The translations under genes and the position numbers were made by a program. DNA of 64,000 nucleotides from the NCBI GenBank assembly GCA_008729055.1, contig SDUX01000008.1, positions 1,550,001-1,614,000 on the forward strand. Direction: 5' to 3'. Origin of the DNA: Pyropia haitanensis (Eukaryota > Rhodophyta > Bangiophyceae > Bangiales > Bangiaceae). Shown here piece by piece: positions 1 to 64,000 of the stretch. The notes below the pieces were generated by a model. That model did no database searches. It had not been told where the DNA came from and was given only the letters and a program-made list of their open reading frames with translations. Within the stretch, counting starts at the first letter, position 1. Each line of letters begins with the position of its first letter.

Positions 1-561
1 AGACGATGGGCCACGTGCGCTTGGCGGGGGCCGCGCGCATGAGGGCGTGACCGCGCCCGTGGTAGACCGCGCGTGGGGATGCCGCGGTCGCGCTCTTTTT
101 TCGAAGGTCCGCACTACCCTCTCGGCTCCAATGGCACACCCCCGCGCGCAGGGCGACGCCACACACGGCCGCGGCGGCGGCCGCCCCCACCGCCACCGAC
201 GCGAGGGGGCGCCGCAGGACGCGCGTGCGGGTTGGAAGGCGGGGAACCCGCCCCACGGCGGCGCGCAACCACCAGCCCCCCCCCCCACGTCACGGCCGGG
301 TGCACCCCGCGGGCGGCGGGGTGCCGGTCCGCAGCGGCACCCGCTCCTTCCCAGCCCACCCCCCCCCGATCCCCCCACCGCCCACCTCCTGCGTGACCTC
401 CCCCCGGTTGGGGTGCCGACCGCCCGCGGCGGCGGCGGCCACGGCGGCAGCGTCGCCGGCGGCACGACTCGCCCCTCCCACCCCCCCCCCCGCCGCCGCC
501 ACGCGCCGCAACCGCGCCGTGGCCGGCGGCCGGCCGTGGCGGCGCCCGCCGCCGCGGCCGC

Positions 562-562
562 T

Positions 563-600
<38 letters not shown>
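562..600. repeat. (GCC)n trinucleotide microsatellite
   Basis: About 13 uninterrupted GCC units followed by CGCTATT. In the + frame starting at 47 they encode a poly-Ala run. The tract is prone to length change. Confidence 0.85.
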
Positions 601-1129
601 TATTGCCGAGACGCGTGCCGCAGATGGCTCCTCCGCGGGCGCGCCGACGCCACGGGCGGCCGCCCGCGGCGGCCGCAACGGCGCCCCCCTACTGGGAGCG
701 CGGCGGACGTGCCTGGACGCGGCAGTGACCAGAGCACCCGCCGCGGCCGCATCCAGCACTAGCGCCGTCGACACGGGCGGCGTTCGCCGTGCCGCCGCGG
801 CCGACGCCGCCGCCTCCCCATCCCGCGCCAATGGCCATGCCGGGCGGCACGCCCGCACGGCGTGCGCGGCGGGCAGGGAAGGCGGCGGCGCTGCTGGTAG
901 GGGGGCGGCGCGGCTGCTAGTGGGAGGGTGCCGCGACTGCTGGTGGGGGGGGGGCGTCGCCTCTGAAGAGTTGGCAGGTCAGCCATAGTGCCGACGGCGC
1001 AGCTGGTGGCCGGGGCGTGGCTAGTGGTATGGGACTGCACGCGGGAAGGAAGCGTGTACGGCGGGCGTCAGAGGCTCAGGATTGCATTGTTGCAGCACAA
1101 CGACTACCCCACCCACCACACATCCACGG

Positions 1130-1960
1130 GGCCCCCCGCCAGCACCCGCGCCCCCGCCGCCAGCCTAGCACCTCGCCCCCAGCGCGCGCACTCCCCGCAC
1201 CCAACAGCCGTCCCGCCGCACCCAGCAGCCCCCCCCCCCGCCGGCCACCCAATCCCCCGCCACATTGTCGCTCATCGCCAGCGCCCAACTGCCGCCGGAT
1301 AGCAACCGCACTGCGCCGGCCCCGCCAGCGCCCGCCCGCCACGCACTCAGCGGGCGCGTCTCCCGCCTGCCGTCACTCACGCTTCTGCCGCCAGCCTTCG
1401 TCCGCTCCCCAAAGCGTCCGCTACCATCTGCCAGCGGCCGCCCCCCCCCCACCAGCCGCGGTGTCGCCCCCACCAGCAGCTGCACGCGCCCCCCGCCAGC
1501 AGCCACCCCCGACCGCAGCCGGCCCGCGCCCCCGCCAGCAGCCACCCCCGCACGTCGATGGACCTCGGCCCCGCTAGCAGCCACCACGGCCTCCAGCAGC
1601 AGCGTCGCCCCGGCCAGCCGTCGACTCACGCCAGCCAGCCGCTGCGCCGCCCCCCCGCCAGCGTGCCGCAGCACCCCCATGCCAGCAACGCCGCCGCCGC
1701 TCCCCAGCCCACACCGCCCCGCTAGCTGCCCCCCCCCGCCGACTCTCCCCACCGGCCGCGCCGCCCTGCGCCCTGCGACCGCCCGTCCCCCCTGTAGCAC
1801 CAGCCCTGCACCCCTGCCAGCAAGTCCGCGGCCGCACCAACCAAGCGGCAGCCCCCGCCAGCAGCCGCCCCGCCCCAGCCGGCAGCTAGCCAGCACCCCC
1901 GCCAGCGCGTCGCGCAGCACCCCTGCCAAAAGCACCACCGACACCACCCACCGGTCGCAC
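1130..1960. repeat. Degenerate CCCCCGCCAGCA minisatellite-like region
   Basis: The 12-mer CCCCCGCCAGCA and close variants recur irregularly, for example near 1131, 1492, 1531, 1661, 1853 and 1893, separated by C-rich spacers. The spacing is irregular, so this is a decayed tandem or interspersed short repeat rather than a clean array. Confidence 0.55.
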
Positions 1961-2578
1961 GGCCCGTGCCATAAGCCCCACACCAGCCAGCAAGCGCCCC
2001 GCCCTCCCCCCCAAACCCCATGCCCCCCATCCTCCGTGCCCCCCCACCGCCAACACGTAGACGGCAAAGCACACGTGGCGCGCCCGACGGCCGTGGCCGG
2101 CGAGCCAGGAGCGATGGTGGGCGCTCCAGACAAGGCCGCCGCCGGTGACGCGCGCCACCTTCACCACTGTCGCGGCCTCCGCCGCCGCGGCGACGACAAC
2201 GGCGGAGCCAGCCGTGCCAGGTCGCGTCGACCGGCGGCCGCGGCGGCCACCGCCGCCGTCGCGGCCGCCGCCTTCGCCGCCGGCGCCACCACTGCCGGCG
2301 CCCCCCCCCCCCCCCCGCCGCGGCGGGCGATCGCCACCATCACTCTCGTCCCCCGCTGCCACCGCCACGTTGGCTGCCGCAGCCACTACCAGCACCAGCA
2401 CCACTTGCAGCGGCTACCCCCCCCATCCCCAACCTCCCCCCTCCCCCCACCACTTCACCAGCTGAGTGCGGGGCGTTAAAAGGGAGGGTAGACGAGAGAC
2501 CGCGGCCCCTCCGCCACCGCCACCCGCACTCAAGCATCAGCTCCGCTCTCACAAGCAGCCGGCCCGCCCGAGCCACCG

Positions 2579-3787
2579 CGCAGTGCCTGCTAAACCGTCT
2601 CAAAAAAAACCTGCTTTTTCGGTTGCGGTGCCCCTTGCGGGCTTGCGTCGGATCTTGCTTTCACGCAAGCCAGTCTGCGGGACAAGCAAGATTTTTCTGT
2701 GGAGTCTGCTTGTTCCGCAAGTCAGCCATTCTTGCGCGACCCTTTGCGGAAATCTCCCACGCCGCGACGGTCAACGACCGTCGCAGCGTACCCAATCAGA
2801 GACCAGGACGGAACAGGTGTTCGAAGCCCTGGGCCGTCCTGGCTACCTGGACCAGCGCCGGGTTCTCGCTCTTCCGCTGAGACAGTAGCTGCTCGTTTAC
2901 CTGCAACAGCACCGCAGTCGAGCCGCACACCTCAAGGCGGAGTATTTCCACCTCCTGCCGCAGGCAATCAGGGTCCGGCTTCTACGCCTCAGTGGATGCC
3001 GCTTCCATGGCGATACCTACCGTCGAGAGCGAGGGGGAAGCGGAGGCGTGCTGAGGGAAGGGGGAGGCGGGAGAGGGAGCTACTATCGGCTGAAGCGAAG
3101 TTGACGGCGGGCACCATCCCCGCACAGCGCCACCGTTACCAGTTACCACAGCCTGCAGTGGCTGCCGCTCCGCAGCGCCCCAAAGAGCCGTCATCACTGC
3201 GACCCCCACGGACGAGAACGGGGGGAGAGCGGACGGGCGTGGGGGAGTGAAGGTAAGGGGGCTACCTGCGGGCAGAGAAGCGGTTGAGCGGAGTGGAGGG
3301 GGGGGGGGAGGAAGAGGGTGCCACCCCTTCGCGCTACGCCATCCGCCCAAGCCGGGTCGTCAAGCGCCTCGTCAAGGCGTCTCCCTCGACGTCACTTTTC
3401 TTACCACCGGGCCCCGCAGAGTGCGGGAGATTTTCGCCGCAATGGCCCATGCAGAGGCGACTCCGCAAGATGGTTTGCGGCGACCACAAGCCACCTTGCG
3501 GTCATTGCAAACGTCCCAAGGTGCGGATTGCATGGAGCCCTGCAGTGAAGCGTTTCGGTCCGTCGCCATCGGTGATTTTCTATGGCCAGACAGCTGAGCT
3601 CCATGCGCTTCTGTCCGTATGAGATGAACTCCGTCGATGGACCGAAAGGCACCCATGTAAATGAAAAACAAAAAAACTGAGAAAAATCGGGGCTCACACT
3701 GTCGAAACAGACGGTGACAACTGCTTGCGGGCCGGCCCAAGCAAAGGAAAAGCAAGAATTTTTTGAGACGGTTTAGCAGGCACTGCG
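2579..3787. mobile_element. Non-autonomous TIR DNA transposon, 1.2 kb, 3-bp TSD CCG
   Basis: The left end starts CGCAGTGCCTGCTAAACCGT and continues CTCAAAAAA. The right end is its exact inverse complement through about 29 bp, and similarity extends further inward through a CTTGCTTTT block. Direct CCG triplets flank the element at 2576-2578 and 3788-3790, consistent with a 3-bp target duplication. Short CTTGC/TTGCGG motifs recur near both ends, as subterminal transposase sites often do. No transposase-like frame is visible inside, so it would depend on a relative elsewhere. A 3-bp duplication fits CACTA or PIF/Harbinger superfamilies; the terminal bases do not decide between them. Confidence 0.85.
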
Positions 3788-3790
3788 CCG

Positions 3791-4081
3791 GCTACCCCGC
3801 CTCCCGAACAAAAACCCAACGCCCGTTCGCGGTGCCCGCGCCCCCGCCGTGGGTCGCTTCGTTCGTCAGTCAAGGCTTCCACTTGACGAATGTGCTCCTC
3901 TGCTGCGCCTCGCGAGATAGAATAAATCTTTCGCAAATCTTGGCTGCGCTTGGGGTCCGTGCAGGGGGCGAATGCGAGAGAACAGTAGCAACACAATTTT
4001 CCAAACTAGAAAAAAATGACGCAATTGCTTACATGCCAAGCAAGACGGTGCGATGCACGCAATCACAAGCATCACGCTACT
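3791..4081. other. Spacer between TIR element and tRNA gene
   Basis: Lower-GC spacer with no supported gene. A minus-strand frame from 3996 downward gives about 50 reasonably complex residues and then runs into the transposon end, so a truncated exon cannot be excluded. Confidence 0.4.
4010..4016 (-). terminator. Probable RNA polymerase III T-tract terminator
   Basis: A run of seven A on the + strand gives T7 on the minus strand, 65 nt downstream of the tRNA discriminator base. It is the first run of four or more T after the tRNA. Confidence 0.6.
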
Positions 4082-4165
4082 TAGCTTCAGGTAGTTTCTC
4101 CACGCAATTCGATCTACCGACCTCTGGGTTATGGGCCCAGCGCGCTACCACTGCGCTATGAAGCT
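4082..4165 (-). tRNA. Initiator tRNA-Met (CAU) with a 12-nt insertion in the T-loop
   Basis: Read on the minus strand from 4165 to 4082. The acceptor stem is AGCTTCA (4165-4159) with TGAAGCT (4089-4083) and discriminator A at 4082. The D stem is GCGC/GCGC. The anticodon arm is CTGGG-CCCATAA-CCCAG, giving anticodon CAT at 4133-4131. The T stem is GGTAG (4118-4114) with CTACC (4094-4090). All stems pair perfectly. Initiator hallmarks are A1:U72, three G:C pairs closing the anticodon stem, C33 as in animal initiators, and an AUCGAA-type T-loop. The T-loop is 19 nt (4113-4095) instead of 7, so removing 12 nt would restore AUCGAAA. No intron lies in the usual position 37/38. Ectopic D- and T-loop introns are known in the red alga Cyanidioschyzon merolae. 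The alternative is a pseudogene, but the intact stems argue against that. Confidence 0.9.
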
Positions 4166-4296
4166 GTTTTCTGGTGCACGCCGGGCATTCTGTAACAATC
4201 TCATACGTTCAACAACAATCCATCTGGAACACATACACGCAAGCCCTCACTGGCTTCATGACCTCCCATCACGCTGCATGACGCCACCTGACGTTA

Positions 4297-4823
4297 GGGC
4301 ACGTCCTGCAATGTGACCATCGCTCGATATTCGCCCATATTTGTGCCACGTGGCTCCGTTGGTCGCAGAACGGCGCGTCTTGCGTCTCGCAGCAATGTCG
4401 GATGACCAACGGGACGCGAAAACGGCCGTATGTGGCCAATATAGTTCGGTGTAGTTGTTTCAAGTCGTCAGTGCCACGTTTAGTTCTCGTTGGTCCTGCG
4501 ACTATCGGGGTGACCAAATCAACCCTGTTTGGTCATCCCGATAGTCGCAGACCATCCATTTTGGTCATACGGGACCCCCGCGGGACCTGAATCAGACGCG
4601 CCACGTGGCGTTTTTAACCACATTCTGTTCTCGTTGGCTCCTGGTTCGGAAAAGTAGCCCCGGTATCGGCTGCAACTACATTGCGTTTTTGACGCCCTCC
4701 CGTCATGCCCGATGGTGTCGCGACTATCCGTATAGTCCACCAATCAGAAGCCCCCACGTAAGCACACGTGGCATCCTTAAATGGTCATTTTAGACCGTTG
4801 GTCCCACATTGCAGGACGTGCCC
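4297..4823. mobile_element. PIF/Harbinger-like (Tourist-type) MITE, 527 bp, TSD TTA
   Basis: Terminal inverted repeats begin GGGCACGTCCTGCAATGTG at 4297 and end with the inverse complement at 4823. They are flanked by direct TTA triplets at 4294-4296 and 4824-4826. A TWA target duplication with GGG/GGC ends is the hallmark of PIF/Harbinger elements. The interior has no transposase frame and is less GC-rich than its surroundings. It carries a central hairpin, listed separately. The element lies about 130 bp upstream (5' side) of the initiator tRNA gene. Confidence 0.88.
4497..4549. repeat. Near-perfect 22-bp-arm hairpin inside the MITE
   Basis: The arm TGCGACTATCGGGGTGACCA at 4497 onward is mirrored by an arm ending at 4549 (TTTGGTCATCCCGATAGTCGC and one more base), with a 9-nt loop at 4519-4527 and one G:A mismatch. 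It sits close to the element's centre and would form a strong cruciform or RNA hairpin. Confidence 0.8.
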
Positions 4824-4826
4824 TTA

Positions 4827-6145
4827 GAGGATGCAACGGAGAGGACCGACATGAGTGTGTATGGAACAGGGGGGAAGGAGCTGTTGATCTTGAGGGAATT
4901 TCTCTATCACTGCTCCAAAAGCATGTCGACTCCTGTTATGGACTGTGTCCTGGGAAAAGTGCTGCGTTTTTGACCTACACTGGGTGGGATTGCTGAGAGG
5001 TCGTGCCGTCCCCCTCCGACATTTCTTGGACCTCTTCCAAGCTGATTGCAATCACTTTTGTTCGCCACACACGTCGATGGCTATATTCAACGCAAGTGCT
5101 TCAGTGACGTCTCCAGACGGTGTTCGTATTGCTTGGCCCATTCACGTGCACTGCAGAGAGCTCATGGAGTAGTAAGCTTTCGTTGATCGCAAGTATTGCT
5201 GTCGTCCCAATTTTGACGGATGTGCATGTGTGCAACTGCACAAGAGCATTCCTTCATCTCGGATGTGGAATCCGTTGCTGTTGCCACTGCGCTCGCTGTC
5301 AGACGCCGATGATTTGTTTCTCCAGTGGGTTTGGGTCCCGGGACCGGCGGCTACCTGGCTGTTGGACCGCCCGGGTGGCTCTCCACCGTTTGCGTGCATG
5401 GGATTCGCTGTCTGGCTGATGGACATAGCCTCAGACCATCAACGTGGCGCCATCCGTGGCGCCGTGCAGCGACGTAGAGCGAGAGCCCGCCCGCGTGCCT
5501 CGCACGCGCCGCCCGCGCCCGGTGCCGGCTGTCGTCGCAGACCATCCATTGTGTGTCGGCTCCTGTGTGCCAGGCCGTGCCGACGAGTGACCGCCGACGG
5601 TGTCCGCATAGGGCCCGGCCCCGCGTAGAGCGTTGCACACACTCGCGTCGAGCGTTGTACAAACCGGCCTCTCGGCCACGGACGCGGCTGGGTCCTCGTC
5701 CGTTGTGGGGGGGTCTTTCCAGTGGGTGCTCTCGAGGGATGAGGAGGAGAGGGGATCCTGAGTGTGGGCCTGCGCGTGTGTGGCTTGTGTGTTCTGTGGT
5801 TGTGTGTGCAGCGGGACGACAGGACGGCCGTCCGCGCCAATGCAATCGGCGCAAAAGGCGGGAAGCGCCCGCTGGCACCGCGGCGCGGCATCGTTGACGG
5901 CTCACGTCTCGGCCCTTTGCCAAGGTGCATATTACGGCACCGCGTCCGGCTACGTCGAGGCCATCCTCTCGGCATCTCCCATCCTGTGTGCGTCGTACAC
6001 GTCTGTGGTGCGTGTCGACGGGTCTTGTCAGGGTGCTGCCGCTGTGTTTGTCTAGGACCCTCCCTCGCTGCCGCCCCCCCCGCGCTTACCCGCTGTTCCC
6101 GTCGGACACCGTGGTGGCCGCCTTTTGAGCGCGCGAGGCGTGGGC
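4827..6145. other. Intergenic region upstream of the VWA/lectin gene
   Basis: Mixed-composition DNA with short competing frames on both strands and no recognisable domain. It presumably contains the promoter and 5' UTR of the gene starting at 6146. A 17-base word GTCGCAGACCATCCATT occurs both here (about 5529) and in the neighbouring MITE (about 4543), possibly a MITE remnant. Confidence 0.5.
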
Positions 6146-8968
6146 ATGCCTCCATTGCGACCGCGGCCCAGCGGCGGAGGGGGTGATCTCGGGAGAATGG
6201 CGGCCGCTGCGGGCAGCGTGTCCGTCGACGCGCCGCCACCCAGCCACCGCCCTCGACGCCGCAGACTTGTATCCACGCTGCTGCTCGGTTCATTCGTCGC
6301 GGTCTTGGGCGCCGCGGTGACTGCACCGCGCCACGTCGCCGCCCAGGCGCCACCCACCTCGGCGCTGGATCGGCTTTTTGCCGACTCGGCCGAGCGGGTC
6401 GTCAAGGTTGCCGCCGCGGCACGCGAGGCGCTCGAGCCGTCGGAACCGTGCCGCAGCAACGCTGCCATTGCCGCATGTGAGTGCACCTACTCGCCCTGTG
6501 CGAGCCGCTTTGAAGACTCCCTCACCTGCTCCGCGGACTTTGGGGCCAACGTGCTGAACTGTGGCGGATCCAATTGCAAGGCGTCCAAGGTTGACTATGA
6601 GCACAGCTTTGTGCACGTTGGGCGGGGGCTCCTCCAGTCGGACGGGGGGACGACCCCGACGATCGCGAGAGACGTGTGCTTGACGCGGTCCATGGACAAG
6701 TCCGTCTTCCGGTCGCTGGTGTCGGATCGTCAATTCACCTACTTTGCCACCTCCCACGGGGTCTTTCGGGTACACCCCGGGCGCCCTAGCGTTGTCGTGG
6801 ACTCTCTCAGCCAGTGCACCACGTGGGAGCCCCGTCTGCGTCCGTGGTACTCGGCGGCGAGTTCGGGACCCAAGGACGTGGTTATCGCGGTGGACGCCAG
6901 CGCGGAGATGGGCGAGCAGTTTTCTGACGCTGGCTCCTCCAAGTCTACTCGCTGGACGCTGGCCACAACTGTGTTCAAGGACGTGCTCGACACGCTCAAC
7001 CCGCGGGACTTTGTGGCCGTCGTCCGCTCCGACGGCGGCGCGAGCGGGGCGGTGACGGTGGGCGACACGGGCCCGTTGATGGTGCCCGCGTCAGGAGCTC
7101 GTCAGAAGGCGCTGCAGGAGGCGTTTAAGAAGATCCAGCCGTCGGGGCCGCTCAACGTGACGGCCACCATGCAGGCCGCGTTTGGGCTGTTGCGGCGGTC
7201 GGCGGCCAACAGCGGCGGGCGCCCCGGCAGCGCGACCGCCGGCTGCTCGCGGGTAGTCATCTGGATTACGGGCGGCACGGACGCGTGCTATGGCAGCGGC
7301 GCCTGCCAGCCAGGCGCCGCTGCTGGCGCGTGCACATGCACGCAGAACGTGCTGTCAGAACTGGGCAGGCAGCAGACCGCCCTCTCCACTATCGGAGGGG
7401 CCGCGGGCGGGCTACCCCAGGCCATGGTCGCGACGCTGACGGTGGGGGACACTGTCGACGACTCCCTGGCGCGGCAAATGGCGTGCTCTTCGTCAGGGGG
7501 CGTTTGGGCGCGTGTTGCGTCCTCTGACTTCTCGGGGCAGGAGCGAGACAGCTCCACTGACCTGACTGGCTATTACCGGCTGCTGTCTGCTGCGCGGTGG
7601 GCGCCGATCAACGAGACAGAGGTGGTCTTTTCTCGCCTGTACGAAGGGGAGGGTGGCCTGGGTCAAATGACCACCGCGACCATCCCCCTCTTTTCGCGCT
7701 ACTCCAAGCGCGTCCTCGGGGTGGCGGGCGCGGACATCCCCATCTCGCGGCTCACCGACGCCGCGCCGGGCTCCACGCTGGCCGCCATTGAGGCCGAGGT
7801 TGCCAAGCGGGCACCCGCCTGTACATCGGGCGGGGACCTCTCCAAGATTGTTCCGCCGTGCGAGGTCCAGCAGCTCCGCGGGGTGGCCGCGGCGTGCGTG
7901 CCGAAGCGACCGCCGACGGCGGCGCGCTGCTTCCGCCGCGGCGCCACCGGCGCGGACCTGTACGTCGCTCTCCCTGACGATTGGCGCACCTATGACGCGG
8001 CCAACACGTTTTGCGGGACGCTCGGGACTGGTGGTCGCCTCGCGCCCGTCGGGTCAAACCTTGACAATGAGGTGCTGACGCCCCTCTCGGGGGTGGACGG
8101 CTCGTGGGTGGGCGTCCGCCGCGGCATGGGCTCCTCCGCCGCGGCCGAGTGGGTGACGCCGGCGGGCGCGCCCGCCCTGTACAACTCGTGGACGGTGGCG
8201 CCGCAGCGGGAAAACTGCGTCGCGATTGACCGGCGGGGCCTGCGGAACAACTGGACGGCCCGCAACTGCGGTGGCGTGCTGCCCTTCATCTGCCTGGTGC
8301 CGGGCTTGGCCGCGACGCCTCCGGCCCAGTGCGGCCCGGGGGGGGTGACGGACCTCGAGGCGCGGGCGCCCAACCGCTCCAACCCCCTCTTTGCCACGGG
8401 GGAGTGTACGGCCGGCAGGGGGGCGCCCACCTGTGAAGAGCCGCCGCCACCGGTCAACACCAAGCCCCTCTGCCCCATCAATCTCGAGTCGGGTGGTAAC
8501 AGCTGCACCAACACGTGCTGCGACGGCTGCGACTGCATCGCGGTGAAGGCCACCCCTGGCAGCAGCATTGGCACCGGCGCAGTCGTTGGGATAGTCGCCG
8601 GGGTGCTCATCCTCCTCTCCTTGTTGATTGGGGGCTACTGGGTGTGGCGGCGCCGGCGGACCCTGCACCGCGTCGTTCAGGACGACGCGAGCGAGAGCGG
8701 CGACGAGTACTTTGTCATGCGCCGCAGCGAGGAGGACATTGGCAAAGACAAGGTCGCTGGCGACGGCTCCGACGACGGCGACCGGCGGGAGGCTGGCACC
8801 GGCGACGGCGGCGCAGGGGGGAGGGGTGGGAGGGAGGACGAGGCCGACGCGGAGGCGGCGTACCGCGGCCGCCAGCTGGAGCACACCACCCAGCCAGAGG
8901 ACGCGATCGGCACGCGCGTGTGGAGCTGGTCGCCCGGCACGTTCTTATCCCCGCGGCGGCTGTCGTGA
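6146..8968 (+). CDS. Type I membrane protein: Cache/VWA (alpha2delta-like) plus C-type lectin domain
   Basis: Single-exon frame of 940 residues from the ATG at 6146. A basic stretch RRRR precedes a hydrophobic segment at about 41-60 that looks like a signal peptide, with possible cleavage after AVTAPRHVAA. A Cys-rich region leads into a Cache half ending in the RPWY motif (about 236). A von Willebrand A domain (about 244-430) opens PKDVVIAVDASAEMG; its MIDAS reads DASAE where DxSxS is expected. The second Cache half follows (RVLGVAGADIPISRL). This Cache-VWA-Cache order is that of voltage-gated Ca2+ channel alpha2delta subunits. Residues about 590-720 form a C-type lectin fold (WVGV, ENCV, NCGGVLPFIC). 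One transmembrane helix (about 808-834) precedes an acidic, Gly-rich cytoplasmic tail. Function is probably surface or wall recognition, or channel association; this is inference. Confidence 0.85.
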   Translation: MPPLRPRPSGGGGDLGRMAAAAGSVSVDAPPPSHRPRRRRLVSTLLLGSFVAVLGAAVTAPRHVAAQAPPTSALDRLFADSAERVVKVAAAAREALEPSEPCRSNAAIAACECTYSPCASRFEDSLTCSADFGANVLNCGGSNCKASKVDYEHSFVHVGRGLLQSDGGTTPTIARDVCLTRSMDKSVFRSLVSDRQFTYFATSHGVFRVHPGRPSVVVDSLSQCTTWEPRLRPWYSAASSGPKDVVIAVDASAEMGEQFSDAGSSKSTRWTLATTVFKDVLDTLNPRDFVAVVRSDGGASGAVTVGDTGPLMVPASGARQKALQEAFKKIQPSGPLNVTATMQAAFGLLRRSAANSGGRPGSATAGCSRVVIWITGGTDACYGSGACQPGAAAGACTCTQNVLSELGRQQTALSTIGGAAGGLPQAMVATLTVGDTVDDSLARQMACSSSGGVWARVASSDFSGQERDSSTDLTGYYRLLSAARWAPINETEVVFSRLYEGEGGLGQMTTATIPLFSRYSKRVLGVAGADIPISRLTDAAPGSTLAAIEAEVAKRAPACTSGGDLSKIVPPCEVQQLRGVAAACVPKRPPTAARCFRRGATGADLYVALPDDWRTYDAANTFCGTLGTGGRLAPVGSNLDNEVLTPLSGVDGSWVGVRRGMGSSAAAEWVTPAGAPALYNSWTVAPQRENCVAIDRRGLRNNWTARNCGGVLPFICLVPGLAATPPAQCGPGGVTDLEARAPNRSNPLFATGECTAGRGAPTCEEPPPPVNTKPLCPINLESGGNSCTNTCCDGCDCIAVKATPGSSIGTGAVVGIVAGVLILLSLLIGGYWVWRRRRTLHRVVQDDASESGDEYFVMRRSEEDIGKDKVAGDGSDDGDRREAGTGDGGAGGRGGREDEADAEAAYRGRQLEHTTQPEDAIGTRVWSWSPGTFLSPRRLS

Positions 8969-9243
8969 AGCCCCCCCGACATTGCTTTCTGACCATTGGA
9001 GCGGGCCACGTCGTCCGCGCGCTCCGCCCGTGTGGTCCGCGCTCCATACTAAATCAGCGCCTGCACGAGCAGTGGACGTTTCCCCGGGTGGACACACACG
9101 GCCCAACAGGAGCCACTCAGGGGAGAGAACCGACAGGACCCAGGGTGCCACCCCCTCCGCTGTTCTGCGTCATCGACAGTGGGCAGAAGCAGCACCACCC
9201 GCCACCCGCCTCCACCCCTCTCCGCCCCCCCCTCCCTTGGGAA

Positions 9244-12200
9244 TCAGCGCCCAGAGCCTCGCCGCTGCCGCGCCGCCACCACCCCCAGCTGGTGCCGCAT
9301 GACGCGCTCCAGCACCCCCACCCCGCCAGCTTCACCCCCACCGCCGCCACCGCCGCCGACGCCGTCACCCGCGGGGGCGCCCCCCTCCTCCCCCCCCACA
9401 TCGACGGTGGCGGCGTCGGCCGCCCGCGCCACCTCCAGCAGCGACACCACCTGCGCCGCCCCGCCGCCGGCGGCGAGCTCCACTGCAGCCGCCGCCGCGG
9501 CCGCCGCCCACCGGTGGCCCCCGTAGCGCAGTGCGGCCGCAAGCCCAACCGGCGGAGCGGGGTAGCCGCTGCCGTCGCCGCGCAGGGCGGTGGCGGCGAC
9601 CGCCACGGCCGCCCGGGGGGGTACGCCCGCCCCACCGCCACGGGCCGCGCCGCCATCGCCCGCAGCAGCAACATCGGCAGGAACAGCGGCAGCGGCAGCG
9701 GCGGCGCTGCGGCCGGCCGCCGCGGCGGCGGCGGCAGCGGTCACGGCAGCGGGCACCCCCCCCCGGCGCGCCGACGCGGCCGCCCCCGGGCCGATGTCCC
9801 CCCCCACCGCCGCAGTGGCTAGCAGCGCCGTCAGCGCACCAGCCGCGAGCGGCAGCGGCCGCGGCGGCGGCGGCGGCGCGGCAGCCGCCCCCCCCCCCTT
9901 CCCCCCCCCCCTCCGCTACCCCCCCCCCTCACCCCCCCGCCCCAAGCGCGCCATCGCCGCGGCGAGCACCTCTGCCGCCGCCCGCACGCACGGGTGCCCC
10001 GGCGGGTGGCGCACGGCCGCCGCGTGTGCCGCCGCGTCGGCCACCCACTGCGCCGCCAGGGCGGCGACCGACCGTGGCGCGGCGGCGAGGCCACCGCCGG
10101 GCGCCGCCGCCGCCGCGGCGGCCGCCACCCGCGGCGGCACCGCACACGCGCGGCCGGGGGGGGCGGGCGACAGGGACAGGCAGATGGCAGTCAGCAGCGG
10201 CGCCGCGGCGGGGGGGTGGCGCGCCGCCAGCGGCACCACCGTGCCGTCGTCCGGGGGGATCGCCGTGGCGGCCGCCCACAACAGCCGGCCGGGCGTGTCA
10301 GCACAGCAGGGTGGGAGGAGGGAAGGGGGGGGGGGGGAGGACAACCCGCCCCGCCCCCGCCGTAGCTGCTGCCACGGCCGCCACTGTGGTCGCCGGCGTC
10401 GACAACATCGGGAACTACACCCGCGACGGGCACCGCCGCTGTGGCCGCGGCCACAGCGACGGGCACACCTGCGCCATTGGCAACGTCATCGGTGGACGGT
10501 GAGGGAGCAGTGCTGCCCGCGGCGGCGTCACCGAGCAGGACCGCCTCCCCCGCCTCCCTCGCCCCCCGCCCCACGTCCCGGTCCGTCGCGACGTCCAGCC
10601 AATCCACTAGCGCCCGGTACACGCGCACGTCTGCCACCGCGGCGGCCACCACCGCGGCGGCAGCGGTCCCCCCCCCCCAGTGCCTTGCCGTCTGCCGTCC
10701 GGGGAGCGTCTCGGCGGGGCGGGCGCCCCCACCCCCCCCGCCCCCCCCACACGCCACACACGCCGCCAGAACCGCCGCCGACCGCACCTCCGCAGACGAG
10801 CGGACGGCCACCACCCGAGCGGGCGCGTCGAGTCGCGCCCACGCACCACCCCCGCCGCCCCCCGCAGCCAGGTCGGCGGCGAGCGCGGTGACCAAGCCGG
10901 GCGGCAACGAACCGCCGCCGCCATCGTCACCGCCAGCGGTGGCCAGCAGCGCCGACGCGGCGGCGCCAACCGCGTCGGCGGGGGCGCCACCGGCCGGGGG
11001 GGGCGCGCCCACTGCGGGGGTGAGGGCGGCCGCCGCGGCCGCGACGGCGGCCGGCGGCGGCAGCGGCCGCCGCAGCCGCACGCCCCCGGCCGGCGGCCGC
11101 ACCGCGGCGGCCAGGCGGCACGATGCGGCGGCGAGGCCCGCCGCGCCCGCGGTGGCGGCCCACGCCGCGGCCGTCGGGGGGGGGGATGTTCGCCGTCCAC
11201 AGCCGCCGCTGCCACCGCCGCCGGCGCCACCGACGCGAGCGCCAGTGGCAGCACCGTCGCGGCGCCGCCGGCGGGGGTCGGGCGGGGGGGGCGCACCAGC
11301 GCGGCAACGAGGCGGCACGCCCAGCCCGCCGCCCGCTCGGCCACGCGCGCGTCGGCCGGTGCGGCAGCAGCGGCACCCGCCGCGGCGGCCGCGGGCCGCC
11401 CAGCCGCCGCCGGCCGCACGTACGCGAGCGCCGCCGCCACGAGCGCCGACGCGGTGGCCGGGTGAGCGAGCGCCCCCGTGGCCGCGAGGGCGCCGCCGCC
11501 CGCCCCACGGTCCCCCCGAGCCGCGTCGGCGACGGCGACCCGGCCGAGCGCGGCGGGCAGGTGCGGGGCGGCCGCGACGGCAGCTGCGACCGACGGCGCC
11601 GCGCGGGTGGCGGCGGCGGCCGTGGCCAGCGCGGCTGCCAGCACCGGGGGGGAAGGGCGGGAAGGAGCGCACTGGCCGCCACCGTCGTCCGCCGCGGCGG
11701 GCGCGGCGGCTGCCGAGTCGAGGGCGGCCAGCGCGGCGGCGACAGCAGCCGCGTCGGGGACAGCGCCCACCCTGCACGGCGGCGGCGCCCGCCACGCACC
11801 GCCGCCGCCGCCGCCGCCGCCGTCGCCGCCCTCTTCGTCTGACGAGGAGGGTGACAGCGGGTGGCGTGCGCGAGGGGAGCAGCCGGCGGCCATGGGCGGC
11901 AGGGGTGCCCAGGGGCCACCCCACGGGTCCGCCACCGCCGCCGCCGCCGTTGCCAGCGCTGCGGGAACGGCCGCCGCCGCCGCGCCGGCAGCGCGCGCGC
12001 GCGACCGCCCGCGCGCAGCCACGGCGGCGGGCGCGGCCGGTGGCGGCCTGCCATTGAGGGGGCCCGCCGCGCCGGCCGCCGCGCCAGTGGCACCGGCGCC
12101 ACGCCGCCGCAGGCGCGGGCGTGGGCCCTCGCCACCCGCCGGTGTCACGCCTGGCGGCGACCGCAGCGGCGGCGCGCGCGCCGCCCCCGCGCCGCTGTCG

Positions 12201-12759
12201 TTGCTGACATCCAGCTGCCCGTGGATGCTGCGACGGTGGCCGTCGCGGCGGCGGCCGCCCGGCGCGCCGTCGCCGCCGGCCGCGTCCGCCGCCGACGCCG
12301 ACTCGCTGCTCCCACGAACCAATTGCGGGAATGACGAATGCGGAGAGGGAGGAAAGGAAGAAGAGGAGGCCAAAGGGCTCGCGACGGTGGTGCGCCGCAG
12401 CCGCCGCTGCAGCGGCCGCCGCCGCGGGGGGGAGCGCGTCGGCGGAGTCGCAGAGCCACCGTCGGTGACGCACGCATCCGTGTCCCCCCCGACACCGAAC
12501 AGCTGTCGCCACCAACAGAGCGAGACGGAGAAGAGGAAAGGGAAGGGGAAGAGGAGGAAGGCGGAGCGGCGGCTGCCGTGCGTCGTAGCCGCCGCAGCTT
12601 GCGACGCCGCGGCGGCACCACCAAGGGGGACGACGAGCCGCCTGCATCCGAGTCGTCCTCGTCCACATCGCTAGGGCGGGGCGTCCTGCGGCCGCAGCCG
12701 CTGCTCGGGGTAGAGGGGGGGGTGCTCCAGCGACGGGCGAGGCGGCGACTCCGCTTCAT
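9244..12759 (-). CDS. Putative Ala-rich helical-repeat protein, frame broken at homopolymers
   Basis: Not recognised by family. Read on the minus strand, an ATG at 12759 starts a basic, Ser-rich region (MKRSRRLARRWSTPPSTPSS) with acidic patches. At the C/G7 run 12484-12490 the sensible protein moves to another frame. It then runs to the G10 run at 11176-11185, moves again, and moves once more at the G12 run 10325-10336. It ends at TGA 9244-9246. A further break near 9900-9935 contains a GTGAG that could be a 5' splice site. The central and C-terminal parts are strings of Ala/Leu-rich amphipathic helices resembling ARM or HEAT repeats. An acidic patch SDEEGG and several Arg-rich stretches suggest a nuclear protein. 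A chromatin ARM-repeat protein is conceivable but unproven. Confidence is limited by the composition and frame changes. Confidence 0.38.
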
Positions 12760-13836
12760 GGTCGCCCCATGCTGCGCGAGGAGAGGTAGCGTGGTGACGG
12801 AGAGGATTCGTTGTGAAGGATCCACAGACTGGTTTCGAAGACGGACTTGACACGCTGTGTCGCCGCCTACTTGCCCCTCAATTTCGCCGTGCCTGGATGC
12901 ACACATACGGTGATGCATCCCAGCGTCGAGCTGCTGTCGCAGAGCTGCTCCCAAGCTGTTCCCCTCCCTTTCTTCCCTCCCCCCCTCCCCCCTCGCACCC
13001 ACCCCGACGACGGTCTCAGACTCTGCCGTCTGCCGTCGACGCCACTGTCGGCCGCACTCGCCGCATCGACTGCTGATGCCGCCGCCCACCGGCACACCCA
13101 CCCACCGCCTGCAGGTATAGCAGCCTCTTACAGGCCGACGACCGTGCTGCGGTGGCACGATGCCAAGAACGACGAGCAGGAGCGGTGGCACGGCGGACGA
13201 ACTATCCTCACACGTGGTGGCGTATTTGCCAACGGTCGCCGTCTGTCGTCAACAGAGATCGTGGGGGGAGACGGAGAGGGGGGAGGGTGGGTCAAAGTGA
13301 CCACGTGACCGTGCGACATCCGTCTGGTCTGAGGCCATGGCCTGGCACGGCCATCTCCATGGCGGTGGCACGGCCGGGAGGCGGCCCGCCACCTGCAGCC
13401 ACAACGCTCTCACCGCCACGGTGCCACACAGACCGGCGGCAGCACCTGCCGTCGGCAGCGACGGCAAGCCCACTCACCACCTGCACGGCGAAGGGCGGCG
13501 CAGCCAGCGACAGCCGCGTGAGCACCGTGCCGCCCCAGCTGCCCTGGCCAGCAGCGTCACAGCGGCGGTGGCTGTGCCAACAGCAGCAAACCGGTTAAGG
13601 GGCGGGGAGGGGGCGGCCCCTCTCTTTCCCCGCCCGCCATAGTGTGCTTGTCGCCCACCCGCCACACTTGCCCTCCACTCGCCGCCAGCGCCTCCCTCAT
13701 CCACTCCGCAGCGGTCGGGCGTCTATTGCGGTCAGAGGTCTGTTCCAAGCGGCGGTCTGCTGCGGTCGGTGAATCCTGGTCGACGTGCTCTCCCCGCCCT
13801 CCGTTTCCCTCCCTCCCCCGTACCTGGAGAGCCTCC
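12760..13836. other. Divergent intergenic region
   Basis: Lies between the minus-strand helical-repeat protein and the + strand gene at 13837, so it should hold both promoters. Short frames are present on both strands without domain evidence. Confidence 0.5.
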
Positions 13837-15300
13837 ATGGGATCCCCGCGCTTCACCACGGAGGGCGCCGCGGCCAATCTACCCCCCTTCGCCCACCCCT
13901 TGGCGTGCTTGCGCTCGCCCGGCGGCGCCTTGGCTGGCGAGGCGGCTGACAGAGCGCATCACCGCCGGCTGGCCGCCGCCGCCGGCCGCGCTGTCGACGG
14001 CGTCTTTGTGGTGGGCGCGCCGGCGACGCTCGGCAGTGAGACGACGGCGGCGACCGCAGCGGTGGACGCCCCCACGACTCCCAGTGACTCCCCGCTAGCG
14101 CCACCGCGCCATCCGCCGGCAAGGGGGCATCCGTCGGCACCCCGTGCAGTGGCAGGGTCTGCCAGGGACCGCCCGTCCCCCCCACCCCTCGGCGTCGCCC
14201 CCCCGGTTCCGCTCCCGGCAATCCAGGCGGCGGTACCGTACGGGGATTGCCCTGCTGCCGACATCTTTGTGCTCGTTGGCAACACCGGCCGCTCCCTCGC
14301 CGCCGACATGACCGTCTGCCTGGCCTCCCTCCGCAGTGGCACCTACGCCGTCACCGAGGCACACCTAGGCGTTCTGCACGCCCGGTGGGTGCACGTGGCG
14401 CGCCACCACCGCGTCTTCCTCTCCCTTGCCGCCGGCTGGTGGGCGAAGTGGGTCGAGGCGGCAGCGTCACCGCCACTCAACGACGCACTGCGGCGGCTAG
14501 CGGCCGCCGCCGTGTCGGCCAACGCGGCGTGGGCGGCGTTTGCCATCGCCACCGACGCGGCGGCACTGCTGCCTCGCCTGTGGGCGGCGCTGACAGAGGC
14601 CATAACGGCTGGGGCCGCCGCCGCGACGGCGGCCGAGGGTATCCTCCCCGCCGTCGTAGCGGCGACCGCCCAAGACACCGGCGCCAAGCAACAGGGGCGG
14701 CAGCGCGCGTCCAGGCGGCCGCGACCGAGAGGCAGGGGGACTGTGGTCCGCACCGCCGGCGCCGCCGAAGCGGCGGCGGTGGCGGCGGCAACCGCCGCCC
14801 ACGGCCCCACCGACGCGGTGCACCTGTTGTGCCGGGGAGTGCTGCCCGCCGCGCGGCCGGCGGTGGCGGCGCGACTGGCACGCCACGCCGACGCCGCCGC
14901 CGCTGCCCGTCGTCGTCGGCAGCGGGGGCAGCCGGGGCAGGTGGACGAACTGGACGGGGGACGGGGATGGGGGCGGCGCCGCGCCCGCCGCGAGGCGGCC
15001 GCCATCGCCGCTGCGGCGAGCGGCGAGTGGGAGGACCGACAAGCGGGGGCGCTGCGCTTTTTTGCCAATGCAGCGCGGGGGGGGGGGGTGGCGTGCGCGC
15101 CCGGGCACGAGCAGGCGTGCCGCCGCTGGCACTGGTGGCCGTCGCGTGAGAAGGGGGGGGTGAGGCGCGTGTCTGGGAAGGGGACCGCGAGGGGCACAGC
15201 GGCCGTGCCGCGCTTCCTTTGCTCGGCCGCACGACTGCCACGTTGTCTACAGCAAAGTACTTCGACGCACATTGCTGGACTGTCATGGCTCAATTGGTGA
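13837..15300 (+). CDS. Hypothetical protein, Ala-rich
   Basis: Frame of 487 residues from ATG 13837 (MGSPRFTTEGAAANL). I do not recognise the family. A Pro-rich linker (about 80-130) is followed by a more complex region containing ADIFVLVGNTGRSLAADMTV and HARWVHVARHHRVFLSLAAG, then Ala-rich helices and a basic segment with RRPRPRGRGT. The distal part contains ARREAAAIAAAASGEWED. At the G run near 15077-15086 the frame could shift, which would give a different C-terminus ending near 15149 (PPLALVAVA) instead of 15300. The residue complexity at 14240-14480 is the main reason to think it is real. No signal peptide or membrane helix is evident. Confidence 0.45.
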   Translation: MGSPRFTTEGAAANLPPFAHPLACLRSPGGALAGEAADRAHHRRLAAAAGRAVDGVFVVGAPATLGSETTAATAAVDAPTTPSDSPLAPPRHPPARGHPSAPRAVAGSARDRPSPPPLGVAPPVPLPAIQAAVPYGDCPAADIFVLVGNTGRSLAADMTVCLASLRSGTYAVTEAHLGVLHARWVHVARHHRVFLSLAAGWWAKWVEAAASPPLNDALRRLAAAAVSANAAWAAFAIATDAAALLPRLWAALTEAITAGAAAATAAEGILPAVVAATAQDTGAKQQGRQRASRRPRPRGRGTVVRTAGAAEAAAVAAATAAHGPTDAVHLLCRGVLPAARPAVAARLARHADAAAAARRRRQRGQPGQVDELDGGRGWGRRRARREAAAIAAAASGEWEDRQAGALRFFANAARGGGVACAPGHEQACRRWHWWPSREKGGVRRVSGKGTARGTAAVPRFLCSAARLPRCLQQSTSTHIAGLSWLNW

Positions 15301-16539
15301 CACAGACAGGGAGATGCGCTGGCGAGATACATCTGGCGCACCTATGAGCTGCGCAGCCGCGCGGAACGTCCTTCACAAAGTGGGTCTTGCCCGTTCATGC
15401 GCTTTGCCATTGGCGCACTGGCTGGCCGTGGGCTTCCACTCGGGCCGCGGCGCGTGGGGCCCTCTCTCCCTGCGCTTGCGCGCGTACCCCCGCGGCCGCC
15501 TTGTGCGGTCGCTGTAGGAAAAAGTGTTTGTAGCCCGCAGCGTGTCCAACCCAGACTTTCCCCTCGGTCACCCACCTTGCTCTGCTTCGGGACGGCACAC
15601 ACCATCCTGGCCGACGTGGTCCCCCACCGCCTCGGCGCGGCGACCGCCAGCCAAGGCTGGCCCCCGACACCACTGTTTTCTTCTCTCGCTCTGGGCCAAG
15701 GCTGGAGCGGCACGCGCGTGTCGCGTCGGCGGAGGAGGACCGCCGCGGCTTGCGGTTGGCTCCTGGCGCCCGCTGCCACCCGCGGCATTCGGCACCCCCG
15801 CCTCCACACTAGCCGGAGGGGGGGGGGTTGAACCTCGCTGGCGAGACGCCCCCCACACCACCCCCACGCAGTGGCGGCACTGACCCTGCTCCTCAATCGG
15901 GACACACAGCCGCCGCCCGAGGAGGGACAGCCGCCGCCCCCCCGCGCAGTGTGTCATTTGGGGACGGCGGTTGAGGGGGCGCTGGGGGGGGGGGCTCAAC
16001 GGCGGTGGGAGCGTGGCGGCCCGCGGTGGCTTGGCCACGAGGGTGACTCCAGTGGCTCGCGGTGGGCGCGTGACGACGACTCACGCACACGCCGCCCTGC
16101 CCGCACACTTCCCCGCGACTCCCCCGCTTGCGCACCCCCCCCCCCCGCGTTCCCCGTGCCGCCGTTCTTCCTCGCCCCCTTGTCTTTTTGGCCGGCCTCC
16201 CTGCTCCCCGTGCACGTTGTGGCAGACCGGATTGCTGTGTCGGTGCTCTCCGCAGTAGTCGCCGACGTCGTCGCTCCCGAATGTTTCGGTAGGGGCGAGG
16301 GGCGTCTGCCTTGGCCCTCGCCGTGTTGGTGGTTTTACTCTTGGTGCTCGTTCCTTCTTCCCCGTGGCGTCCCCTTTTTCTTGTGGGCGACGGACAAGGC
16401 GGCAGGTGCAAATGGCGGCGTTCGTGGCCCCCATGTGGGTAGCGCCCCCCGCCGCCGCTGTTGGCACTATCACTACCCCTTCCAGCCATGCCTGTCGAGT
16501 TGACGACCGCTGTCGGCACGTATCGGCGCGGCAGTCTGC
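15301..16539. other. Intergenic region, no confident gene
   Basis: Frames on both strands are short or Arg/Pro-rich. An ATG at 16488 (MPVELTTAVGTYRRG) opens a plausible N-terminus for the downstream J-domain gene in a different frame; it would join only if the G run at about 16664-16676 has the wrong length. Confidence 0.5.
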
Positions 16540-18495
16540 ATGGACGTGTGGTGCGGTGCCTCTGGGTGCGTGTGCCCGCCGCTTACGGTGTGCTCGTCGA
16601 GCGGCCGGGCGGCCGACGGGGCCCACGGCGACGCACGCCACCCCCGCAGCTGCTGTGCGCGACGGGGGGGGGGGGAGGAGGCAAAAGGCCGGGCGGCGGC
16701 GGCGCAGGGCTCCTGGTTTCGCCGTGACCCCTCTGTTGGCGAACCTGGCGTAGCAGCCACTGCGGACGAGGCGATCGACGAGGAGGCGGGTGCTTTCCCG
16801 CACATGGCCACGGTTGCGGCCGCGTCGGCGGTGGGAGGCGGCCTGACGCTGATGACCTTGTCGCTGCCTGCGGCCGTTGTGGACGCTGCCGGCACCCCCG
16901 GCATGTTCCTCGATGTCCATCTCGGTGACGGTCACTGTCGGCGGGCGGTGATCGCGGCGTCGGGTACGGGCGAAGGCGCGGCGGCAGCGGCAGGGGTGGA
17001 GGCCCCACCCGCGGGTGCCGGCGTGGCACAGCTGCTGCTCCCGGCGGTGGAGGCGAGCGCGCTGCTACCGCCAGGGCGTGCTTTGGCAGTGAGTGACCCG
17101 GGGGGAGCCGGTGTAGACCTGGACGTTGCTGGCGAGGATGCCAACAGCCGCGCGCTCGTGTTGGTTTTTGTGGATGGTGCCCATGGGCTGGCCATTGCTC
17201 GGGCGGTGGCTGGCTGGACCAGTCTGCCCAACACCACGTCGGTGCGTGTGTATGTGGCGCCCGGAGGTGATGGTGGGGTGGCCGAGGCGGCGGGCGGCGT
17301 ACTCCCGCCGACCACGTCGACCGGCGGCCCCTTGTCGGCAGTGTCTGTCACTGGCGAGCGGATGGCTCGCCGGCTGGCTGCCGAAGCGGAGGTTGCATTT
17401 GACGCGCCCACGTCTGTGGTGGGGGTGGTGGCGCTGGCCGACGCGGCCGCTGTGGAGGAGGTGTGCGCCGTGATGGGTGATTTCGACAACCTGGACCATC
17501 TGGTGGTTTTTGCGCCGCTAGGGGGAGACGCAGGGCAATTTGAGGTGGACCCACCCGTGGCCGCCGCGGCAGACGCGGTGGTGGAGGAGGGGATGGCCGC
17601 AGCGGCGGCAGCAGCGGCCGTCGACAGCGATTTGTTCATCGGCGGGGACGATGAGCTCTCGTCTCCCGCCTGGGCGGCGGCGGCAGCTGCGGCATCGGCC
17701 TCCGTCGCGGCTGCGTCAGCGGCGCCCGGTGCGGCCTTTTGGAATGCTGCCGCCGGCGTCGCCGGTAATGGCAATGATGCTGTTGACGACGAGGTTGGTT
17801 GGGAGTCTCCGTTTGAGGAGGCAGTTTGGCGGCAGTGGACGCGCGTGCGCGAGGAGATGGCCGCCGAGTACGCGCGGCGGTACGCCTATCGAGCTGCGTC
17901 CTCTGCAACTGGCGGCGACGGTGTATGCGGAAGTGCGCCTGCATGGGAGGCGTGGTTCGCGGCCAATGCGGCGGCGTGGGAGGCGGCCGCCTGGGACGCG
18001 GACGTGTGGAGCGCATACAATGAGGTGTGGACGACAGACCCCACGCCCGAAGCTGGGGGGGATCCGGCCGCAGACGCCCGCCGGTGGGCGGCGTATGGCT
18101 CCCGTCGGAAGGACGCCGGCGGACGCACCTACGACTCGTACGGGCGAAGCGGCTGGGGTGCCTCTGGGGGAGGGGGCACCTACGCGGGCGATTGGCGCAG
18201 CGGTGGGGGCTACTCGTCGTCGTCTGGGTACCAGTCCTATTCATCCTCGTCTGGGTCGTCCTCGTCTTCTTCCTCATGGGGAAGTGGCAGTGGCTCGAAC
18301 ATGGACGACTACTTTACTCTGCTGGGTGTCACGGCCGCCTCCACTGCCAAGGAGGTTAAGGTTGCGTATCGGAAGGCCGCCAAGCGGTGGCATCCGGACC
18401 GAAACCTGGGCAACGAAGCGACGTGTACTGCCATGATGAAGAAAGTAGTTGTTGCCTATACGGCAATCCGCGAGCGCAACGGCAGCCGTCGGTGA
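16540..18495 (+). CDS. J-domain (DnaJ/HSP40) protein with C-terminal J domain
   Basis: Frame of 651 residues. The J domain lies at the extreme C-terminus (about 588-648): DDYFTLLGVTA opens helix I, the HPD tripeptide is intact at about 618 in KRWHPDRN, and helices III-IV follow. It should stimulate an HSP70 ATPase. There is no Gly/Phe region, zinc finger or substrate-binding C-domain, so it is a class C (III) J-protein. Upstream is an Ala-rich, acidic region with Trp-rich segments (EAVWRQWTRVREEM, WEAWFAANAAAW). Just before the J domain is a Gly/Ser/Tyr-rich linker with near-continuous Ser (about 555-587). The N-terminus is uncertain: ATG 16540 gives a Cys/Gly-rich start, while ATG 16488 in another frame looks equally natural. 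Client HSP70 and compartment cannot be read from the sequence. Confidence 0.8.
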   Translation: MDVWCGASGCVCPPLTVCSSSGRAADGAHGDARHPRSCCARRGGGEEAKGRAAAAQGSWFRRDPSVGEPGVAATADEAIDEEAGAFPHMATVAAASAVGGGLTLMTLSLPAAVVDAAGTPGMFLDVHLGDGHCRRAVIAASGTGEGAAAAAGVEAPPAGAGVAQLLLPAVEASALLPPGRALAVSDPGGAGVDLDVAGEDANSRALVLVFVDGAHGLAIARAVAGWTSLPNTTSVRVYVAPGGDGGVAEAAGGVLPPTTSTGGPLSAVSVTGERMARRLAAEAEVAFDAPTSVVGVVALADAAAVEEVCAVMGDFDNLDHLVVFAPLGGDAGQFEVDPPVAAAADAVVEEGMAAAAAAAAVDSDLFIGGDDELSSPAWAAAAAAASASVAAASAAPGAAFWNAAAGVAGNGNDAVDDEVGWESPFEEAVWRQWTRVREEMAAEYARRYAYRAASSATGGDGVCGSAPAWEAWFAANAAAWEAAAWDADVWSAYNEVWTTDPTPEAGGDPAADARRWAAYGSRRKDAGGRTYDSYGRSGWGASGGGGTYAGDWRSGGGYSSSSGYQSYSSSSGSSSSSSSWGSGSGSNMDDYFTLLGVTAASTAKEVKVAYRKAAKRWHPDRNLGNEATCTAMMKKVVVAYTAIRERNGSRR

Positions 18496-19301
18496 CATGT
18501 GGTCGCCGGTCATCATTGCGTTTCGGCTGCACCCGTTTTTTGGCGTCAGCATCACCGCTGGCAGCGCTCGGGTCGGGCATGGGACAGCGCGCTGCCGTAT
18601 TGCCGTGCCGCACTCTGTTCCGTCCCGGGTGTGGAGGGCGGGAGTGTATTTAACCGGTGCTGCTGGAGCGGCTGTGGTCGCGGGGTGCACCGCCTTGCGC
18701 AGCGAGGGCGGTGCGCTTCAAGGTGCACGCGCTTGGGTGCTCTCCCAAGCGTTCTGGGGTTCTCTTGCGTTTCTGCGTGTACAGTATATCGACTGTTGTT
18801 CCTTTCGTCCACTTCTTCTCTGCGACATATCTTGCGGTAGAGTTTTTGACGTAGCAGCCGCGGCATGGCCATGTCAACGCGACACGTGCCACACCGCTCT
18901 GCCGCCACTGCGCAGCGGGGTTCGTATCCGCAACGGCTCGGGACAGTAAGGCACACCAGAAAGACGAGAGCGTGGGAGGGAGAGCGCCCCTCCTCGACTC
19001 AGCCTTGACGCAACCCCTGCCGTTGGTCACCGCTGTTGAGCGCGTCCTGGATAAGCCAGCGCTCGCGCGATCACTGGCTGGCGCAATCTCTGGCTCGCGT
19101 GATCAGCTCATCGCGCACTCGATCCGCTCCCTCCCACACGTGTGAGTAGCAGCCTTCAGCTTGTGGGCTGTGCACGGCGGGCTGCGTGGACTCATCTTCC
19201 CTCGTTTGCCCATCGCCTGGCACTGTTGTCCCCACGCTACGGCTGCCACCGCCGCTGCCCAGCCGGGGCTGCCGTCCCGCTTGCCTGCCACGCCCGGCAT
19301 C
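18496..19301. other. Intergenic region with dispersed repeat
   Basis: Follows the J-domain gene and precedes the glycosyltransferase gene. It contains a TATA-like GTATTTAACC at about 18645 and a copy of a dispersed repeat, listed separately. No domain-bearing frame was seen. An open frame joins 19142 to the glycosyltransferase frame but lacks an in-frame ATG. Confidence 0.5.
18860..18972. repeat. Dispersed repeat copy A (SINE-like?)
   Basis: About 110 bp resembling 22030-22150 in the same orientation. Shared blocks include CCATG, CGACAC, CACACCGC/TACACCGC, the GCGGGGT core, the CCGCAACGG core and AGGCACAC. GGTTCGTATCC at about 18919 is one base from a Pol III B-box consensus. A tRNA-derived SINE is possible, but no A box or tail is clear. 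Confidence 0.5.
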
Positions 19302-21849
19302 ATGCCCCCCCCCCCCCCCGCCTGTCGGTCGCGCCCCCCGCCGACACAGACGCCCTCACCGCCCTTGTCGCCTTGCCGCCGGCGGACGTGGCGGTGATTG
19401 GGGTGCACGACAACTGGGACCCGCGGGAGTGCGCGCTGGCCAACGCGTCTGTGTGGCGGGCGCTGATGAGTGGCTACGGTGACGGCGACGGCGGCGGTGG
19501 AGGCGGCGGCGGGGGCGGGCCCCCCGGCCGGCCGACGGCGGCGGCGGGGTTGGCCGGCGTGGCGCGCATCCCGCGGGTGCTGCACCAAATTTGGGTCGGC
19601 CCTGCCGACCCGCCCTGTGTCTGGCTCGACACCTGGCGGCTCGACTACGTGGCCGCCTACCCCGGCTGGACCCACTGCTTGTGGGATGACGCGCGTGTGG
19701 CGGGCCTGCCCATGGCCAGCGCCGACCTGTACGCCGCGGAGGCGGCGTGGCAGTGCAAGGCCGACCTGCTGCGGTTGGAGATCCTGTGGGCCCACGGCGG
19801 CGTGTACGTCGACGCGGATATGGTGTCGGTGGCAGGCGCGACGGGCGGCAGCCGGGGGGACCTCGCCCCGCTGCTCGAGGCGGCGGAGCGCCGCGGCGGC
19901 GCCGCCGGCGCCGCCTTTTTGATCGGCTACGAGCCCGACACGGGGGACAAGCGCTACTCGGTGCTGGGTAACTCGTTCATCGCGGCGACGCCGCGGCACC
20001 CGGTGGTGGCGCTCCTCATCAAGTACACGCGCACCGTCTACGCGGCGAAGCGGGCCACCCACGCGGTCGAGTGGGTGACGGGGCCGCTCACGTATACCAA
20101 GGCGCTCATCCATACGGACATGCCAGGCGTGACGATTGCGCCGCAGGCCGCGCTCTACCCCGCCTTCCACTACGTCCCAGACCCGGGTGCCGTGGACGTG
20201 ACCGCCTTCCCGGACGCGCTCGCGTTCCAGTTTGGCTACACCTGCTCGGGGCTGGGCGACTGGGTGCGCCGCAACAATATCTGCCGCGATGTGCGGTCGT
20301 GTGCGGTGCACGGCCGCCGGGCGTACGCACTGGGTGGCCTGCGGCCGCTGCCACCGGCGGCGGCGGCAGCAGCAACAGCAACCGCAGCAGGCGACGCGGC
20401 GCGGGTGCCCCCACGGGTGGTGCACCAGTTTTGGTTTGGCCGCCCGGCCGCGGCGCCACGCCGGTGGATGGACACGTGGGCGGTGGACTTTGTGGCGGAC
20501 CACCCCGGCTGGGCGGTGCGCGTGTGGGATGCGGCGGCCGTCCGGACGGGTTTCCCAGACGGCTTGTTTGCGGCCCACTTGTATGGCGAGGCGGCAGAGG
20601 CACCGGTCAAGGACGGCCCTGTGGCGGTGCCCCGTGGCCGTCTGCCGTTGCTGGCGCTGGAGGTGCTGTATCAGTATGGCGGCTACGTCATGCCCGTGTC
20701 ATCTATGTACATGCGCGGAGTCAAGGGGCGGGCCGACGTGGGCGAGCCCGTCTTTCCCACCCCGCCAACATCGGCGGCCATTGACGGTCTGGCGGCCCAC
20801 CCTGCCGGCGTACTCGCCGCCCCCGCTGGGTCCGCCGCGGTCCTGGCGGCCATCCAAGCGGCGGCCGCCGCGCCGCCGGCCTCGCCCCTCTCACCGGCGG
20901 CCGGCACGCTCCCTGCCTTTGCCAACGTCCACCTGACGGGCATCGCCGACGACGTGGCGGGCGGCGCGTCCTTCCCCGCCAGCACCACCTACCTCGGTGC
21001 CTCGGCGGTGGTGCTGCTGGCGCAGTGCCCGCCGCGGCCCGCCGCCACGCTCCTCGCCTGGGCATACGCGTGCCAGGCGCCGCTGGGCACCGCCACTGCC
21101 GATGGGGGCACGCCGCTGCCGGCCGCCGCCGCCACCGCGGCGGGCCCGGTGGTGCTCGTGTCGGACGGCGCCGCTCTCGCGGCGCGGCCGCGCCTCCGCG
21201 CCGCCATCCCGGGTGGCATTCACGACGCGGCCGCCGCGGCGGGCGCCGCGGGCTGGGCTGCGCTCGCGCTCGGGGTCGCCCACGGGGACGCCGCCGCCGC
21301 CGCCGCCGTGCCGGGCGTGACGACCGTGCCCGCGCCGGCGGGGCTGCCACCGGGCGCCACGCCCGTGGGGGTGGTCGTTCCGTCGGGTGCCGCCGCCGTT
21401 GCGGCGGCCGCCGCCGCCGCCGCCGCCGACGTTGTGGCCGTCGCTGCTGTGGTCGGGGGGGGGGGGGGGTATGGGCGACCGTCGAGGCCACCCCGCTGCC
21501 GGCGTCGGCCGGCGCGTCAGTGGCGGCGCTGGCGCGCGTCGACGAGCTGTTCCGCACGCTCGGCGGCGGCGCGATGGTGCCCGGCGGCGGCGACGGCGCG
21601 GGCGCCCCCTGGGGCGCCGCCTCTGGGCAGGCGCTCGAGGCCGCCGGCGACTGGGTGCGCGGCACGACAGACGGGCGGGTGACATTTGAGGTGCGGCTCG
21701 ACGAGCACGGCCGTGGCGCGTACCGCTGCTGGGGAGACGATGGGTGCGTGCGGGGGGAGGTGCGGTGGACCGAGGGGGGAGGGGGGGGGGGGGGGGTCGA
21801 GTTTCTCCGCTGGGACGACGTGGAGGTGGTGGGCGTGGCGCTGCCGTGA
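19302..21849 (+). CDS. Tandem GT32-like (OCH1/DXD-type) glycosyltransferase, second domain degenerate
   Basis: Two homologous glycosyltransferase family 32-like domains lie in tandem. The first opens IPRVLHQIWVG at about 19570 and carries CKADLLRLEILWAHGGVYVDADM with the DXD motif DAD at 19811-19819, needed for metal and nucleotide-sugar binding. The second opens PPRVVHQFWFG at about 20410 with WMDTWAVDFVADHPGW, but at the equivalent site reads YQYGGYVMPVSSM, so the DXD is lost. Sugar transfer in the secretory pathway is the expected role. Two homopolymers disturb the frame. ATG 19302 is followed by 15 C (19305-19319) that puts it one base out of the main frame, and the G15 run at 21455-21469 separates the main frame from the natural C-terminus ending TGA 21849. 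No signal anchor is visible after ATG 19302; the frame is open upstream to 19142, so the start is uncertain. Confidence 0.82.
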
Positions 21850-22029
21850 GGGCGCCGCGGCAGCCGCTGGCACGCTCTGGCGGGGTGCGCAGGGGGGGGG
21901 GGAGGGAAGGGGGGGTGGAAAAGACAAGGCGGTAGTGCGTCTGTACCGCACTTGGTGTTGCTGGTGTGCAGCGCGTGTCCAAGGGCTGCGTGTCGCACGG
22001 CGGCGTGCTCAGGGGGGACGGGCGTCGCG

Positions 22030-22150
22030 GCCGAGGCACCGCCATGATACCACGACACCTGCTACACCGCCCCGCCACCGCTGCGGCGCGGGGTGCGCAA
22101 CCGCAACGGGCGGGTACCGCCAGGCACACGAGATACCAGGAGTGGGGGAA
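22030..22150. repeat. Dispersed repeat copy B
   Basis: Second copy of the approximately 110-bp repeat seen at 18860-18972, with the B-box-like position reading GGTGCGCAACC. It lies in the 3' flank of the glycosyltransferase gene, between convergent genes. Confidence 0.5.
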
Positions 22151-22193
22151 GGAACACCCCCGCCCCGCCCCCCCCCCCCCCCTGTGGTCAACC

Positions 22194-22199
22194 AATAAA
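22194..22199 (+). promoter_or_regulatory. Candidate poly(A) signal AATAAA
   Basis: AATAAA about 345 nt beyond the glycosyltransferase stop codon, the only such hexamer noticed in this convergent spacer. It is followed by C-rich DNA (about 22220-22269), including an uninterrupted C run just outside the HAT gene's stop codon. Confidence 0.4.
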
Positions 22200-22278
22200 T
22201 GAAGACGGGAAGGGAGCCCCCTCCCCCTCTGGCGCGCCCCCCCTCCCCCCCCCCCCCCCCCCCCCCCCTAGCGCGCCT

Positions 22279-22561
22279 CTAGCTCCACTCGCTCAGCTTG
22301 CGCCACGTCCACGGCCGCGCGAGCGGGTAGTCGGGCGCGCCCGCGCCAAAGTCGCGGCGGTTGTCCAGCTCCGCCGCGCGGCGGTGGCGGAAGCGGGCGC
22401 GCGCCTCGCGGCCGCGGCGGCGCTCGAGGTCCGCCCACGCCCGCCAGGGCGACCCGTCCGTCGCGTCGGCCAGGATGGCACGCGCGTAGTAGTGCTGCGC
22501 CCGCTCCAGGCACCCGTCGCGGATGCGCGCCGCGTCGGCGTCAGCCGCGGCGTCGGCCGCG

Positions 22562-22592
<31 letters not shown>

Positions 22593-22662
22593 CCGCGCTC
22601 ACCACGGGCGCCGCGGCCGCCGCCGCGTCCACGGACTGGGCGTCCGCGCTGGCCGCGACGGC

Positions 22663-22700
<38 letters not shown>

Positions 22701-24080
22701 CACCGCCGCCATCCAGGGCGACAGTACCATCCCGCCCCCCCCCCGTCCCGGCCGCCGCCACCGGCGACGCCGTCACGGGCGCACCCGGCGGCCTCGCCCC
22801 CCCCCCTCCCCCCCCCCCCCGGCGGACCGTCGCGGTGTGTGCGGCCGCCTCGAACCGCCCAAACCACAGCCAAATCCACGACGCGCCCGGCGCGGCGGCA
22901 ACGGCGCGGCCAAAGAGCGCCCGCGCGGCGGCGTCGTCGCCCGCCCGCCACTCGAGGGCGGCCCACGCGTGGAGCAGCGCCGCGGTGCCGTCGCCGCGCG
23001 CCGCCGCGGCGCCCGCCGCAAAGACGCGCCGCGCGGTCGTGGCGCCGACCTGCGCCTGCTCGAGCAGCCCGAGCGACTGCCACAGGTAGGCGGCGTCGGG
23101 GGCGATGGCGAGGCCGCGGTGGTAGAGGGCACGCGCGCCGGCGGGGTCACCGCGCGCGGCGCGGAGCTTGCCCCACGAGCAGAGCATGTCCACGTCCCGC
23201 GGGTGCGCCGCGACCGCCGCGCGGTAGACCGCCTCCGCGGCGGCGGGCCGGCCACGCTTCTCCTCCAGCCGCGCCCACGCCTGCCACAGCGGGGCGGTGC
23301 CGGCGGCGGCGCGGCAGCGGGTACCCGCCGCGTAGTAGCGGGCGGCCAGGTCGGGGAGGCCGTGGAGCTCCTCCAGCTGGCCCCACGCGAGCCACGACGG
23401 CGTGTGGTCCGCGTCGACGGCCGTCGCGCGGCGCCACGCCTCGCGCGCGCGGGACCGGCGGCCGGCCTTGTACTCGACCATGCCCAGCGCGTGGTGCAGG
23501 TGCGCGTTGGCGGGCTCGATCGACAGGCCGCGGCCGAGGACGGCGCGCGCCGCGTCTGGGCGGCCCTGCTTATCCTCCAGCACCCCGAGCGCGTGGTGCA
23601 GCCGCGCGCTGCGCGGCGCGGCGGCGAGGCCCGCCTGGAAGAGCCGCCGCGCCTCGGCGGGCGACCCCGCCCGCGCCTCGAGGGAGCCCCACGAGTGGTA
23701 GAGCGACGGCAGCGCCGGGTCGGCGGCGGCGGCGCGGCGGAAGAGCCGCCGCGCCGCGTCCAGCCGGCCGTCGGCCTTTTCCACGTCCGCCCACGCCTGC
23801 CACAGCAGCGCGTTGCCGGGGAGCCGCGTCAGCGCGCGGCCGAGCACCGCCCGCACCGCCGCGCCGTCGCCGCGGCGGCGGTGGAGCATCGCCAGGCGCA
23901 TCCACGTGCGGCCCGACGTTGGGTCCGCCGCGAGCAGCGCCTCGTACGCGGCCGCCGCGGCGGGCAGGTCGCCAGCCGCTTCGACCGCCTTGGCACGCTC
24001 GTACGCCGTCGACGCGTCGGCCGGCACGCGCGGGCGGGCGGGGTCTGCTGGACGCCGCCGCCGGCCGCCGCCGCCACCGC

Positions 24081-24111
<31 letters not shown>

Positions 24112-24203
24112 GCCAGCGTGGTCGTCGCCCCTGCCGTCACCCCTACGCGCGACGCCGCCGCCACGGGACGGCACCGCTGCGTCGCCACCCCCACCACCCC
24201 TAC

Positions 24204-24243
<40 letters not shown>

Positions 24244-24501
24244 GGCCTCTACCCGCGGGTCTTCGGTGCTGCTCGCGGCGTGGCAGGTGGCCGCCGCGAG
24301 CGGCAACAGGCACGGGCGGTGGCCCGGGCGGGGTGGCCCCGCGCCCGACGGGCGGGACAGGGTCAGCAGCCGCGGGTGGGGGCCCCCGAGCGCGGGAGGG
24401 CGGCCGCCCGACAGGGCGCCCGCGGCAACGGCGACGGCGAGGAAGGCCACCTCCGGTCGTGCGCGCACGGGACGCGCCCGCTTGCCCCATACCGCGGTCA
24501 T
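22279..24501 (-). CDS. HAT/TPR-repeat protein, MBB1/HCF107-like plastid RNA maturation factor
   Basis: 740 residues from ATG 24501 to TAG 22281-22279. After a basic N-terminus and a hydrophobic stretch (PEVAFLAVAVAAGALSG) and a long poly-Gly tract, about twelve half-a-TPR (HAT) units follow. Each has the aromatic/Ala-Trp signature: TWMRLAMLHRRRG, LLWQAWADVEKADG, SLYHSWGSLEARAG, RLHHALGVLEDKQG, PSWLAWGQLEELHG, PLWQAWARLEEKRG, DMLCSWGKLRAARG, ALLHAWAALEWRAG and others. A Gly/Ala linker separates the last canonical unit (SPWRAWADLERRRG) from the array, and the protein ends RPWTWRKLSEWS. In plants and Chlamydomonas, single-array proteins of this type (HCF107, MBB1) bind plastid psbH/psbB RNA; other HAT proteins act in nuclear RNA processing. 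The plastid assignment rests on array architecture and an N-terminus compatible with a transit peptide. Confidence 0.88.
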
Positions 24502-24946
24502 GGCGCTGCCGGCCGTGGCCACAGGGATGGGAAGATGGTGGTGAAGGGGGAGGGGGGGGGGAGGGTGTTGCACCCACCCACCCCAGTGGGCGCGTCGCAC
24601 CCGCGCAGACGGGGAGCGACGCACCCACACCAACACAGACGGGGAGCGACACACCCGCACCGGCGCGGAACAACGCGTCACCACACTGCCGTGGAGAGAC
24701 AGAACTCACGCGCGCCGACAAAAGCCGACGCATCCAATGGGCGCCGCGGAGAAGGAGGCTGGCGCGAGAAAAGAGAGGGGCCGAGGAGAAGCGCAGCCGG
24801 TCTGCCGAAATGAGCTTCCAACACGGGACTGCTTCGGGTGGGTGGGGGGGGGGGTTGCGTCGGCAGCCCGTCGACCGGTCGCTGTCCCATGAAGTTGCGT
24901 TAACTATCAACACCAACTAGCCAACCACCGCCACGAACAGGAACAA
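24502..24946. other. 5' flank of the HAT-repeat gene
   Basis: Contains CACC/GGGAGCGACRCACC-type short repeats at about 24570-24680 and lower-GC sequence near 24890-24946. It probably holds the HAT gene promoter. The retrotransposon begins immediately after it. Confidence 0.5.
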
Positions 24947-25490
24947 TCACTTCTTTACCGACCTCCTCGGAATGCCCGGCATCTGGGCTATCCGACCGGT
25001 GGCGGATTTAGCAGCGGACGGCGGGTGCGCGCTAAGTGGTCTACTTGTCCCAGCGCGCGCACCCCACCACCCCCCCTCATCCCCACCCCCCACCACCCCC
25101 GTTGGCTACCCTGGGGGGGGCGGCGGCTGACTTGGCGGCCACCTGGCGGGGGGACCGCCACTTGGCACTGCCGCGGCGGGGCCACGGCTTAGTGGTGCGG
25201 GCTCCGGGCCGCGGACGGACCGTGTCTTCGCCGCGAGCGCCGCGGTGACTTGGCAAGCGGGCGCCGCTGGCGCACGCGGGCCAAGCCGGGGGCGGGCCAC
25301 TGGACGGGGGAAGGGGGAGGGGAGAGGGGAGGAGGGGGGGGAGCACGGCGGTGGTGCGGTGGTCTGTCCCGGCTGTCTGTGGTGCCTGCTGGGCGGCGCG
25401 GCGGCGACGCACGGCGGCTACTTGAGGGGGGCCCTGGCCGGCATCCCCTCACTCGCCACCGGTCGGCAGCGTCCCTCGCTCCGCGCCGCG
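24947..25490 (+). repeat. Split direct repeat A1 of the retrotransposon
   Basis: 544 bp starting TCACTTCTTTACCGACC and ending CTCCGCGCCGCG, matched at 29709-30252. The probable promoter lies here or in the 80 bp before the gag ATG. Only G-run lengths differ (8 versus 7 near 25112; 5 versus 6 near 25313). Confidence 0.92.
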
Positions 25491-25573
25491 GGTACGCGAC
25501 GCGGGCTTGGTTCTCCCCGGCCCTGTGCCGGTGGTCTACGTGGGATTGTGCGTTTTTATACGTGCAAAGGAGC

Positions 25574-26611
25574 ATGGAAGAGGCGTTCAACGAGGCCCAG
25601 CAAGGCGTCTTGATCGGCCTCCAGACTCAGCTGGCGCAGCTTGTGGCCTCGGTCGCGGCGCTTAATGCGCCGCAGCAGCAGGCTCGCGGGGGGGAGAGCA
25701 CCCCCCCTGTGGGAGATCCCTCGGCCGGCGACGGACAAGACGGCGGCGGCGGCGACGGCGGCATCGAGGCGGCGGTCGGGGGCGGTGGCGGCGGTACCGG
25801 CGGCAATGGGGACGACGAGGGCGGCGGCAAGGGCGCCAACTCGGAGGGTAACGTGGGCGGAGCCGAGGTCGAGTCCGTCGACTCCCTCCTGCTCAACATC
25901 GAGTCCGAGGACGGCGACGGGCCAGCGCGCCCCCTCCCAGGGGAGGCCACAGGCCACCCCGACGGGTTTGACCGCCCGCGGCTGCCAGGGCCCAAGGACT
26001 TCTTCAACAACTTTGGGGCCCCCAAGCGCGTCCGCCGCGCCGACGGCCTCCCAGTTCCTTTCCGACCCACGGATCCCGAGCACCTCGAGGCCTTCCCGCC
26101 CAATGACCCCGACCACGACGAGGCCAATTCGGTCTACCTGGCCTGCACCTGGGCCGAGGCCATCGCCAACGCCGCGCTCGCGCTCTACCACGAGCGGGAC
26201 ACCGTCTCCAAGGCAGAAGTGGACCAGCGCCTCACCTGGATGGCGGTGGCCACCCGCCTCCACTACCGCATATGCGCCGCCCGCTACGACTACCTCCAGG
26301 CAGCCAAGGATGAGCCCGGGCTCGCGGAGCTCTACCGCGCCACCGACGCGGTGCCCCGCAACTGCGGGCGCGGGCCGGGTTTCCGGCGGTTCCTTGAGGC
26401 CGTCGCTGTCGATGAGTCCCGCGCCTTCTCCAAGAAGGCAGCCGAGCGTCACGCCAACGATGCTTCGCGGCGCCGGCGCCGCGGCAAGCCCAACAACCCC
26501 GGGCCCGGCACCGCGCCGGGAAACCCCAAGCCTAACGCGGGCACCCCGGGTGGCGCGGTCAAGAACCCGGTCAAGCCAGCCAAGCAGCCAGTCAAGCCGG
26601 GGGCCGGCTAG
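25574..26611 (+). CDS. Gag-like protein of the retrotransposon
   Basis: 345 residues from ATG 25574 (MEEAFNEAQQGVLIGLQTQL). The start has heptad-like Leu/Val spacing suggesting a short coiled coil, followed by a Gly/Asp-rich linker. The middle is a compact domain (about 140-290, including PEHLEAFPPNDPDHDEANSV and YHERDTVSKAEVDQRLTWMA). The tail is Lys/Pro/Arg-rich and probably binds nucleic acid. There is no CCHC zinc knuckle. By position it is the first ORF of a DIRS/PAT element; assignment as capsid-like is by context. Confidence 0.75.
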   Translation: MEEAFNEAQQGVLIGLQTQLAQLVASVAALNAPQQQARGGESTPPVGDPSAGDGQDGGGGDGGIEAAVGGGGGGTGGNGDDEGGGKGANSEGNVGGAEVESVDSLLLNIESEDGDGPARPLPGEATGHPDGFDRPRLPGPKDFFNNFGAPKRVRRADGLPVPFRPTDPEHLEAFPPNDPDHDEANSVYLACTWAEAIANAALALYHERDTVSKAEVDQRLTWMAVATRLHYRICAARYDYLQAAKDEPGLAELYRATDAVPRNCGRGPGFRRFLEAVAVDESRAFSKKAAERHANDASRRRRRGKPNNPGPGTAPGNPKPNAGTPGGAVKNPVKPAKQPVKPGAG

Positions 26612-26634
26612 CGCGCGTGGTGGGCGCCGGGGGG

Positions 26635-28619
26635 ATGGCCTCCCCCGGCAGCAGCCCTCTACCTACCGGCCCGACTGGGGAGAGGAGGCCCCCCCTTCCC
26701 CAGCCGTACGTGTCGGCCCGCCGCGCCGTCAAGGCGTGGCGGGCCCTGGGGGCCTCACGATGGGTGATCCGTACTTTGTGCGAAGGAGCCCAGATACCGT
26801 GGCGCAGCGCACCCTCTCGCCACCGGGCGCGCCCGTTCGCGCTGGCGGACAAGGACGTGGACTTCGCGCGCGAGGAGATCGAGAAGAACTTGGCAAGCGG
26901 GTTCTGGAAGGAGCTGCACGGCGCCGAGATCGACGAGGCGGTGGTGATCATGAACGGGTTCGTCACGTGGTCGGCGGGCAAGCAACGGTTTGTCCTGGAC
27001 TGCCGCCACACCAACGGCTTCATCGAGGACCGGGCCTTCAAGTACGAGGGCCTGTTAGACCTGGCTCCCCAGTTGGTGCCAGGCGACCACCTCATCAGCT
27101 GGGACATCCGCAAGGCCTACCATCACATCCTCCTGGCCGAGAAGGACCGCCCGTACTTTTGTTTCCAGTGCATGGGGCGGGTTTTCATGAGCCTGACCAT
27201 GCCCTTTGGCCTCAAGACGGCACCGTTCATCTGGACGAAGGTGTGCAGGCCGGTGGTGCAGCGGCTGCGGGCGATGGACTTCCGCGTCATCGCGTACGTC
27301 GACGACTTTGGGGGGGGCCCCCGACGAGGCACCCCAGCCAGGCGGCGACCAAGGCGGAGGCAGCGGCGGGCAGCCGCAAGGTGCGGGACCTGTTTTACCG
27401 CCTGGGCCTGCACGTCCACCCGGACAAAGGGGTGGCGGCGGGGACGACCTGCTTGCCCCTGCTGGGCTTCCACCTGGACACGGTGCGCCGCTTGATTGTG
27501 GTGTCGCCCGACCGCGCGCGCAAGGTCATGGGTATGGCCGCGAGACTCGCCCGTCACGCGGCCAAGCACAAGCGGTGGGTCCCATTCGCCACGCTGCGGT
27601 CGTTTGCGGGCACCGCTGTGTCCACCACGCTGGCCGTGCCAGCCGCTCGCTTCCGCCTGCGTTCTGTGTACACGGCGTTGGCAGAGCACACGGTGGGGCC
27701 GCGCACGCGCCTAGGCAAGCGCGCGCTACTCGACATCAAGTGGTGGGCGGCACTCACTACCAACGCCAGCAACGGACGCGCTCTCTGGCCCCCGGCGCCG
27801 CACGCCACGATGCACACCGACGCAAGCAACACCGGCTGGGGCGCCACGTGGAACCAGTTGGTCCCGGCTCGCGGCTACCACACGGCGGCGCGGAAGCACA
27901 TGCACATCAACCTCTTGGAGCTTGGTGCGGTCCGGCTGGGCCTTTTGTCGTTTGTCGACTTCCTGAAGCGCCCAGAGACGGTGCTACGCCTCGTCACCGA
28001 CTCGCAGGTGGTAATGCACGTGGTCAACAGCGGGTCGTCCCGGTCCAAGGCCGTCATGGCCGAGCTACGACGCCTGCGCGAGGTATGCGAGGCGCACGGC
28101 GTCACGATCCGGGCAGAGTATCTGCCGAGCGCCCTGAACCTATGGGCCGACGCGCTGTCCCGCAGCAACGACAGCACGGACTGGTCGTTGCGCCAGGCCA
28201 CCTTTCTGGAGCTGGACGCCGAGTTCGGCCCGCACACGGTAGACCTATGCGCGACGCCCGAGAACGCGAAGTGCGGGCGGTTCTACACCAAGCTGGCGGC
28301 CCCGGGCAGCGGCGGCGTCGACGCCCTGCGCCAGGACTGGGCGGGCGAGAATGGGTGGTGCAATCCGCCTTTCAACCTGGTGGGGCCGGTCGTCACCAAG
28401 ATCATCCAGACGGGAGCGGCAGTCACCTTGGTGGCCCCGCGATGGGAGGCTCAGCCATGGTGGGGTCTCGCCCTGCGCCACTGCGACACCATGCGGGAGC
28501 TGGCCCCCGCGGACGGCGTCTTCACCCACGGCAGCTACGCCAACCCGGCCGCGCCCCTCAAGTGGCGGGTGGTGGTGTTCCGATTCAACGGGCGCGCCGC
28601 CACCCCGTCCCCCGCTTAG
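26635..28619 (+). CDS. Reverse transcriptase / RNase H / Dam-like methyltransferase polyprotein, frame-shifted
   Basis: Starts at ATG 26635, 24 nt after the gag stop. RT motifs: SWDIRKAYHHI with catalytic Asp at 27103-27105, MPFGLKTAPF, and YVDD at 27295-27306. Immediately after YVDDFG the frame breaks in a G8/C5 run (27310-27322): this frame stops at 27495, while the homologous continuation proceeds in another frame to TAG 28617-28619. That part contains an RNase H domain with acidic residues in HTDASNTGW, INLLELGA, LVTDSQVV and NLWADALSR. Next is a Dam-like N6-adenine methyltransferase module with the NPPF motif at 28362-28373. RT-RNH-MT order is characteristic of DIRS-group elements. A two-base difference in the homopolymer would account for the break, so it may be a sequencing or recent inactivating change. 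Confidence 0.9.
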
Positions 28620-28654
28620 TCCGCTGGCACTCGCTGGTGGACGGCCTGCGGGCG

Positions 28655-29665
28655 ATGCGCTTTGGGCATGGCGAGGGCGCCGTGGAGGCCCGGCAGCTGC
28701 TGGCTGCCAAGTACCAATCGTCGACGATGCAACGGTATGTCAACGCGTGGGAGGCGTTTGAGCGCTTCTGCTTGCGCAACGGGCTGCGGGCGCTGCCCGC
28801 TGAGCCCTCCACCATCGTACGGTACATGGGCTCGTACTTGGCGGCGGGCACCGTCCAGCCCGACACGCTGTACGGGTACCTGGCCGCCGTCAAAGCGGTG
28901 CACCGGGTGGCCGGCCACCCTTCGCCCACGGACGACGCCGACGTGGCCGACGCGCGCGTGGGCTTCCGCCGGCTGCATGTCCAGGTGGCGGGCGCCCTGC
29001 CCGAGCAGCGCGGGCCGCTGCCACCCGAGGTGGTGCTCGACTTTGCCCACCTCGGGTTGAGCACCACTGACGCCACCATCCAGCGCGAGTGTGCTGGCGT
29101 GGTTCTGGGGTACCTGATGTGCAACCGGCCTGGCGCCGCGGCTAACTTACGGGCCCGTGACCTACACTTGACCGGGGCCGGTTTCCGCGTGCAGATCCCC
29201 GTCTACAAGATGGGGGTGCTGAAGAGAGGCGAGCGTGTCGCCTTCCTGATCCCCACCGACCCGGCGGGCTGGGAGGTGGACGCCCCTTTGCGCTTGGTGC
29301 GGCGGGTCTGGGCCCGCCACATGCGCGCGGGCTACCCGGCGGCGGCGCACCTGTTTGCCGCCCCGGGTTTGCAGGCGTTCAACTCCCTGCCAACCCGCGT
29401 CGTGACGACGTGGCTGCGCCGGCTGTTGGCGCGGACGCGTCACCAGCCACCGCTTGGCACTAAGTGGACCGGCCACTCGGTGCGGTCGGGTGCCGCTAGC
29501 GCGGCGCATGCGGTCGGCTTGCGCGTCGGCCTGATTGTGCAGCTGATGGGCCTGTCGTCGGCCGAGACGGCCTTCAAGCACTATATCAACGCCCAACTCC
29601 CTGACTCCCCGGCGGCCCGGGCTTTGTTTGCTCGGTACTTCCCGCGGGCGGAGCACGCGTGCTGA
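28655..29665 (+). CDS. Tyrosine recombinase of the retrotransposon
   Basis: 336 residues from ATG 28655, 35 nt after the polyprotein stop. The N-terminal half is a SAM-like core-binding domain (MQRYVNAWEAFERFCLRNG). The C-terminal catalytic domain has the first Arg in CNRPGAAANLRARDL (about 29125), the HxxR box as GHSVRSGAASAAHAVG (His 29474-29476, Arg 29483-29485), and the nucleophile Tyr at 29582-29584 in FKHYINAQL. All key residues are present, so the enzyme looks competent. It would integrate a circular cDNA by crossover at the short repeats, without target duplication. Confidence 0.93.
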   Translation: MRFGHGEGAVEARQLLAAKYQSSTMQRYVNAWEAFERFCLRNGLRALPAEPSTIVRYMGSYLAAGTVQPDTLYGYLAAVKAVHRVAGHPSPTDDADVADARVGFRRLHVQVAGALPEQRGPLPPEVVLDFAHLGLSTTDATIQRECAGVVLGYLMCNRPGAAANLRARDLHLTGAGFRVQIPVYKMGVLKRGERVAFLIPTDPAGWEVDAPLRLVRRVWARHMRAGYPAAAHLFAAPGLQAFNSLPTRVVTTWLRRLLARTRHQPPLGTKWTGHSVRSGAASAAHAVGLRVGLIVQLMGLSSAETAFKHYINAQLPDSPAARALFARYFPRAEHAC

Positions 29666-29684
29666 CCGGCATCTCCCCTCCGTT

Positions 29685-29708
29685 GGCATCTCCGACCCTC
29701 TCCAGCTG
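29685..29708 (+). repeat. Short direct repeat B1
   Basis: 24 bp beginning GGCATCTCCGACCCTCTCC and ending AGCTG, identical to 30450-30473. It abuts A2, so the B1-A2 boundary mimics the junction of a circular intermediate and is a probable recombinase crossover site. Confidence 0.88.
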
Positions 29709-30252
29709 TCACTTCTTTACCGACCTCCTCGGAATGCCCGGCATCTGGGCTATCCGACCGGTGGCGGATTTAGCAGCGGACGGCGGGTGCGCGCTAAGTG
29801 GTCTACTTGTCCCAGCGCGCGCACCCCACCACCCCCCCTCATCCCCACCCCCCACCACCCCCGTTGGCTACCCTGGGGGGGCGGCGGCTGACTTGGCGGC
29901 CACCTGGCGGGGGGACCGCCACTTGGCACTGCCGCGGCGGGGCCACGGCTTAGTGGTGCGGGCTCCGGGCCGCGGACGGACCGTGTCTTCGCCGCGAGCG
30001 CCGCGGTGACTTGGCAAGCGGGCGCCGCTGGCGCACGCGGGCCAAGCCGGGGGCGGGCCACTGGACGGGGGAAGGGGGGAGGGGAGAGGGGAGGAGGGGG
30101 GGGAGCACGGCGGTGGTGCGGTGGTCTGTCCCGGCTGTCTGTGGTGCCTGCTGGGCGGCGCGGCGGCGACGCACGGCGGCTACTTGAGGGGGGCCCTGGC
30201 CGGCATCCCCTCACTCGCCACCGGTCGGCAGCGTCCCTCGCTCCGCGCCGCG
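29709..30252 (+). repeat. Split direct repeat A2 of the retrotransposon
   Basis: Second copy of the 544-bp A repeat, nearly identical to 24947-25490. Confidence 0.92.
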
Positions 30253-30449
30253 CCCCAGTCCTCCCCGGCGGCCTCTGCTTCGGCTCTGGCCGCCGCTTCC
30301 GGGTCGGGCGCCCCTTGTTCCGTTCGTCAGGGTGCTTGTGCGTCCTGTTTTGTTTGATATCTCTCTGGTTACGCGGACCGAGGCCTATAGCCCCGGATCG
30401 CTATGTTTTCCTGCGTTAGTTTTCATGCTCTTAGTAAAACCCACTCAAA

Positions 30450-30473
30450 GGCATCTCCGACCCTCTCCAGCTG
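30450..30473 (+). repeat. Short direct repeat B2, right end of the retrotransposon
   Basis: Identical to B1 at 29685-29708. The following base begins ATACTTCTTACC, which resembles the element's own start (TCACTTCTTTACC), suggesting that the target site carried some similarity to the end. Confidence 0.85.
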
Positions 30474-30868
30474 ATACTTCTTACCCATCCAATTCTGTAG
30501 TTGGACTTGCTGAAGGCAACTTCCTTCTTTCCGCGCGAAATCGGCCTGGCCAGCCCCACCACAACAGCGGCTCACTGTGTTTTACGCGCGAAACACGTCG
30601 CGGCTGGCGCCATCTGTGCGTCCGCGCATCGCCGACTGCCGACGTTGCTGATGACTCGGCCGCCCCGCGACGACCACCTGTGCCGTCCTCTCCGACCAGC
30701 ACTTGCTTCCTCCTCTCTTGGTGACCAGCTGGGCGGCGGGTCCTGGCGGCTGCCCTGCAGTTGTGTGACAGGCATCTTCTGGGTTGGTCGCTGCCCCCGC
30801 GCGTGCCGCTCACCTGCGGCTGCGTACCAACCTCCGGGCGTGTGTGCGGTGTGCGGCGCCGGCCCACA

Positions 30869-33800
30869 ATGGCCCAGGCTACCGCCGCCCCTGTGTCAGC
30901 GGCAGCCATTGCACTGGGTCTAGAGGATGCACGGGAGCGGGCGTCCTTCATTCGGTCTGTCGTGGCGGCTCAGGCCGCCGACCCCAACCCGTACGTGCTC
31001 GCCACCCGGTCTGGTGCTGATGCATTTTTTTTTCTTTTGGGAGCTGTGTGCTGTGTGACCTGTGGAGGGGCCGTAGTTGGCTGCGTGCATTTTCTTGTGT
31101 GGTCCTGGCCGGCTCTCTGGTGCATTGCTAACGCGTGTTTGTTGTGTGCTGTTGTTTCTTCGTTGTTTGGTTGCCTGCAGGCGTGCCGCCCCCGTGCGCA
31201 TCTATGAGCACAACAAGGGCGCCATGTACTCGGTGCATGGCCGAGACACCGAAGTGGCTGGCCGTGTCGGCCTTGACGACCTACGTGCCCCCGAGTTCAT
31301 CTCGTCTGGCGTCCCGGGGTCGGGTGCGGCGTCTTCGGCTGGCGCGCCGCTGTCGACGCTGCCCATGCAGTTCCGTCTGTGCAAACAGCTGGTGGTCCTT
31401 CTGCTGCAAGAGGCTGGGAAGAAGATTGTGCTGCTGCTGCGCAACGGCGCCTCGGTGTCCATCAAGGCGTCTGGCTCACCAGGTGCGCTCGGCTCGTTGG
31501 AGGCCGAGTTTTTCGAAACCGAGGACGCGTTCACGGAAGCGACTGGCAGGGTCGACAGCGGCGGAGGCGGCGGGGGTGGCGTGCTTGGCATCCGCATGTC
31601 GAACAGTGGGCAGCTTGGCTTGGCGCACTGGGACGCCGCCACCCGCACCCTTGCTGTGACGTCGCTTCACCATGGGGACAGCAGCTGTCTGGACGAGCTA
31701 GAGGGCGCTCTGGTATCTACCGGTGCCAAGGAGCTGCTGCTGTGTGCGGGGGATGCGCTGCCGTGCGATACTTCCAAGCTGGATGACATTCTGAACGAGC
31801 TGGGTGTTGCCAAGACGGAGCGCAAGCGCCCTGAGTTTGACGCCGAGGACATTGATCGGGACGTCGGGCTGCTCGTCGGCGACGGCCGTCGCCGCGGGAA
31901 TGCGGCACCCCGCGTGGGCGCGGGCGGTGTGAACCCGGTGCTGCACACGGTGCCGTTTCTGGACCAGCCCCTGGCGCGCTCCGCGGCCGCCGCGGTCGTG
32001 CGCTTTTGTAACCTGCTGTCGGGGACGGCCGGGCTGGAAGGGCGCGCCTCCCTTGCGGCCCTGGACGGCAGCTCCACCTTGCGTATGGACAGCGCCGCTC
32101 TGCGGGCCCTGAACATCCTCCCAGACGGTCGCTCGGGGGGCGGCGGCAAGAAGGGCTCTCTGCTGGGAGTCCTTGACCGCACCTCGACCTCCATGGGTGG
32201 CCGCCTACTGCGGCGGTGGCTGGCACAGCCTCTGCAGGATGCATCCGCGATCGATGGCCGGCTGTCCACTGTGGGCGTGCTGCTTGATGATGCTGCGGTG
32301 CGAGGCTCCATCCGGGATGAACACTTGCGCAAGCTGCCCGACATCCACCGGCTTGCCCGCAAGTTCACCCGCCGCAACCGCTCTGGTGTCCTGGCGGCAT
32401 CGTTGCAGGACGTGGTCATTCTGTACCAGTGTTCGAGGCGGCTGCCCGAACTGGCGAGAGCCCTGGCGTCGGGCGGGGATGGCGTGCTTGAGGCCCGCTT
32501 TGTGACCCCGCTGCGGGCGCTCCTGGAGGAAGCTGAGAACTTTGAGGCGCTGGTGGAGACGACCATCGACTTGGACCAGGTGAACAACCACGAGTTTGTG
32601 ATTAGCCCCACTGTGGACGTGGGGCTGGCGGCGCTACGCGAGAAGAAGGACGCTGTGCTGTCGGGCATTGCGGACGTGCACGCGCGGGTGGAGGGGGAGC
32701 TCCGCACCAAGGCAGACCAGCTCAAGCTGGAGCGCAAGGACAACCTCGGCTACTTCTTCCGCTTGACCCGCCGGGACGAGAAGCTCATCCGCGCCAAGCC
32801 GACGTACGTGGTGCTGGAGACGCGCAAGGATGGTGTACGCTTTACTTGCCGCGCCCTCCGTAAGCTGTCGGACGAATACACGGACCTGATGGCCGAGTAC
32901 GAGTCGCTTCAATCGGAGCTGCGCACCAAGACGCTGGAAATTGCAGCGACGTACGCACCGGTCTTTGAGGACCTTTCGGCGCTGCTGGCTGATTTGGACG
33001 TCCTTGCCTCGTTCGCGACCGTGGCGGCGGAGGCGCCCCAAGACTATTGCAAGCCGGTCATGGGTGCTCCCGCGTCTGGCTTTGTCCTACGCAAGGCACG
33101 GCATCCGGTTGTGGAGGAGAACCTGGACGGTCGGCCGTTCATCTCGAACGACATTGACCTCCGCCGGGGTGGCTCGGACGTACCTGCCACGGGCGATGCT
33201 ATGGACATCGAGTCGTCGGCTGACGGTGGGGCTCTGGTTGTCATCACGGGTCCGGTACGTTTTGCTGCTTCTGCTACGCGCGACGTGTCCCAGTGGTGCT
33301 ACTCCTTGTGGTGCTTTTTCATGGTTGTGTTGGCGCGTGTTCAGACTGCGGTGTAACAGGCAACTGACGAGACGCGGGTTGCGTATGTCCCTGGCTATGT
33401 TGTTGTGGGCCTGTTTGTCCTTTCGCTCTCTTACAGAACATGTCTGGTAAGAGCACGTACATTCGCATGGCCGGTGTGCTGACCTTGATGGCCCACGTCG
33501 GTTGCTACGTCCCTGCAGAGTCGGCCAAGATCCCCCTGACGGACCGCATTTTCGCGCGAGTCGGGGCGGGCGACGACCAACTTCGCGGCGTCTCGACTTT
33601 TATGGCTGAGATGCTGGAGACAGCCGCCATCCTTCGGTCTGCCACGCCTCGCTCCCTTGTGGTCATTGACGAGCTGGGCCGCGGCACGTCCACGTACGAT
33701 GGGTATGGCCTGGCTTATGCGATTTGCCACCACGTTGCGTCGTCCATCAAGGCTCCGTGCCTGTTCGCCACCCACTTTCACGAGCTTACCTCGCTCGCGT

Positions 33801-34240
33801 CGGAGCCTGCCCTCGCCGGCACTGTCCGCAACGTACACGTCACGGCGGTGTCGGATGACACCACCCGCTCGCTGGTCTTCCTCTACAACGTGCGGCCGGG
33901 GGCTTGCGACCAGAGCTTTGGCATCCACGTCGCGCGGATGGCACGGTTTCCCGATGCGGTCGTGGATGCGGCCGCCCGCAAGGCCGCTGAGCTGGAGAGT
34001 TTCCGTTCATCGACACCCGCCTCGGCTGCTGGAGCGGTGCCGTCCGCCAATGTACAGACCGACGATCCCGAGATGGTGCGACAAGGCAAGGCGCTTGTCC
34101 AGCAGTTTGTGACGGATGTGCGGACGTTGCCGCTGGCGAGTGACGCGGAGAAGCAGGCGGCGGTTGTCCGTGCGCGGGAGCTGCGGTCCGCGGTCATTGC
34201 GCAGGGGAACCCGTATGCCAACCGGGTCCTCGCTGCGTGA
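30869..34240 (+). CDS. MSH2: DNA mismatch repair protein MSH2, three exons
   Basis: Exons 30869-31008, 31181-33254 and 33437-34240 give 1005 residues. Introns of 172 and 182 nt have GT...CAG and GTACGT...ACAG borders and keep frame. MSH2 pairs with MSH6 or MSH3 to recognise mismatches and loops in nuclear DNA. Visible motifs: MutS lever/clamp region ([33 protein letters not shown]), the Walker A box GPNMSGKST created exactly across the intron 2 junction (about 737-745), the signature [20 protein letters not shown], Walker [16 protein letters not shown] with catalytic Asp-Glu (about 816-817), ATHFHEL, and [13 protein letters not shown]4/5 are ruled out by the N-terminal mismatch-binding region and the close C-terminal match to MSH2 pattern. 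It is slightly longer than human MSH2 because of a Gly-rich insertion in the N-terminal part. Its ATG lies only about 400 bp from the retrotransposon end. Confidence 0.96.
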
Positions 34241-35241
34241 GGCCTCATCGTATCTTTTGTTGTGTGCGTCTTTCTCTTGTTTTTCCTCTACACTCGCCTA
34301 CGGACACTTTCTTCAGCTGCTTTCTCGCACTCCAGTCCATTCGACAGGAGGGACAGTTGTCTCGTCTCTCCCTCGCCAGTCTCAGTTCTTGTCGCGCTGG
34401 GAACTTCGCTCAGCTACGTGACGTGAAGCTGAGCACTGTGCACTCTTCTTCACGTCGACCCCAGTCGCGTGCGGACGAGTACGAGAACCGCGCTGTCGCG
34501 CACGAGTCATTCTGGCGTGTGCATCTGTTGTGTCTCTTTGGTGCGTACTTGCTGAACTTGTCTGTGTCTAAATGAAGTTGCCACGTGGTACTAGGCATTT
34601 GCGCTTGCTGACAATTGAGATCACGCGCAGACATGAGTAGCGTACGGCTCGCTCTTCCTGGCTGGAGGCCGGTGCCGCACCCAGCCACGGACCGCCAGCT
34701 GGTCCCCCCTTCCTGCCCTCGCTGGATGCCGTTTCCCCCCTCACCCTCCCCCTCTCCTCCCCGCTCTGGTGTCGGGGGATCTTTTCCATCACAATGATTG
34801 TCCTCGTCGCTCTGACCCGCACCTCGGAGGTGTTTCTTGTCAAGCGCTGCCTGCTGGGTCCATGAGCGGCCGCTGCCTGGCGAGCGACCTCGCCATGTTG
34901 CATCATCCAGGAAGTCAGGGGCAGCAGGCTTTGGGATGCCGCCTGCGGTACTGGGCGGCGGACGTGTCGGTCGCACCCAGCTGCGTGCGCCTCCCTTGAG
35001 CTGTCGGGAGCTTGCTTTGGTTGGCTTGGGGTCCCACACTCCGCGTTTGGCACGGCCACGAGGTAGTTGTCGACGGGCCGAGCAGGGCTGGTGGCTCTTG
35101 CCTGTGTCGCTTCGGGTCATTGCCTCCTCGTAGTCTCACCGTGTGCACATCGCGGTGCAGTCACAACTGTGGTTGCCGCACGTGGGGACATCTCCTTGGT
35201 AGCGGCTTGGCGTGTCCACCGCTTCCCAGGACGTCACCAGC
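34241..35241. other. Intergenic region between MSH2 and the C2 gene
   Basis: Moderate-GC, T-rich sequence after the MSH2 stop (probable 3' UTR), then the 5' flank of the C2 protein gene. No coding frame with a domain was seen. Confidence 0.55.
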
Positions 35242-37020
35242 ATGCCGCTCAAGAGCATCCGAGGGAATGTTTGGGGCGTCACCACCGCCGCCATCCCTGT
35301 GGAGCTACGCCTGGAGGCGGACGGCTTGCCTAACCGGGACACCCTCTCGCTGTCGGACCCGTTTGCGGTGGTATCGTCCACACACTTTGGCGGCGGCTAC
35401 GTGGAAATTGGACGTACCGAGACGATATGGGATGAGCTCTGCCCTCGATGGGCGGCGGCGTTGCCGCTCCATTATGTTCCGGGCGTCAATGCCACGGCCC
35501 TGCGGGTTGACGTGTACGACCTGGACACGGCCGATGGGGAGGACCTGGACAAGCAGGACTTTTTGGGCTGCACTTTTACTACGCTGGCTGACGTTATCAA
35601 CGCCCCCAACGGCTCACTGACTCTGCCGCTCGTCGACCGAAACGACGAGGGGGACGATGTCAAGACTGCCGCAGCCGCGGCGGCCGCGGCGGTTGCCGCT
35701 GCCGACGGGTCGCGACGGGGTAACGGCTTTTCTTCGTCTGGGCGACGCAAGCGAGCGGCCGCTTCGCTCGGCACCATCCGCCTGTCGGTTGAGGTGGTCC
35801 ATACCGCCCTCCAGCCCGAGCATGCCCTTGCTGCCGCCACCGCGGCCTTGTTGTCACCAGGGCGGTCGTCGCAGCTCGCCGCCGATGGGCACCGATCTCT
35901 CGATGGTGTCTTGCCGACGTCGCCGTCGTCGAAGCGGCCGCCTCTTCTCACCGGGGTTTCTCCCCGACCCCGGAGTGGCCCGCGGCCAACTAGCAGACCA
36001 CTCTCGCCGCACAGTTCGTTGGCGACGCGCAAGACAAAGCAGCCGTGCTTGGCGGCGGCTGCCTTTGATGATGACCCCGCCAGCACGTCTGCTCCGCCAT
36101 TCTTCTCCTTCTCCGTTGCTGTCCCGCCGGTCTACCGGCGTGGTGCCATGATTGCGCGCTCCCTCGCCGTGCCGCTGATGAAGGTCGAGCGCTCCCGCCC
36201 GTCGGGCGACGCGTTTTCCGTGATCTACCACACGGCCGCCCTCGACCGGGAGGCGTTTGCGACGACGGGCGCAGGCCATTTCCGCACGGTGACGTTTGCG
36301 GCAGCGGCGCTGCACAATGGGGACCGCCACCGGCGGCTGCGCTTCTCCTTCCATGACTACCACATGCGCAAGGCAAACGTGCTCATTGCGCAGGCGACAC
36401 TCTCGTATCGGGAGCTGCTGGCCGCGGCGCCCGCGACGGCGTGGCCACTGACAGCTGCCGAGTCGCCGTCCGTGACCGTAGGCACGTTGACTGTCTCGGC
36501 GGTGCGGCGGGCTGGCGGGGGGGTCGGCGTCGGTGGGGAAGCAGCGGTGTCGCCGGGCACTGACAGAAAGTCCGCCTTGATCGACGCGGTCGGCGACGCG
36601 ACGGACAGCATGGACGCGGTGGAGCTGGAGGTGCGCGTCGAGTGGGGGGCCCTCGCGTCGGCCAACTTTGCGGGTGGCACGATGGGCGGCAAGGCCGCCG
36701 CCGCCGACACGGACTTGGCGGGCGTTGCGTCTGGCGGCAGCGGCGACAGCGGCACGGCCGTGGCGCCCACCGACACGGAGCAGTCCTCGTCGTGGGGCCC
36801 CCGCTCGTTTAACGCCGCCCGCCGCGTGTCGCGGCGGTCGGCGGCGGTCATCCTCTCCACCGTGGCGGACCACTCGCCGGTGCGGGCGGCCACGGCGCCG
36901 TCGATGCCCGTCGTTGGCGCCGCCGCGGGGCCGCCCGACGGCGCGTTTGCGTCGCATGCGCCCGTGGGCACGGACCGGTCGCTGTCGAGCAAGCTGAGAA
37001 AGTCTATGGCCCTCCACTGA
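35242..37020 (+). CDS. Copine-like tandem C2-domain protein without VWA domain
   Basis: 592 residues from ATG 35242 (MPLKSIRGNVWG). The first C2 domain (about 12-140) follows copine C2A: ELRLEADGLPNRDTLSLSDPF, IGRTETIWDELCPRW, LRVDVYDLDTADGEDLDKQD and FLGCTFTTLADV. Asp residues in the SDPF and DLDTADGED loops could bind Ca2+. A long Ser/Pro/Ala-rich linker contains SPSSKRPPLLTG. A second, more divergent C2-like domain (about 290-420) has RRLRFSFHDYHMRKANVLIA. Copines normally have C2A-C2B followed by a VWA/copine domain; here the C-terminus is disordered and ends SLSSKLRKSMALH. Likely role: Ca2+-dependent membrane association and signalling. Confidence 0.78.
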   Translation: MPLKSIRGNVWGVTTAAIPVELRLEADGLPNRDTLSLSDPFAVVSSTHFGGGYVEIGRTETIWDELCPRWAAALPLHYVPGVNATALRVDVYDLDTADGEDLDKQDFLGCTFTTLADVINAPNGSLTLPLVDRNDEGDDVKTAAAAAAAAVAAADGSRRGNGFSSSGRRKRAAASLGTIRLSVEVVHTALQPEHALAAATAALLSPGRSSQLAADGHRSLDGVLPTSPSSKRPPLLTGVSPRPRSGPRPTSRPLSPHSSLATRKTKQPCLAAAAFDDDPASTSAPPFFSFSVAVPPVYRRGAMIARSLAVPLMKVERSRPSGDAFSVIYHTAALDREAFATTGAGHFRTVTFAAAALHNGDRHRRLRFSFHDYHMRKANVLIAQATLSYRELLAAAPATAWPLTAAESPSVTVGTLTVSAVRRAGGGVGVGGEAAVSPGTDRKSALIDAVGDATDSMDAVELEVRVEWGALASANFAGGTMGGKAAAADTDLAGVASGGSGDSGTAVAPTDTEQSSSWGPRSFNAARRVSRRSAAVILSTVADHSPVRAATAPSMPVVGAAAGPPDGAFASHAPVGTDRSLSSKLRKSMALH

Positions 37021-37435
37021 GCGGGCGACCGTGGCAGCGGACGGACTGGCACGGCGGGGCGGGCGCGTGTACGCGACCGGCACGGGGAAGGTGATGGGCG
37101 TGAGGGGTTGCGGGGGGGGGGTTTGTGTCTGCGTACCCACTTGCTGTCCGCTCCGCTTTCATTGTTGCACTCCTGCCACTAGGCAGCTGGCCGGTTTGCT
37201 TGCCCGTGCGCCCGACACGCGGGCACCCTGCCGTCTGACCACCACTGGTGGTGGCCGCGTACACGGCTTGGCTTGGGTGGGGCGCCCATCTTCTTTTGTT
37301 TTTGTTGTTCTGAAGCCACCACACCGCCACGCTGTTTATTCTCGCCGTTTGCCTGTTGGTCCGCAGCAGTGCCTGTTTGACGCAACTGCCCGTACGGAAC
37401 GCCTGTCCCCCCTTCACGCCCGACCGGCGCGGCCC
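37021..37435. other. Convergent 3' spacer
   Basis: Separates the + strand C2 gene and the minus-strand disordered-protein gene. T- and C-rich, with a minus-strand AATAAA listed separately. Confidence 0.55.
37335..37340 (-). promoter_or_regulatory. Candidate poly(A) signal AATAAA (minus strand)
   Basis: TTTATT on the + strand, 96 nt downstream of the stop codon of the minus-strand gene ending at 37436. This spacing is typical for a poly(A) signal and supports that gene model. Confidence 0.5.
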
Positions 37436-40400
37436 TCACACGCCAATCCCCCCCGACCCCGGTCCGCCCTCCAACCGACGGACGAACAGCCGCAGGCGGC
37501 CGCGGACGGCGCCCGCCCACCGCTTCCCCCCCCCCCCCCCTCCCACTCTCCCACCTGTCCCCCCGGTCCCCCCCGCGTCCCCCCCCGCGCTGTCGGCCAC
37601 CCCGGCGGCCGCCTTGGCGCGGTGCGCCGACAGCGGGCCCGACCGCCACAGCCGGCCCGACGACCCGCCAGCCGCCGCCGTCCACGCCGCGGCGGCGGCG
37701 GCGCTCCCCGCGGACGCAGACGCGGCGGCCGCCGGCGACGGTGCCTGTCGGCGGGCCGGCGGCCGCGGCGGTGGCGGGGGCGTCGGCGGCGGCGGGCGGG
37801 AAGGAGCGGGTGCCGCCCCGTCGGCTGGCTCGTCGTACTCTGACGAGACGGGCGAGGCGTCCGTGGCCCAGCCGCCGCGCCTGCCGCCACCGCCGCCGCC
37901 GGTCCGCGACGACGCTGACACTGGGGGCGCCGCATCACCAACGTCACCCCGACCGCCGCCGCCCGTGTGCCACAACGGCGACACGTGGGGTGCCCCACCG
38001 CCGCTGCCGACGTTGAGTCGCCACGACGACGACGCGGGCGGCGGCGACCACGCGTCGGCGCCACACCGCCGTCGCCGCCCGACCGCCGCCGCCGGCGCGG
38101 CCGGCGCGGCGGGCGCGGCGGCGGCGACAGCGGCGGCGGCAGCCGCCGCGTTGGCCGCCGCGCGGCGGCCGCGGCGGCCGTGGCGGCCACGGCCCGCCCA
38201 CGGCAGCCGCGCCGTGACGCTGCTCACCGACGACGACGACCGCCGCGGCGACGACCGCCACGGCGACGCTGCCGCCGCCGCGGCCGCCGCCCCTCTGTCT
38301 GCGCCCGGGGGGCGCGCCGATAGGGAGCGCCGCCGCGGGGGGAAGCCGGCGCGCGACGGCGCGCGCGCGGCGCGAGCCGCCTCGCCGCCGCCGACGCGCG
38401 CCGCCGGTGGGGGGCGCCCGCGCGGCCGCGCCGACGACGCGGACCGCCCGCGCGGCCGCGACGGCAGCCAGCCGCCGCCCTCGCCCGGAGCCGACAGCAC
38501 CGACACGCTGCGGGGGGCGGCGGCGGCGGCGGCGGCGGCGGCGGCCGGCGGCGGCGGCACGGCGGCGACGGCGCCGCCGGTGCCGCAGCCGGGCAGCGAC
38601 GCGATTGACGTGGACCGCGTCACACGCGGGCGGGTGTCCCGGCCGCGCCGCCCCGTACCGTGCGGTGGCGAGGGCGGTGGCACCCCCCCCCCCGGTGGCG
38701 GCCGCGGCGGCGGCGCCGCCGCCGATGCAAATGCTGGTTCGGGATACTCGGCGAGCAGCCGCACCGACGTTGCCGATAGGGACCGCTGGTGGTGGTGGGG
38801 CGGCGGCAGCCGTCGCGCCTTGGCGGCCGCCGCCCCGCCCCCCGTCGCGGCGAGCGCACCCGTCGACAGGGACGCCACCGATGGGAGGGAAGAGGAGGCG
38901 GTAGACGCCCCCGACGCGGAGCGGGAGAGGGGCGAGACAAAGAAGGGCGGCGGCACCGCCGCCGTCGCGGCGGGCCACTCGTAGGGGCCGCCGCGGTCGG
39001 GCGGCGCCGCCGCCGCGGTCGCCGCCGCGGCGGCGCCGCCGACGCCCACCGGAACCGCGTCACCGGGACCGGCGGCGGCGGCGGCGCCGACGGCGCCCGC
39101 CGCGGGGAGCGCTCTGGTCTGCCGCCGCTGCCGCTTGGCGACCAGCGCGTCGACCGAGCGGGTGGCGGGCGACTCTGCCGCCGCCGCGGCGGCCGCCGCC
39201 GCGCGTGCCGCCGGGGGGGACAAGACCACCCCGGACGCGGCGCGGCGGTGGCGGTCGGGGGCGCGCCCGCCGGCGGCGACACCGCCGTCGCGTGAGCCAC
39301 CGTCGGCTGCCGTCGTGACAGCGGCGGCGGCGGCGGCGGCGGTGGCACCCGCCGCGCCCGTGGCGACGGCCGCGTTGGCCGCCGCGGCGGCGGAACGGGC
39401 CGCCAGCAGCGCCACGGCCGTCGCGTCGGCGGCGGCCGCCGCGGGCGGGGCGGCCATGATGAGCGGCGACGTGGGCGACGCGTCATCGCCATTGGCAGCG
39501 ACGCCGTGCGGCGCCGCGAGGGGTGGCGGCGCGGTAGCCCCCTGCTCCCCCCGCGCGTCGCCGGCGTCGGCCGTGACGGCCGGCGGTGGTACGCCCGCCG
39601 CGGCGGCCGCCTCCTCTGCGCCAGGCAGCGGGCGTGCTCCCGCGGCGGGTGGCGCCCGGTACAGCACCGCCGACGCCTTGACCAGCCGCCGCACGTACGT
39701 GTCGCCGCCGCCCCCCACCCCCCGCACGCGGCGGCGGAGGAGCACGTCCCCCGCGGGGGTGACCGCCAGCGGCCGCACCTTGACGCTCACTACCTGGGGC
39801 GTGCCGTCGGCGGCGGTGAAGAGCCGCCGGATGAGGACGTAGGCGGGAAGGTCGGGGGGAGGGGGGGCGGTGGTGGGGGGGGGGGAGACCGGCGCGGGGG
39901 GGGACGCGGGCGACGGCGGGCTCAGCGGGGACCCGCCGGGCGCGCCACGCGGTGGGGGCGACCGGGACGCGGCCCGCGCCACGGCTGCCGCGGGTGACAC
40001 GGCAGCGGGCGGTGACGGGCACGCCGGCGACGGCGGCACCACGGGAGACGGCGGGCCCGCCGCCGGCGACGCGGTGGCCTGCACCGCCCGGGCGCCCAGT
40101 TGGGAGGCAAAGGCGCCCAGGGGGGCGCCCGCCGCCGGCGGCGAGACCGGCCCGGGCGGCGACGCCGACGCGCTCAGCGAGCGCGGCGTCGCCGGCGTTG
40201 GCGGCGTTGCCGGCGGGGACGGGCGCCACGCCGGCGCGGCCGCCGCCGTCGCCGCCGCCGGCGCGGCCGGGCGTGGCGCGTCTGCCAATGGCAACCGCCG
40301 TGGCAGCGGCGACGGGGTAGCCCCGCCGGGGCGCCACCGCCCCGCCGCGGGCGAGCGCCCGTCAGCCGGGGATGCCCGCGTCGATGGCGGCGACGCGGCG

Positions 40401-41137
40401 GCACCGCCCGCCGCCGTCACGGACGGCGGCGGCGGTGGTGGCGTTGGCGGCGTGCCGCCCGGCGACGCGGCCGCTCGCGGCGGCGTCACGGGCGGCGTCG
40501 GCGGCGGCGTCGGGGCGGGCGGCGGGGGCGGCCCCCCCCCCCCCCCCCGGCGACCGCCACACCGGCGACGCAAACAGCCCCTCCACCGCGTCCACCGCCG
40601 CGGCAAACGACGCACGGCCGGCGGCGGCGGCGGCGCCCGCGTCGCCGCCGACCGCCGCGGCGGGGGCGGCGCCGGTGAGGACCGCCACGGAGCGGGTGAA
40701 GGAGGAGGAGCGGGGGGTGCCGTAGCCGGTGGGGGGGGGGTGGTGCCGCCGGTGTGGGGGGTGGAGTAGGGGGAGCCCGGGGGGGGGTGCCGCCGGCGCG
40801 GGGGGTGGAGTAGGGGGAGCCCCTGTGGGGGGGGGGGGGGGGGGGGGGGGTGCCGTCCGCCGTTGAGGGTGCCATTGGGGGGCGGCGGCGGTGGCGGGGA
40901 ACTTGGGCGGGGAGGAGGGCAACGCCGACTAGAGGGGGGAGCGCGGGGGCTGCTTGGGGGGAGGGGGGAATGGATGGGGATCGGGTGGACGGCAACGGGA
41001 CGGGCGGTCACGCCGACGAGGGCGACGACCGACCTGCGACGACGATGACGATGACGGTGACGGCGACAGCCGTGGACGATGGAGCGCCGCAGCGTGGCCG
41101 CCACGCCCGCCGGTGGTCGCGGCGCGGCGCCGCCCAT
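37436..41137 (-). CDS. Large intrinsically disordered protein with repeated R-S-x-S motifs
   Basis: Open frame of up to 1233 residues from ATG 41137, Ala/Pro/Ser/Gly-rich. I do not recognise the family. A compact conserved-looking island occurs at about 39670-39850: PAYVLIRRLFTAADGTPQV, then VSVKVRPLAVTPAGDVLLRR, then TYVRRLVKASAVLYRA. Around it are at least seven Arg-Ser-x-Ser motifs (RSASGAS, RSLSATS, RSTSIAS, RSVSVLS, RSASSA, RSLSAR, RSSSS), typical of basophilic kinase or 14-3-3 sites. Near 40543 a C15 run (40536-40550) separates this frame from another carrying TPRSSSFTRSVAVLTG and AVDAVEGLFASPVWRS, which looks like the true N-terminal part; the start is therefore uncertain. A poly(A) signal lies 96 nt downstream. 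Chance openness in this GC-rich DNA is the main doubt. Confidence 0.5.
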   Translation of the reverse strand: MGGAAPRPPAGVAATLRRSIVHGCRRHRHRHRRRRSVVALVGVTARPVAVHPIPIHSPLPPSSPRAPPSSRRCPPPRPSSPPPPPPPNGTLNGGRHPPPPPPPPQGLPLLHPPRRRHPPPGSPYSTPHTGGTTPPPPATAPPAPPPSPAPWRSSPAPPPPRRSAATRAPPPPPAVRRLPRRWTRWRGCLRRRCGGRRGGGGGPPPPPAPTPPPTPPVTPPRAAASPGGTPPTPPPPPPSVTAAGGAAASPPSTRASPADGRSPAAGRWRPGGATPSPLPRRLPLADAPRPAAPAAATAAAAPAWRPSPPATPPTPATPRSLSASASPPGPVSPPAAGAPLGAFASQLGARAVQATASPAAGPPSPVVPPSPACPSPPAAVSPAAAVARAASRSPPPRGAPGGSPLSPPSPASPPAPVSPPPTTAPPPPDLPAYVLIRRLFTAADGTPQVVSVKVRPLAVTPAGDVLLRRRVRGVGGGGDTYVRRLVKASAVLYRAPPAAGARPLPGAEEAAAAAGVPPPAVTADAGDARGEQGATAPPPLAAPHGVAANGDDASPTSPLIMAAPPAAAAADATAVALLAARSAAAAANAAVATGAAGATAAAAAAAVTTAADGGSRDGGVAAGGRAPDRHRRAASGVVLSPPAARAAAAAAAAAESPATRSVDALVAKRQRRQTRALPAAGAVGAAAAAGPGDAVPVGVGGAAAAATAAAAPPDRGGPYEWPAATAAVPPPFFVSPLSRSASGASTASSSLPSVASLSTGALAATGGGAAAAKARRLPPPHHHQRSLSATSVRLLAEYPEPAFASAAAPPPRPPPGGGVPPPSPPHGTGRRGRDTRPRVTRSTSIASLPGCGTGGAVAAVPPPPAAAAAAAAAAPRSVSVLSAPGEGGGWLPSRPRGRSASSARPRGRPPPAARVGGGEAARAARAPSRAGFPPRRRSLSARPPGADRGAAAAAAAASPWRSSPRRSSSSVSSVTARLPWAGRGRHGRRGRRAAANAAAAAAAVAAAAPAAPAAPAAAVGRRRRCGADAWSPPPASSSWRLNVGSGGGAPHVSPLWHTGGGGRGDVGDAAPPVSASSRTGGGGGGRRGGWATDASPVSSEYDEPADGAAPAPSRPPPPTPPPPPRPPARRQAPSPAAAASASAGSAAAAAAWTAAAGGSSGRLWRSGPLSAHRAKAAAGVADSAGGDAGGTGGTGGRVGGGGGGKRWAGAVRGRLRLFVRRLEGGPGSGGIGV
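40730..40855. repeat. Short tandem repeat with G runs
   Basis: Two to three units of about 45 bp containing GGTGCCGCCGG, GGGGTGGAGTAGGGGGAGCCC and G runs up to more than 20 bases (about 40828-40850). On the minus strand these give Pro-rich sequence at the start of the disordered protein. Confidence 0.7.
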
Positions 41138-43050
41138 GTACCCGTTGGCAGCCACGGCGGCGGGCGCGTCGCGGGTTCCGCCCCCCCCCCCTCCAGACCC
41201 GCGCCCATCCCCGCTGCATACACACGCCCACCGGAAGGGGTGGCGACCAGCAGGCAGCGCGCTGCGGTTCGCCCGCCGCCTCCCTTCCTTGCACGCGACG
41301 CGACCCCTGTTTCCCCCCGCCCTAGCCTCCCCACGCGCTCGGCCGCCGACACGGGGCGCGGCGGGCGGCACAAAACGGCCACCGGCGACGCACACGCTGG
41401 GCGTCCCCCCAACCCCCCCGACCACCGTCTGGTCGCCCACCACGACGACGCCGTCGCCCCCCGTCTGTCCCGGACCTCTCTCGCGCCGCCTCCGTCGGCA
41501 AGCCCTCGCGCCACCGACCGCACACGCCTACGCCATTGCCCAGACGGCCGGCGCGCGGCCGTGTCACCCACGGTCGGCCGCGGCGGCGGCGGGGTGGCGA
41601 TGGACGGGCGGGGTGGGGTGGTGGTGCGGAGGGGGGCTGGCGTGCCAAGGGGCGCCCGCCCCGCCGCCGCCGGCAGCCGGCGTGCCCAGCGAGCCGCGGC
41701 GGCCAGCCGCTGGCCGCCGCCGGCCGCGCGCCCGTCGTCGGTCGCGAGGGGCACTCGCGGCGCCGAGCGCCCGGGCACAGGCGCGGGGAGGGGCGCGTGC
41801 CGAAAAAACGGCTGGCCGTGCGGCGGGTGCCCGACGCGGCGGCCGCGGCGGCGCAACGGGCGGGCAGTGAGAAAAGAATGGCCGGCCGCTGCGCCGTCGC
41901 GTCGGTGGGAGGGGGGACGCAAGCCGCCGCGGGAGGCGCGCCGCTGCTGGACGGCGGCGCGAAACGGTCGGGGAAGGGGGCGTGGTCGGCACGCGCCGCG
42001 CGGGCCAACGCCAAGCGTCTGTGGGGAGTGGCGGACGAGAGCCGCGGACGAGCCCACTACGAATGTGCGCGGGAGGGCGAGCAGACGCGCTGGCCGTGAG
42101 CCGTCGGAGCATGGGACGGCCGTTTTGCTTTTGTCTCTTGTGAGATCTGCACGGCCGCGTAGTAGCGGATAGGTAGCCCCCCAGAGCTCTGAAAGTTGGA
42201 ACCGGTTATCCCAACACACTGAAAGACCTCGTGTACTTAGTAAAATCAATTAAAACGAAGTCGCCCTATTAATTTCACTGGCCTCCTTCCCCATGAGCGC
42301 TTCACGGCCACGCGCTGCACTCGGCGGGCGTCCGAAGGCAAGCGCCGGCCACGGCAGCCGAGCGCCCGCCTACCCCCGCGCTTGGCGTCGTCACCGTGGT
42401 GCAGCGGTTGCCTTTTCCCACACCCTGCCCGCCGGCTCAGGTCCCCACACCCACCCCCCCCCCTCTGCGTCCCCCGCTTGGGCGCCTCCCCTTTGGCGAC
42501 TCCCCGCCCCGCTTGCCCGCCGCCACCCGCGCCGGCGAGTGCGTTTGGGCTCGCTCCCGCGCGTCGGCGTTGCTGCGCGGCCTGATGAGTGGCGACGGCG
42601 GCGGGCCCCGCGGGCGCCCCCCCTCATGAGCCCCCTGGTGGGGCGGCGTGGGCGGGGGGGCGGCGGCGGGTGGGCGAGGATCGGACGGCCACGCGCTGAC
42701 CACCCCTCCTCCCCCGTCCTCCCCTCTCTGGCCTTGCACGGCGCGGCGGTGTCTGTTCTTCCATGAGTGGGGCGGGCGGGGGGGGGGGGGGGGGACCGCA
42801 GCGGCGGCGCCCGTCCTGGAGCCCCCAAGTGCACGTCCCTTACGGCTAGCGTTGCCGTCCCGGTACGTCGATGGACTGGGGCGGGGGGGGGGTCGGGTTG
42901 GCCGCCACCGTTCCCCCTTGCCACTGTGCGCCTGCCGACGCTGCTGCCGCTGCTGCCGCTACCCCACACTGCTCGGTTGGGGAGGAGGGGGGCCGTCACG
43001 AGCTACGAGGGAGCGTGACGGCTGTGTGACCAGCAGTCCCGTGATTCTTC

Positions 43051-43081
<31 letters not shown>

Positions 43082-44303
43082 GTTGGCGCGCCGCGCTGCT
43101 GTGCCTGGCCGGTGGAGGGGAGGTACCCGATGAATGGTTGGAGGGGCGACCGAGAGGATGGGTGAGGCTGGGGGGGGGTGGAGCCAGCATTGCTGCCAAC
43201 CTGCCCTCGGGGCGCGGCGGGCGCCCAGCCGCGCCGCCGGCCATGCCGCGGGGGCGCCAGCGGCGGCCGCTGCGCCCTTGGCAGCCGCGCCGCTGGCGTT
43301 TGCGCTGCCCGTGACGGTAGCGCTGCCGGCGGGCGGCTGTGCCTGCACCGGCGGCGGCGGGCAGTGGCGGCGGCAGGTGGCGGCGGCGGGCGGCGCCAGG
43401 CGGCGGGCGGCGGGCGGCGGGGTGCTCCCCCTCTCTCTTTGAGCAGCCCCCGCGTCCGGGTGCTTTTTTTTTTTTTTTTCTTCCCCCACCGCCGCCCCGC
43501 TCCGCCTCCACTCTGTGCGTCCCGTATGGCCCCTCCCCGTCGTTGCGCACGCCGGCACGTCCCGGCGGCCCCGCGGGTGTCTGTCGTTGCCCCAATCGGC
43601 TGCTCCCCCCGCCCACCGCCCCGGCGGCGGTCGTCACTCGGTGAGGGGTGGGCTGGGGGACACCAGGGAGGAGAGCCCACCAGCTGCCGTGTCCCCCTGG
43701 GGGGGTGCGCCCCAAAAGGGCCGGCTGCCGCGGCGGCAGCGGCGGCGGCACGGGCCGGGCAGGCGTTCCCGCCCTGCGGCGGAGAGGGACGCGCGCCACG
43801 TAACCGGCGCGCTGCCCACACGCGCGGCTCGCGGCTCCCGTTGGGGTGCATCGGCTGGGCAGCGCCCCGCCGTCACCGTTTGCTGCCGCCACCGCCCGCC
43901 GCCGCCACCGCCGCAGCCGCCGCGTCGCGCGCACCCGACGGTGACCGCCACCCGTCGCCCCCCCCCCACCGCCGCGGGTGGTGACGGTGCCCGTATTTGT
44001 GTCACCCCCGCTAGCGTGCCATTGTGGTGCACTGCCGGCGGTGCGGTGGGTGGGCAAGCGTTATTCGGGAGGCCATCACAACGGCCGGCCGGAGCGCCGC
44101 TGGGCGTGGGCGGGGGAGGCGGCGGCGGCCGGGTGGTGGTGGGCGTGGGGGTGGGTGCGGCGGCTGTGTCGGTGGGCAGACGGTTGCGGAGGAAGGCGCC
44201 CGCCCGTCCTCGTCCCCAGCGGTCTGCGCCCCACTCGCCGGCACCCCGCTTGTCGACGCTGCAGACGGCCACGGCCCAGGACTTCCCCCCCTCCGCCACG
44301 GCG
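41138..44303. other. Long GC-rich intergenic region, no confident gene
   Basis: Overlapping Arg/Pro/Gly-rich frames on both strands lack any domain signature. An AT-richer island at about 42120-42290 (with AGTAAAATCAATTAAAACG) interrupts the GC-rich DNA and could be a promoter or transcript end; I find no tRNA or snRNA fold in it. Poly-T tracts lie at about 43059-43081 and 43465-43479. Confidence 0.5.
43059..43081. repeat. Poly-T tract following a poly-C tract
   Basis: About 22-23 consecutive T after a run of C. A second T15 run is near 43465. Conspicuous in a window with almost no A/T runs. Confidence 0.85.
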
Positions 44304-44863
44304 ATGAGCGGGGCGTGGCTGTCGCGGAGCCATGGGGCGTTTGGCAGCAGCTCCTCCCTGACCACCCCCTCCCCCGACGCGACGGCGACCACCTACTCGA
44401 CAGTGCTGACATTGCAGCTGGGGGGCCTCGGCGTCGGCTCTCCCGGCGGCAGCGTCGGCGGCGGCGTCGGCGGCAGCAGCAGCGTTGTGTCGCCGGCGTC
44501 GTCGTCGGTCGCGTCGACGGTGGTGGCGAGCAGCGGCGCGTCGACGCCCGCGTCGGTGCGCGGCGCGGGGCGGCAGGACAGGACCAGCCTGGCCGAGTTT
44601 GTGTTCCGCCTCGCCGCCCCGCCGTCGGCGGCAGTGGCGCTGAGTGGCAACTGGAACGACTGGGAGCCACTGCCAATGGCGGTCATGGACGACGCGATGG
44701 GCCTCGCGTCGCCGCCGACACTCGCGTCGCCGGGCCTGTCGTCGACTGCCCCGTCGCCGGCCGCGTCGGTCGTCAACCTGACGGCAGCGGGCGCCGCGGC
44801 GGCGGCGGCGGCGTCGTCTCCCAGGCTGGGCGCCGCGGACGCGGCCGCCGACGCGGCGGGCGT

Positions 44864-44904
<41 letters not shown>

Positions 44905-45503
44905 ATCCGCCGCCGCTCTTTTGGGCGGTCGTCACGCGCGTTCCGGTCGGGTATGTGGAGTTTGTGTTTACCGTCGACGGGCAGGTGGTGGTGTCCCCAC
45001 AACACCCCGTCACGCACGACGGGGGTGCCAACTTTCGCTACATCCGCGGGCCGTCGCCGGGCGCGTCGGCGCACCGGCACCGGCGGTCGTCATCGGTCAA
45101 GGGTCGGGCGCGAACCGCCGCGGCGGTGGTGGTGGCAGCCGTTTCGGGCGGTGGCGGCGGGGACGTTGGGGCTCGCTGCGGCGGCGTAGGTAGCAGCGGC
45201 GGCGGCGGCGGTGGGGGTGGTGGTAGTGGGGTCGAGGGTGGGCGGGGCGGCATGGGCGCCCCCGACCGGAGCTCCCCGCTCGCCTCTCTTGTGGCTGTCA
45301 AGACTGCCCTCACTGGCTGGCTGGCAGACAGCCCCGCCGCCGACCGCGATCGCGACCGCGGCACCTGCAGTAACGGCGGCGCGGTCCCCGGCGGCGGCGG
45401 CGGCGGCAGCGTTGGCGGTGGCGGTGCCGGCGGCAAGGCGTCGCCGTCATGGCCGCTGCTCCCGTACGGCGTCGGGGACATCAAGGACGGCCTCGACGCG
45501 GGC

Positions 45504-45534
<31 letters not shown>

Positions 45535-45671
45535 GCACGCTCGAGTCGCTCGCGACGGTCAGCCGCGCCAAGCTGCTCGCGTCGGCGGCGGCGGCGTACG
45601 GGGTGTGCCACCTGGTCGGCCGCGGCCTGGCGGCTGCCGCCGCCCCGCGGTCGGCGCCGCTTTTTGTCTGA
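44304..45671 (+). CDS. AMPK-type glycogen/starch-binding (CBM48) domain protein, module split by Ala-rich insert
   Basis: 455 residues from ATG 44304 (MSGAWLSRSHGAFGSSS). A Ser/Gly-rich N-terminus precedes the first half of an AMPK1-CBM/CBM48 fold at about 99-125: AEFVFRLAAPPSAAVALSG then NWNDWEPLPM, with the carbohydrate-contacting NWNDW. About 80 residues of Ala/Ser-rich sequence intervene. The second half is at about 206-247: PPPLFWAVVTRVPVGYVEFV, FTVDGQVVVSPQHPV and ANFRYIRG, matching the YEYKFIVDGxW core of this family. A Gly-rich linker and the helical tail ATVSRAKLLASAAAAYGV follow. Such modules bind alpha-glucan; red algae store floridean starch in the cytosol, so a starch-targeting or SnRK1-related role is plausible. 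No kinase or catalytic domain is attached. Confidence 0.8.
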
Positions 45672-46567
45672 GGGCCGCGCTGCTCCCGCCGCTGCTGCTG
45701 CTGGCGGCGGCGGGCGGCGTGGCCCTGCTGTGGGGGGGGTGGTCGCGGCTGCCGGCGTGCGTGCGGGGGGCTGCGGGGGGGGGGGGGGGGGGAAGGGCGC
45801 GCCGCTTGGGGGGGGGGCAGGGGCGGACGGCGGCCGCCCGAGTGCCCGCCGCCGGTCGTCGGGCGGGTGGTCCCGGGGGGGGTCGGACGATGGGGGTGGG
45901 GGGCGTGAGCGGCGGGCGGGGCTGGGCTCACTGGACGGCAGTCGCGCAGCGGCCGAGGGGGACGGCGGGGGGCAGGCATCGGGGGCACGGCCACGGCGCG
46001 GGCGACAGCGGGAGGTGGTTCGCTGCAAGGAAACCACCCCATCGGTGCGGTGCGCAACCCCACGTGGCGGCTAGGCGGCGGATAGCCGTGGGGGAGGGGA
46101 AGGGCAAGGGGACAACTGGAGGAGAAGGGGGGTGGGGGTGGGGGTGGGGGACGGGGGCCGCGAGACGGGCGTCAGCTCGCATGGCCAGGTGCATTGCACG
46201 TACGCCGGCGGGTGTGGCGGTGTGGCCGCAGGTGGCGCCCTGCACGCACTATTCTTGAATCCTATACCTTGCGCTCCGCGGCTGTTGCCTTGCGCGCACC
46301 CGCCCAACCCCGTCACCTAGCGACAAGATGTCCCACCGCCCCCAGCCCACCGCAACCGACGCGGCGCCACCTTTCTTCCGCATGTGCGCCCCTTCCCACC
46401 GCCAGAACCACCCCCGCCAGAGACCCATGTCCGTGACCTGGGCCCAATCGCCCCGCTGCGCGTCCATCGTCGCGTGCGCGCGCCCGCGACGCGCCTGGCA
46501 ACGGCGCGCCCGCGCCTGGCAACGGCGCGCCCACCCACGGCCACCCACGCACCCACCCGCCGGCCGC
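45672..46567. other. Convergent intergenic region
   Basis: 3' flank of the glucan-binding gene and of the magnesium transporter. Directly after the stop at 45671, another frame reads a hydrophobic Leu/Ala stretch (ALLPPLLLLAAAGGVALLWG) that could be a membrane anchor if the reading frame shifted; otherwise no gene was seen. CTGGCAACGGCGCGCCCGCG repeats near 46495-46535. Confidence 0.45.
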
Positions 46568-48109
46568 TCACTTGCCATTGGCGACGGCGGCCGGGAGCGG
46601 CGGCGCGAGCGGGTCCCAACTCGGCTCGGACCGCCCGTGCCAGGGGGCCTTGAGGACACGCCGCCGCGGGAAGAGGCCGAGGCTCTTGGACCACCCGAGC
46701 AGCAGGCCCATGCCCACCGCCATCGCGGCGAGCAACGAGCCGACCACCCCCCAAAAGTAGGTGGATGACGACGGCAGCGCCGCGAATGTCGACGGCAGCC
46801 GCAGATTCATCCCAAACACCGCCGTGACGAGGGAGCCAAACCCCAGCACCGTCGACGCCATGGACAGCAGCAGGGAGGTAAGCAGCAGCTTGTTTTGTTT
46901 GATGTCCAGGTGGATTTCAATGATATTTTCTGTGTCGTCAATCGCCTGGTTCAGCAGCGCCGCCCGGTTGGTGAGGTCGTCCACCATCTGCATGTACGTC
47001 TCGAGGAGCTGCTCCGCTTCCTCGTGGTCCAATGGGTTCCGCCGCAGGTCGGGGTGCTTGCGCGCCTCGGACAGGTACATGTTGGCCATGTCCTCATCCT
47101 CGTCGAGCACGTCCTGCAGCACGTGCTGCACCTTGCGGGCGCGCCCGTAAAACGAGTTGAGCCGCTGCTCCAGGCCGCGCAGCTCCTCCAGCCGCTCCAC
47201 TGTCAGCGCCACGGCGAGCGTCTCGAGGCTCCGCGTCAGCGCCGGCTCGATCGACACAAACTCCGTCTCGAGCGCCACGCACGCGTAGATGAGGATGCCC
47301 TCCAGTGCCCGAAACTCAAACGGCAGGAAGGTTTCCTCCAAGCCCAGGCCGCCACCAATGCTGCCCAGCCGCTCGACAATCACGTTGAAGGCGGGCCCCA
47401 TGCTCGCACCTTCCGTGTCAAACAGGAAGAGCCGGTCGTGGAGGATGATGGCGCGGACACCCTCGAGCGACACGACCAGCGCGTCGCGACGAACCCACAG
47501 CGCCGCCTTGGCCACAAATGCCGGGTCCACCTGCCGGATATCCCGTAGCTGCAGCACGTTGCGGTCAACCACCACGCCACGGCCCGCCCCGCCGCCGCCG
47601 CCATGGCCACCTCCACCCCAGTGCCCCCCCCCCGCCCACCCTCCGCCCCCGTGATGGCCCCCTCCCCCCCCCACCCCCGAGCCGCCCCCAAAGAGGTTGC
47701 CCACCCCATTCGACACCCCCCCCGACCCCCCCCCCACGGCGGAGCCCTTGCCCCCCACCCCCGACCGCGACCGCTTCATCGCGGCCGCCGCCGCCACCCG
47801 CCGCCGCCGCTCCTCCCGCTCTGCAAAGCGCACCCCGCCGCCGCCGCCGCCGCTGCGGCTGCCGCCCACCCCAGACAGGCGGCCCAGCTTGACCGACAGC
47901 AGCCCGCCGGAGCGGCCACTCCCTCCGCCGGCACCACCATAATACGCGCCACCGACGCCGGCGGGGCCGGCGCCGCCGCGCGCGGTGCGGCGTACCTCGT
48001 CGATAATCTGTGCGCGGGTGAGCGCCCGCACACACCGCGTGCCGTCCGAGTCCACCTCCCAAAAAGACAGCCGCGCGGGGCGGCGGAGGGCCAACCCGCC
48101 ACCGCCAAC

Positions 48110-48148
<39 letters not shown>

Positions 48149-48924
48149 GCCAACCGCAACGCCGCCTCCAAGGCGGGACTCTCCACGACCCGTGACCCCC
48201 GTACTGGCGCTGGCCCTGCCGACGGCCGTGGACGGCGTCCGCGAAAACGACGACGATGCGCGAGCAGAGACGCTAGCGGCTTCCGTGGCAGCCGCGTCCT
48301 TCCCAGCGTCCCACCCCCCACGCCCCCCCCGCCCCCCCAAACTAAACCTGCCGTACGATCCACGCCGCCCACCCGCGCGCCGGCCGCCCTCCCCCCAAGC
48401 CTCGAAAGCCACCCCATCCGCGTCCGACGCGCTCGCGCGGCGGGTGGCGGCGGGGCCAGCCGCCGTCGCGGCCGCACCGATGTGGCGGCGTATCCACGCG
48501 GGGGCGCGGTCGCCACCCAGCAGCGCCCAGCCGCCGCCGCCGCCGCCGCGCCGTCGCTGCTCCGCTGACGAGGCACCCCCCCCAGCATCCCCCGCGTCGT
48601 CGCCACGGCCGCCTGGGCGCCCCCACCCAGGCCCCTCGCCATCGTCGAGCAGCGCATCCTCCCCCCCCCGACGCCGCCGCCGCCGCCGCCACCCAGCCGC
48701 CGCGACGCGAGCACCGCCACGTCCACCGCCGCGTCGACGAGGTCGTCTGCGGCGGCCGCGACGGAGCTGCCGCCGCCGCCGCTCGGCGCCCGAGACAGGG
48801 AGCCGGTGGGGAGCTCCCGCAGGTCGGGTGTCGACGACGACCGCACCAGCAGGGGCGATGGCGGGCGCCCGGCAGGCGCAGCGGCATCGCCGCCCACGGG
48901 CGGCGGCGGGGAGGGGGACCCCAT
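46568..48924 (-). CDS. MRS2/CorA-family magnesium transporter
   Basis: The minus-strand protein ends at TGA 46568. The conserved core begins VVDRNVLQLRDIRQVDPAFV (about 47560), followed by the soluble domain (LVVSLEGVRAIILHDRLFLF, FEFRALEGILIYA) and long helices (RARKVQHVLQDVLDEDEDMA). It ends with two transmembrane helices (LLLTSLLLSMASTVLGFGSL; VVGSLLAAMAVGMGLLLGW). The signature Gly-Met-Asn motif is intact (46805-46813, VFGMNLRLPS). MRS2 proteins form pentameric Mg2+ channels in mitochondria, plastids or plasma membrane. A long Gly/Ser-rich N-terminal extension precedes the core. The natural start is probably ATG 48924 (MGSPSPPPPVGGDAAAPAG, then PSPLLVRSSSTPDLRELPTG), which is in another frame; the two join at the C9 run 48661-48669. 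Compartment is not decidable from sequence. Confidence 0.92.
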
Positions 48925-49947
48925 CGTCGTGCGCCGTCAAAGAAAAATATAAAAAAAAGGAGGAGACTGGACGGAAAGGAGGGGTGGAGGGGGGAGGCAG
49001 TGCGGGTGTCTGGATAGATAAAAAGGGCTGGCCGTCGCGAACACGGTCGTCAACGTGGGGGTGGGCGGGCGGGGGCCGCCTCACGGGGCGCCGGCACCCC
49101 CCCCGCCCTCCCCCCCCGCAACGGCGGCCGCCAATGCCGGTGCCGCCGCGTCGGCTCGGTGCGGCATGTGGTGGCCGGCTGTCCGCGCCCGCCCACGGCG
49201 CGTCGTCGCGGCCGCCGTCGTCGCGCGCCGCGTCGCCGCGCGGGGCGTGGAGGGGAGCGCGCGCCTCCCGGGGGGGGGGACGACCGCGGCGAGGGTGGGG
49301 GTGGGGGCGGCGGCGGCGGCGGTGGCGGGAGCGGGGGCGCGCCGGCGGCCGCGGCCCGGCACGTCAGGCGCATGTCGGGGCACGGGCGGGCGGGGGGGGG
49401 TGGGAGAAGGGAGGTGGGGGTGGGGATGAGAGAGGTAGGGAAAGGGACGGCCAGCGGCGGGGAAAGGGGACGGCCGGCGCGTGCGGTCGTCACCGTCGGC
49501 CGTTGGGGGGGGGGGGGGCGGGGGCGACGGCGGTGTCGCCGTGTGGGCGCTGGCGGTGACGCCGGCGAGGACGGCGGCACGCGGGCAGTGCGTGTGGCGG
49601 TGGGGCCCCCGTGGGACAGGCCGGTGGGGGGGGGGGGGGGTGTGCCGCACAGCTGTGCAGCGCACGCCCCATGGACCGCCCACGTGACAGTGGCACGTTC
49701 AGCGTACGTGGGGGGCTACTCATCTGTACTTGGACTTTAAAATGGCTTTCATCCCTGGTTCCACATTCACGGTTTGCCGCGCCAGTTTGCTGCTGTCGAC
49801 GAGCGCGCCTTCGATTGCTTGACGCTCTCCGGCCCTCTGGCTCCCGCTCCGGCTTGCCCCTCCCGTGTTTTCTGCTCACTCCTCCCCTTCTGGCGGTCAC
49901 TCTCTCTTCCTCTGCCCTTTGGCGTTCCCCCCTCTGCCAGCGCGGCC
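48925..49947. other. Divergent promoter region
   Basis: Lies between the minus-strand magnesium transporter and the + strand Asterix gene. Purine-rich + strand with long G runs, plus a TATA-like ACTTTAAAATGG at about 49733, some 210 bp before the Asterix ATG. Confidence 0.5.
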
Positions 49948-50775
49948 ATGGCGCGGTCTTCCGCCGCGGCTGGCCGGCCGGCCGACGACGACCCGCGGCG
50001 GCCCGACGCGGTACGCCCGTTTGTGCTGCAACCGGTGCCACTGGAGCAGGCGGACACCTCGTCCGAGGTGTACGTGCTGCTGTGCTTCTTCAGTGGCATC
50101 ATGTGCTTTGCCTTTCACGTACGTCTTGCTGGTGGCAAGGGTTGGGTGGGCGGAGGGGTGGGAGGGGGGGAGGCAGGGTCCGGGCGACGGCGTGGGGTGC
50201 ACCCGGTGGGAGCCACTCGTCCGTGCAGCTGGGCTGGGTCTGCGCAGGAGGGAGGGATATACGCATACCCGCCGCGACCGCTGCGTGGTGGCACCCGCTT
50301 TGGCTGCCCATCCAGAGGGAGGACAGGGGATAGGGGAGCGCCTGCGCAGTAGCGGCCGCCGCAACGCCGCACACACGTGCGGCTGGTTGCCTCTTTTTGC
50401 TGGCGTTTTCTCGGCCCCTTCCTTACGGCGTTCTTCCTGTTCTGGCCCCACGCGCGCACCGTGCCGTCCCTCCGCCATCCGGCCGCGAGCGGCCGCTGCT
50501 CCCGTCATGACCGTGTGGCGGCGCGCGTCGCGTGCTCCCCGTTCCGCGCCCCCCCTCCCTCCCCCCCCTCCCCCCCTCCCCCTGCACAGATGGACCACTA
50601 CGCCCTCCTCATGCTGCTCTTCTTCTTTGCCCACATCGCGGCGTTCCGGCCGAGCACCGGCGACGCGACGCAGACCGCCGCGGTGGCGCTGTACGTGGGG
50701 ATGGTCCTCTACCGCCAGTTTGTCGACCCGTCCATCCTCAGCCTCATGCCGGCCGGCGCCCGCCGTCCAGCGTGA
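49948..50775 (+). CDS. Asterix (WDR83OS/UPF0139), PAT-complex subunit, two exons
   Basis: Exons 49948-50118 and 50590-50775 give 118 residues; the 471-nt intron has GTACGT at its 5' end, a C/T-rich tract and CACAG at the 3' end, in phase 0. Asterix with CCDC47 forms the PAT complex, an ER-membrane chaperone that helps multi-pass proteins insert and shields polar transmembrane helices. Family hallmarks: the DDPRRPDAVRPF block near the N-terminus, then hydrophobic helices (SEVYVLLCFFSGIMCFAF, ALLMLLFFFAHIAAF, TQTAAVALYVGMVLYRQFV) and a short tail after PSILSLMPAG. Length matches the roughly 106-residue family norm. The N-terminal ATG is in good context after CGCGGCC. Confidence 0.86.
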
Positions 50776-51361
50776 CCCCGCCGCGCGGCGGCGGCTGCGG
50801 CGGCGGCGGTGGTGCAGGCGGCGGCGGCGGCGGCTGTGGCGGCGGCGGCGGTGGCGACGGCGGCGGGTGTGGCGGTCGCGGCGGACTGCGGCGGCTGTGG
50901 CGGCGGTGGCGCGTGCACCCCTTCCCCGCGTCGCGGCGTCCCGGACGCGCGCGCCGCCAGACACGCACCCAGCCGGGTCGGGGTGTGGCAGGAGGTCCGC
51001 GGCCGCTGCCGGCCGGGATCCGCCGCGCCACAGGCCGCGCGACTAGAGTCTACCGACCGCCGCTCCTCGCCCAAGACGGGCAGCCGCTGCCGCGGCGCGG
51101 GCGGGACGGCAGACAAGAGGAGCAAAAAAGAAACGCGTGCCGACAGGGATTCCACAAAAACTGACGCGGTCGCGCCGCGGTCACACCGGGGTACCGCCCG
51201 CCAGCCGCGGGCGCCGTCGTCGCCCATCGTGGGTCCTGCTGACGCCCATGCGCAGCCGCGGTGGCGCCCCGCACGCGGCCGCCCCCCCCCCGCCCCCCCC
51301 CCCCCCTCCTCATCTCTCCCCGTCCCTCCCCCAGAGACGCGCACGTCACCAGCGGATCATG
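50776..51361. other. Convergent spacer
   Basis: 3' flank of Asterix and COQ10. Begins with CGG/GGCGGC-rich low-complexity DNA (about 50776-50910). No gene seen. Confidence 0.5.
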
Positions 51362-52090
51362 TCACCCCCCCAGCCTCCGCCCCCCCCCCCCTCCCCTCCC
51401 CCCCCGCTGCCGCGCCACCGTCGCGGCGCGGCGCTCAAACGCGGCGACCATCTTGCGGACCACCTCATCAAAAAACAGGTCGGTCACCCGCTGGTACAGC
51501 GGGTTGCGGAACGCAAAGCGCACCTCAAACGTCACCCACGAGGCGCCTGGCGAGCGCGCCACCGGCGCAAACGTCCACTCATTGACGAGGTACTCAAAGA
51601 GCGCCCCCCGCGGCACGTCCGCGCGCACCCGGCCCGGCGTGACGGTCACCTCGGACGTGTAGTGCTCGGAGAGGAGGCGGAAGCCAATGCCGAGCGTCGC
51701 CGACAGCGTGCGGTGGCCCGCGCCATCGTCGGTGTGGACGGCCGTGACGGTCGAGGCGGTGCACCAGGGGGCAAACTCGGCGTAGGCGCCAACGTCGGCA
51801 ACGACCGCCTGGATGGCGGCGGGGGGGAGGGGGACCAGACGCCGCTCATAGTGGCGGCGCTCGTTGGGGTTGGCCGCCGCCGCCGCTGGTGGCGACGGCG
51901 AGGGCGGCGGGGGGGGAGACACAGACAGCCACCGCACGGCGGCGGTGGGAGCACCCGCGGCGGCCAGGCCACCCGCCCCGCGGGGTGGCACCACCGGCCG
52001 ACCGGCGGGGCACCACCGCCGCCCAGCAGGCGAGAGGAGAGGGGGAGGGTACACGGCCAGCCGCAGCGGCGCCGCCGCCGCCATGCCCGC

Positions 52091-52121
<31 letters not shown>

Positions 52122-52357
52122 GTCGCGGCAGTCGGCGCCGCCGTTGCCGCCACCGCGCCAGTGGCGGGGTGCCATGGCGCCGGCGGCGGGGCGCCAACCC
52201 CTCCGGGCGCCCCCGCCCGCGACGCCGCCACCGCGGCGGCGGCCGCGGCGCGGGCCACGCCCGCCCCCCTCCGTGGCGGCGGCGCGGCGGCCGCCACCGA
52301 CCGGGCGGTCCGGGCGGCCGCCGCCGCCGCCGCCGTTGCCACACTGGCGGCGGCCAT
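51362..52357 (-). CDS. COQ10: Coenzyme Q-binding protein COQ10 (START-like/polyketide cyclase fold)
   Basis: 331 residues from ATG 52357; a shorter form from ATG 52084 (MAAAAPLRLAVYPPPLLSPA) also makes a good mitochondrial presequence with WLSVS near the likely cleavage region. The C-terminal 140 residues form the COQ10 START-like domain: RRHYERRLVPLPPAAIQAVV, YAEFAPWCTASTV, LSATLGIGFRLLSEHYTSEV, FEYLVNEWTFAPVA and the near-invariant LFFDEVVRKMVAAFERRAAT. COQ10 binds ubiquinone in the mitochondrial inner membrane and supports its delivery to the respiratory chain. The preceding 190 residues are Ala/Pro-rich and poorly conserved in character. Confidence 0.93.
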
Positions 52358-52690
52358 GGCGGGTGACGGCGGCAGTTGACGCGGGGGGGGAAGCACCGGG
52401 CGGAAGGCGGAAGACCGCGGCCGCGGCGGGCAGCGGCGGCGGTGGCGGCAACGGCGGCGCGACGAGGGCCGGGGCCACCGAGGGAGGGGGGGGGGGAGTG
52501 GAAGCACCGCACAGTGGGGGACGAGGAGGCAAGCGACCGCGGCCGGCCGCGTCAGCGAGCACCCGCCAGCGCTGGCAGTCGGCGGGCGTCGCTGCCGTTG
52601 GGGAGGGCGCCCGGCCGAGGACGCGCGGCGGCCTCTCTGCTGCACGTCCAGGGTTTGCAGCGTGGTTTGGGGCCTTCTGCCATGGTCTCT
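52358..52690. other. 5' flank of COQ10
   Basis: GC-rich flank without a supported gene. It grades into an AT-richer segment (52700-52960) with an ATTGG/CCAAT box at about 52853 that could act in COQ10 transcription. Confidence 0.45.
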
Positions 52691-52737
52691 TGAGATGGTC
52701 GCGGCCTGTTGGTAGTCACAACCGCTGCTACGTGGCA

Positions 52738-53299
52738 CAAAGAGTTGCCTCAAGTATAGAAACTCTTTTCACATCCAATACCAAATCGAGAGCCCAAACC
52801 GGTCCGAATCAGGACCCTTTCGAGGACCTGGAACGCCTCCCTGCGCTCCCATTGGCCAACCATACTTTGGAGAGCCACGTGGAAGACGATATGAAAATTC
52901 AAGAACTGACATGGTCATGCGTTTGGGGCGACCAGGTGGTGCGCTTCCAATTTTAGAGGAGCCCGGTGCCCGCCGGCAAGACGGGCTCCCTCCACGAAGC
53001 CGACGACCTGTTTTTGCCGACCCCGCCGATGGACCTGGAGGTGCAGTCCACGGAGCGTGAGATTGGGCTGCTGTGGTCGGCTGTGTGTGACGTTCGGCGT
53101 GGCCAGTCTCCCCCGAGGCGGACCCGTCCGCTCCCGACCCCCCGACTCAAGGCGCGGCAGAGCCAGGCCAAGTCGGTGCGTTGCCCGGCACCGTCTGTGC
53201 GCGCATCGGGCGGTGGCGGCAAGACGGAGACGGTGCGGCAGTTCATCAACCTAAAGGACGACAGTGATGTGGTGCCGCGGCAGGCCCAGCGACTTGCGA
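52738..53299 (+). pseudogene. Unrecognised ORF interrupted by one in-frame TAG
   Basis: One reading frame gives complex, non-repetitive protein sequence: RVASSIETLFTSNTKSRAQ, then DPFEDLERLPALPLANHTLE, then KIQELTWSCVWGDQVVRFQF. A TAG follows at 52954-52956. The same frame then continues RSPVPAGKTGSLHEADDLF, LPTPPMDLEVQSTEREIGLL and KTETVRQFINLKDDSDVV. It ends at GTGAGT (about 53299), a good 5' splice site, with the minisatellite beyond. I do not recognise a family. It may be a decayed gene or transposon fragment, or the TAG may sit at an intron boundary (TTTTAG is a good acceptor). Confidence 0.35.
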
Positions 53300-53328
53300 G
53301 TGAGTCCCAGATATTCACCGACCGCCAG

Positions 53329-53638
53329 CACAGCTCCCACCCGCCGCCGACACGGCTCCCGCCCACCTCCGACACAGCTCCCACCCACCGACCGACCGCC
53401 GGCACAGCTCCCACCCACCGCCGGCACAGCTCCCACCCACCGCCGACACAGCTCCCACCCACCGACCGACCGCCGGCACAGCTCCCACCCACCGCCGGCA
53501 CAGCTCCCACCCACCACTGACACAGCTCCTACCCACCGACCCGCCGCCGACACGGCTGCGACCGACCGCCGGCACAGCTCCCACCCACCGCCGGCGCAGC
53601 TCCCACCCACCGCCGGCACAGCTCCCACCTCGGCTGGC
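53329..53638. repeat. 22-bp minisatellite (CACAGCTCCCACCCACCGCC-GG)
   Basis: About thirteen units of 22 bp, three expanded to 30 bp by an extra ACCGACCG. Unit length is not a multiple of three and the array follows a GTGAGT donor, so it is more likely intronic or intergenic than coding. Confidence 0.9.
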
Positions 53639-53764
53639 ACCGTTGCGCCGCGAGTGTTGGCCCAGGCCTGGCGGCGTTTACGCGGCGACGGCGGTGGCCA
53701 GGCGGAGCGCGTCTCTCGTCATCCGGTAGACGCTCCGTCGATGCGGAGGGGCGGTGGGGGGTAG

Positions 53765-55226
53765 CCGCGGCGGCACTCACGGCGGCGGCAACGGTGGCGG
53801 CGGCGGCGGCGGCAGTGGCGGCGGCGGCGGTGGCCGAGACGGGCGTGTGCGGGCGCCGCCCGCGTCCGTCCTGCCAGAGGTGGGGGCGCGGGCGGCCGTG
53901 ACCTGCCGCCCGGCGCTGGCCGCCACCGCCCCCGGTGGCCGTCGAGGGGCAGACGACGACGCCCGCGGGCCAGCCGCGCCACCCCCCATCGGGCGGCGGC
54001 GGCGGCGACGGGACGACAGCCCAGCGCTTGGACACCAGCGGTCGTGTCGTTCTGGTGGCTGTGGCGGACCTCGACGGCGGTTCCCGCGTTGTCGTTGGCG
54101 GGCGACGCCCACGCTTGTAGCGGCGCGCCGACGCGGGGCCCTGGCGTGCCGGCCGCCGCCCGCGGTGGCGGCGGCGGCGGCGCCCTCACCGCGCCGCCCG
54201 TTGCCGTGGGCACCCCCTTGCGGGTCGCCGACGCGCCCGTGGCGACCGTCCCACCGAGGCGGAACGACCGGGGGTGGGCGGCCGCGGCGGGCGCCTTCCC
54301 CGCGTCTCGGGTCAACTCCCGCGGGGGGCGGCGTTGGGGTTTGGGGGGAGCCCACCCCGTGCCGCCGCGGCGCGCCCCCCACCGCCGCCCCCGCCGTGGG
54401 TGGCCACCCCGCAGGGGCGCGGTGAGGGGAGTGCCGCTGGTGGTGGCGACGGCGGCAGGGGCGGCGGGCTGCTAGCGGGGTACCGCGAGGGGGGGACGGC
54501 GCACCTGTGGCGGCGGTGGTGGCTGGCTGCCGCCAATGCTGAGAGGGGGAGGGGAGGGGAGTGGGCAGCCGACGTGCCACCGCCGGCGGTGTGCGGCAGG
54601 GCCGGTAGCGGTGCGAGGGCACACCGCCGCGGCTGTCGGGGTGTAGGGGAGGGGGAGGGGCGGGCGCGCCCGCCGCCGAGCGCGCCCGTAGACGCGGTGG
54701 GTGGTGGCGGCGACGGCGGCGGTGGCGGTGGCGGTGGCGGTAGCGGCGGCGGCGGTGGCGGGGGGGGGGTGGTGGCGGTGGCGGTGGCGGCGACCGGTCC
54801 GCTCTGCCTCTGCCGCGGAGGGGGGGGGTGACGAGACGCGGGAGATGGCACCCGACGGCTGCTGCTGTGCGGCACGCGCGCGGGCGCGGCCAGGGGGCGG
54901 GCTGGGACGGCGGCGCGCCCCGCCGCCCGACGCGGGCGGCGGCGGGGGCGGCGGCCAGCGCCGCCGCTGCCGCGGCCCACCTCCCCCCGCCGCGCCGCCC
55001 GCGCCGGGCGGTACCGACGGCGCGCCGCGACCCGAGCGGCGGCCACCGACGGGTGGCGGCCTCGACGGGCGCGGCGCGGCGGGCTGGCGGGCACGCACGC
55101 GCCGCGGGGCAAGCGTCTGCTACACGGCGCGCCCCCGTGGGGCCCACACGACCAACGGGCGGCGGGCGTGGCGGCCACGCCGCCGCGCCCTCCCACGCCC
55201 CCCCCCCCTCCCCCCCAGCCGCGCCG
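53765..55226. other. GC-rich low-complexity region
   Basis: GGCGGC/GGTGGC-rich DNA (for example 53778-53840 and 54700-54790) with Gly/Ala/Arg/Pro-rich frames on both strands. No domain seen. Confidence 0.5.
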
Positions 55227-56463
55227 TCAGTCACGGACGACCCACCCCCCCGCCTCCCCTCCCCCCCCCCCTCCCCCCCCCCCCCTCCCCCCGCGTCCAC
55301 CGCCGACCACCACAGCCCCAGCAGCAGGAGCCCCAACCCCCCCCCCAGCAGCGCCACCCCCCCCGCCACCCCCCGCGCCATAATCGCCGCCATCCCCCGC
55401 GGAAACAGGCCGTCCACCCCCCCCCCCCCCCCACGCCCGCCGACGCGGCGGCGGCCGCGCCGCGGGCCGCGACGAGCACCCCCCCCCCCCCAGCGCAAAC
55501 ACGCCCACCCCCACCGTCCGGCCCGCGCGGGCGTCCAACCCCCCCCCCCCCGCCATCGCCGCGGCGGTGGCGGCCACCCCCCCCACCACCGCCGCCGCCG
55601 TCGCGGCGACCGCGACCGCCACGCCCGCCGCCACGCCCGGCCGCCCCCCCCCCCGTACGCGGCGCCCAGCGCGGCGTTGCCCGCGACGGCGACGCCGCCC
55701 AGCGCCCATGACAGGGGCAGCGCGACAAACGCGGCGGCCGGGCGGGCGCGGCGGGGGAGGGCGGCGGCGAGCGCCAGCCCCGCCGCCGTCGGCGCGGCGT
55801 GCGCCCAAAACGCGGCCGCGACGGGGGCGCCCGCGGCGGCCGCCGCGGCGGGCGCCGCCAGCTGGCCGCCCACCACCGCCGCCGCCAGCAGCGGCGCGTA
55901 CACGTGCGGCAGCACCGCCGCGGCGGTGACGGGGGAGAGCCCCGCGGGCGCCGCCGCCGCCGCCGCCGCGCCCGCGGCAATGCCCGCCGCGGCGCGCCGC
56001 GCGCGGCGCGCCGCGGCCGACGCCGAGACGGCGCCCGCGGCCATCGCGGCGGCGGTGGCGGCGGCGCTGCCCGGCGCGGCGGCGGCGGTGGCGGCGGCGG
56101 TGACGGCACGGGCAATGGCGGGGAGGAGCGTCGCGCGGAGGAGGAGCGTCGCGGCGAGCGTCGCGGCCGCCCGCGCCGGCGGGCCGGCGGGGAAGAAGCG
56201 GGCGAGCGCAACGGCCTGGAGGGCGACCGCCGCCGCGGCGACGCGGCGGCTGGCGGCGGCGGCGAGCAGCCACCGCGGCTGCAGCGTGACCGCCGCGGCC
56301 ACCGCCACGGGCGCCGCGGCGGTCGCGAGGAGGCCGGCCGCAGAGATCCACGCGGCGGGGTCGGGCGGCCGGCGGGGGGCGGCGGTGGGGGGAGACCCGA
56401 CGGGGGGGGGGGGGTGGCCGGGCCCGCCGCCGCCGTGCCGGGGGGAGGGGGGATGGCCGCCGA

Positions 56464-56524
<61 letters not shown>

Positions 56525-56885
56525 ATGCCGGGGGACGGCGGGGGGGGAGGGGGGGGGGAGGGGGGGCAGGCGCCGCCGCGGCAGGGCCCCGCCAGCGGGG
56601 CGGGAGGGGGGAGACGTGGCCGCCGCCGTTGGCGGTGGACGGGCGGCGGCGGCGGCGCCACGGCGGGCTCGGGCCGCCGCGCAGCCACGGGGAGGACCAC
56701 CGCGGGGGGGGCGCGCGGGACGCCGCGGCGGCGGCGCCGCGGCGGGCGCCGGCGGGGGCGCCGCCGCCGGCCGCGGGGGGGAGCGGCGGCGCCCACGCGG
56801 CGTCCCGCCCGCGCCGCCCGCCGCCGCGGTCACCAACGGGGGGGGGAGACGGCCGCCGTGGCCGGGCGGCGGGCGGGGGGGCCAT
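55227..56885 (-). CDS. Possible polytopic membrane protein, Ala-rich, frame-broken
   Basis: Not recognised. On the minus strand, from about 56380 to 55650, one frame encodes repeated hydrophobic segments: AAWISAAGLLATAAAPVAVA, LAATLLLRATLLPAIARAV, LPHVYAPLLAAAVVGGQLAA, FVALPLSWALGGVAVAGNAA. At G runs near 55640 and 55545 the frame changes to GVAAGVAVAVAATAAAVVGG and then to ARGVAGGVALLGGGLGLLLL with GLWWSAVDAG. The likely C-terminus is GEAGGWVVRD ending at 55227. ATG 56885 is one candidate start, giving a basic Pro-rich N-terminus that crosses the CCG microsatellite. About six to eight membrane helices are implied. Confidence is low because Ala codons are favoured by composition. Confidence 0.35.
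56463..56523. repeat. (CCG)20 trinucleotide microsatellite
   Basis: About 20 perfect CCG units, coding for poly-Ala or poly-Gly on the minus strand depending on frame. Confidence 0.9.
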
Positions 56886-59800
56886 TGGCGCCGCGGCCGC
56901 GGCGCCCACAGGGGCGGCGGCGGCAGGGGGGGCGCCGAGGGCAAGGGAAGACGTCCAGGGGGGGGCGCCACGGGGGGAGACAAGTAGCTCGCACAAGGGA
57001 TCGGACGGTTGGGCGGGGATGGGAAGGGATAGGAGGAGCGAGGGTGCGCAACGGGAGGGGGGCGTGGGAGCGCGGGAGGACGAGGGGAAGGGGACGATAG
57101 GCGGAGGATGATCGGGGAGGGAGCGACGGGAGGGACAAAGATGCGCAGGTGCTTTGCGCAGGCGCGCGGGGTCCGTGCAAGGCGCCAGCCAACAGGGAGT
57201 GGGCCACCGCACAATGCATCCAGCCTGGCGTGGACAGCGCACAAGTGCTTCTTGACGAATCAATGATCAACTCTTCTGGTCTTCGGAAACAAGTGCAACA
57301 ACTTCCAAGAACAATTTGTTTCTTCATCATGAGCTGTGCAGTGCTTGGGCATCGTCGAGTGAATATCAAGTGCGGCGCACACGCAATTCGGACAGCAGAG
57401 ACGTAGTGCCAGCAAGAACCGCCACGAGACCGACCTGAAGGCGGCCGTCATCACCGAGGACACGCGGAGACAGTGCTCCGTGAGGTCAAGGTGGGGGGAA
57501 ACCGCCCAGCTCACTTCGGGAAACCAATCAGATGATTGTCGGCGCAACGCCGGTTCTCCAGGTTCCGAGAGTCCTTGTTCCTAGTCACAGTGTGGGTGAC
57601 CTTGTCCGTGTGGTTGGGTTGCGCCGCATCCTGCTTCAATCTCGAGTGTAATGAGTGGACGACCGATTTCCCCCCCCCTGGTTGGTCGGTCTCTTGGCGG
57701 ATTGTAAGGCTGTCACACGCATGTGGCCACCTGATCCATTGAGAATACAGTGGAGTGTTGGATGCCATGGAGGTCGACACTGGGAGGGTTTCGGGAGGGG
57801 GTTTACACCAGCTGGGGGCCAGTCGCGAGAAGAGAGAAATGGGCCGTCGCGCATTCCGAGCGATCAGAAGCCTCGACTGTCGCACGACCTAAACGACGAC
57901 GCGCGGCACCGCCAAGGCGTGCACCAGTCGTCTGCAAATGGTGCTAGGCGACGCTCCTTGTCAAATGTCCCCCGTGGCATCGTGGATCAGGCCCCCCCAG
58001 TCAAGGGCCTACCTGGTTGAGAGCAACCGCACCCCGCTACCGTGACCCGGCGACCAGTGACCGGCGGGTGCTGGTCGAGACGTATTGCCTATTTGGCATG
58101 CGTGCGTAGAGGGTCCAGGAAGGCCCCGCTCGATCGTCCATCGAACCCTGACGACGGAACGTGGCAGTGTCGTCGGCCACAGCGTCTAAATTGAGCCGAC
58201 CGGTTCCAGGGGGTAGGCTAGGTGGTGCCGTGTACAGCCATGATCAGGCCCCTCAAGGTGATGGCCTACGGGGGGGGGGGGAAGGACAGGGTCCGTCGGG
58301 GTCGCTGGATCGGGCGCTGGCCTCCATCCGAGCGTGTCCCAATCTGAAGGGGACGGGACCGAGGCGTGGGGGAGGGGGGGGTTTGGCGCACTTCAGTACG
58401 TCACGATTGTGGTGGCCACGCGGCCGCACCGCATTGCGGCTCGGCAAGGGGGCCGGGCACCTTGGAGTGAATAGGGGGTCGCACCCCGCAGAGGGATCCT
58501 GAGCGGCGGCCGCTCCGCCCACTTTCATTGGGCCACACCCGCCGTTTCCACACGCGTCCGCCGCGCAACACGACGTTGAGGGGCTCTCCGTCCGAGCTGC
58601 CGCACGGCCGGCGCCAGCGGAGGCCGCGTGGGCGTCCCAGAGGCCGGCGGGGGGTTCCCGTCCTACGCCGCGCGTGGAGTGGTCGCAAGTCGAGCTCCCC
58701 CTTCAAGGCGGTGTAACCGGGGGCTTGCGAGTACACGCTGCCGGGTCGCCCTGCCGGCGTTGCCCCGACACCCCATTCGCAGGCGGAACCCAGAGGGAAG
58801 GTCGGGTGGCGGACAGAAACTCTGCGGCGGCGGCGCCCAGAGGGGGCACCAACGCTGCCGTCGTCGCCCGCCTGGTCAGCGGTTGGTGCGGTCGGGGCCC
58901 GCCCCCCGTCCAAGGCCCTTTGAGGGGGGGATGGACCTTGGGTTGCAGCTGAGCGGTGCGCCGGGTGGGGGGTGGCCGTGCTCGTGCCACGGTCCCCTGC
59001 CCGGCACCCGCCGGTCGGCGAGAGAGCCCCCGACTCCGAGACGTTGCACGCGGCTACACCGGACACTCGCGCTCTGGCTTCCAGCTGCCAACGCGCGGAT
59101 CGCGCCGCCGTGAGCCCCCGTGGCCCGCCGCCCGCCGCTGTCACCGCGGCCGCGCGCGGCGCGGCGCCGACGACAGGCGTTATTGATTCTCGGGCGGCTG
59201 TGAGTTTCCGTCTGGGCCACTCAATTGGCAGGCCCCCCTTGCGGGGGCGCGCTCCTTGTCCATGGCGTGGGGTCTGCTGGGCTGTTGCACGCTCAATGTC
59301 CGACGAGGAACGAGGGGGTGGGTTCGGCAGGGGGGTCCACCGCCACCTCATGCCGTCGTGAGAGGTGGGGCCTTCGCGGCGCGCCGCGCTCGTGACCAGG
59401 TGGTCTCGCGGCAGCTGCCCATCAGAGGCATTGCCCGGTCGCCGCCCCAGCTGTCATTCCCCGGCGGCCGCCGCGCCGACGCCGGCCGGGCATACACTTT
59501 GACGCCCCCCTCCCCAGCCGCCGCCGACGCGCATATTCCCCCCTCCCCCCCCCCCCCTTCCTGTTCGATACGGCTGTGGGCTGGTGGCAGTGTCCTCCGC
59601 CGCGCCCTCCCCCTGCCTGGCGTGGTTTTACCACCTCGCTGGCCTGCCGCTGTCAAGCTCCTCCCCTTTTTCACCACAAGCGTGGGTCGTGCGGCCCCGA
59701 TCGCGGCAGGGGGGGGGGGGTGGCCGTGTACACGTCCGCGTGCCAACGGCCGGCGGTTGGTGCGGCTGCGCAGCGGGCGCCGCGTCTTTGCAGCAGCCCA

Positions 59801-60444
59801 AAACCGTCTGGCCGACGCGTCCGACAGGCGCGCCGGCGCTAGGCGCCAGGCGCTGCCGTGTCCCCTGCCGGCGGCGTTGACGACGGCGTGTCGTCGACGC
59901 GAGCGCTGCCAGCGCCACGCAGACAGGGGGCGGCGGCGGCCGTCTCGTCACGCCGCTTGCTTTTTGGCGCCCCCCCCCGGCAGTCGCCGTCGAGGCGCCG
60001 TGCGAGCCGCCGTCTGCTGTGCGCCTGCCGGTCCGTATTACGGTGCGCGGGGGGTGTGGGGTGCCGCGTCGGACGTGGGCGTGTGGCTGCCACCAAAACC
60101 CGCACGTGCCCCTGCCCACCGCGCACGTCCTGACGCCCGCGCCCCGCGACCGGGGCATCGACCCCCGTCCGCCCCTCTCCCCCCCCCCCCGCGCACCGGG
60201 TGCCATTACTACGCGGGCCGAGTGCGTGGTGGGGACAGCGGGGCAGCGGCGGTTTCGCGAGCAGCTTGGGCTGTTCCCCGTCCCCACCAGCTGCGTCGCG
60301 TCCCCTTTGTGGACCGACCACCACCCGCGCACCCGTTGCCGCGTGAGGCTGCGGCCGCCCTTCCCCCCCGCCATCATGGTGAGTGGCCGTCCAGGACGGC
60401 CTTGCCGCGGCTGTGACCGCCCTGTAGCCCCTGCGCCTGCCACG
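56886..60444. other. Long intergenic region, no confident gene
   Basis: 57.2-58.1 kb is AT-richer than the surroundings, with a CCAAT motif at 57527 (AAACCAATCAGATG). 58.1-60.4 kb has overlapping Arg/Pro/Gly-rich frames; a minus-strand ATG frame at 58401-59351 (316 residues) has mixed composition but no recognisable domain. I searched for tRNA, 5S rRNA and RNase P hallmarks by eye and found none. A GTGAGT after the ATG at about 60376 might mark a 5' UTR intron for the next gene. Confidence 0.5.
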
Positions 60445-62388
60445 ATGCGGAGGTCACTCGCGGCGCTGGCGCTGCTGTCCCTGACGTTGCTCCTCGGCGT
60501 CGCGGGCGTCGCGGCGGAGGAGGATCTGGGCGCGACGCGGAACCCGATGGTGGGCATCAACTACCACACTGGCGATGGCGGGTACACCAACACGTCGCAG
60601 ACGAAGCAGGTGCTGCTGCAGTATGGGATGGCCGAGGCGACCGTCTCCTACCTCTTCCGCCCGGCCACCGCGCGCGAGACGGTGACGAGCACGACGGTGA
60701 ACGTGGCGAGGAAACACATCCTCACCAACCGGCCGACGGTGGAGCAGGCCGAAGCGGGCACGTACGCGGGCGTGCCGCTGACAAACATGACCTTTACGCT
60801 TGCGATGGAGGGGCAGGTGGGCGTCTCTGCGTACACGCTCGTCGTCGTCACGGACGTGGACACGTACACCATGGAGGGGAGGTACGAGGTTGGCGGCTTT
60901 GTGCTGAAGAATGGGGATCGCGTGGTGTCTGGGGAGGACAACGTGCTGCAGTTGGGCAACGTGTACGAGGTGATGGCCAAGCCAGCCACGGAGCTGACGG
61001 TGGTCACCAAGACGTTTGGCTCGTCTCGGCCCTCGTGGGACGACGTGGAGATTGATGTAGCGTCTGTGGACGGCGCGGTGGACCACAAGCAGATCGTACT
61101 GGATGGCTCGTGCGCGGCCACTGGGTTCGTCGACGGCAAGCTGTCTGACGGGTGCGGGGCGGGCTTTGCGCCCGACGGCTCTGTCTTTGGCCTGAAGCTG
61201 TCGCCGTACCGCATCGGGACGGGGTCGTTTAAGCTGACCTTCAAGTGGACCTCCCTGGAGCTGGATGGTGAGTACTTCACCACCGAGCTGATTGTGAAGC
61301 TGGATACGTCCATGGCAGCACCTTGCGTGGCCATGGGTGGCGAGGTGGAGGTGGATTCCCGCGGCGGGCGGGTGTCGGTGGACATGTTCAACCTGATGTC
61401 CCCACCGCAAGACGCGGACGTGGAGAAGGTGGTCCTCTCCTATGGCGACAAGAGCTACGACCACGACCCTAGCAAGTCTGTGCTCGAGCAACCAGACCAG
61501 AAGGTGGTGTTCTCGGTCGGCTCGGGTGTCGCCGGCGAGTCGTATGTTGCGAAGCTACAGTGCGTCTTTGGGGGCCGCACGCGGGAGGCGAAGTACCTCG
61601 GCGGGAAGGTGCGCATCTCGGTCACTGGCCGGGCGGAGGTGGCCCCGATCAACCCGCTGCCGGAGCAGGACAACAAGACCCGTGTGGCGATCCTCATCGA
61701 GCTTGACCGCTACGAGCCCGAGTCGTACACCGTTGCCGTCCACAACAAGTGCGTGGCGGCGCTGGTCTCGCTCCTGGGCGTCTCTGCCTCCAACGTGGGC
61801 CTGGGCGCCATCACCCGCGGGTCCGCCATCCCGGAGCTTCAAGTGTACGCCGACGACCGTGCGATGTTCGAGTCGCAGAAGCGGACTATGACGTCGTCCA
61901 TGAGCCCCGAGTCGTGCGAGGCTGCCAGGGCGCTCAGGGAGCCGTGCGACTCGGTCCGCCTCCAGGACATGTACGTCCTGGCCAGCGACGGCTCGGGTGT
62001 GCTGGGCGGCTCGCCCGTCGGCACCGTGGCTGCCGGCGGCACCTTGGCTGCCTGGTCCATCGCCCTCATTGCCGTCCTGGGCGCGCTGGTCGTGTTGGTG
62101 CTCGTCTGCCTCGCCCTGTGGGTCGTCTACCGCAGGAGTTCCGACTCGTCGGCGTCCGACTACTCCTCGTCTGGGCCGCTGGGTGTGCCAGACCCCGACG
62201 ACCTTCTGTACAACGAGTCGGTCGTGCGCGATGTGTATGGCCGGTCCAACGGAGCGGGCCCAACAGCCGAGGCAGCCGCCGAACGCGCCCGCGAGGCGGA
62301 GCTGCGGGAGGAGTTTCCTCGCCCACCGTCGACGTCGGCCGCGTCTGGACGGGACGCGGACGACGCGTCGTCGACCTACACGGTCTAG
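60445..62388 (+). CDS. Type I membrane protein with beta-rich ectodomain, unknown function
   Basis: 647 residues from ATG 60445. A clear signal peptide (MRRSLAALALLSLTLLLGVA then GVAA) is followed by an ectodomain of about 500 residues with alternating beta-strand character (VSAYTLVVVTDVDTYTMEGR, FKLTFKWTSLELDGEYFTTE, KVVFSVGSGVAGESYVAKLQ). It has sparse Cys residues and sequons NTS, NMT and NKT. One transmembrane helix lies at about 532-560 (WSIALIAVLGALVVLVLVCL), then a basic stop (YRRSS) and an 85-residue Ser/Asp/Glu-rich tail with Tyr-containing acidic motifs (DDLLYNESVVRDVYG). I do not recognise the family. Lower codon monotony than its neighbours and the complete topology make it a convincing gene. 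The general plan resembles the receptor-like gene at 6146 but there is no sequence relationship. Confidence 0.8.
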   Translation: MRRSLAALALLSLTLLLGVAGVAAEEDLGATRNPMVGINYHTGDGGYTNTSQTKQVLLQYGMAEATVSYLFRPATARETVTSTTVNVARKHILTNRPTVEQAEAGTYAGVPLTNMTFTLAMEGQVGVSAYTLVVVTDVDTYTMEGRYEVGGFVLKNGDRVVSGEDNVLQLGNVYEVMAKPATELTVVTKTFGSSRPSWDDVEIDVASVDGAVDHKQIVLDGSCAATGFVDGKLSDGCGAGFAPDGSVFGLKLSPYRIGTGSFKLTFKWTSLELDGEYFTTELIVKLDTSMAAPCVAMGGEVEVDSRGGRVSVDMFNLMSPPQDADVEKVVLSYGDKSYDHDPSKSVLEQPDQKVVFSVGSGVAGESYVAKLQCVFGGRTREAKYLGGKVRISVTGRAEVAPINPLPEQDNKTRVAILIELDRYEPESYTVAVHNKCVAALVSLLGVSASNVGLGAITRGSAIPELQVYADDRAMFESQKRTMTSSMSPESCEAARALREPCDSVRLQDMYVLASDGSGVLGGSPVGTVAAGGTLAAWSIALIAVLGALVVLVLVCLALWVVYRRSSDSSASDYSSSGPLGVPDPDDLLYNESVVRDVYGRSNGAGPTAEAAAERAREAELREEFPRPPSTSAASGRDADDASSTYTV

Positions 62389-63426
62389 GGGCCTTGGGGT
62401 TTCATGGTACGGCCGGGGGGGGGGCAGTGCTTCCGGCTCGCGCGAGTGCGCCTCGCTGGGTTCCTCGTACGGAGGCAAGCAGCGTGGCAGCTGCGGTGAC
62501 GGCGACCGTGGGCTTTCGCGCGCGCAAGGGGACACAACTAATCTACGTTGTTGTGCGGCGTTTGTACACTCCTTTTTTTTGTCTCTTTCTCGTGTCTTGT
62601 TTTTTTTTTTCTCTCTGTCTTTTTCACTTCGCATCAGTTTCAACTCTTCTACGTGTTCCACCATCTATTCGTCGGCGTGGGCGGCGTTGTATTTTTCCGT
62701 ACGCGGGGGGTCTTATTTTTCATCTCTCCCCGTAGACGTGGTGTCCGCCGGCTCCGTGGCCCCCGTGGGTGCTGTCACACAGGTTCCTGTGCGCAGAACC
62801 GCACGGCGGCCGCCCGCGATGGAGGGCTTCTGGCCGCGTTTTGGACGGCGACGCCGCCGCCGCCCGCGGGCGTGTGTGTGTGTCGGCTCCGTGCCTCAGC
62901 TGGGGGGCAGTCGCAAGCTTGTGATGTGAGGGGGTGGCACTGTTGGCTCCGCCAGGGTCAATAAGAATTACTGTCCGTTACGCACGCATCCCCCCCCCAC
63001 CGTCGGGACACGACGCTCGCGCCCGTATGAGCTCGACAGGACACACACGCAGCGCACCCCCGGGTCGCCGACCGTCACGCTGCTCTTTCCTGCTGTGCCC
63101 AGGGACGGGCCCCCAGACTCGCGCCAGCCGCACGCCGTCTAGTCCAGGGGCGCTCCATGTCCCAAACCTCGGGTGTGGCAACCGCCGCGCCGGCGGCCCA
63201 GCCCCTGCAGGCGCCTGCGCAGGGAGGCGCCTCGCACACGCAGCCGCGGCGCGACGGCCGTCTGTACCACCACGCGAACGCGTCCCGGCGGTACAGCTGC
63301 TCCCTACCGTCCGTGCCCGCGCGCGTACACACGCGGGGACACGCCACGCCCGCACCCCCGCCGCCCACAAGGGCGGGGGGGGGGGGCGGTGTGCCGCGAC
63401 GCTGGGCTGCCCATGCGGCAGCCCGC
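62389..63426. other. 3' flank and intergenic region
   Basis: T-rich stretch at about 62570-62640 (TTTTTTTT, TCTCTCTGTCTTTTT) and AATAAGAATTA near 62961 could belong to the transcript end of the preceding gene. No supported gene. Confidence 0.5.
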
Positions 63427-64000
63427 TCAATCCAAGCCGCTCCACCCCCAGCTCGGGTCTGCCCACCCCCCGCCCCTCTCCCCGTCCGCGTCGGGCTCGT
63501 GGCTGGGGGTGGCCGTCACGCCCCACCCCCGCCGCGCCCGGCGGGCGCGCTTGGGCGGCTGGCGGGCGGCCGCCGCGTGCCGCGGCGACCGCCGCGGCGG
63601 CGCGGCCGCCCCGCGCCGGGGCCGGCGGGAGGGGCGGCCGCCCCGAGCCGCCGCCGCCTCCTCCTCGTCCGCGTCGTCTGCAGTCTCGCCGCCCACCTCC
63701 CAGTCCGCGTCGGAGCTGGCCCGAGACGACGACGCGGGTGACGGCGAGGGGGACCGGAACGCCGCCCCCACGGGGGTGGACGAGCAGAAGGGGAACTGGG
63801 CGCCCGCGGGGGCGGCGGCGGTGGCCACCGCCGCCGCAGAGGGGGGGGGACGCCCACCGGGGGGGCGGCGGGCGCGGCGTGCCACCAGGGCCGCCGCCGC
63901 CGCCGCCGCCGCCGCGGCGCGGCCCCCACCGCCACGCCCGCCGCCGTCGACGGCGCGGCCGGCACGACGGGGCAGGTGCTCGGGCCGCCCAGCCGCGCCG
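63427..64000 (-). CDS. C-terminus of a minus-strand gene running off the right edge
   Basis: Frame open from the window edge to TGA 63429-63427. The last 100 or so residues are of mixed composition: AGAQFPFCSSTPVGAAFRSP, SSSRASSDADWEVGGETADD, then ADEEEAAAARGG and a basic stretch before DPSWGWSGLD. An acidic/Ser-rich then Arg-rich tail suggests a disordered nuclear or regulatory protein. Family unknown; other frames overlap, so confidence is low. Confidence 0.3.
   Translation of the reverse strand, partial: GAAGRPEHLPRRAGRAVDGGGRGGGGRAAAAAAAAAALVARRARRPPGGRPPPSAAAVATAAAPAGAQFPFCSSTPVGAAFRSPSPSPASSSRASSDADWEVGGETADDADEEEAAAARGGRPSRRPRRGAAAPPRRSPRHAAAARQPPKRARRARRGWGVTATPSHEPDADGERGGGWADPSWGWSGLD

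Follow-up and report, generated by a model that had tools for sequence, protein, structure and literature searches.

The initiator tRNA-Met(CAT) gene (iMet) considered here is located on the minus strand at positions 4165–4082 of the window, by which we mean the whole 64,000-nt stretch of Pyropia haitanensis DNA that was analyzed. Its features, in window coordinates, are as follows.

4082..4165, minus strand: initiator tRNA-Met(CAT) gene, 84 nt with the insert and 72 nt without it
4108..4165, minus strand: 5′ exon, positions 1–59, from the acceptor to A59, identical in the paralogs L002 and L003
4096..4107, minus strand: T-loop insert TTGCGTGGAGAA, 12 nt, between positions 59 and 60 (59/60), in the register of the class as determined over 33 T-loop inserts
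4082..4095, minus strand: 3′ exon, from A60 to the discriminator base, as read from the sequence
4010..4016, minus strand: T7, the first run of at least four T residues (T4+) 3′ of the gene, at +66 nt, and the nearest candidate Pol III terminator

Pairing is complete in every stem of this gene. The acceptor is AGCTTCA/TGAAGCT (4165–4159/4089–4083) with the discriminator A4082, the D-arm is GCGC-AGTGGTA-GCGC, the anticodon arm is CTGGG-CCCATAA-CCCAG with CAT at 4133–4131, the variable region is AGGTC, and the T-stem is GGTAG/CTACC (4118–4114/4094–4090). The gene has the features of a eukaryotic iMet, namely a CAT cloverleaf, A1:U72, three G-C pairs in the anticodon stem and A54; the last three, together with A60, we take to be initiator marks. 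A54 is stated for iMet in the available section 4 of PMC3978253. The cloverleaf, the anticodon and the initiator marks bear out the original prediction of an initiator tRNA-Met at this position. The T-loop, ATCGAATTGCGTGGAGAAA (4113–4095), is 19 nt long, 12 nt longer than normal. Neither ARAGORN nor Rfam at the gathering threshold reported the gene in the window. ARAGORN missed all four interrupted iMet forms (4/4) and called tRNA-Met(CAT) when the insert was removed. The A-box in the 5′ exon is intact, as is the B-box up to position 59. With the B-box taken as positions 52–62, as given in the available part of PMC3978253, the insert splits the box after position 59 and leaves GATCGA (53–58) in place, so that the B-box is altered as had been proposed. 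The GC content of the window is 67–77% (8-kb steps). Elements with terminal inverted repeats lie on both flanks of the gene: one of ~1.2 kb (2578–3788), which carries 41-nt repeats (93% complementary) and resembles a DNA transposon or a large MITE, ends ~290 nt from the gene, and a MITE-like element of 529 bp (4296–4824) on the other flank has perfect 20-nt repeats and contains an inner 23-nt hairpin (4496–4550).

A DNA search of the 52.9-Mb assembly (136 contigs) with the focal gene found six places. Three exon words, taken from the anticodon arm (up to 2 mismatches), the T-arm (up to 3 mismatches) and the 5′ end (up to 3 mismatches), concurred on five full iMet genes and one relic. The four full genes other than the focal one, and the relic, are as follows.

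C10, start 3776227, plus strand: L002, iMet gene with a T-loop insert, located with the exon words
C10, start 3804378, minus strand: L003, iMet gene with a T-loop insert, located with the exon words
C7, starts 2751658 (plus strand) and 2752898 (minus strand): L004 and L005, an inverted pair of iMet genes with a D-loop insert, located with the exon words
C7: L006, iMet relic whose 5′ half is broken and whose T-loop carries 11 extra nt

The focal gene is not the sole iMet copy, a possibility on which its functional importance had been made to depend. The finding that the original prediction had named as counting against it, a second and intact iMet gene, did not emerge: no intron-free iMet gene was found in the assembly with the three exon words, and an iMet gene with an insert at 37/38 would still be matched by the 5′ or the T-arm word. 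At three mismatches, the 5′ word gave five extra matches in the genome; one of these (C2:1388529) was rejected as the sequence is not a tRNA, and none of the other four coincides with matches of the anticodon or T-arm words. Another locus, L042, was rejected as a chance match of the anticodon word.

The focal gene, L002 and L003, all on contig C10, share 72 of 72 exon bases, and each carries a different 12-nt insert at 59/60 (6, 4 and 4 of the 12 nt alike in pairwise comparison). The flanks of these three genes (300 nt per side) showed no mutual similarity in BLASTN at E 0.01. Since two further genes with 72/72 exon identity have a 12-nt insert of differing sequence at the identical point, a chance origin of the focal insert was rejected. 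In the two genes on contig C7 the T-loop is normal (ATCGAAA) and the 12 extra nt lie in the D-loop, at 20/21; the exons of this pair differ from those on C10 solely at 50:64, where G-C is replaced by A-U, a compensated change. The T-loop and D-loop forms each show the insertion site of the other intact. Exon order is normal in all five full genes, and a circularly permuted iMet gene was rejected because the 5′ exon precedes the 3′ exon in 5/5. A group I intron in a tRNA gene is hundreds of nucleotides long and has a catalytic core; this possibility was rejected for an insert of 12 nt in a window without any Rfam match at the gathering threshold. Identical tRNA genes occur as inverted pairs ~0.7–1.2 kb apart on C7 (L004/L005), C3 (L010/L011) and C11 (L022/L023), the isotypes represented being iMet, Thr(AGT) and Thr(CGT).

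Inserts were also surveyed in the other tRNA genes of the assembly. The Rfam model RF00005 gave 48 matches at E 0.001 and 63 at E 10, iMet being absent from them, and in this run 63 of 471 first-look candidates were scored. Two A-box/B-box pattern searches added loci along with many chance rows (47 in the control vs 75, and 7 vs 18). A parser that permits inserts at three sites (D-loop, 37/38 and 59/60) accepted 89 distinct tRNA genes, which are a sample rather than a census; three of them, located on the small contigs C76 and C83, are possibly organellar. The iMet genes are outside this set because the parser demands U33. Inserts were present in 49 of the 89 genes and absent from 40, and were distributed as 23 in the T-loop, 12 in the D-loop, 6 in the anticodon loop, 4 in anticodon and T-loops, 3 in D- and T-loops and 1 in D- and anticodon loops. 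Lys(TTT), Gln(CTG), Pro(TGG), Leu(TAA) and Ser(AGA) are among the isotypes represented by genes with two inserts. The lengths of inserts at 59/60 ranged from 10 to 44 nt over isotypes. Genes with the same exons differed in state: Lys(CTT) occurred with no insert, with a D-loop insert of 13, 17 or 23 nt, or with a 16-nt insert at 37/38; one Ser(AGA) gene had no insert, one had a D-loop insert and one had both anticodon and T-loop inserts; and Gly(GCC) and Asn(GTT) genes occurred with and without T-loop inserts. Presence and absence on the same exons was thus seen for Lys, Gly, Asn, Val(CAC) and Ser(AGA), and on near-identical exons for Cys, Gln(CTG) and Leu(CAG). As is characteristic of ectopic introns, the inserts lie between intact exons that are common to interrupted and uninterrupted paralogs, iMet itself being represented by interrupted copies only. 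In the six isotypes with at least two genes interrupted in the T-loop only, mean exon identity was 0.96–1.00 and mean insert identity was 0.39–0.60; shuffled inserts gave 0.36–0.49, and the real inserts exceeded the shuffles in five of the six. The idea that introns lie only immediately 3′ of the A-box and immediately 3′ of the first part of the B-box was dropped because the patterns and the parser required contiguous box words, which makes introns within the boxes invisible.

The tRNA-Asp(GTC) genes, which encode the usual sole decoder of GAU and GAC, were searched separately with up to 2 mismatches allowed. All 15 loci found matched exactly, and all 15 carry a T-loop insert of 10–15 nt. Their 5′ acceptor fits the 3′ acceptor in 8/15, is foreign in 6/15 and was not seen in 1/15. 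The six loci with a foreign 5′ acceptor (L067, L069 and L147 on C3; L129–L131 on C40 and C120) share a near-identical ATTAAAC or AATAAAC that cannot pair with the 3′ acceptor, and L129–L131 additionally have a D-loop insert. Among other loci, L054–L056 and L066 (Arg and Trp(CCA)) have a poor D-stem and ~12 extra nt in the D-loop, and L077, L088, L117 and L132, which contain A-box and B-box words without an accepted cloverleaf and are partly alike, are perhaps tRNA-derived repeats. The loci inspected included no clear gene for Phe, Tyr, His or elongator Met, and none for Ala(AGC); isotypes not found in this way may be more heavily interrupted, permuted or missed by the patterns.

We examined whether the inserts pair with their exons as a bulge-helix-bulge (BHB), in which i(n−5) to i(n−2) of the intron pair with a run of four exon bases whose last member lies two bases ahead of the 5′ site, leaving two 3-nt bulges. 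The set comprised 33 distinct T-loop inserts (30 from parsed genes and 3 from iMet) and 17 D-loop inserts (16 parsed and 1 iMet), with identical exon/intron pairs entered once and with loci rejected by the parser omitted, including L054–L056, L066 and those Asp loci whose 5′ acceptor is broken or was not seen. The exon ends of the D-loop inserts were taken from paralogs (six isotypes) or from the T-loop form (iMet) and were inferred for Leu(CAA), Ser(TGA) and Arg(TCG); L101, counted in this set, has G instead of A21. At 59/60, 109 of 132 helix positions pair, with at least three of four pairs in 28 of the 33 inserts and four of four in 15, an Asn insert among them. Shuffled inserts gave a mean of 58.6 (sd 5.2), none of 20,000 shuffles reached 109, and this register was the best of seven, the others reaching at most 75/132. 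At 20/21, 58 of 68 positions pair (at least three of four in 14/17), other registers reach at most 38/68, and again none of 20,000 shuffles reached 58. The pair C56-G is present in 31 and U55-A in 25 of the 33 T-loop inserts. Base 57 covaries with the intron, A57 being matched by U in 11/17 and G57 by C in 9/16 (Fisher p 0.005, U vs C). The shuffle and Fisher probabilities are optimistic, since the introns come from related, non-independent genes. As a class, the inserts at 59/60 and 20/21 thus show a 4-bp helix with two 3-nt bulges at the splice sites. At 37/38, 26 of 44 positions pair, 0 of 11 inserts have four of four, and 57 of 20,000 shuffles were as good; a canonical BHB is not claimed for these inserts, and their non-canonical pairing fits the bulge-helix-loop of most eukaryotic 37/38 introns.

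The focal insert is one of the 5/33 T-loop inserts with two or fewer helix pairs. Only G4100 (i8)-C56 and A4099 (i9)-U55 pair in the class register, i.e., 2/4, compared with 3/4 in L002, 3/4 in L003 and 4/4 in the D-loop insert of the C7 genes, whose perfect helix (AGUG/CACU) is present in the MFE fold of the full pre-tRNA. The statement that no canonical BHB can be drawn therefore holds for the focal copy but not for its class: 15 of the 33 T-loop inserts, as well as the D-loop insert of the C7 iMet genes, form all four pairs. The focal insert is accordingly filed by its homology to the paralogs and would form at most a relaxed motif, not a canonical BHB. Three registers had been considered possible for it; 59/60 was chosen because the helix pairing over the 33 T-loop inserts is far best there, which settles the point by analogy with the class, while the focal copy alone is still ambiguous. 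In MFE folds of the isolated T-arms, U55-C56 is predicted to pair with i10-i11 (focal) or with i12-A60 (L002 and L003), not in the class register. The T-arm of the full T-loop iMet pre-tRNAs was misfolded in all three predictions, and likewise in one insert-free form. For the three iMet forms with a T-loop insert, MFE folding is thus evidence against the class register.

Genes for all four subunits of the tRNA splicing endonuclease, the enzyme expected for BHB introns, were found in the genome. Candidates for Sen34 (C10:3831560; PF01974; best PDB matches to Sen34 chains, 1.3e-13), Sen2 (C9:5461457; PF01974; best PDB match to Sen2, 4.7e-7) and Sen54 (C9:1446483; PF12928, 52 bits) were accompanied by a Sen15 candidate (C4:3297966; PF09631). 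The last scored 17.3 bits alone and 30.4 bits with its neighbors in the genome search, and 30.2 bits when the stretch was compared on its own with PF09631 (cut-off, 22). No Sen15 chain was matched when it was compared with the PDB, and the only proteins matched were two from Pyropia vietnamensis and P. yezoensis (68–69% identical). Sen15 was reported as not found in Cyanidioschyzon merolae in the available parts of PMC4090602 and PMC4033280. This endonuclease is described as acting on substrates of the BHB form, and most eukaryotic 37/38 introns form a bulge-helix-loop whose removal needs the D-loop/T-loop elbow (PMC6379350, available text).

We consider it probable (about 0.84) that the 12 nt are a T-loop intron at 59/60 of iMet, belonging to a genome-wide class of short ectopic BHB introns that would be cut by the Sen endonuclease and ligated. 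This reading draws on the insert itself, its paralogs, the contrast between exons and inserts, the pairing statistics, the covariation and the Sen genes; from these we infer the transcription, cutting and ligation of the interrupted tRNA genes and the order of the steps. In the pre-tRNA, T-loop bases 54–57 would pair with i(n−5) to i(n−2), and the resulting helix would stack on the T-stem. Two 3-nt bulges would result (58, 59 | i1 and i(n−1), i(n) | 60), both would be cut by the Sen2/Sen34/Sen54/Sen15 endonuclease, and a ligase would rejoin the exons to give the T-loop AUCGAAA. The same BHB logic would apply to the D-loop inserts at 20/21. As D- and T-loop introns break the elbow, the BHB itself should be their signal. 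The feature is real and strongly supported as a class, and the proposal of a T-loop intron in a red algal iMet gene, of a kind known from Cyanidioschyzon, is supported by these comparisons. It is an already known kind, the ectopic BHB tRNA introns of red algae, to which P. haitanensis adds. What makes it notable is that every iMet gene found carries an insert, that paralogs with the same exons differ in state, and that a Sen15 gene is present.

Since 5/5 full iMet genes found are interrupted, translation initiation in P. haitanensis most likely depends on ectopic tRNA splicing. A wider proposal, to which we give even odds, is that with every iMet gene and Asp locus found interrupted at the elbow, Sen clears the D- and T-loop introns before the others and the introns are mobile among paralogs. 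D- and T-loop introns would then be cut by virtue of the BHB alone, as in archaea, and 37/38 introns later, measured from the restored elbow; introns may be gained, lost and moved fast among paralogs with the same exons, and Ser(AGA) would present three states side by side.

Whether the focal copy itself is active is a separate question. A T4+ run lies within 40 nt downstream of 79 of the 89 parsed genes (median position, 9), and the first such run is at +9 in the C7 pair, +8 in L002, +66 in the focal gene and +90 in L003. For 59 parsed genes, 140 nt or more of upstream sequence could be examined; the interval from −60 to −20 contained a TATA-like word (TATA, TAAA, TTAA or AATA) in 47 of them, compared with 12 and 7 for the two more distal 40-nt intervals. 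Such a word precedes L002 and the C7 genes in this interval but not the focal gene or L003. With a 2/4 helix and weak terminator and TATA signals, the focal copy, along with L003, looks the weakest iMet of the set. The focal copy may therefore be decaying or silent, its insert coming from a spliced T-loop intron and iMet being supplied by L002 and the C7 pair, a reading that concerns the focal locus only and overlaps with the ectopic-intron explanation. It would account for the smaller number of helix pairs (2/4, vs 3, 3 and 4 in L002, L003 and the C7 pair), for the distance of the first T4+ run (+66, vs +8 in L002 and +9 in the C7 pair) and for the missing TATA-like word, unlike 47/59 genes, L002 and C7; moreover, one clear iMet relic, L006, exists. 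It does not readily explain why 72 of 72 exon bases are shared with L002 and L003, which is unexpected of a long-dead gene, why the central pairs U55-A and C56-G have been kept, or why −60 to −20 has retained an AT content of 0.65. The perfect exons argue against long silence, and we regard decay or silence as a serious possibility that falls somewhat short of being probable, while leaning slightly towards a focal copy that is still spliced. The assertion that the focal locus must be functional does not follow, as there is no T-run close to the gene and no TATA-like word ahead of it; the functional requirement falls on the iMet gene set, not on this locus.

Three further explanations appear improbable. 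Were the 19-nt T-loop tolerated in the mature tRNA and the insert never removed, it would be natural for the T-loop inserts of all three iMet genes to be 12 nt long; however, inserts at 59/60 vary from 10 to 44 nt over isotypes, the same exons of other isotypes occur without an insert or with one elsewhere, the class of inserts shows pairing to the exon in a single, precise register, and a 19-nt T-loop is expected to disturb the D-loop/T-loop elbow. We judge this very unlikely. Hardly more probable is that an intron-free iMet gene is absent from the assembly and that the interrupted copies are dispensable. The assembly is in 136 contigs, with no figure stated for completeness, but the five full copies lie on large contigs and none is intron-free, and 15/15 Asp(GTC) loci found are interrupted too, so that more than one isotype would need to have lost exactly its intact copies. 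Removal of the inserts by a nuclease other than the Sen endonuclease would suit the 5/33 T-loop inserts, the focal one included, that lack a 3–4-bp helix, but all four Sen subunits are encoded, and the class shows in one register the BHB that is the described Sen substrate (PMC6379350, available text); such a nuclease seems very improbable.

If the ectopic-intron reading is correct, its implications extend beyond this locus. iMet is essential, and the eukaryotic endonuclease is thought to need the elbow for 37/38 introns (PMC6379350, available text). If all iMet genes are interrupted at the elbow, these introns must be recognized in another way and with Sen15 retained; the absence of Sen15 from C. 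merolae had been linked to ectopic introns (PMC4090602, available text). Isodecoder families with the same exons would make intron gain and loss traceable inside one genome and permit a test of the duplication route to permuted tRNA genes. Under the wider proposal, P. haitanensis would document, in a living organism, how ectopic introns are gained and the condition thought ancestral to permuted tRNA genes. In genomes of this type, essential genes can escape standard finders, as this iMet escaped ARAGORN and Rfam at the gathering threshold. Red algal genomes were scanned with tRNAscan-SE defaults in a codon-usage study whose available text mentions no ectopic introns (PMC10496412), and the word “tRNA” is absent from the main text of PMC7423979. 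Our searches of an open-access library found no report of ectopic tRNA introns in Bangiales or of an iMet T-loop intron.

The closest known system is that of C. merolae, where nuclear tRNA genes have ectopic and multiple BHB introns (PMC3978253, PMC4090602, PMC6379350, PMC9602550; after Soma 2007, 2013). These introns are in the T-, D- and anticodon arms, and the junctions of permuted genes are at 20/21, 37/38, 50/51 and 59/60 (PMC9602550, PMC3978253). Both organisms are red algae with short D-, anticodon- and T-arm introns, BHB or relaxed BHB motifs, several introns per gene and AT-rich TATA-like words upstream. For C. merolae tRNA-Ile(UAU), the anticodon intron is believed to be excised only after those of the D- and T-arms (PMC9602550). 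The C. merolae iMet gene is intron-free and permuted, with its junction at 50/51 (PMC3978253, table 1), and Sen15 was not found (PMC4090602, PMC4033280); P. haitanensis, by contrast, has a Sen15 gene and unpermuted iMet genes with inserts at 59/60 or 20/21. P. haitanensis is also probably multicellular, unlike C. merolae, and in further contrast its Ser(AGA)-type families mix intron-free, D-interrupted and anticodon-plus-T-interrupted copies. Permuted tRNA genes of type IV (59/60) and type I (20/21) use the same two junctions and BHB logic as the P. haitanensis inserts, whereas the exon order of P. haitanensis iMet is normal. The nucleomorph of Guillardia theta is of red algal origin. Its tRNA introns are likewise very short, at odd positions and in an algal nucleus (PMC4090602, PMC3978253; after Kawach 2005), but many have no defined BHB (PMC3978253), whereas most P. 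haitanensis D- and T-loop inserts have one. Archaeal BHB introns outside 37/38 likewise occur at T-loop and D-loop sites, and Thermofilum pendens iMet is permuted with its junction at 59/60 and an intron at 37/38 (PMC3978253, table 1, as available). Unlike archaea, P. haitanensis presents such introns in a eukaryotic nucleus with a four-subunit enzyme.
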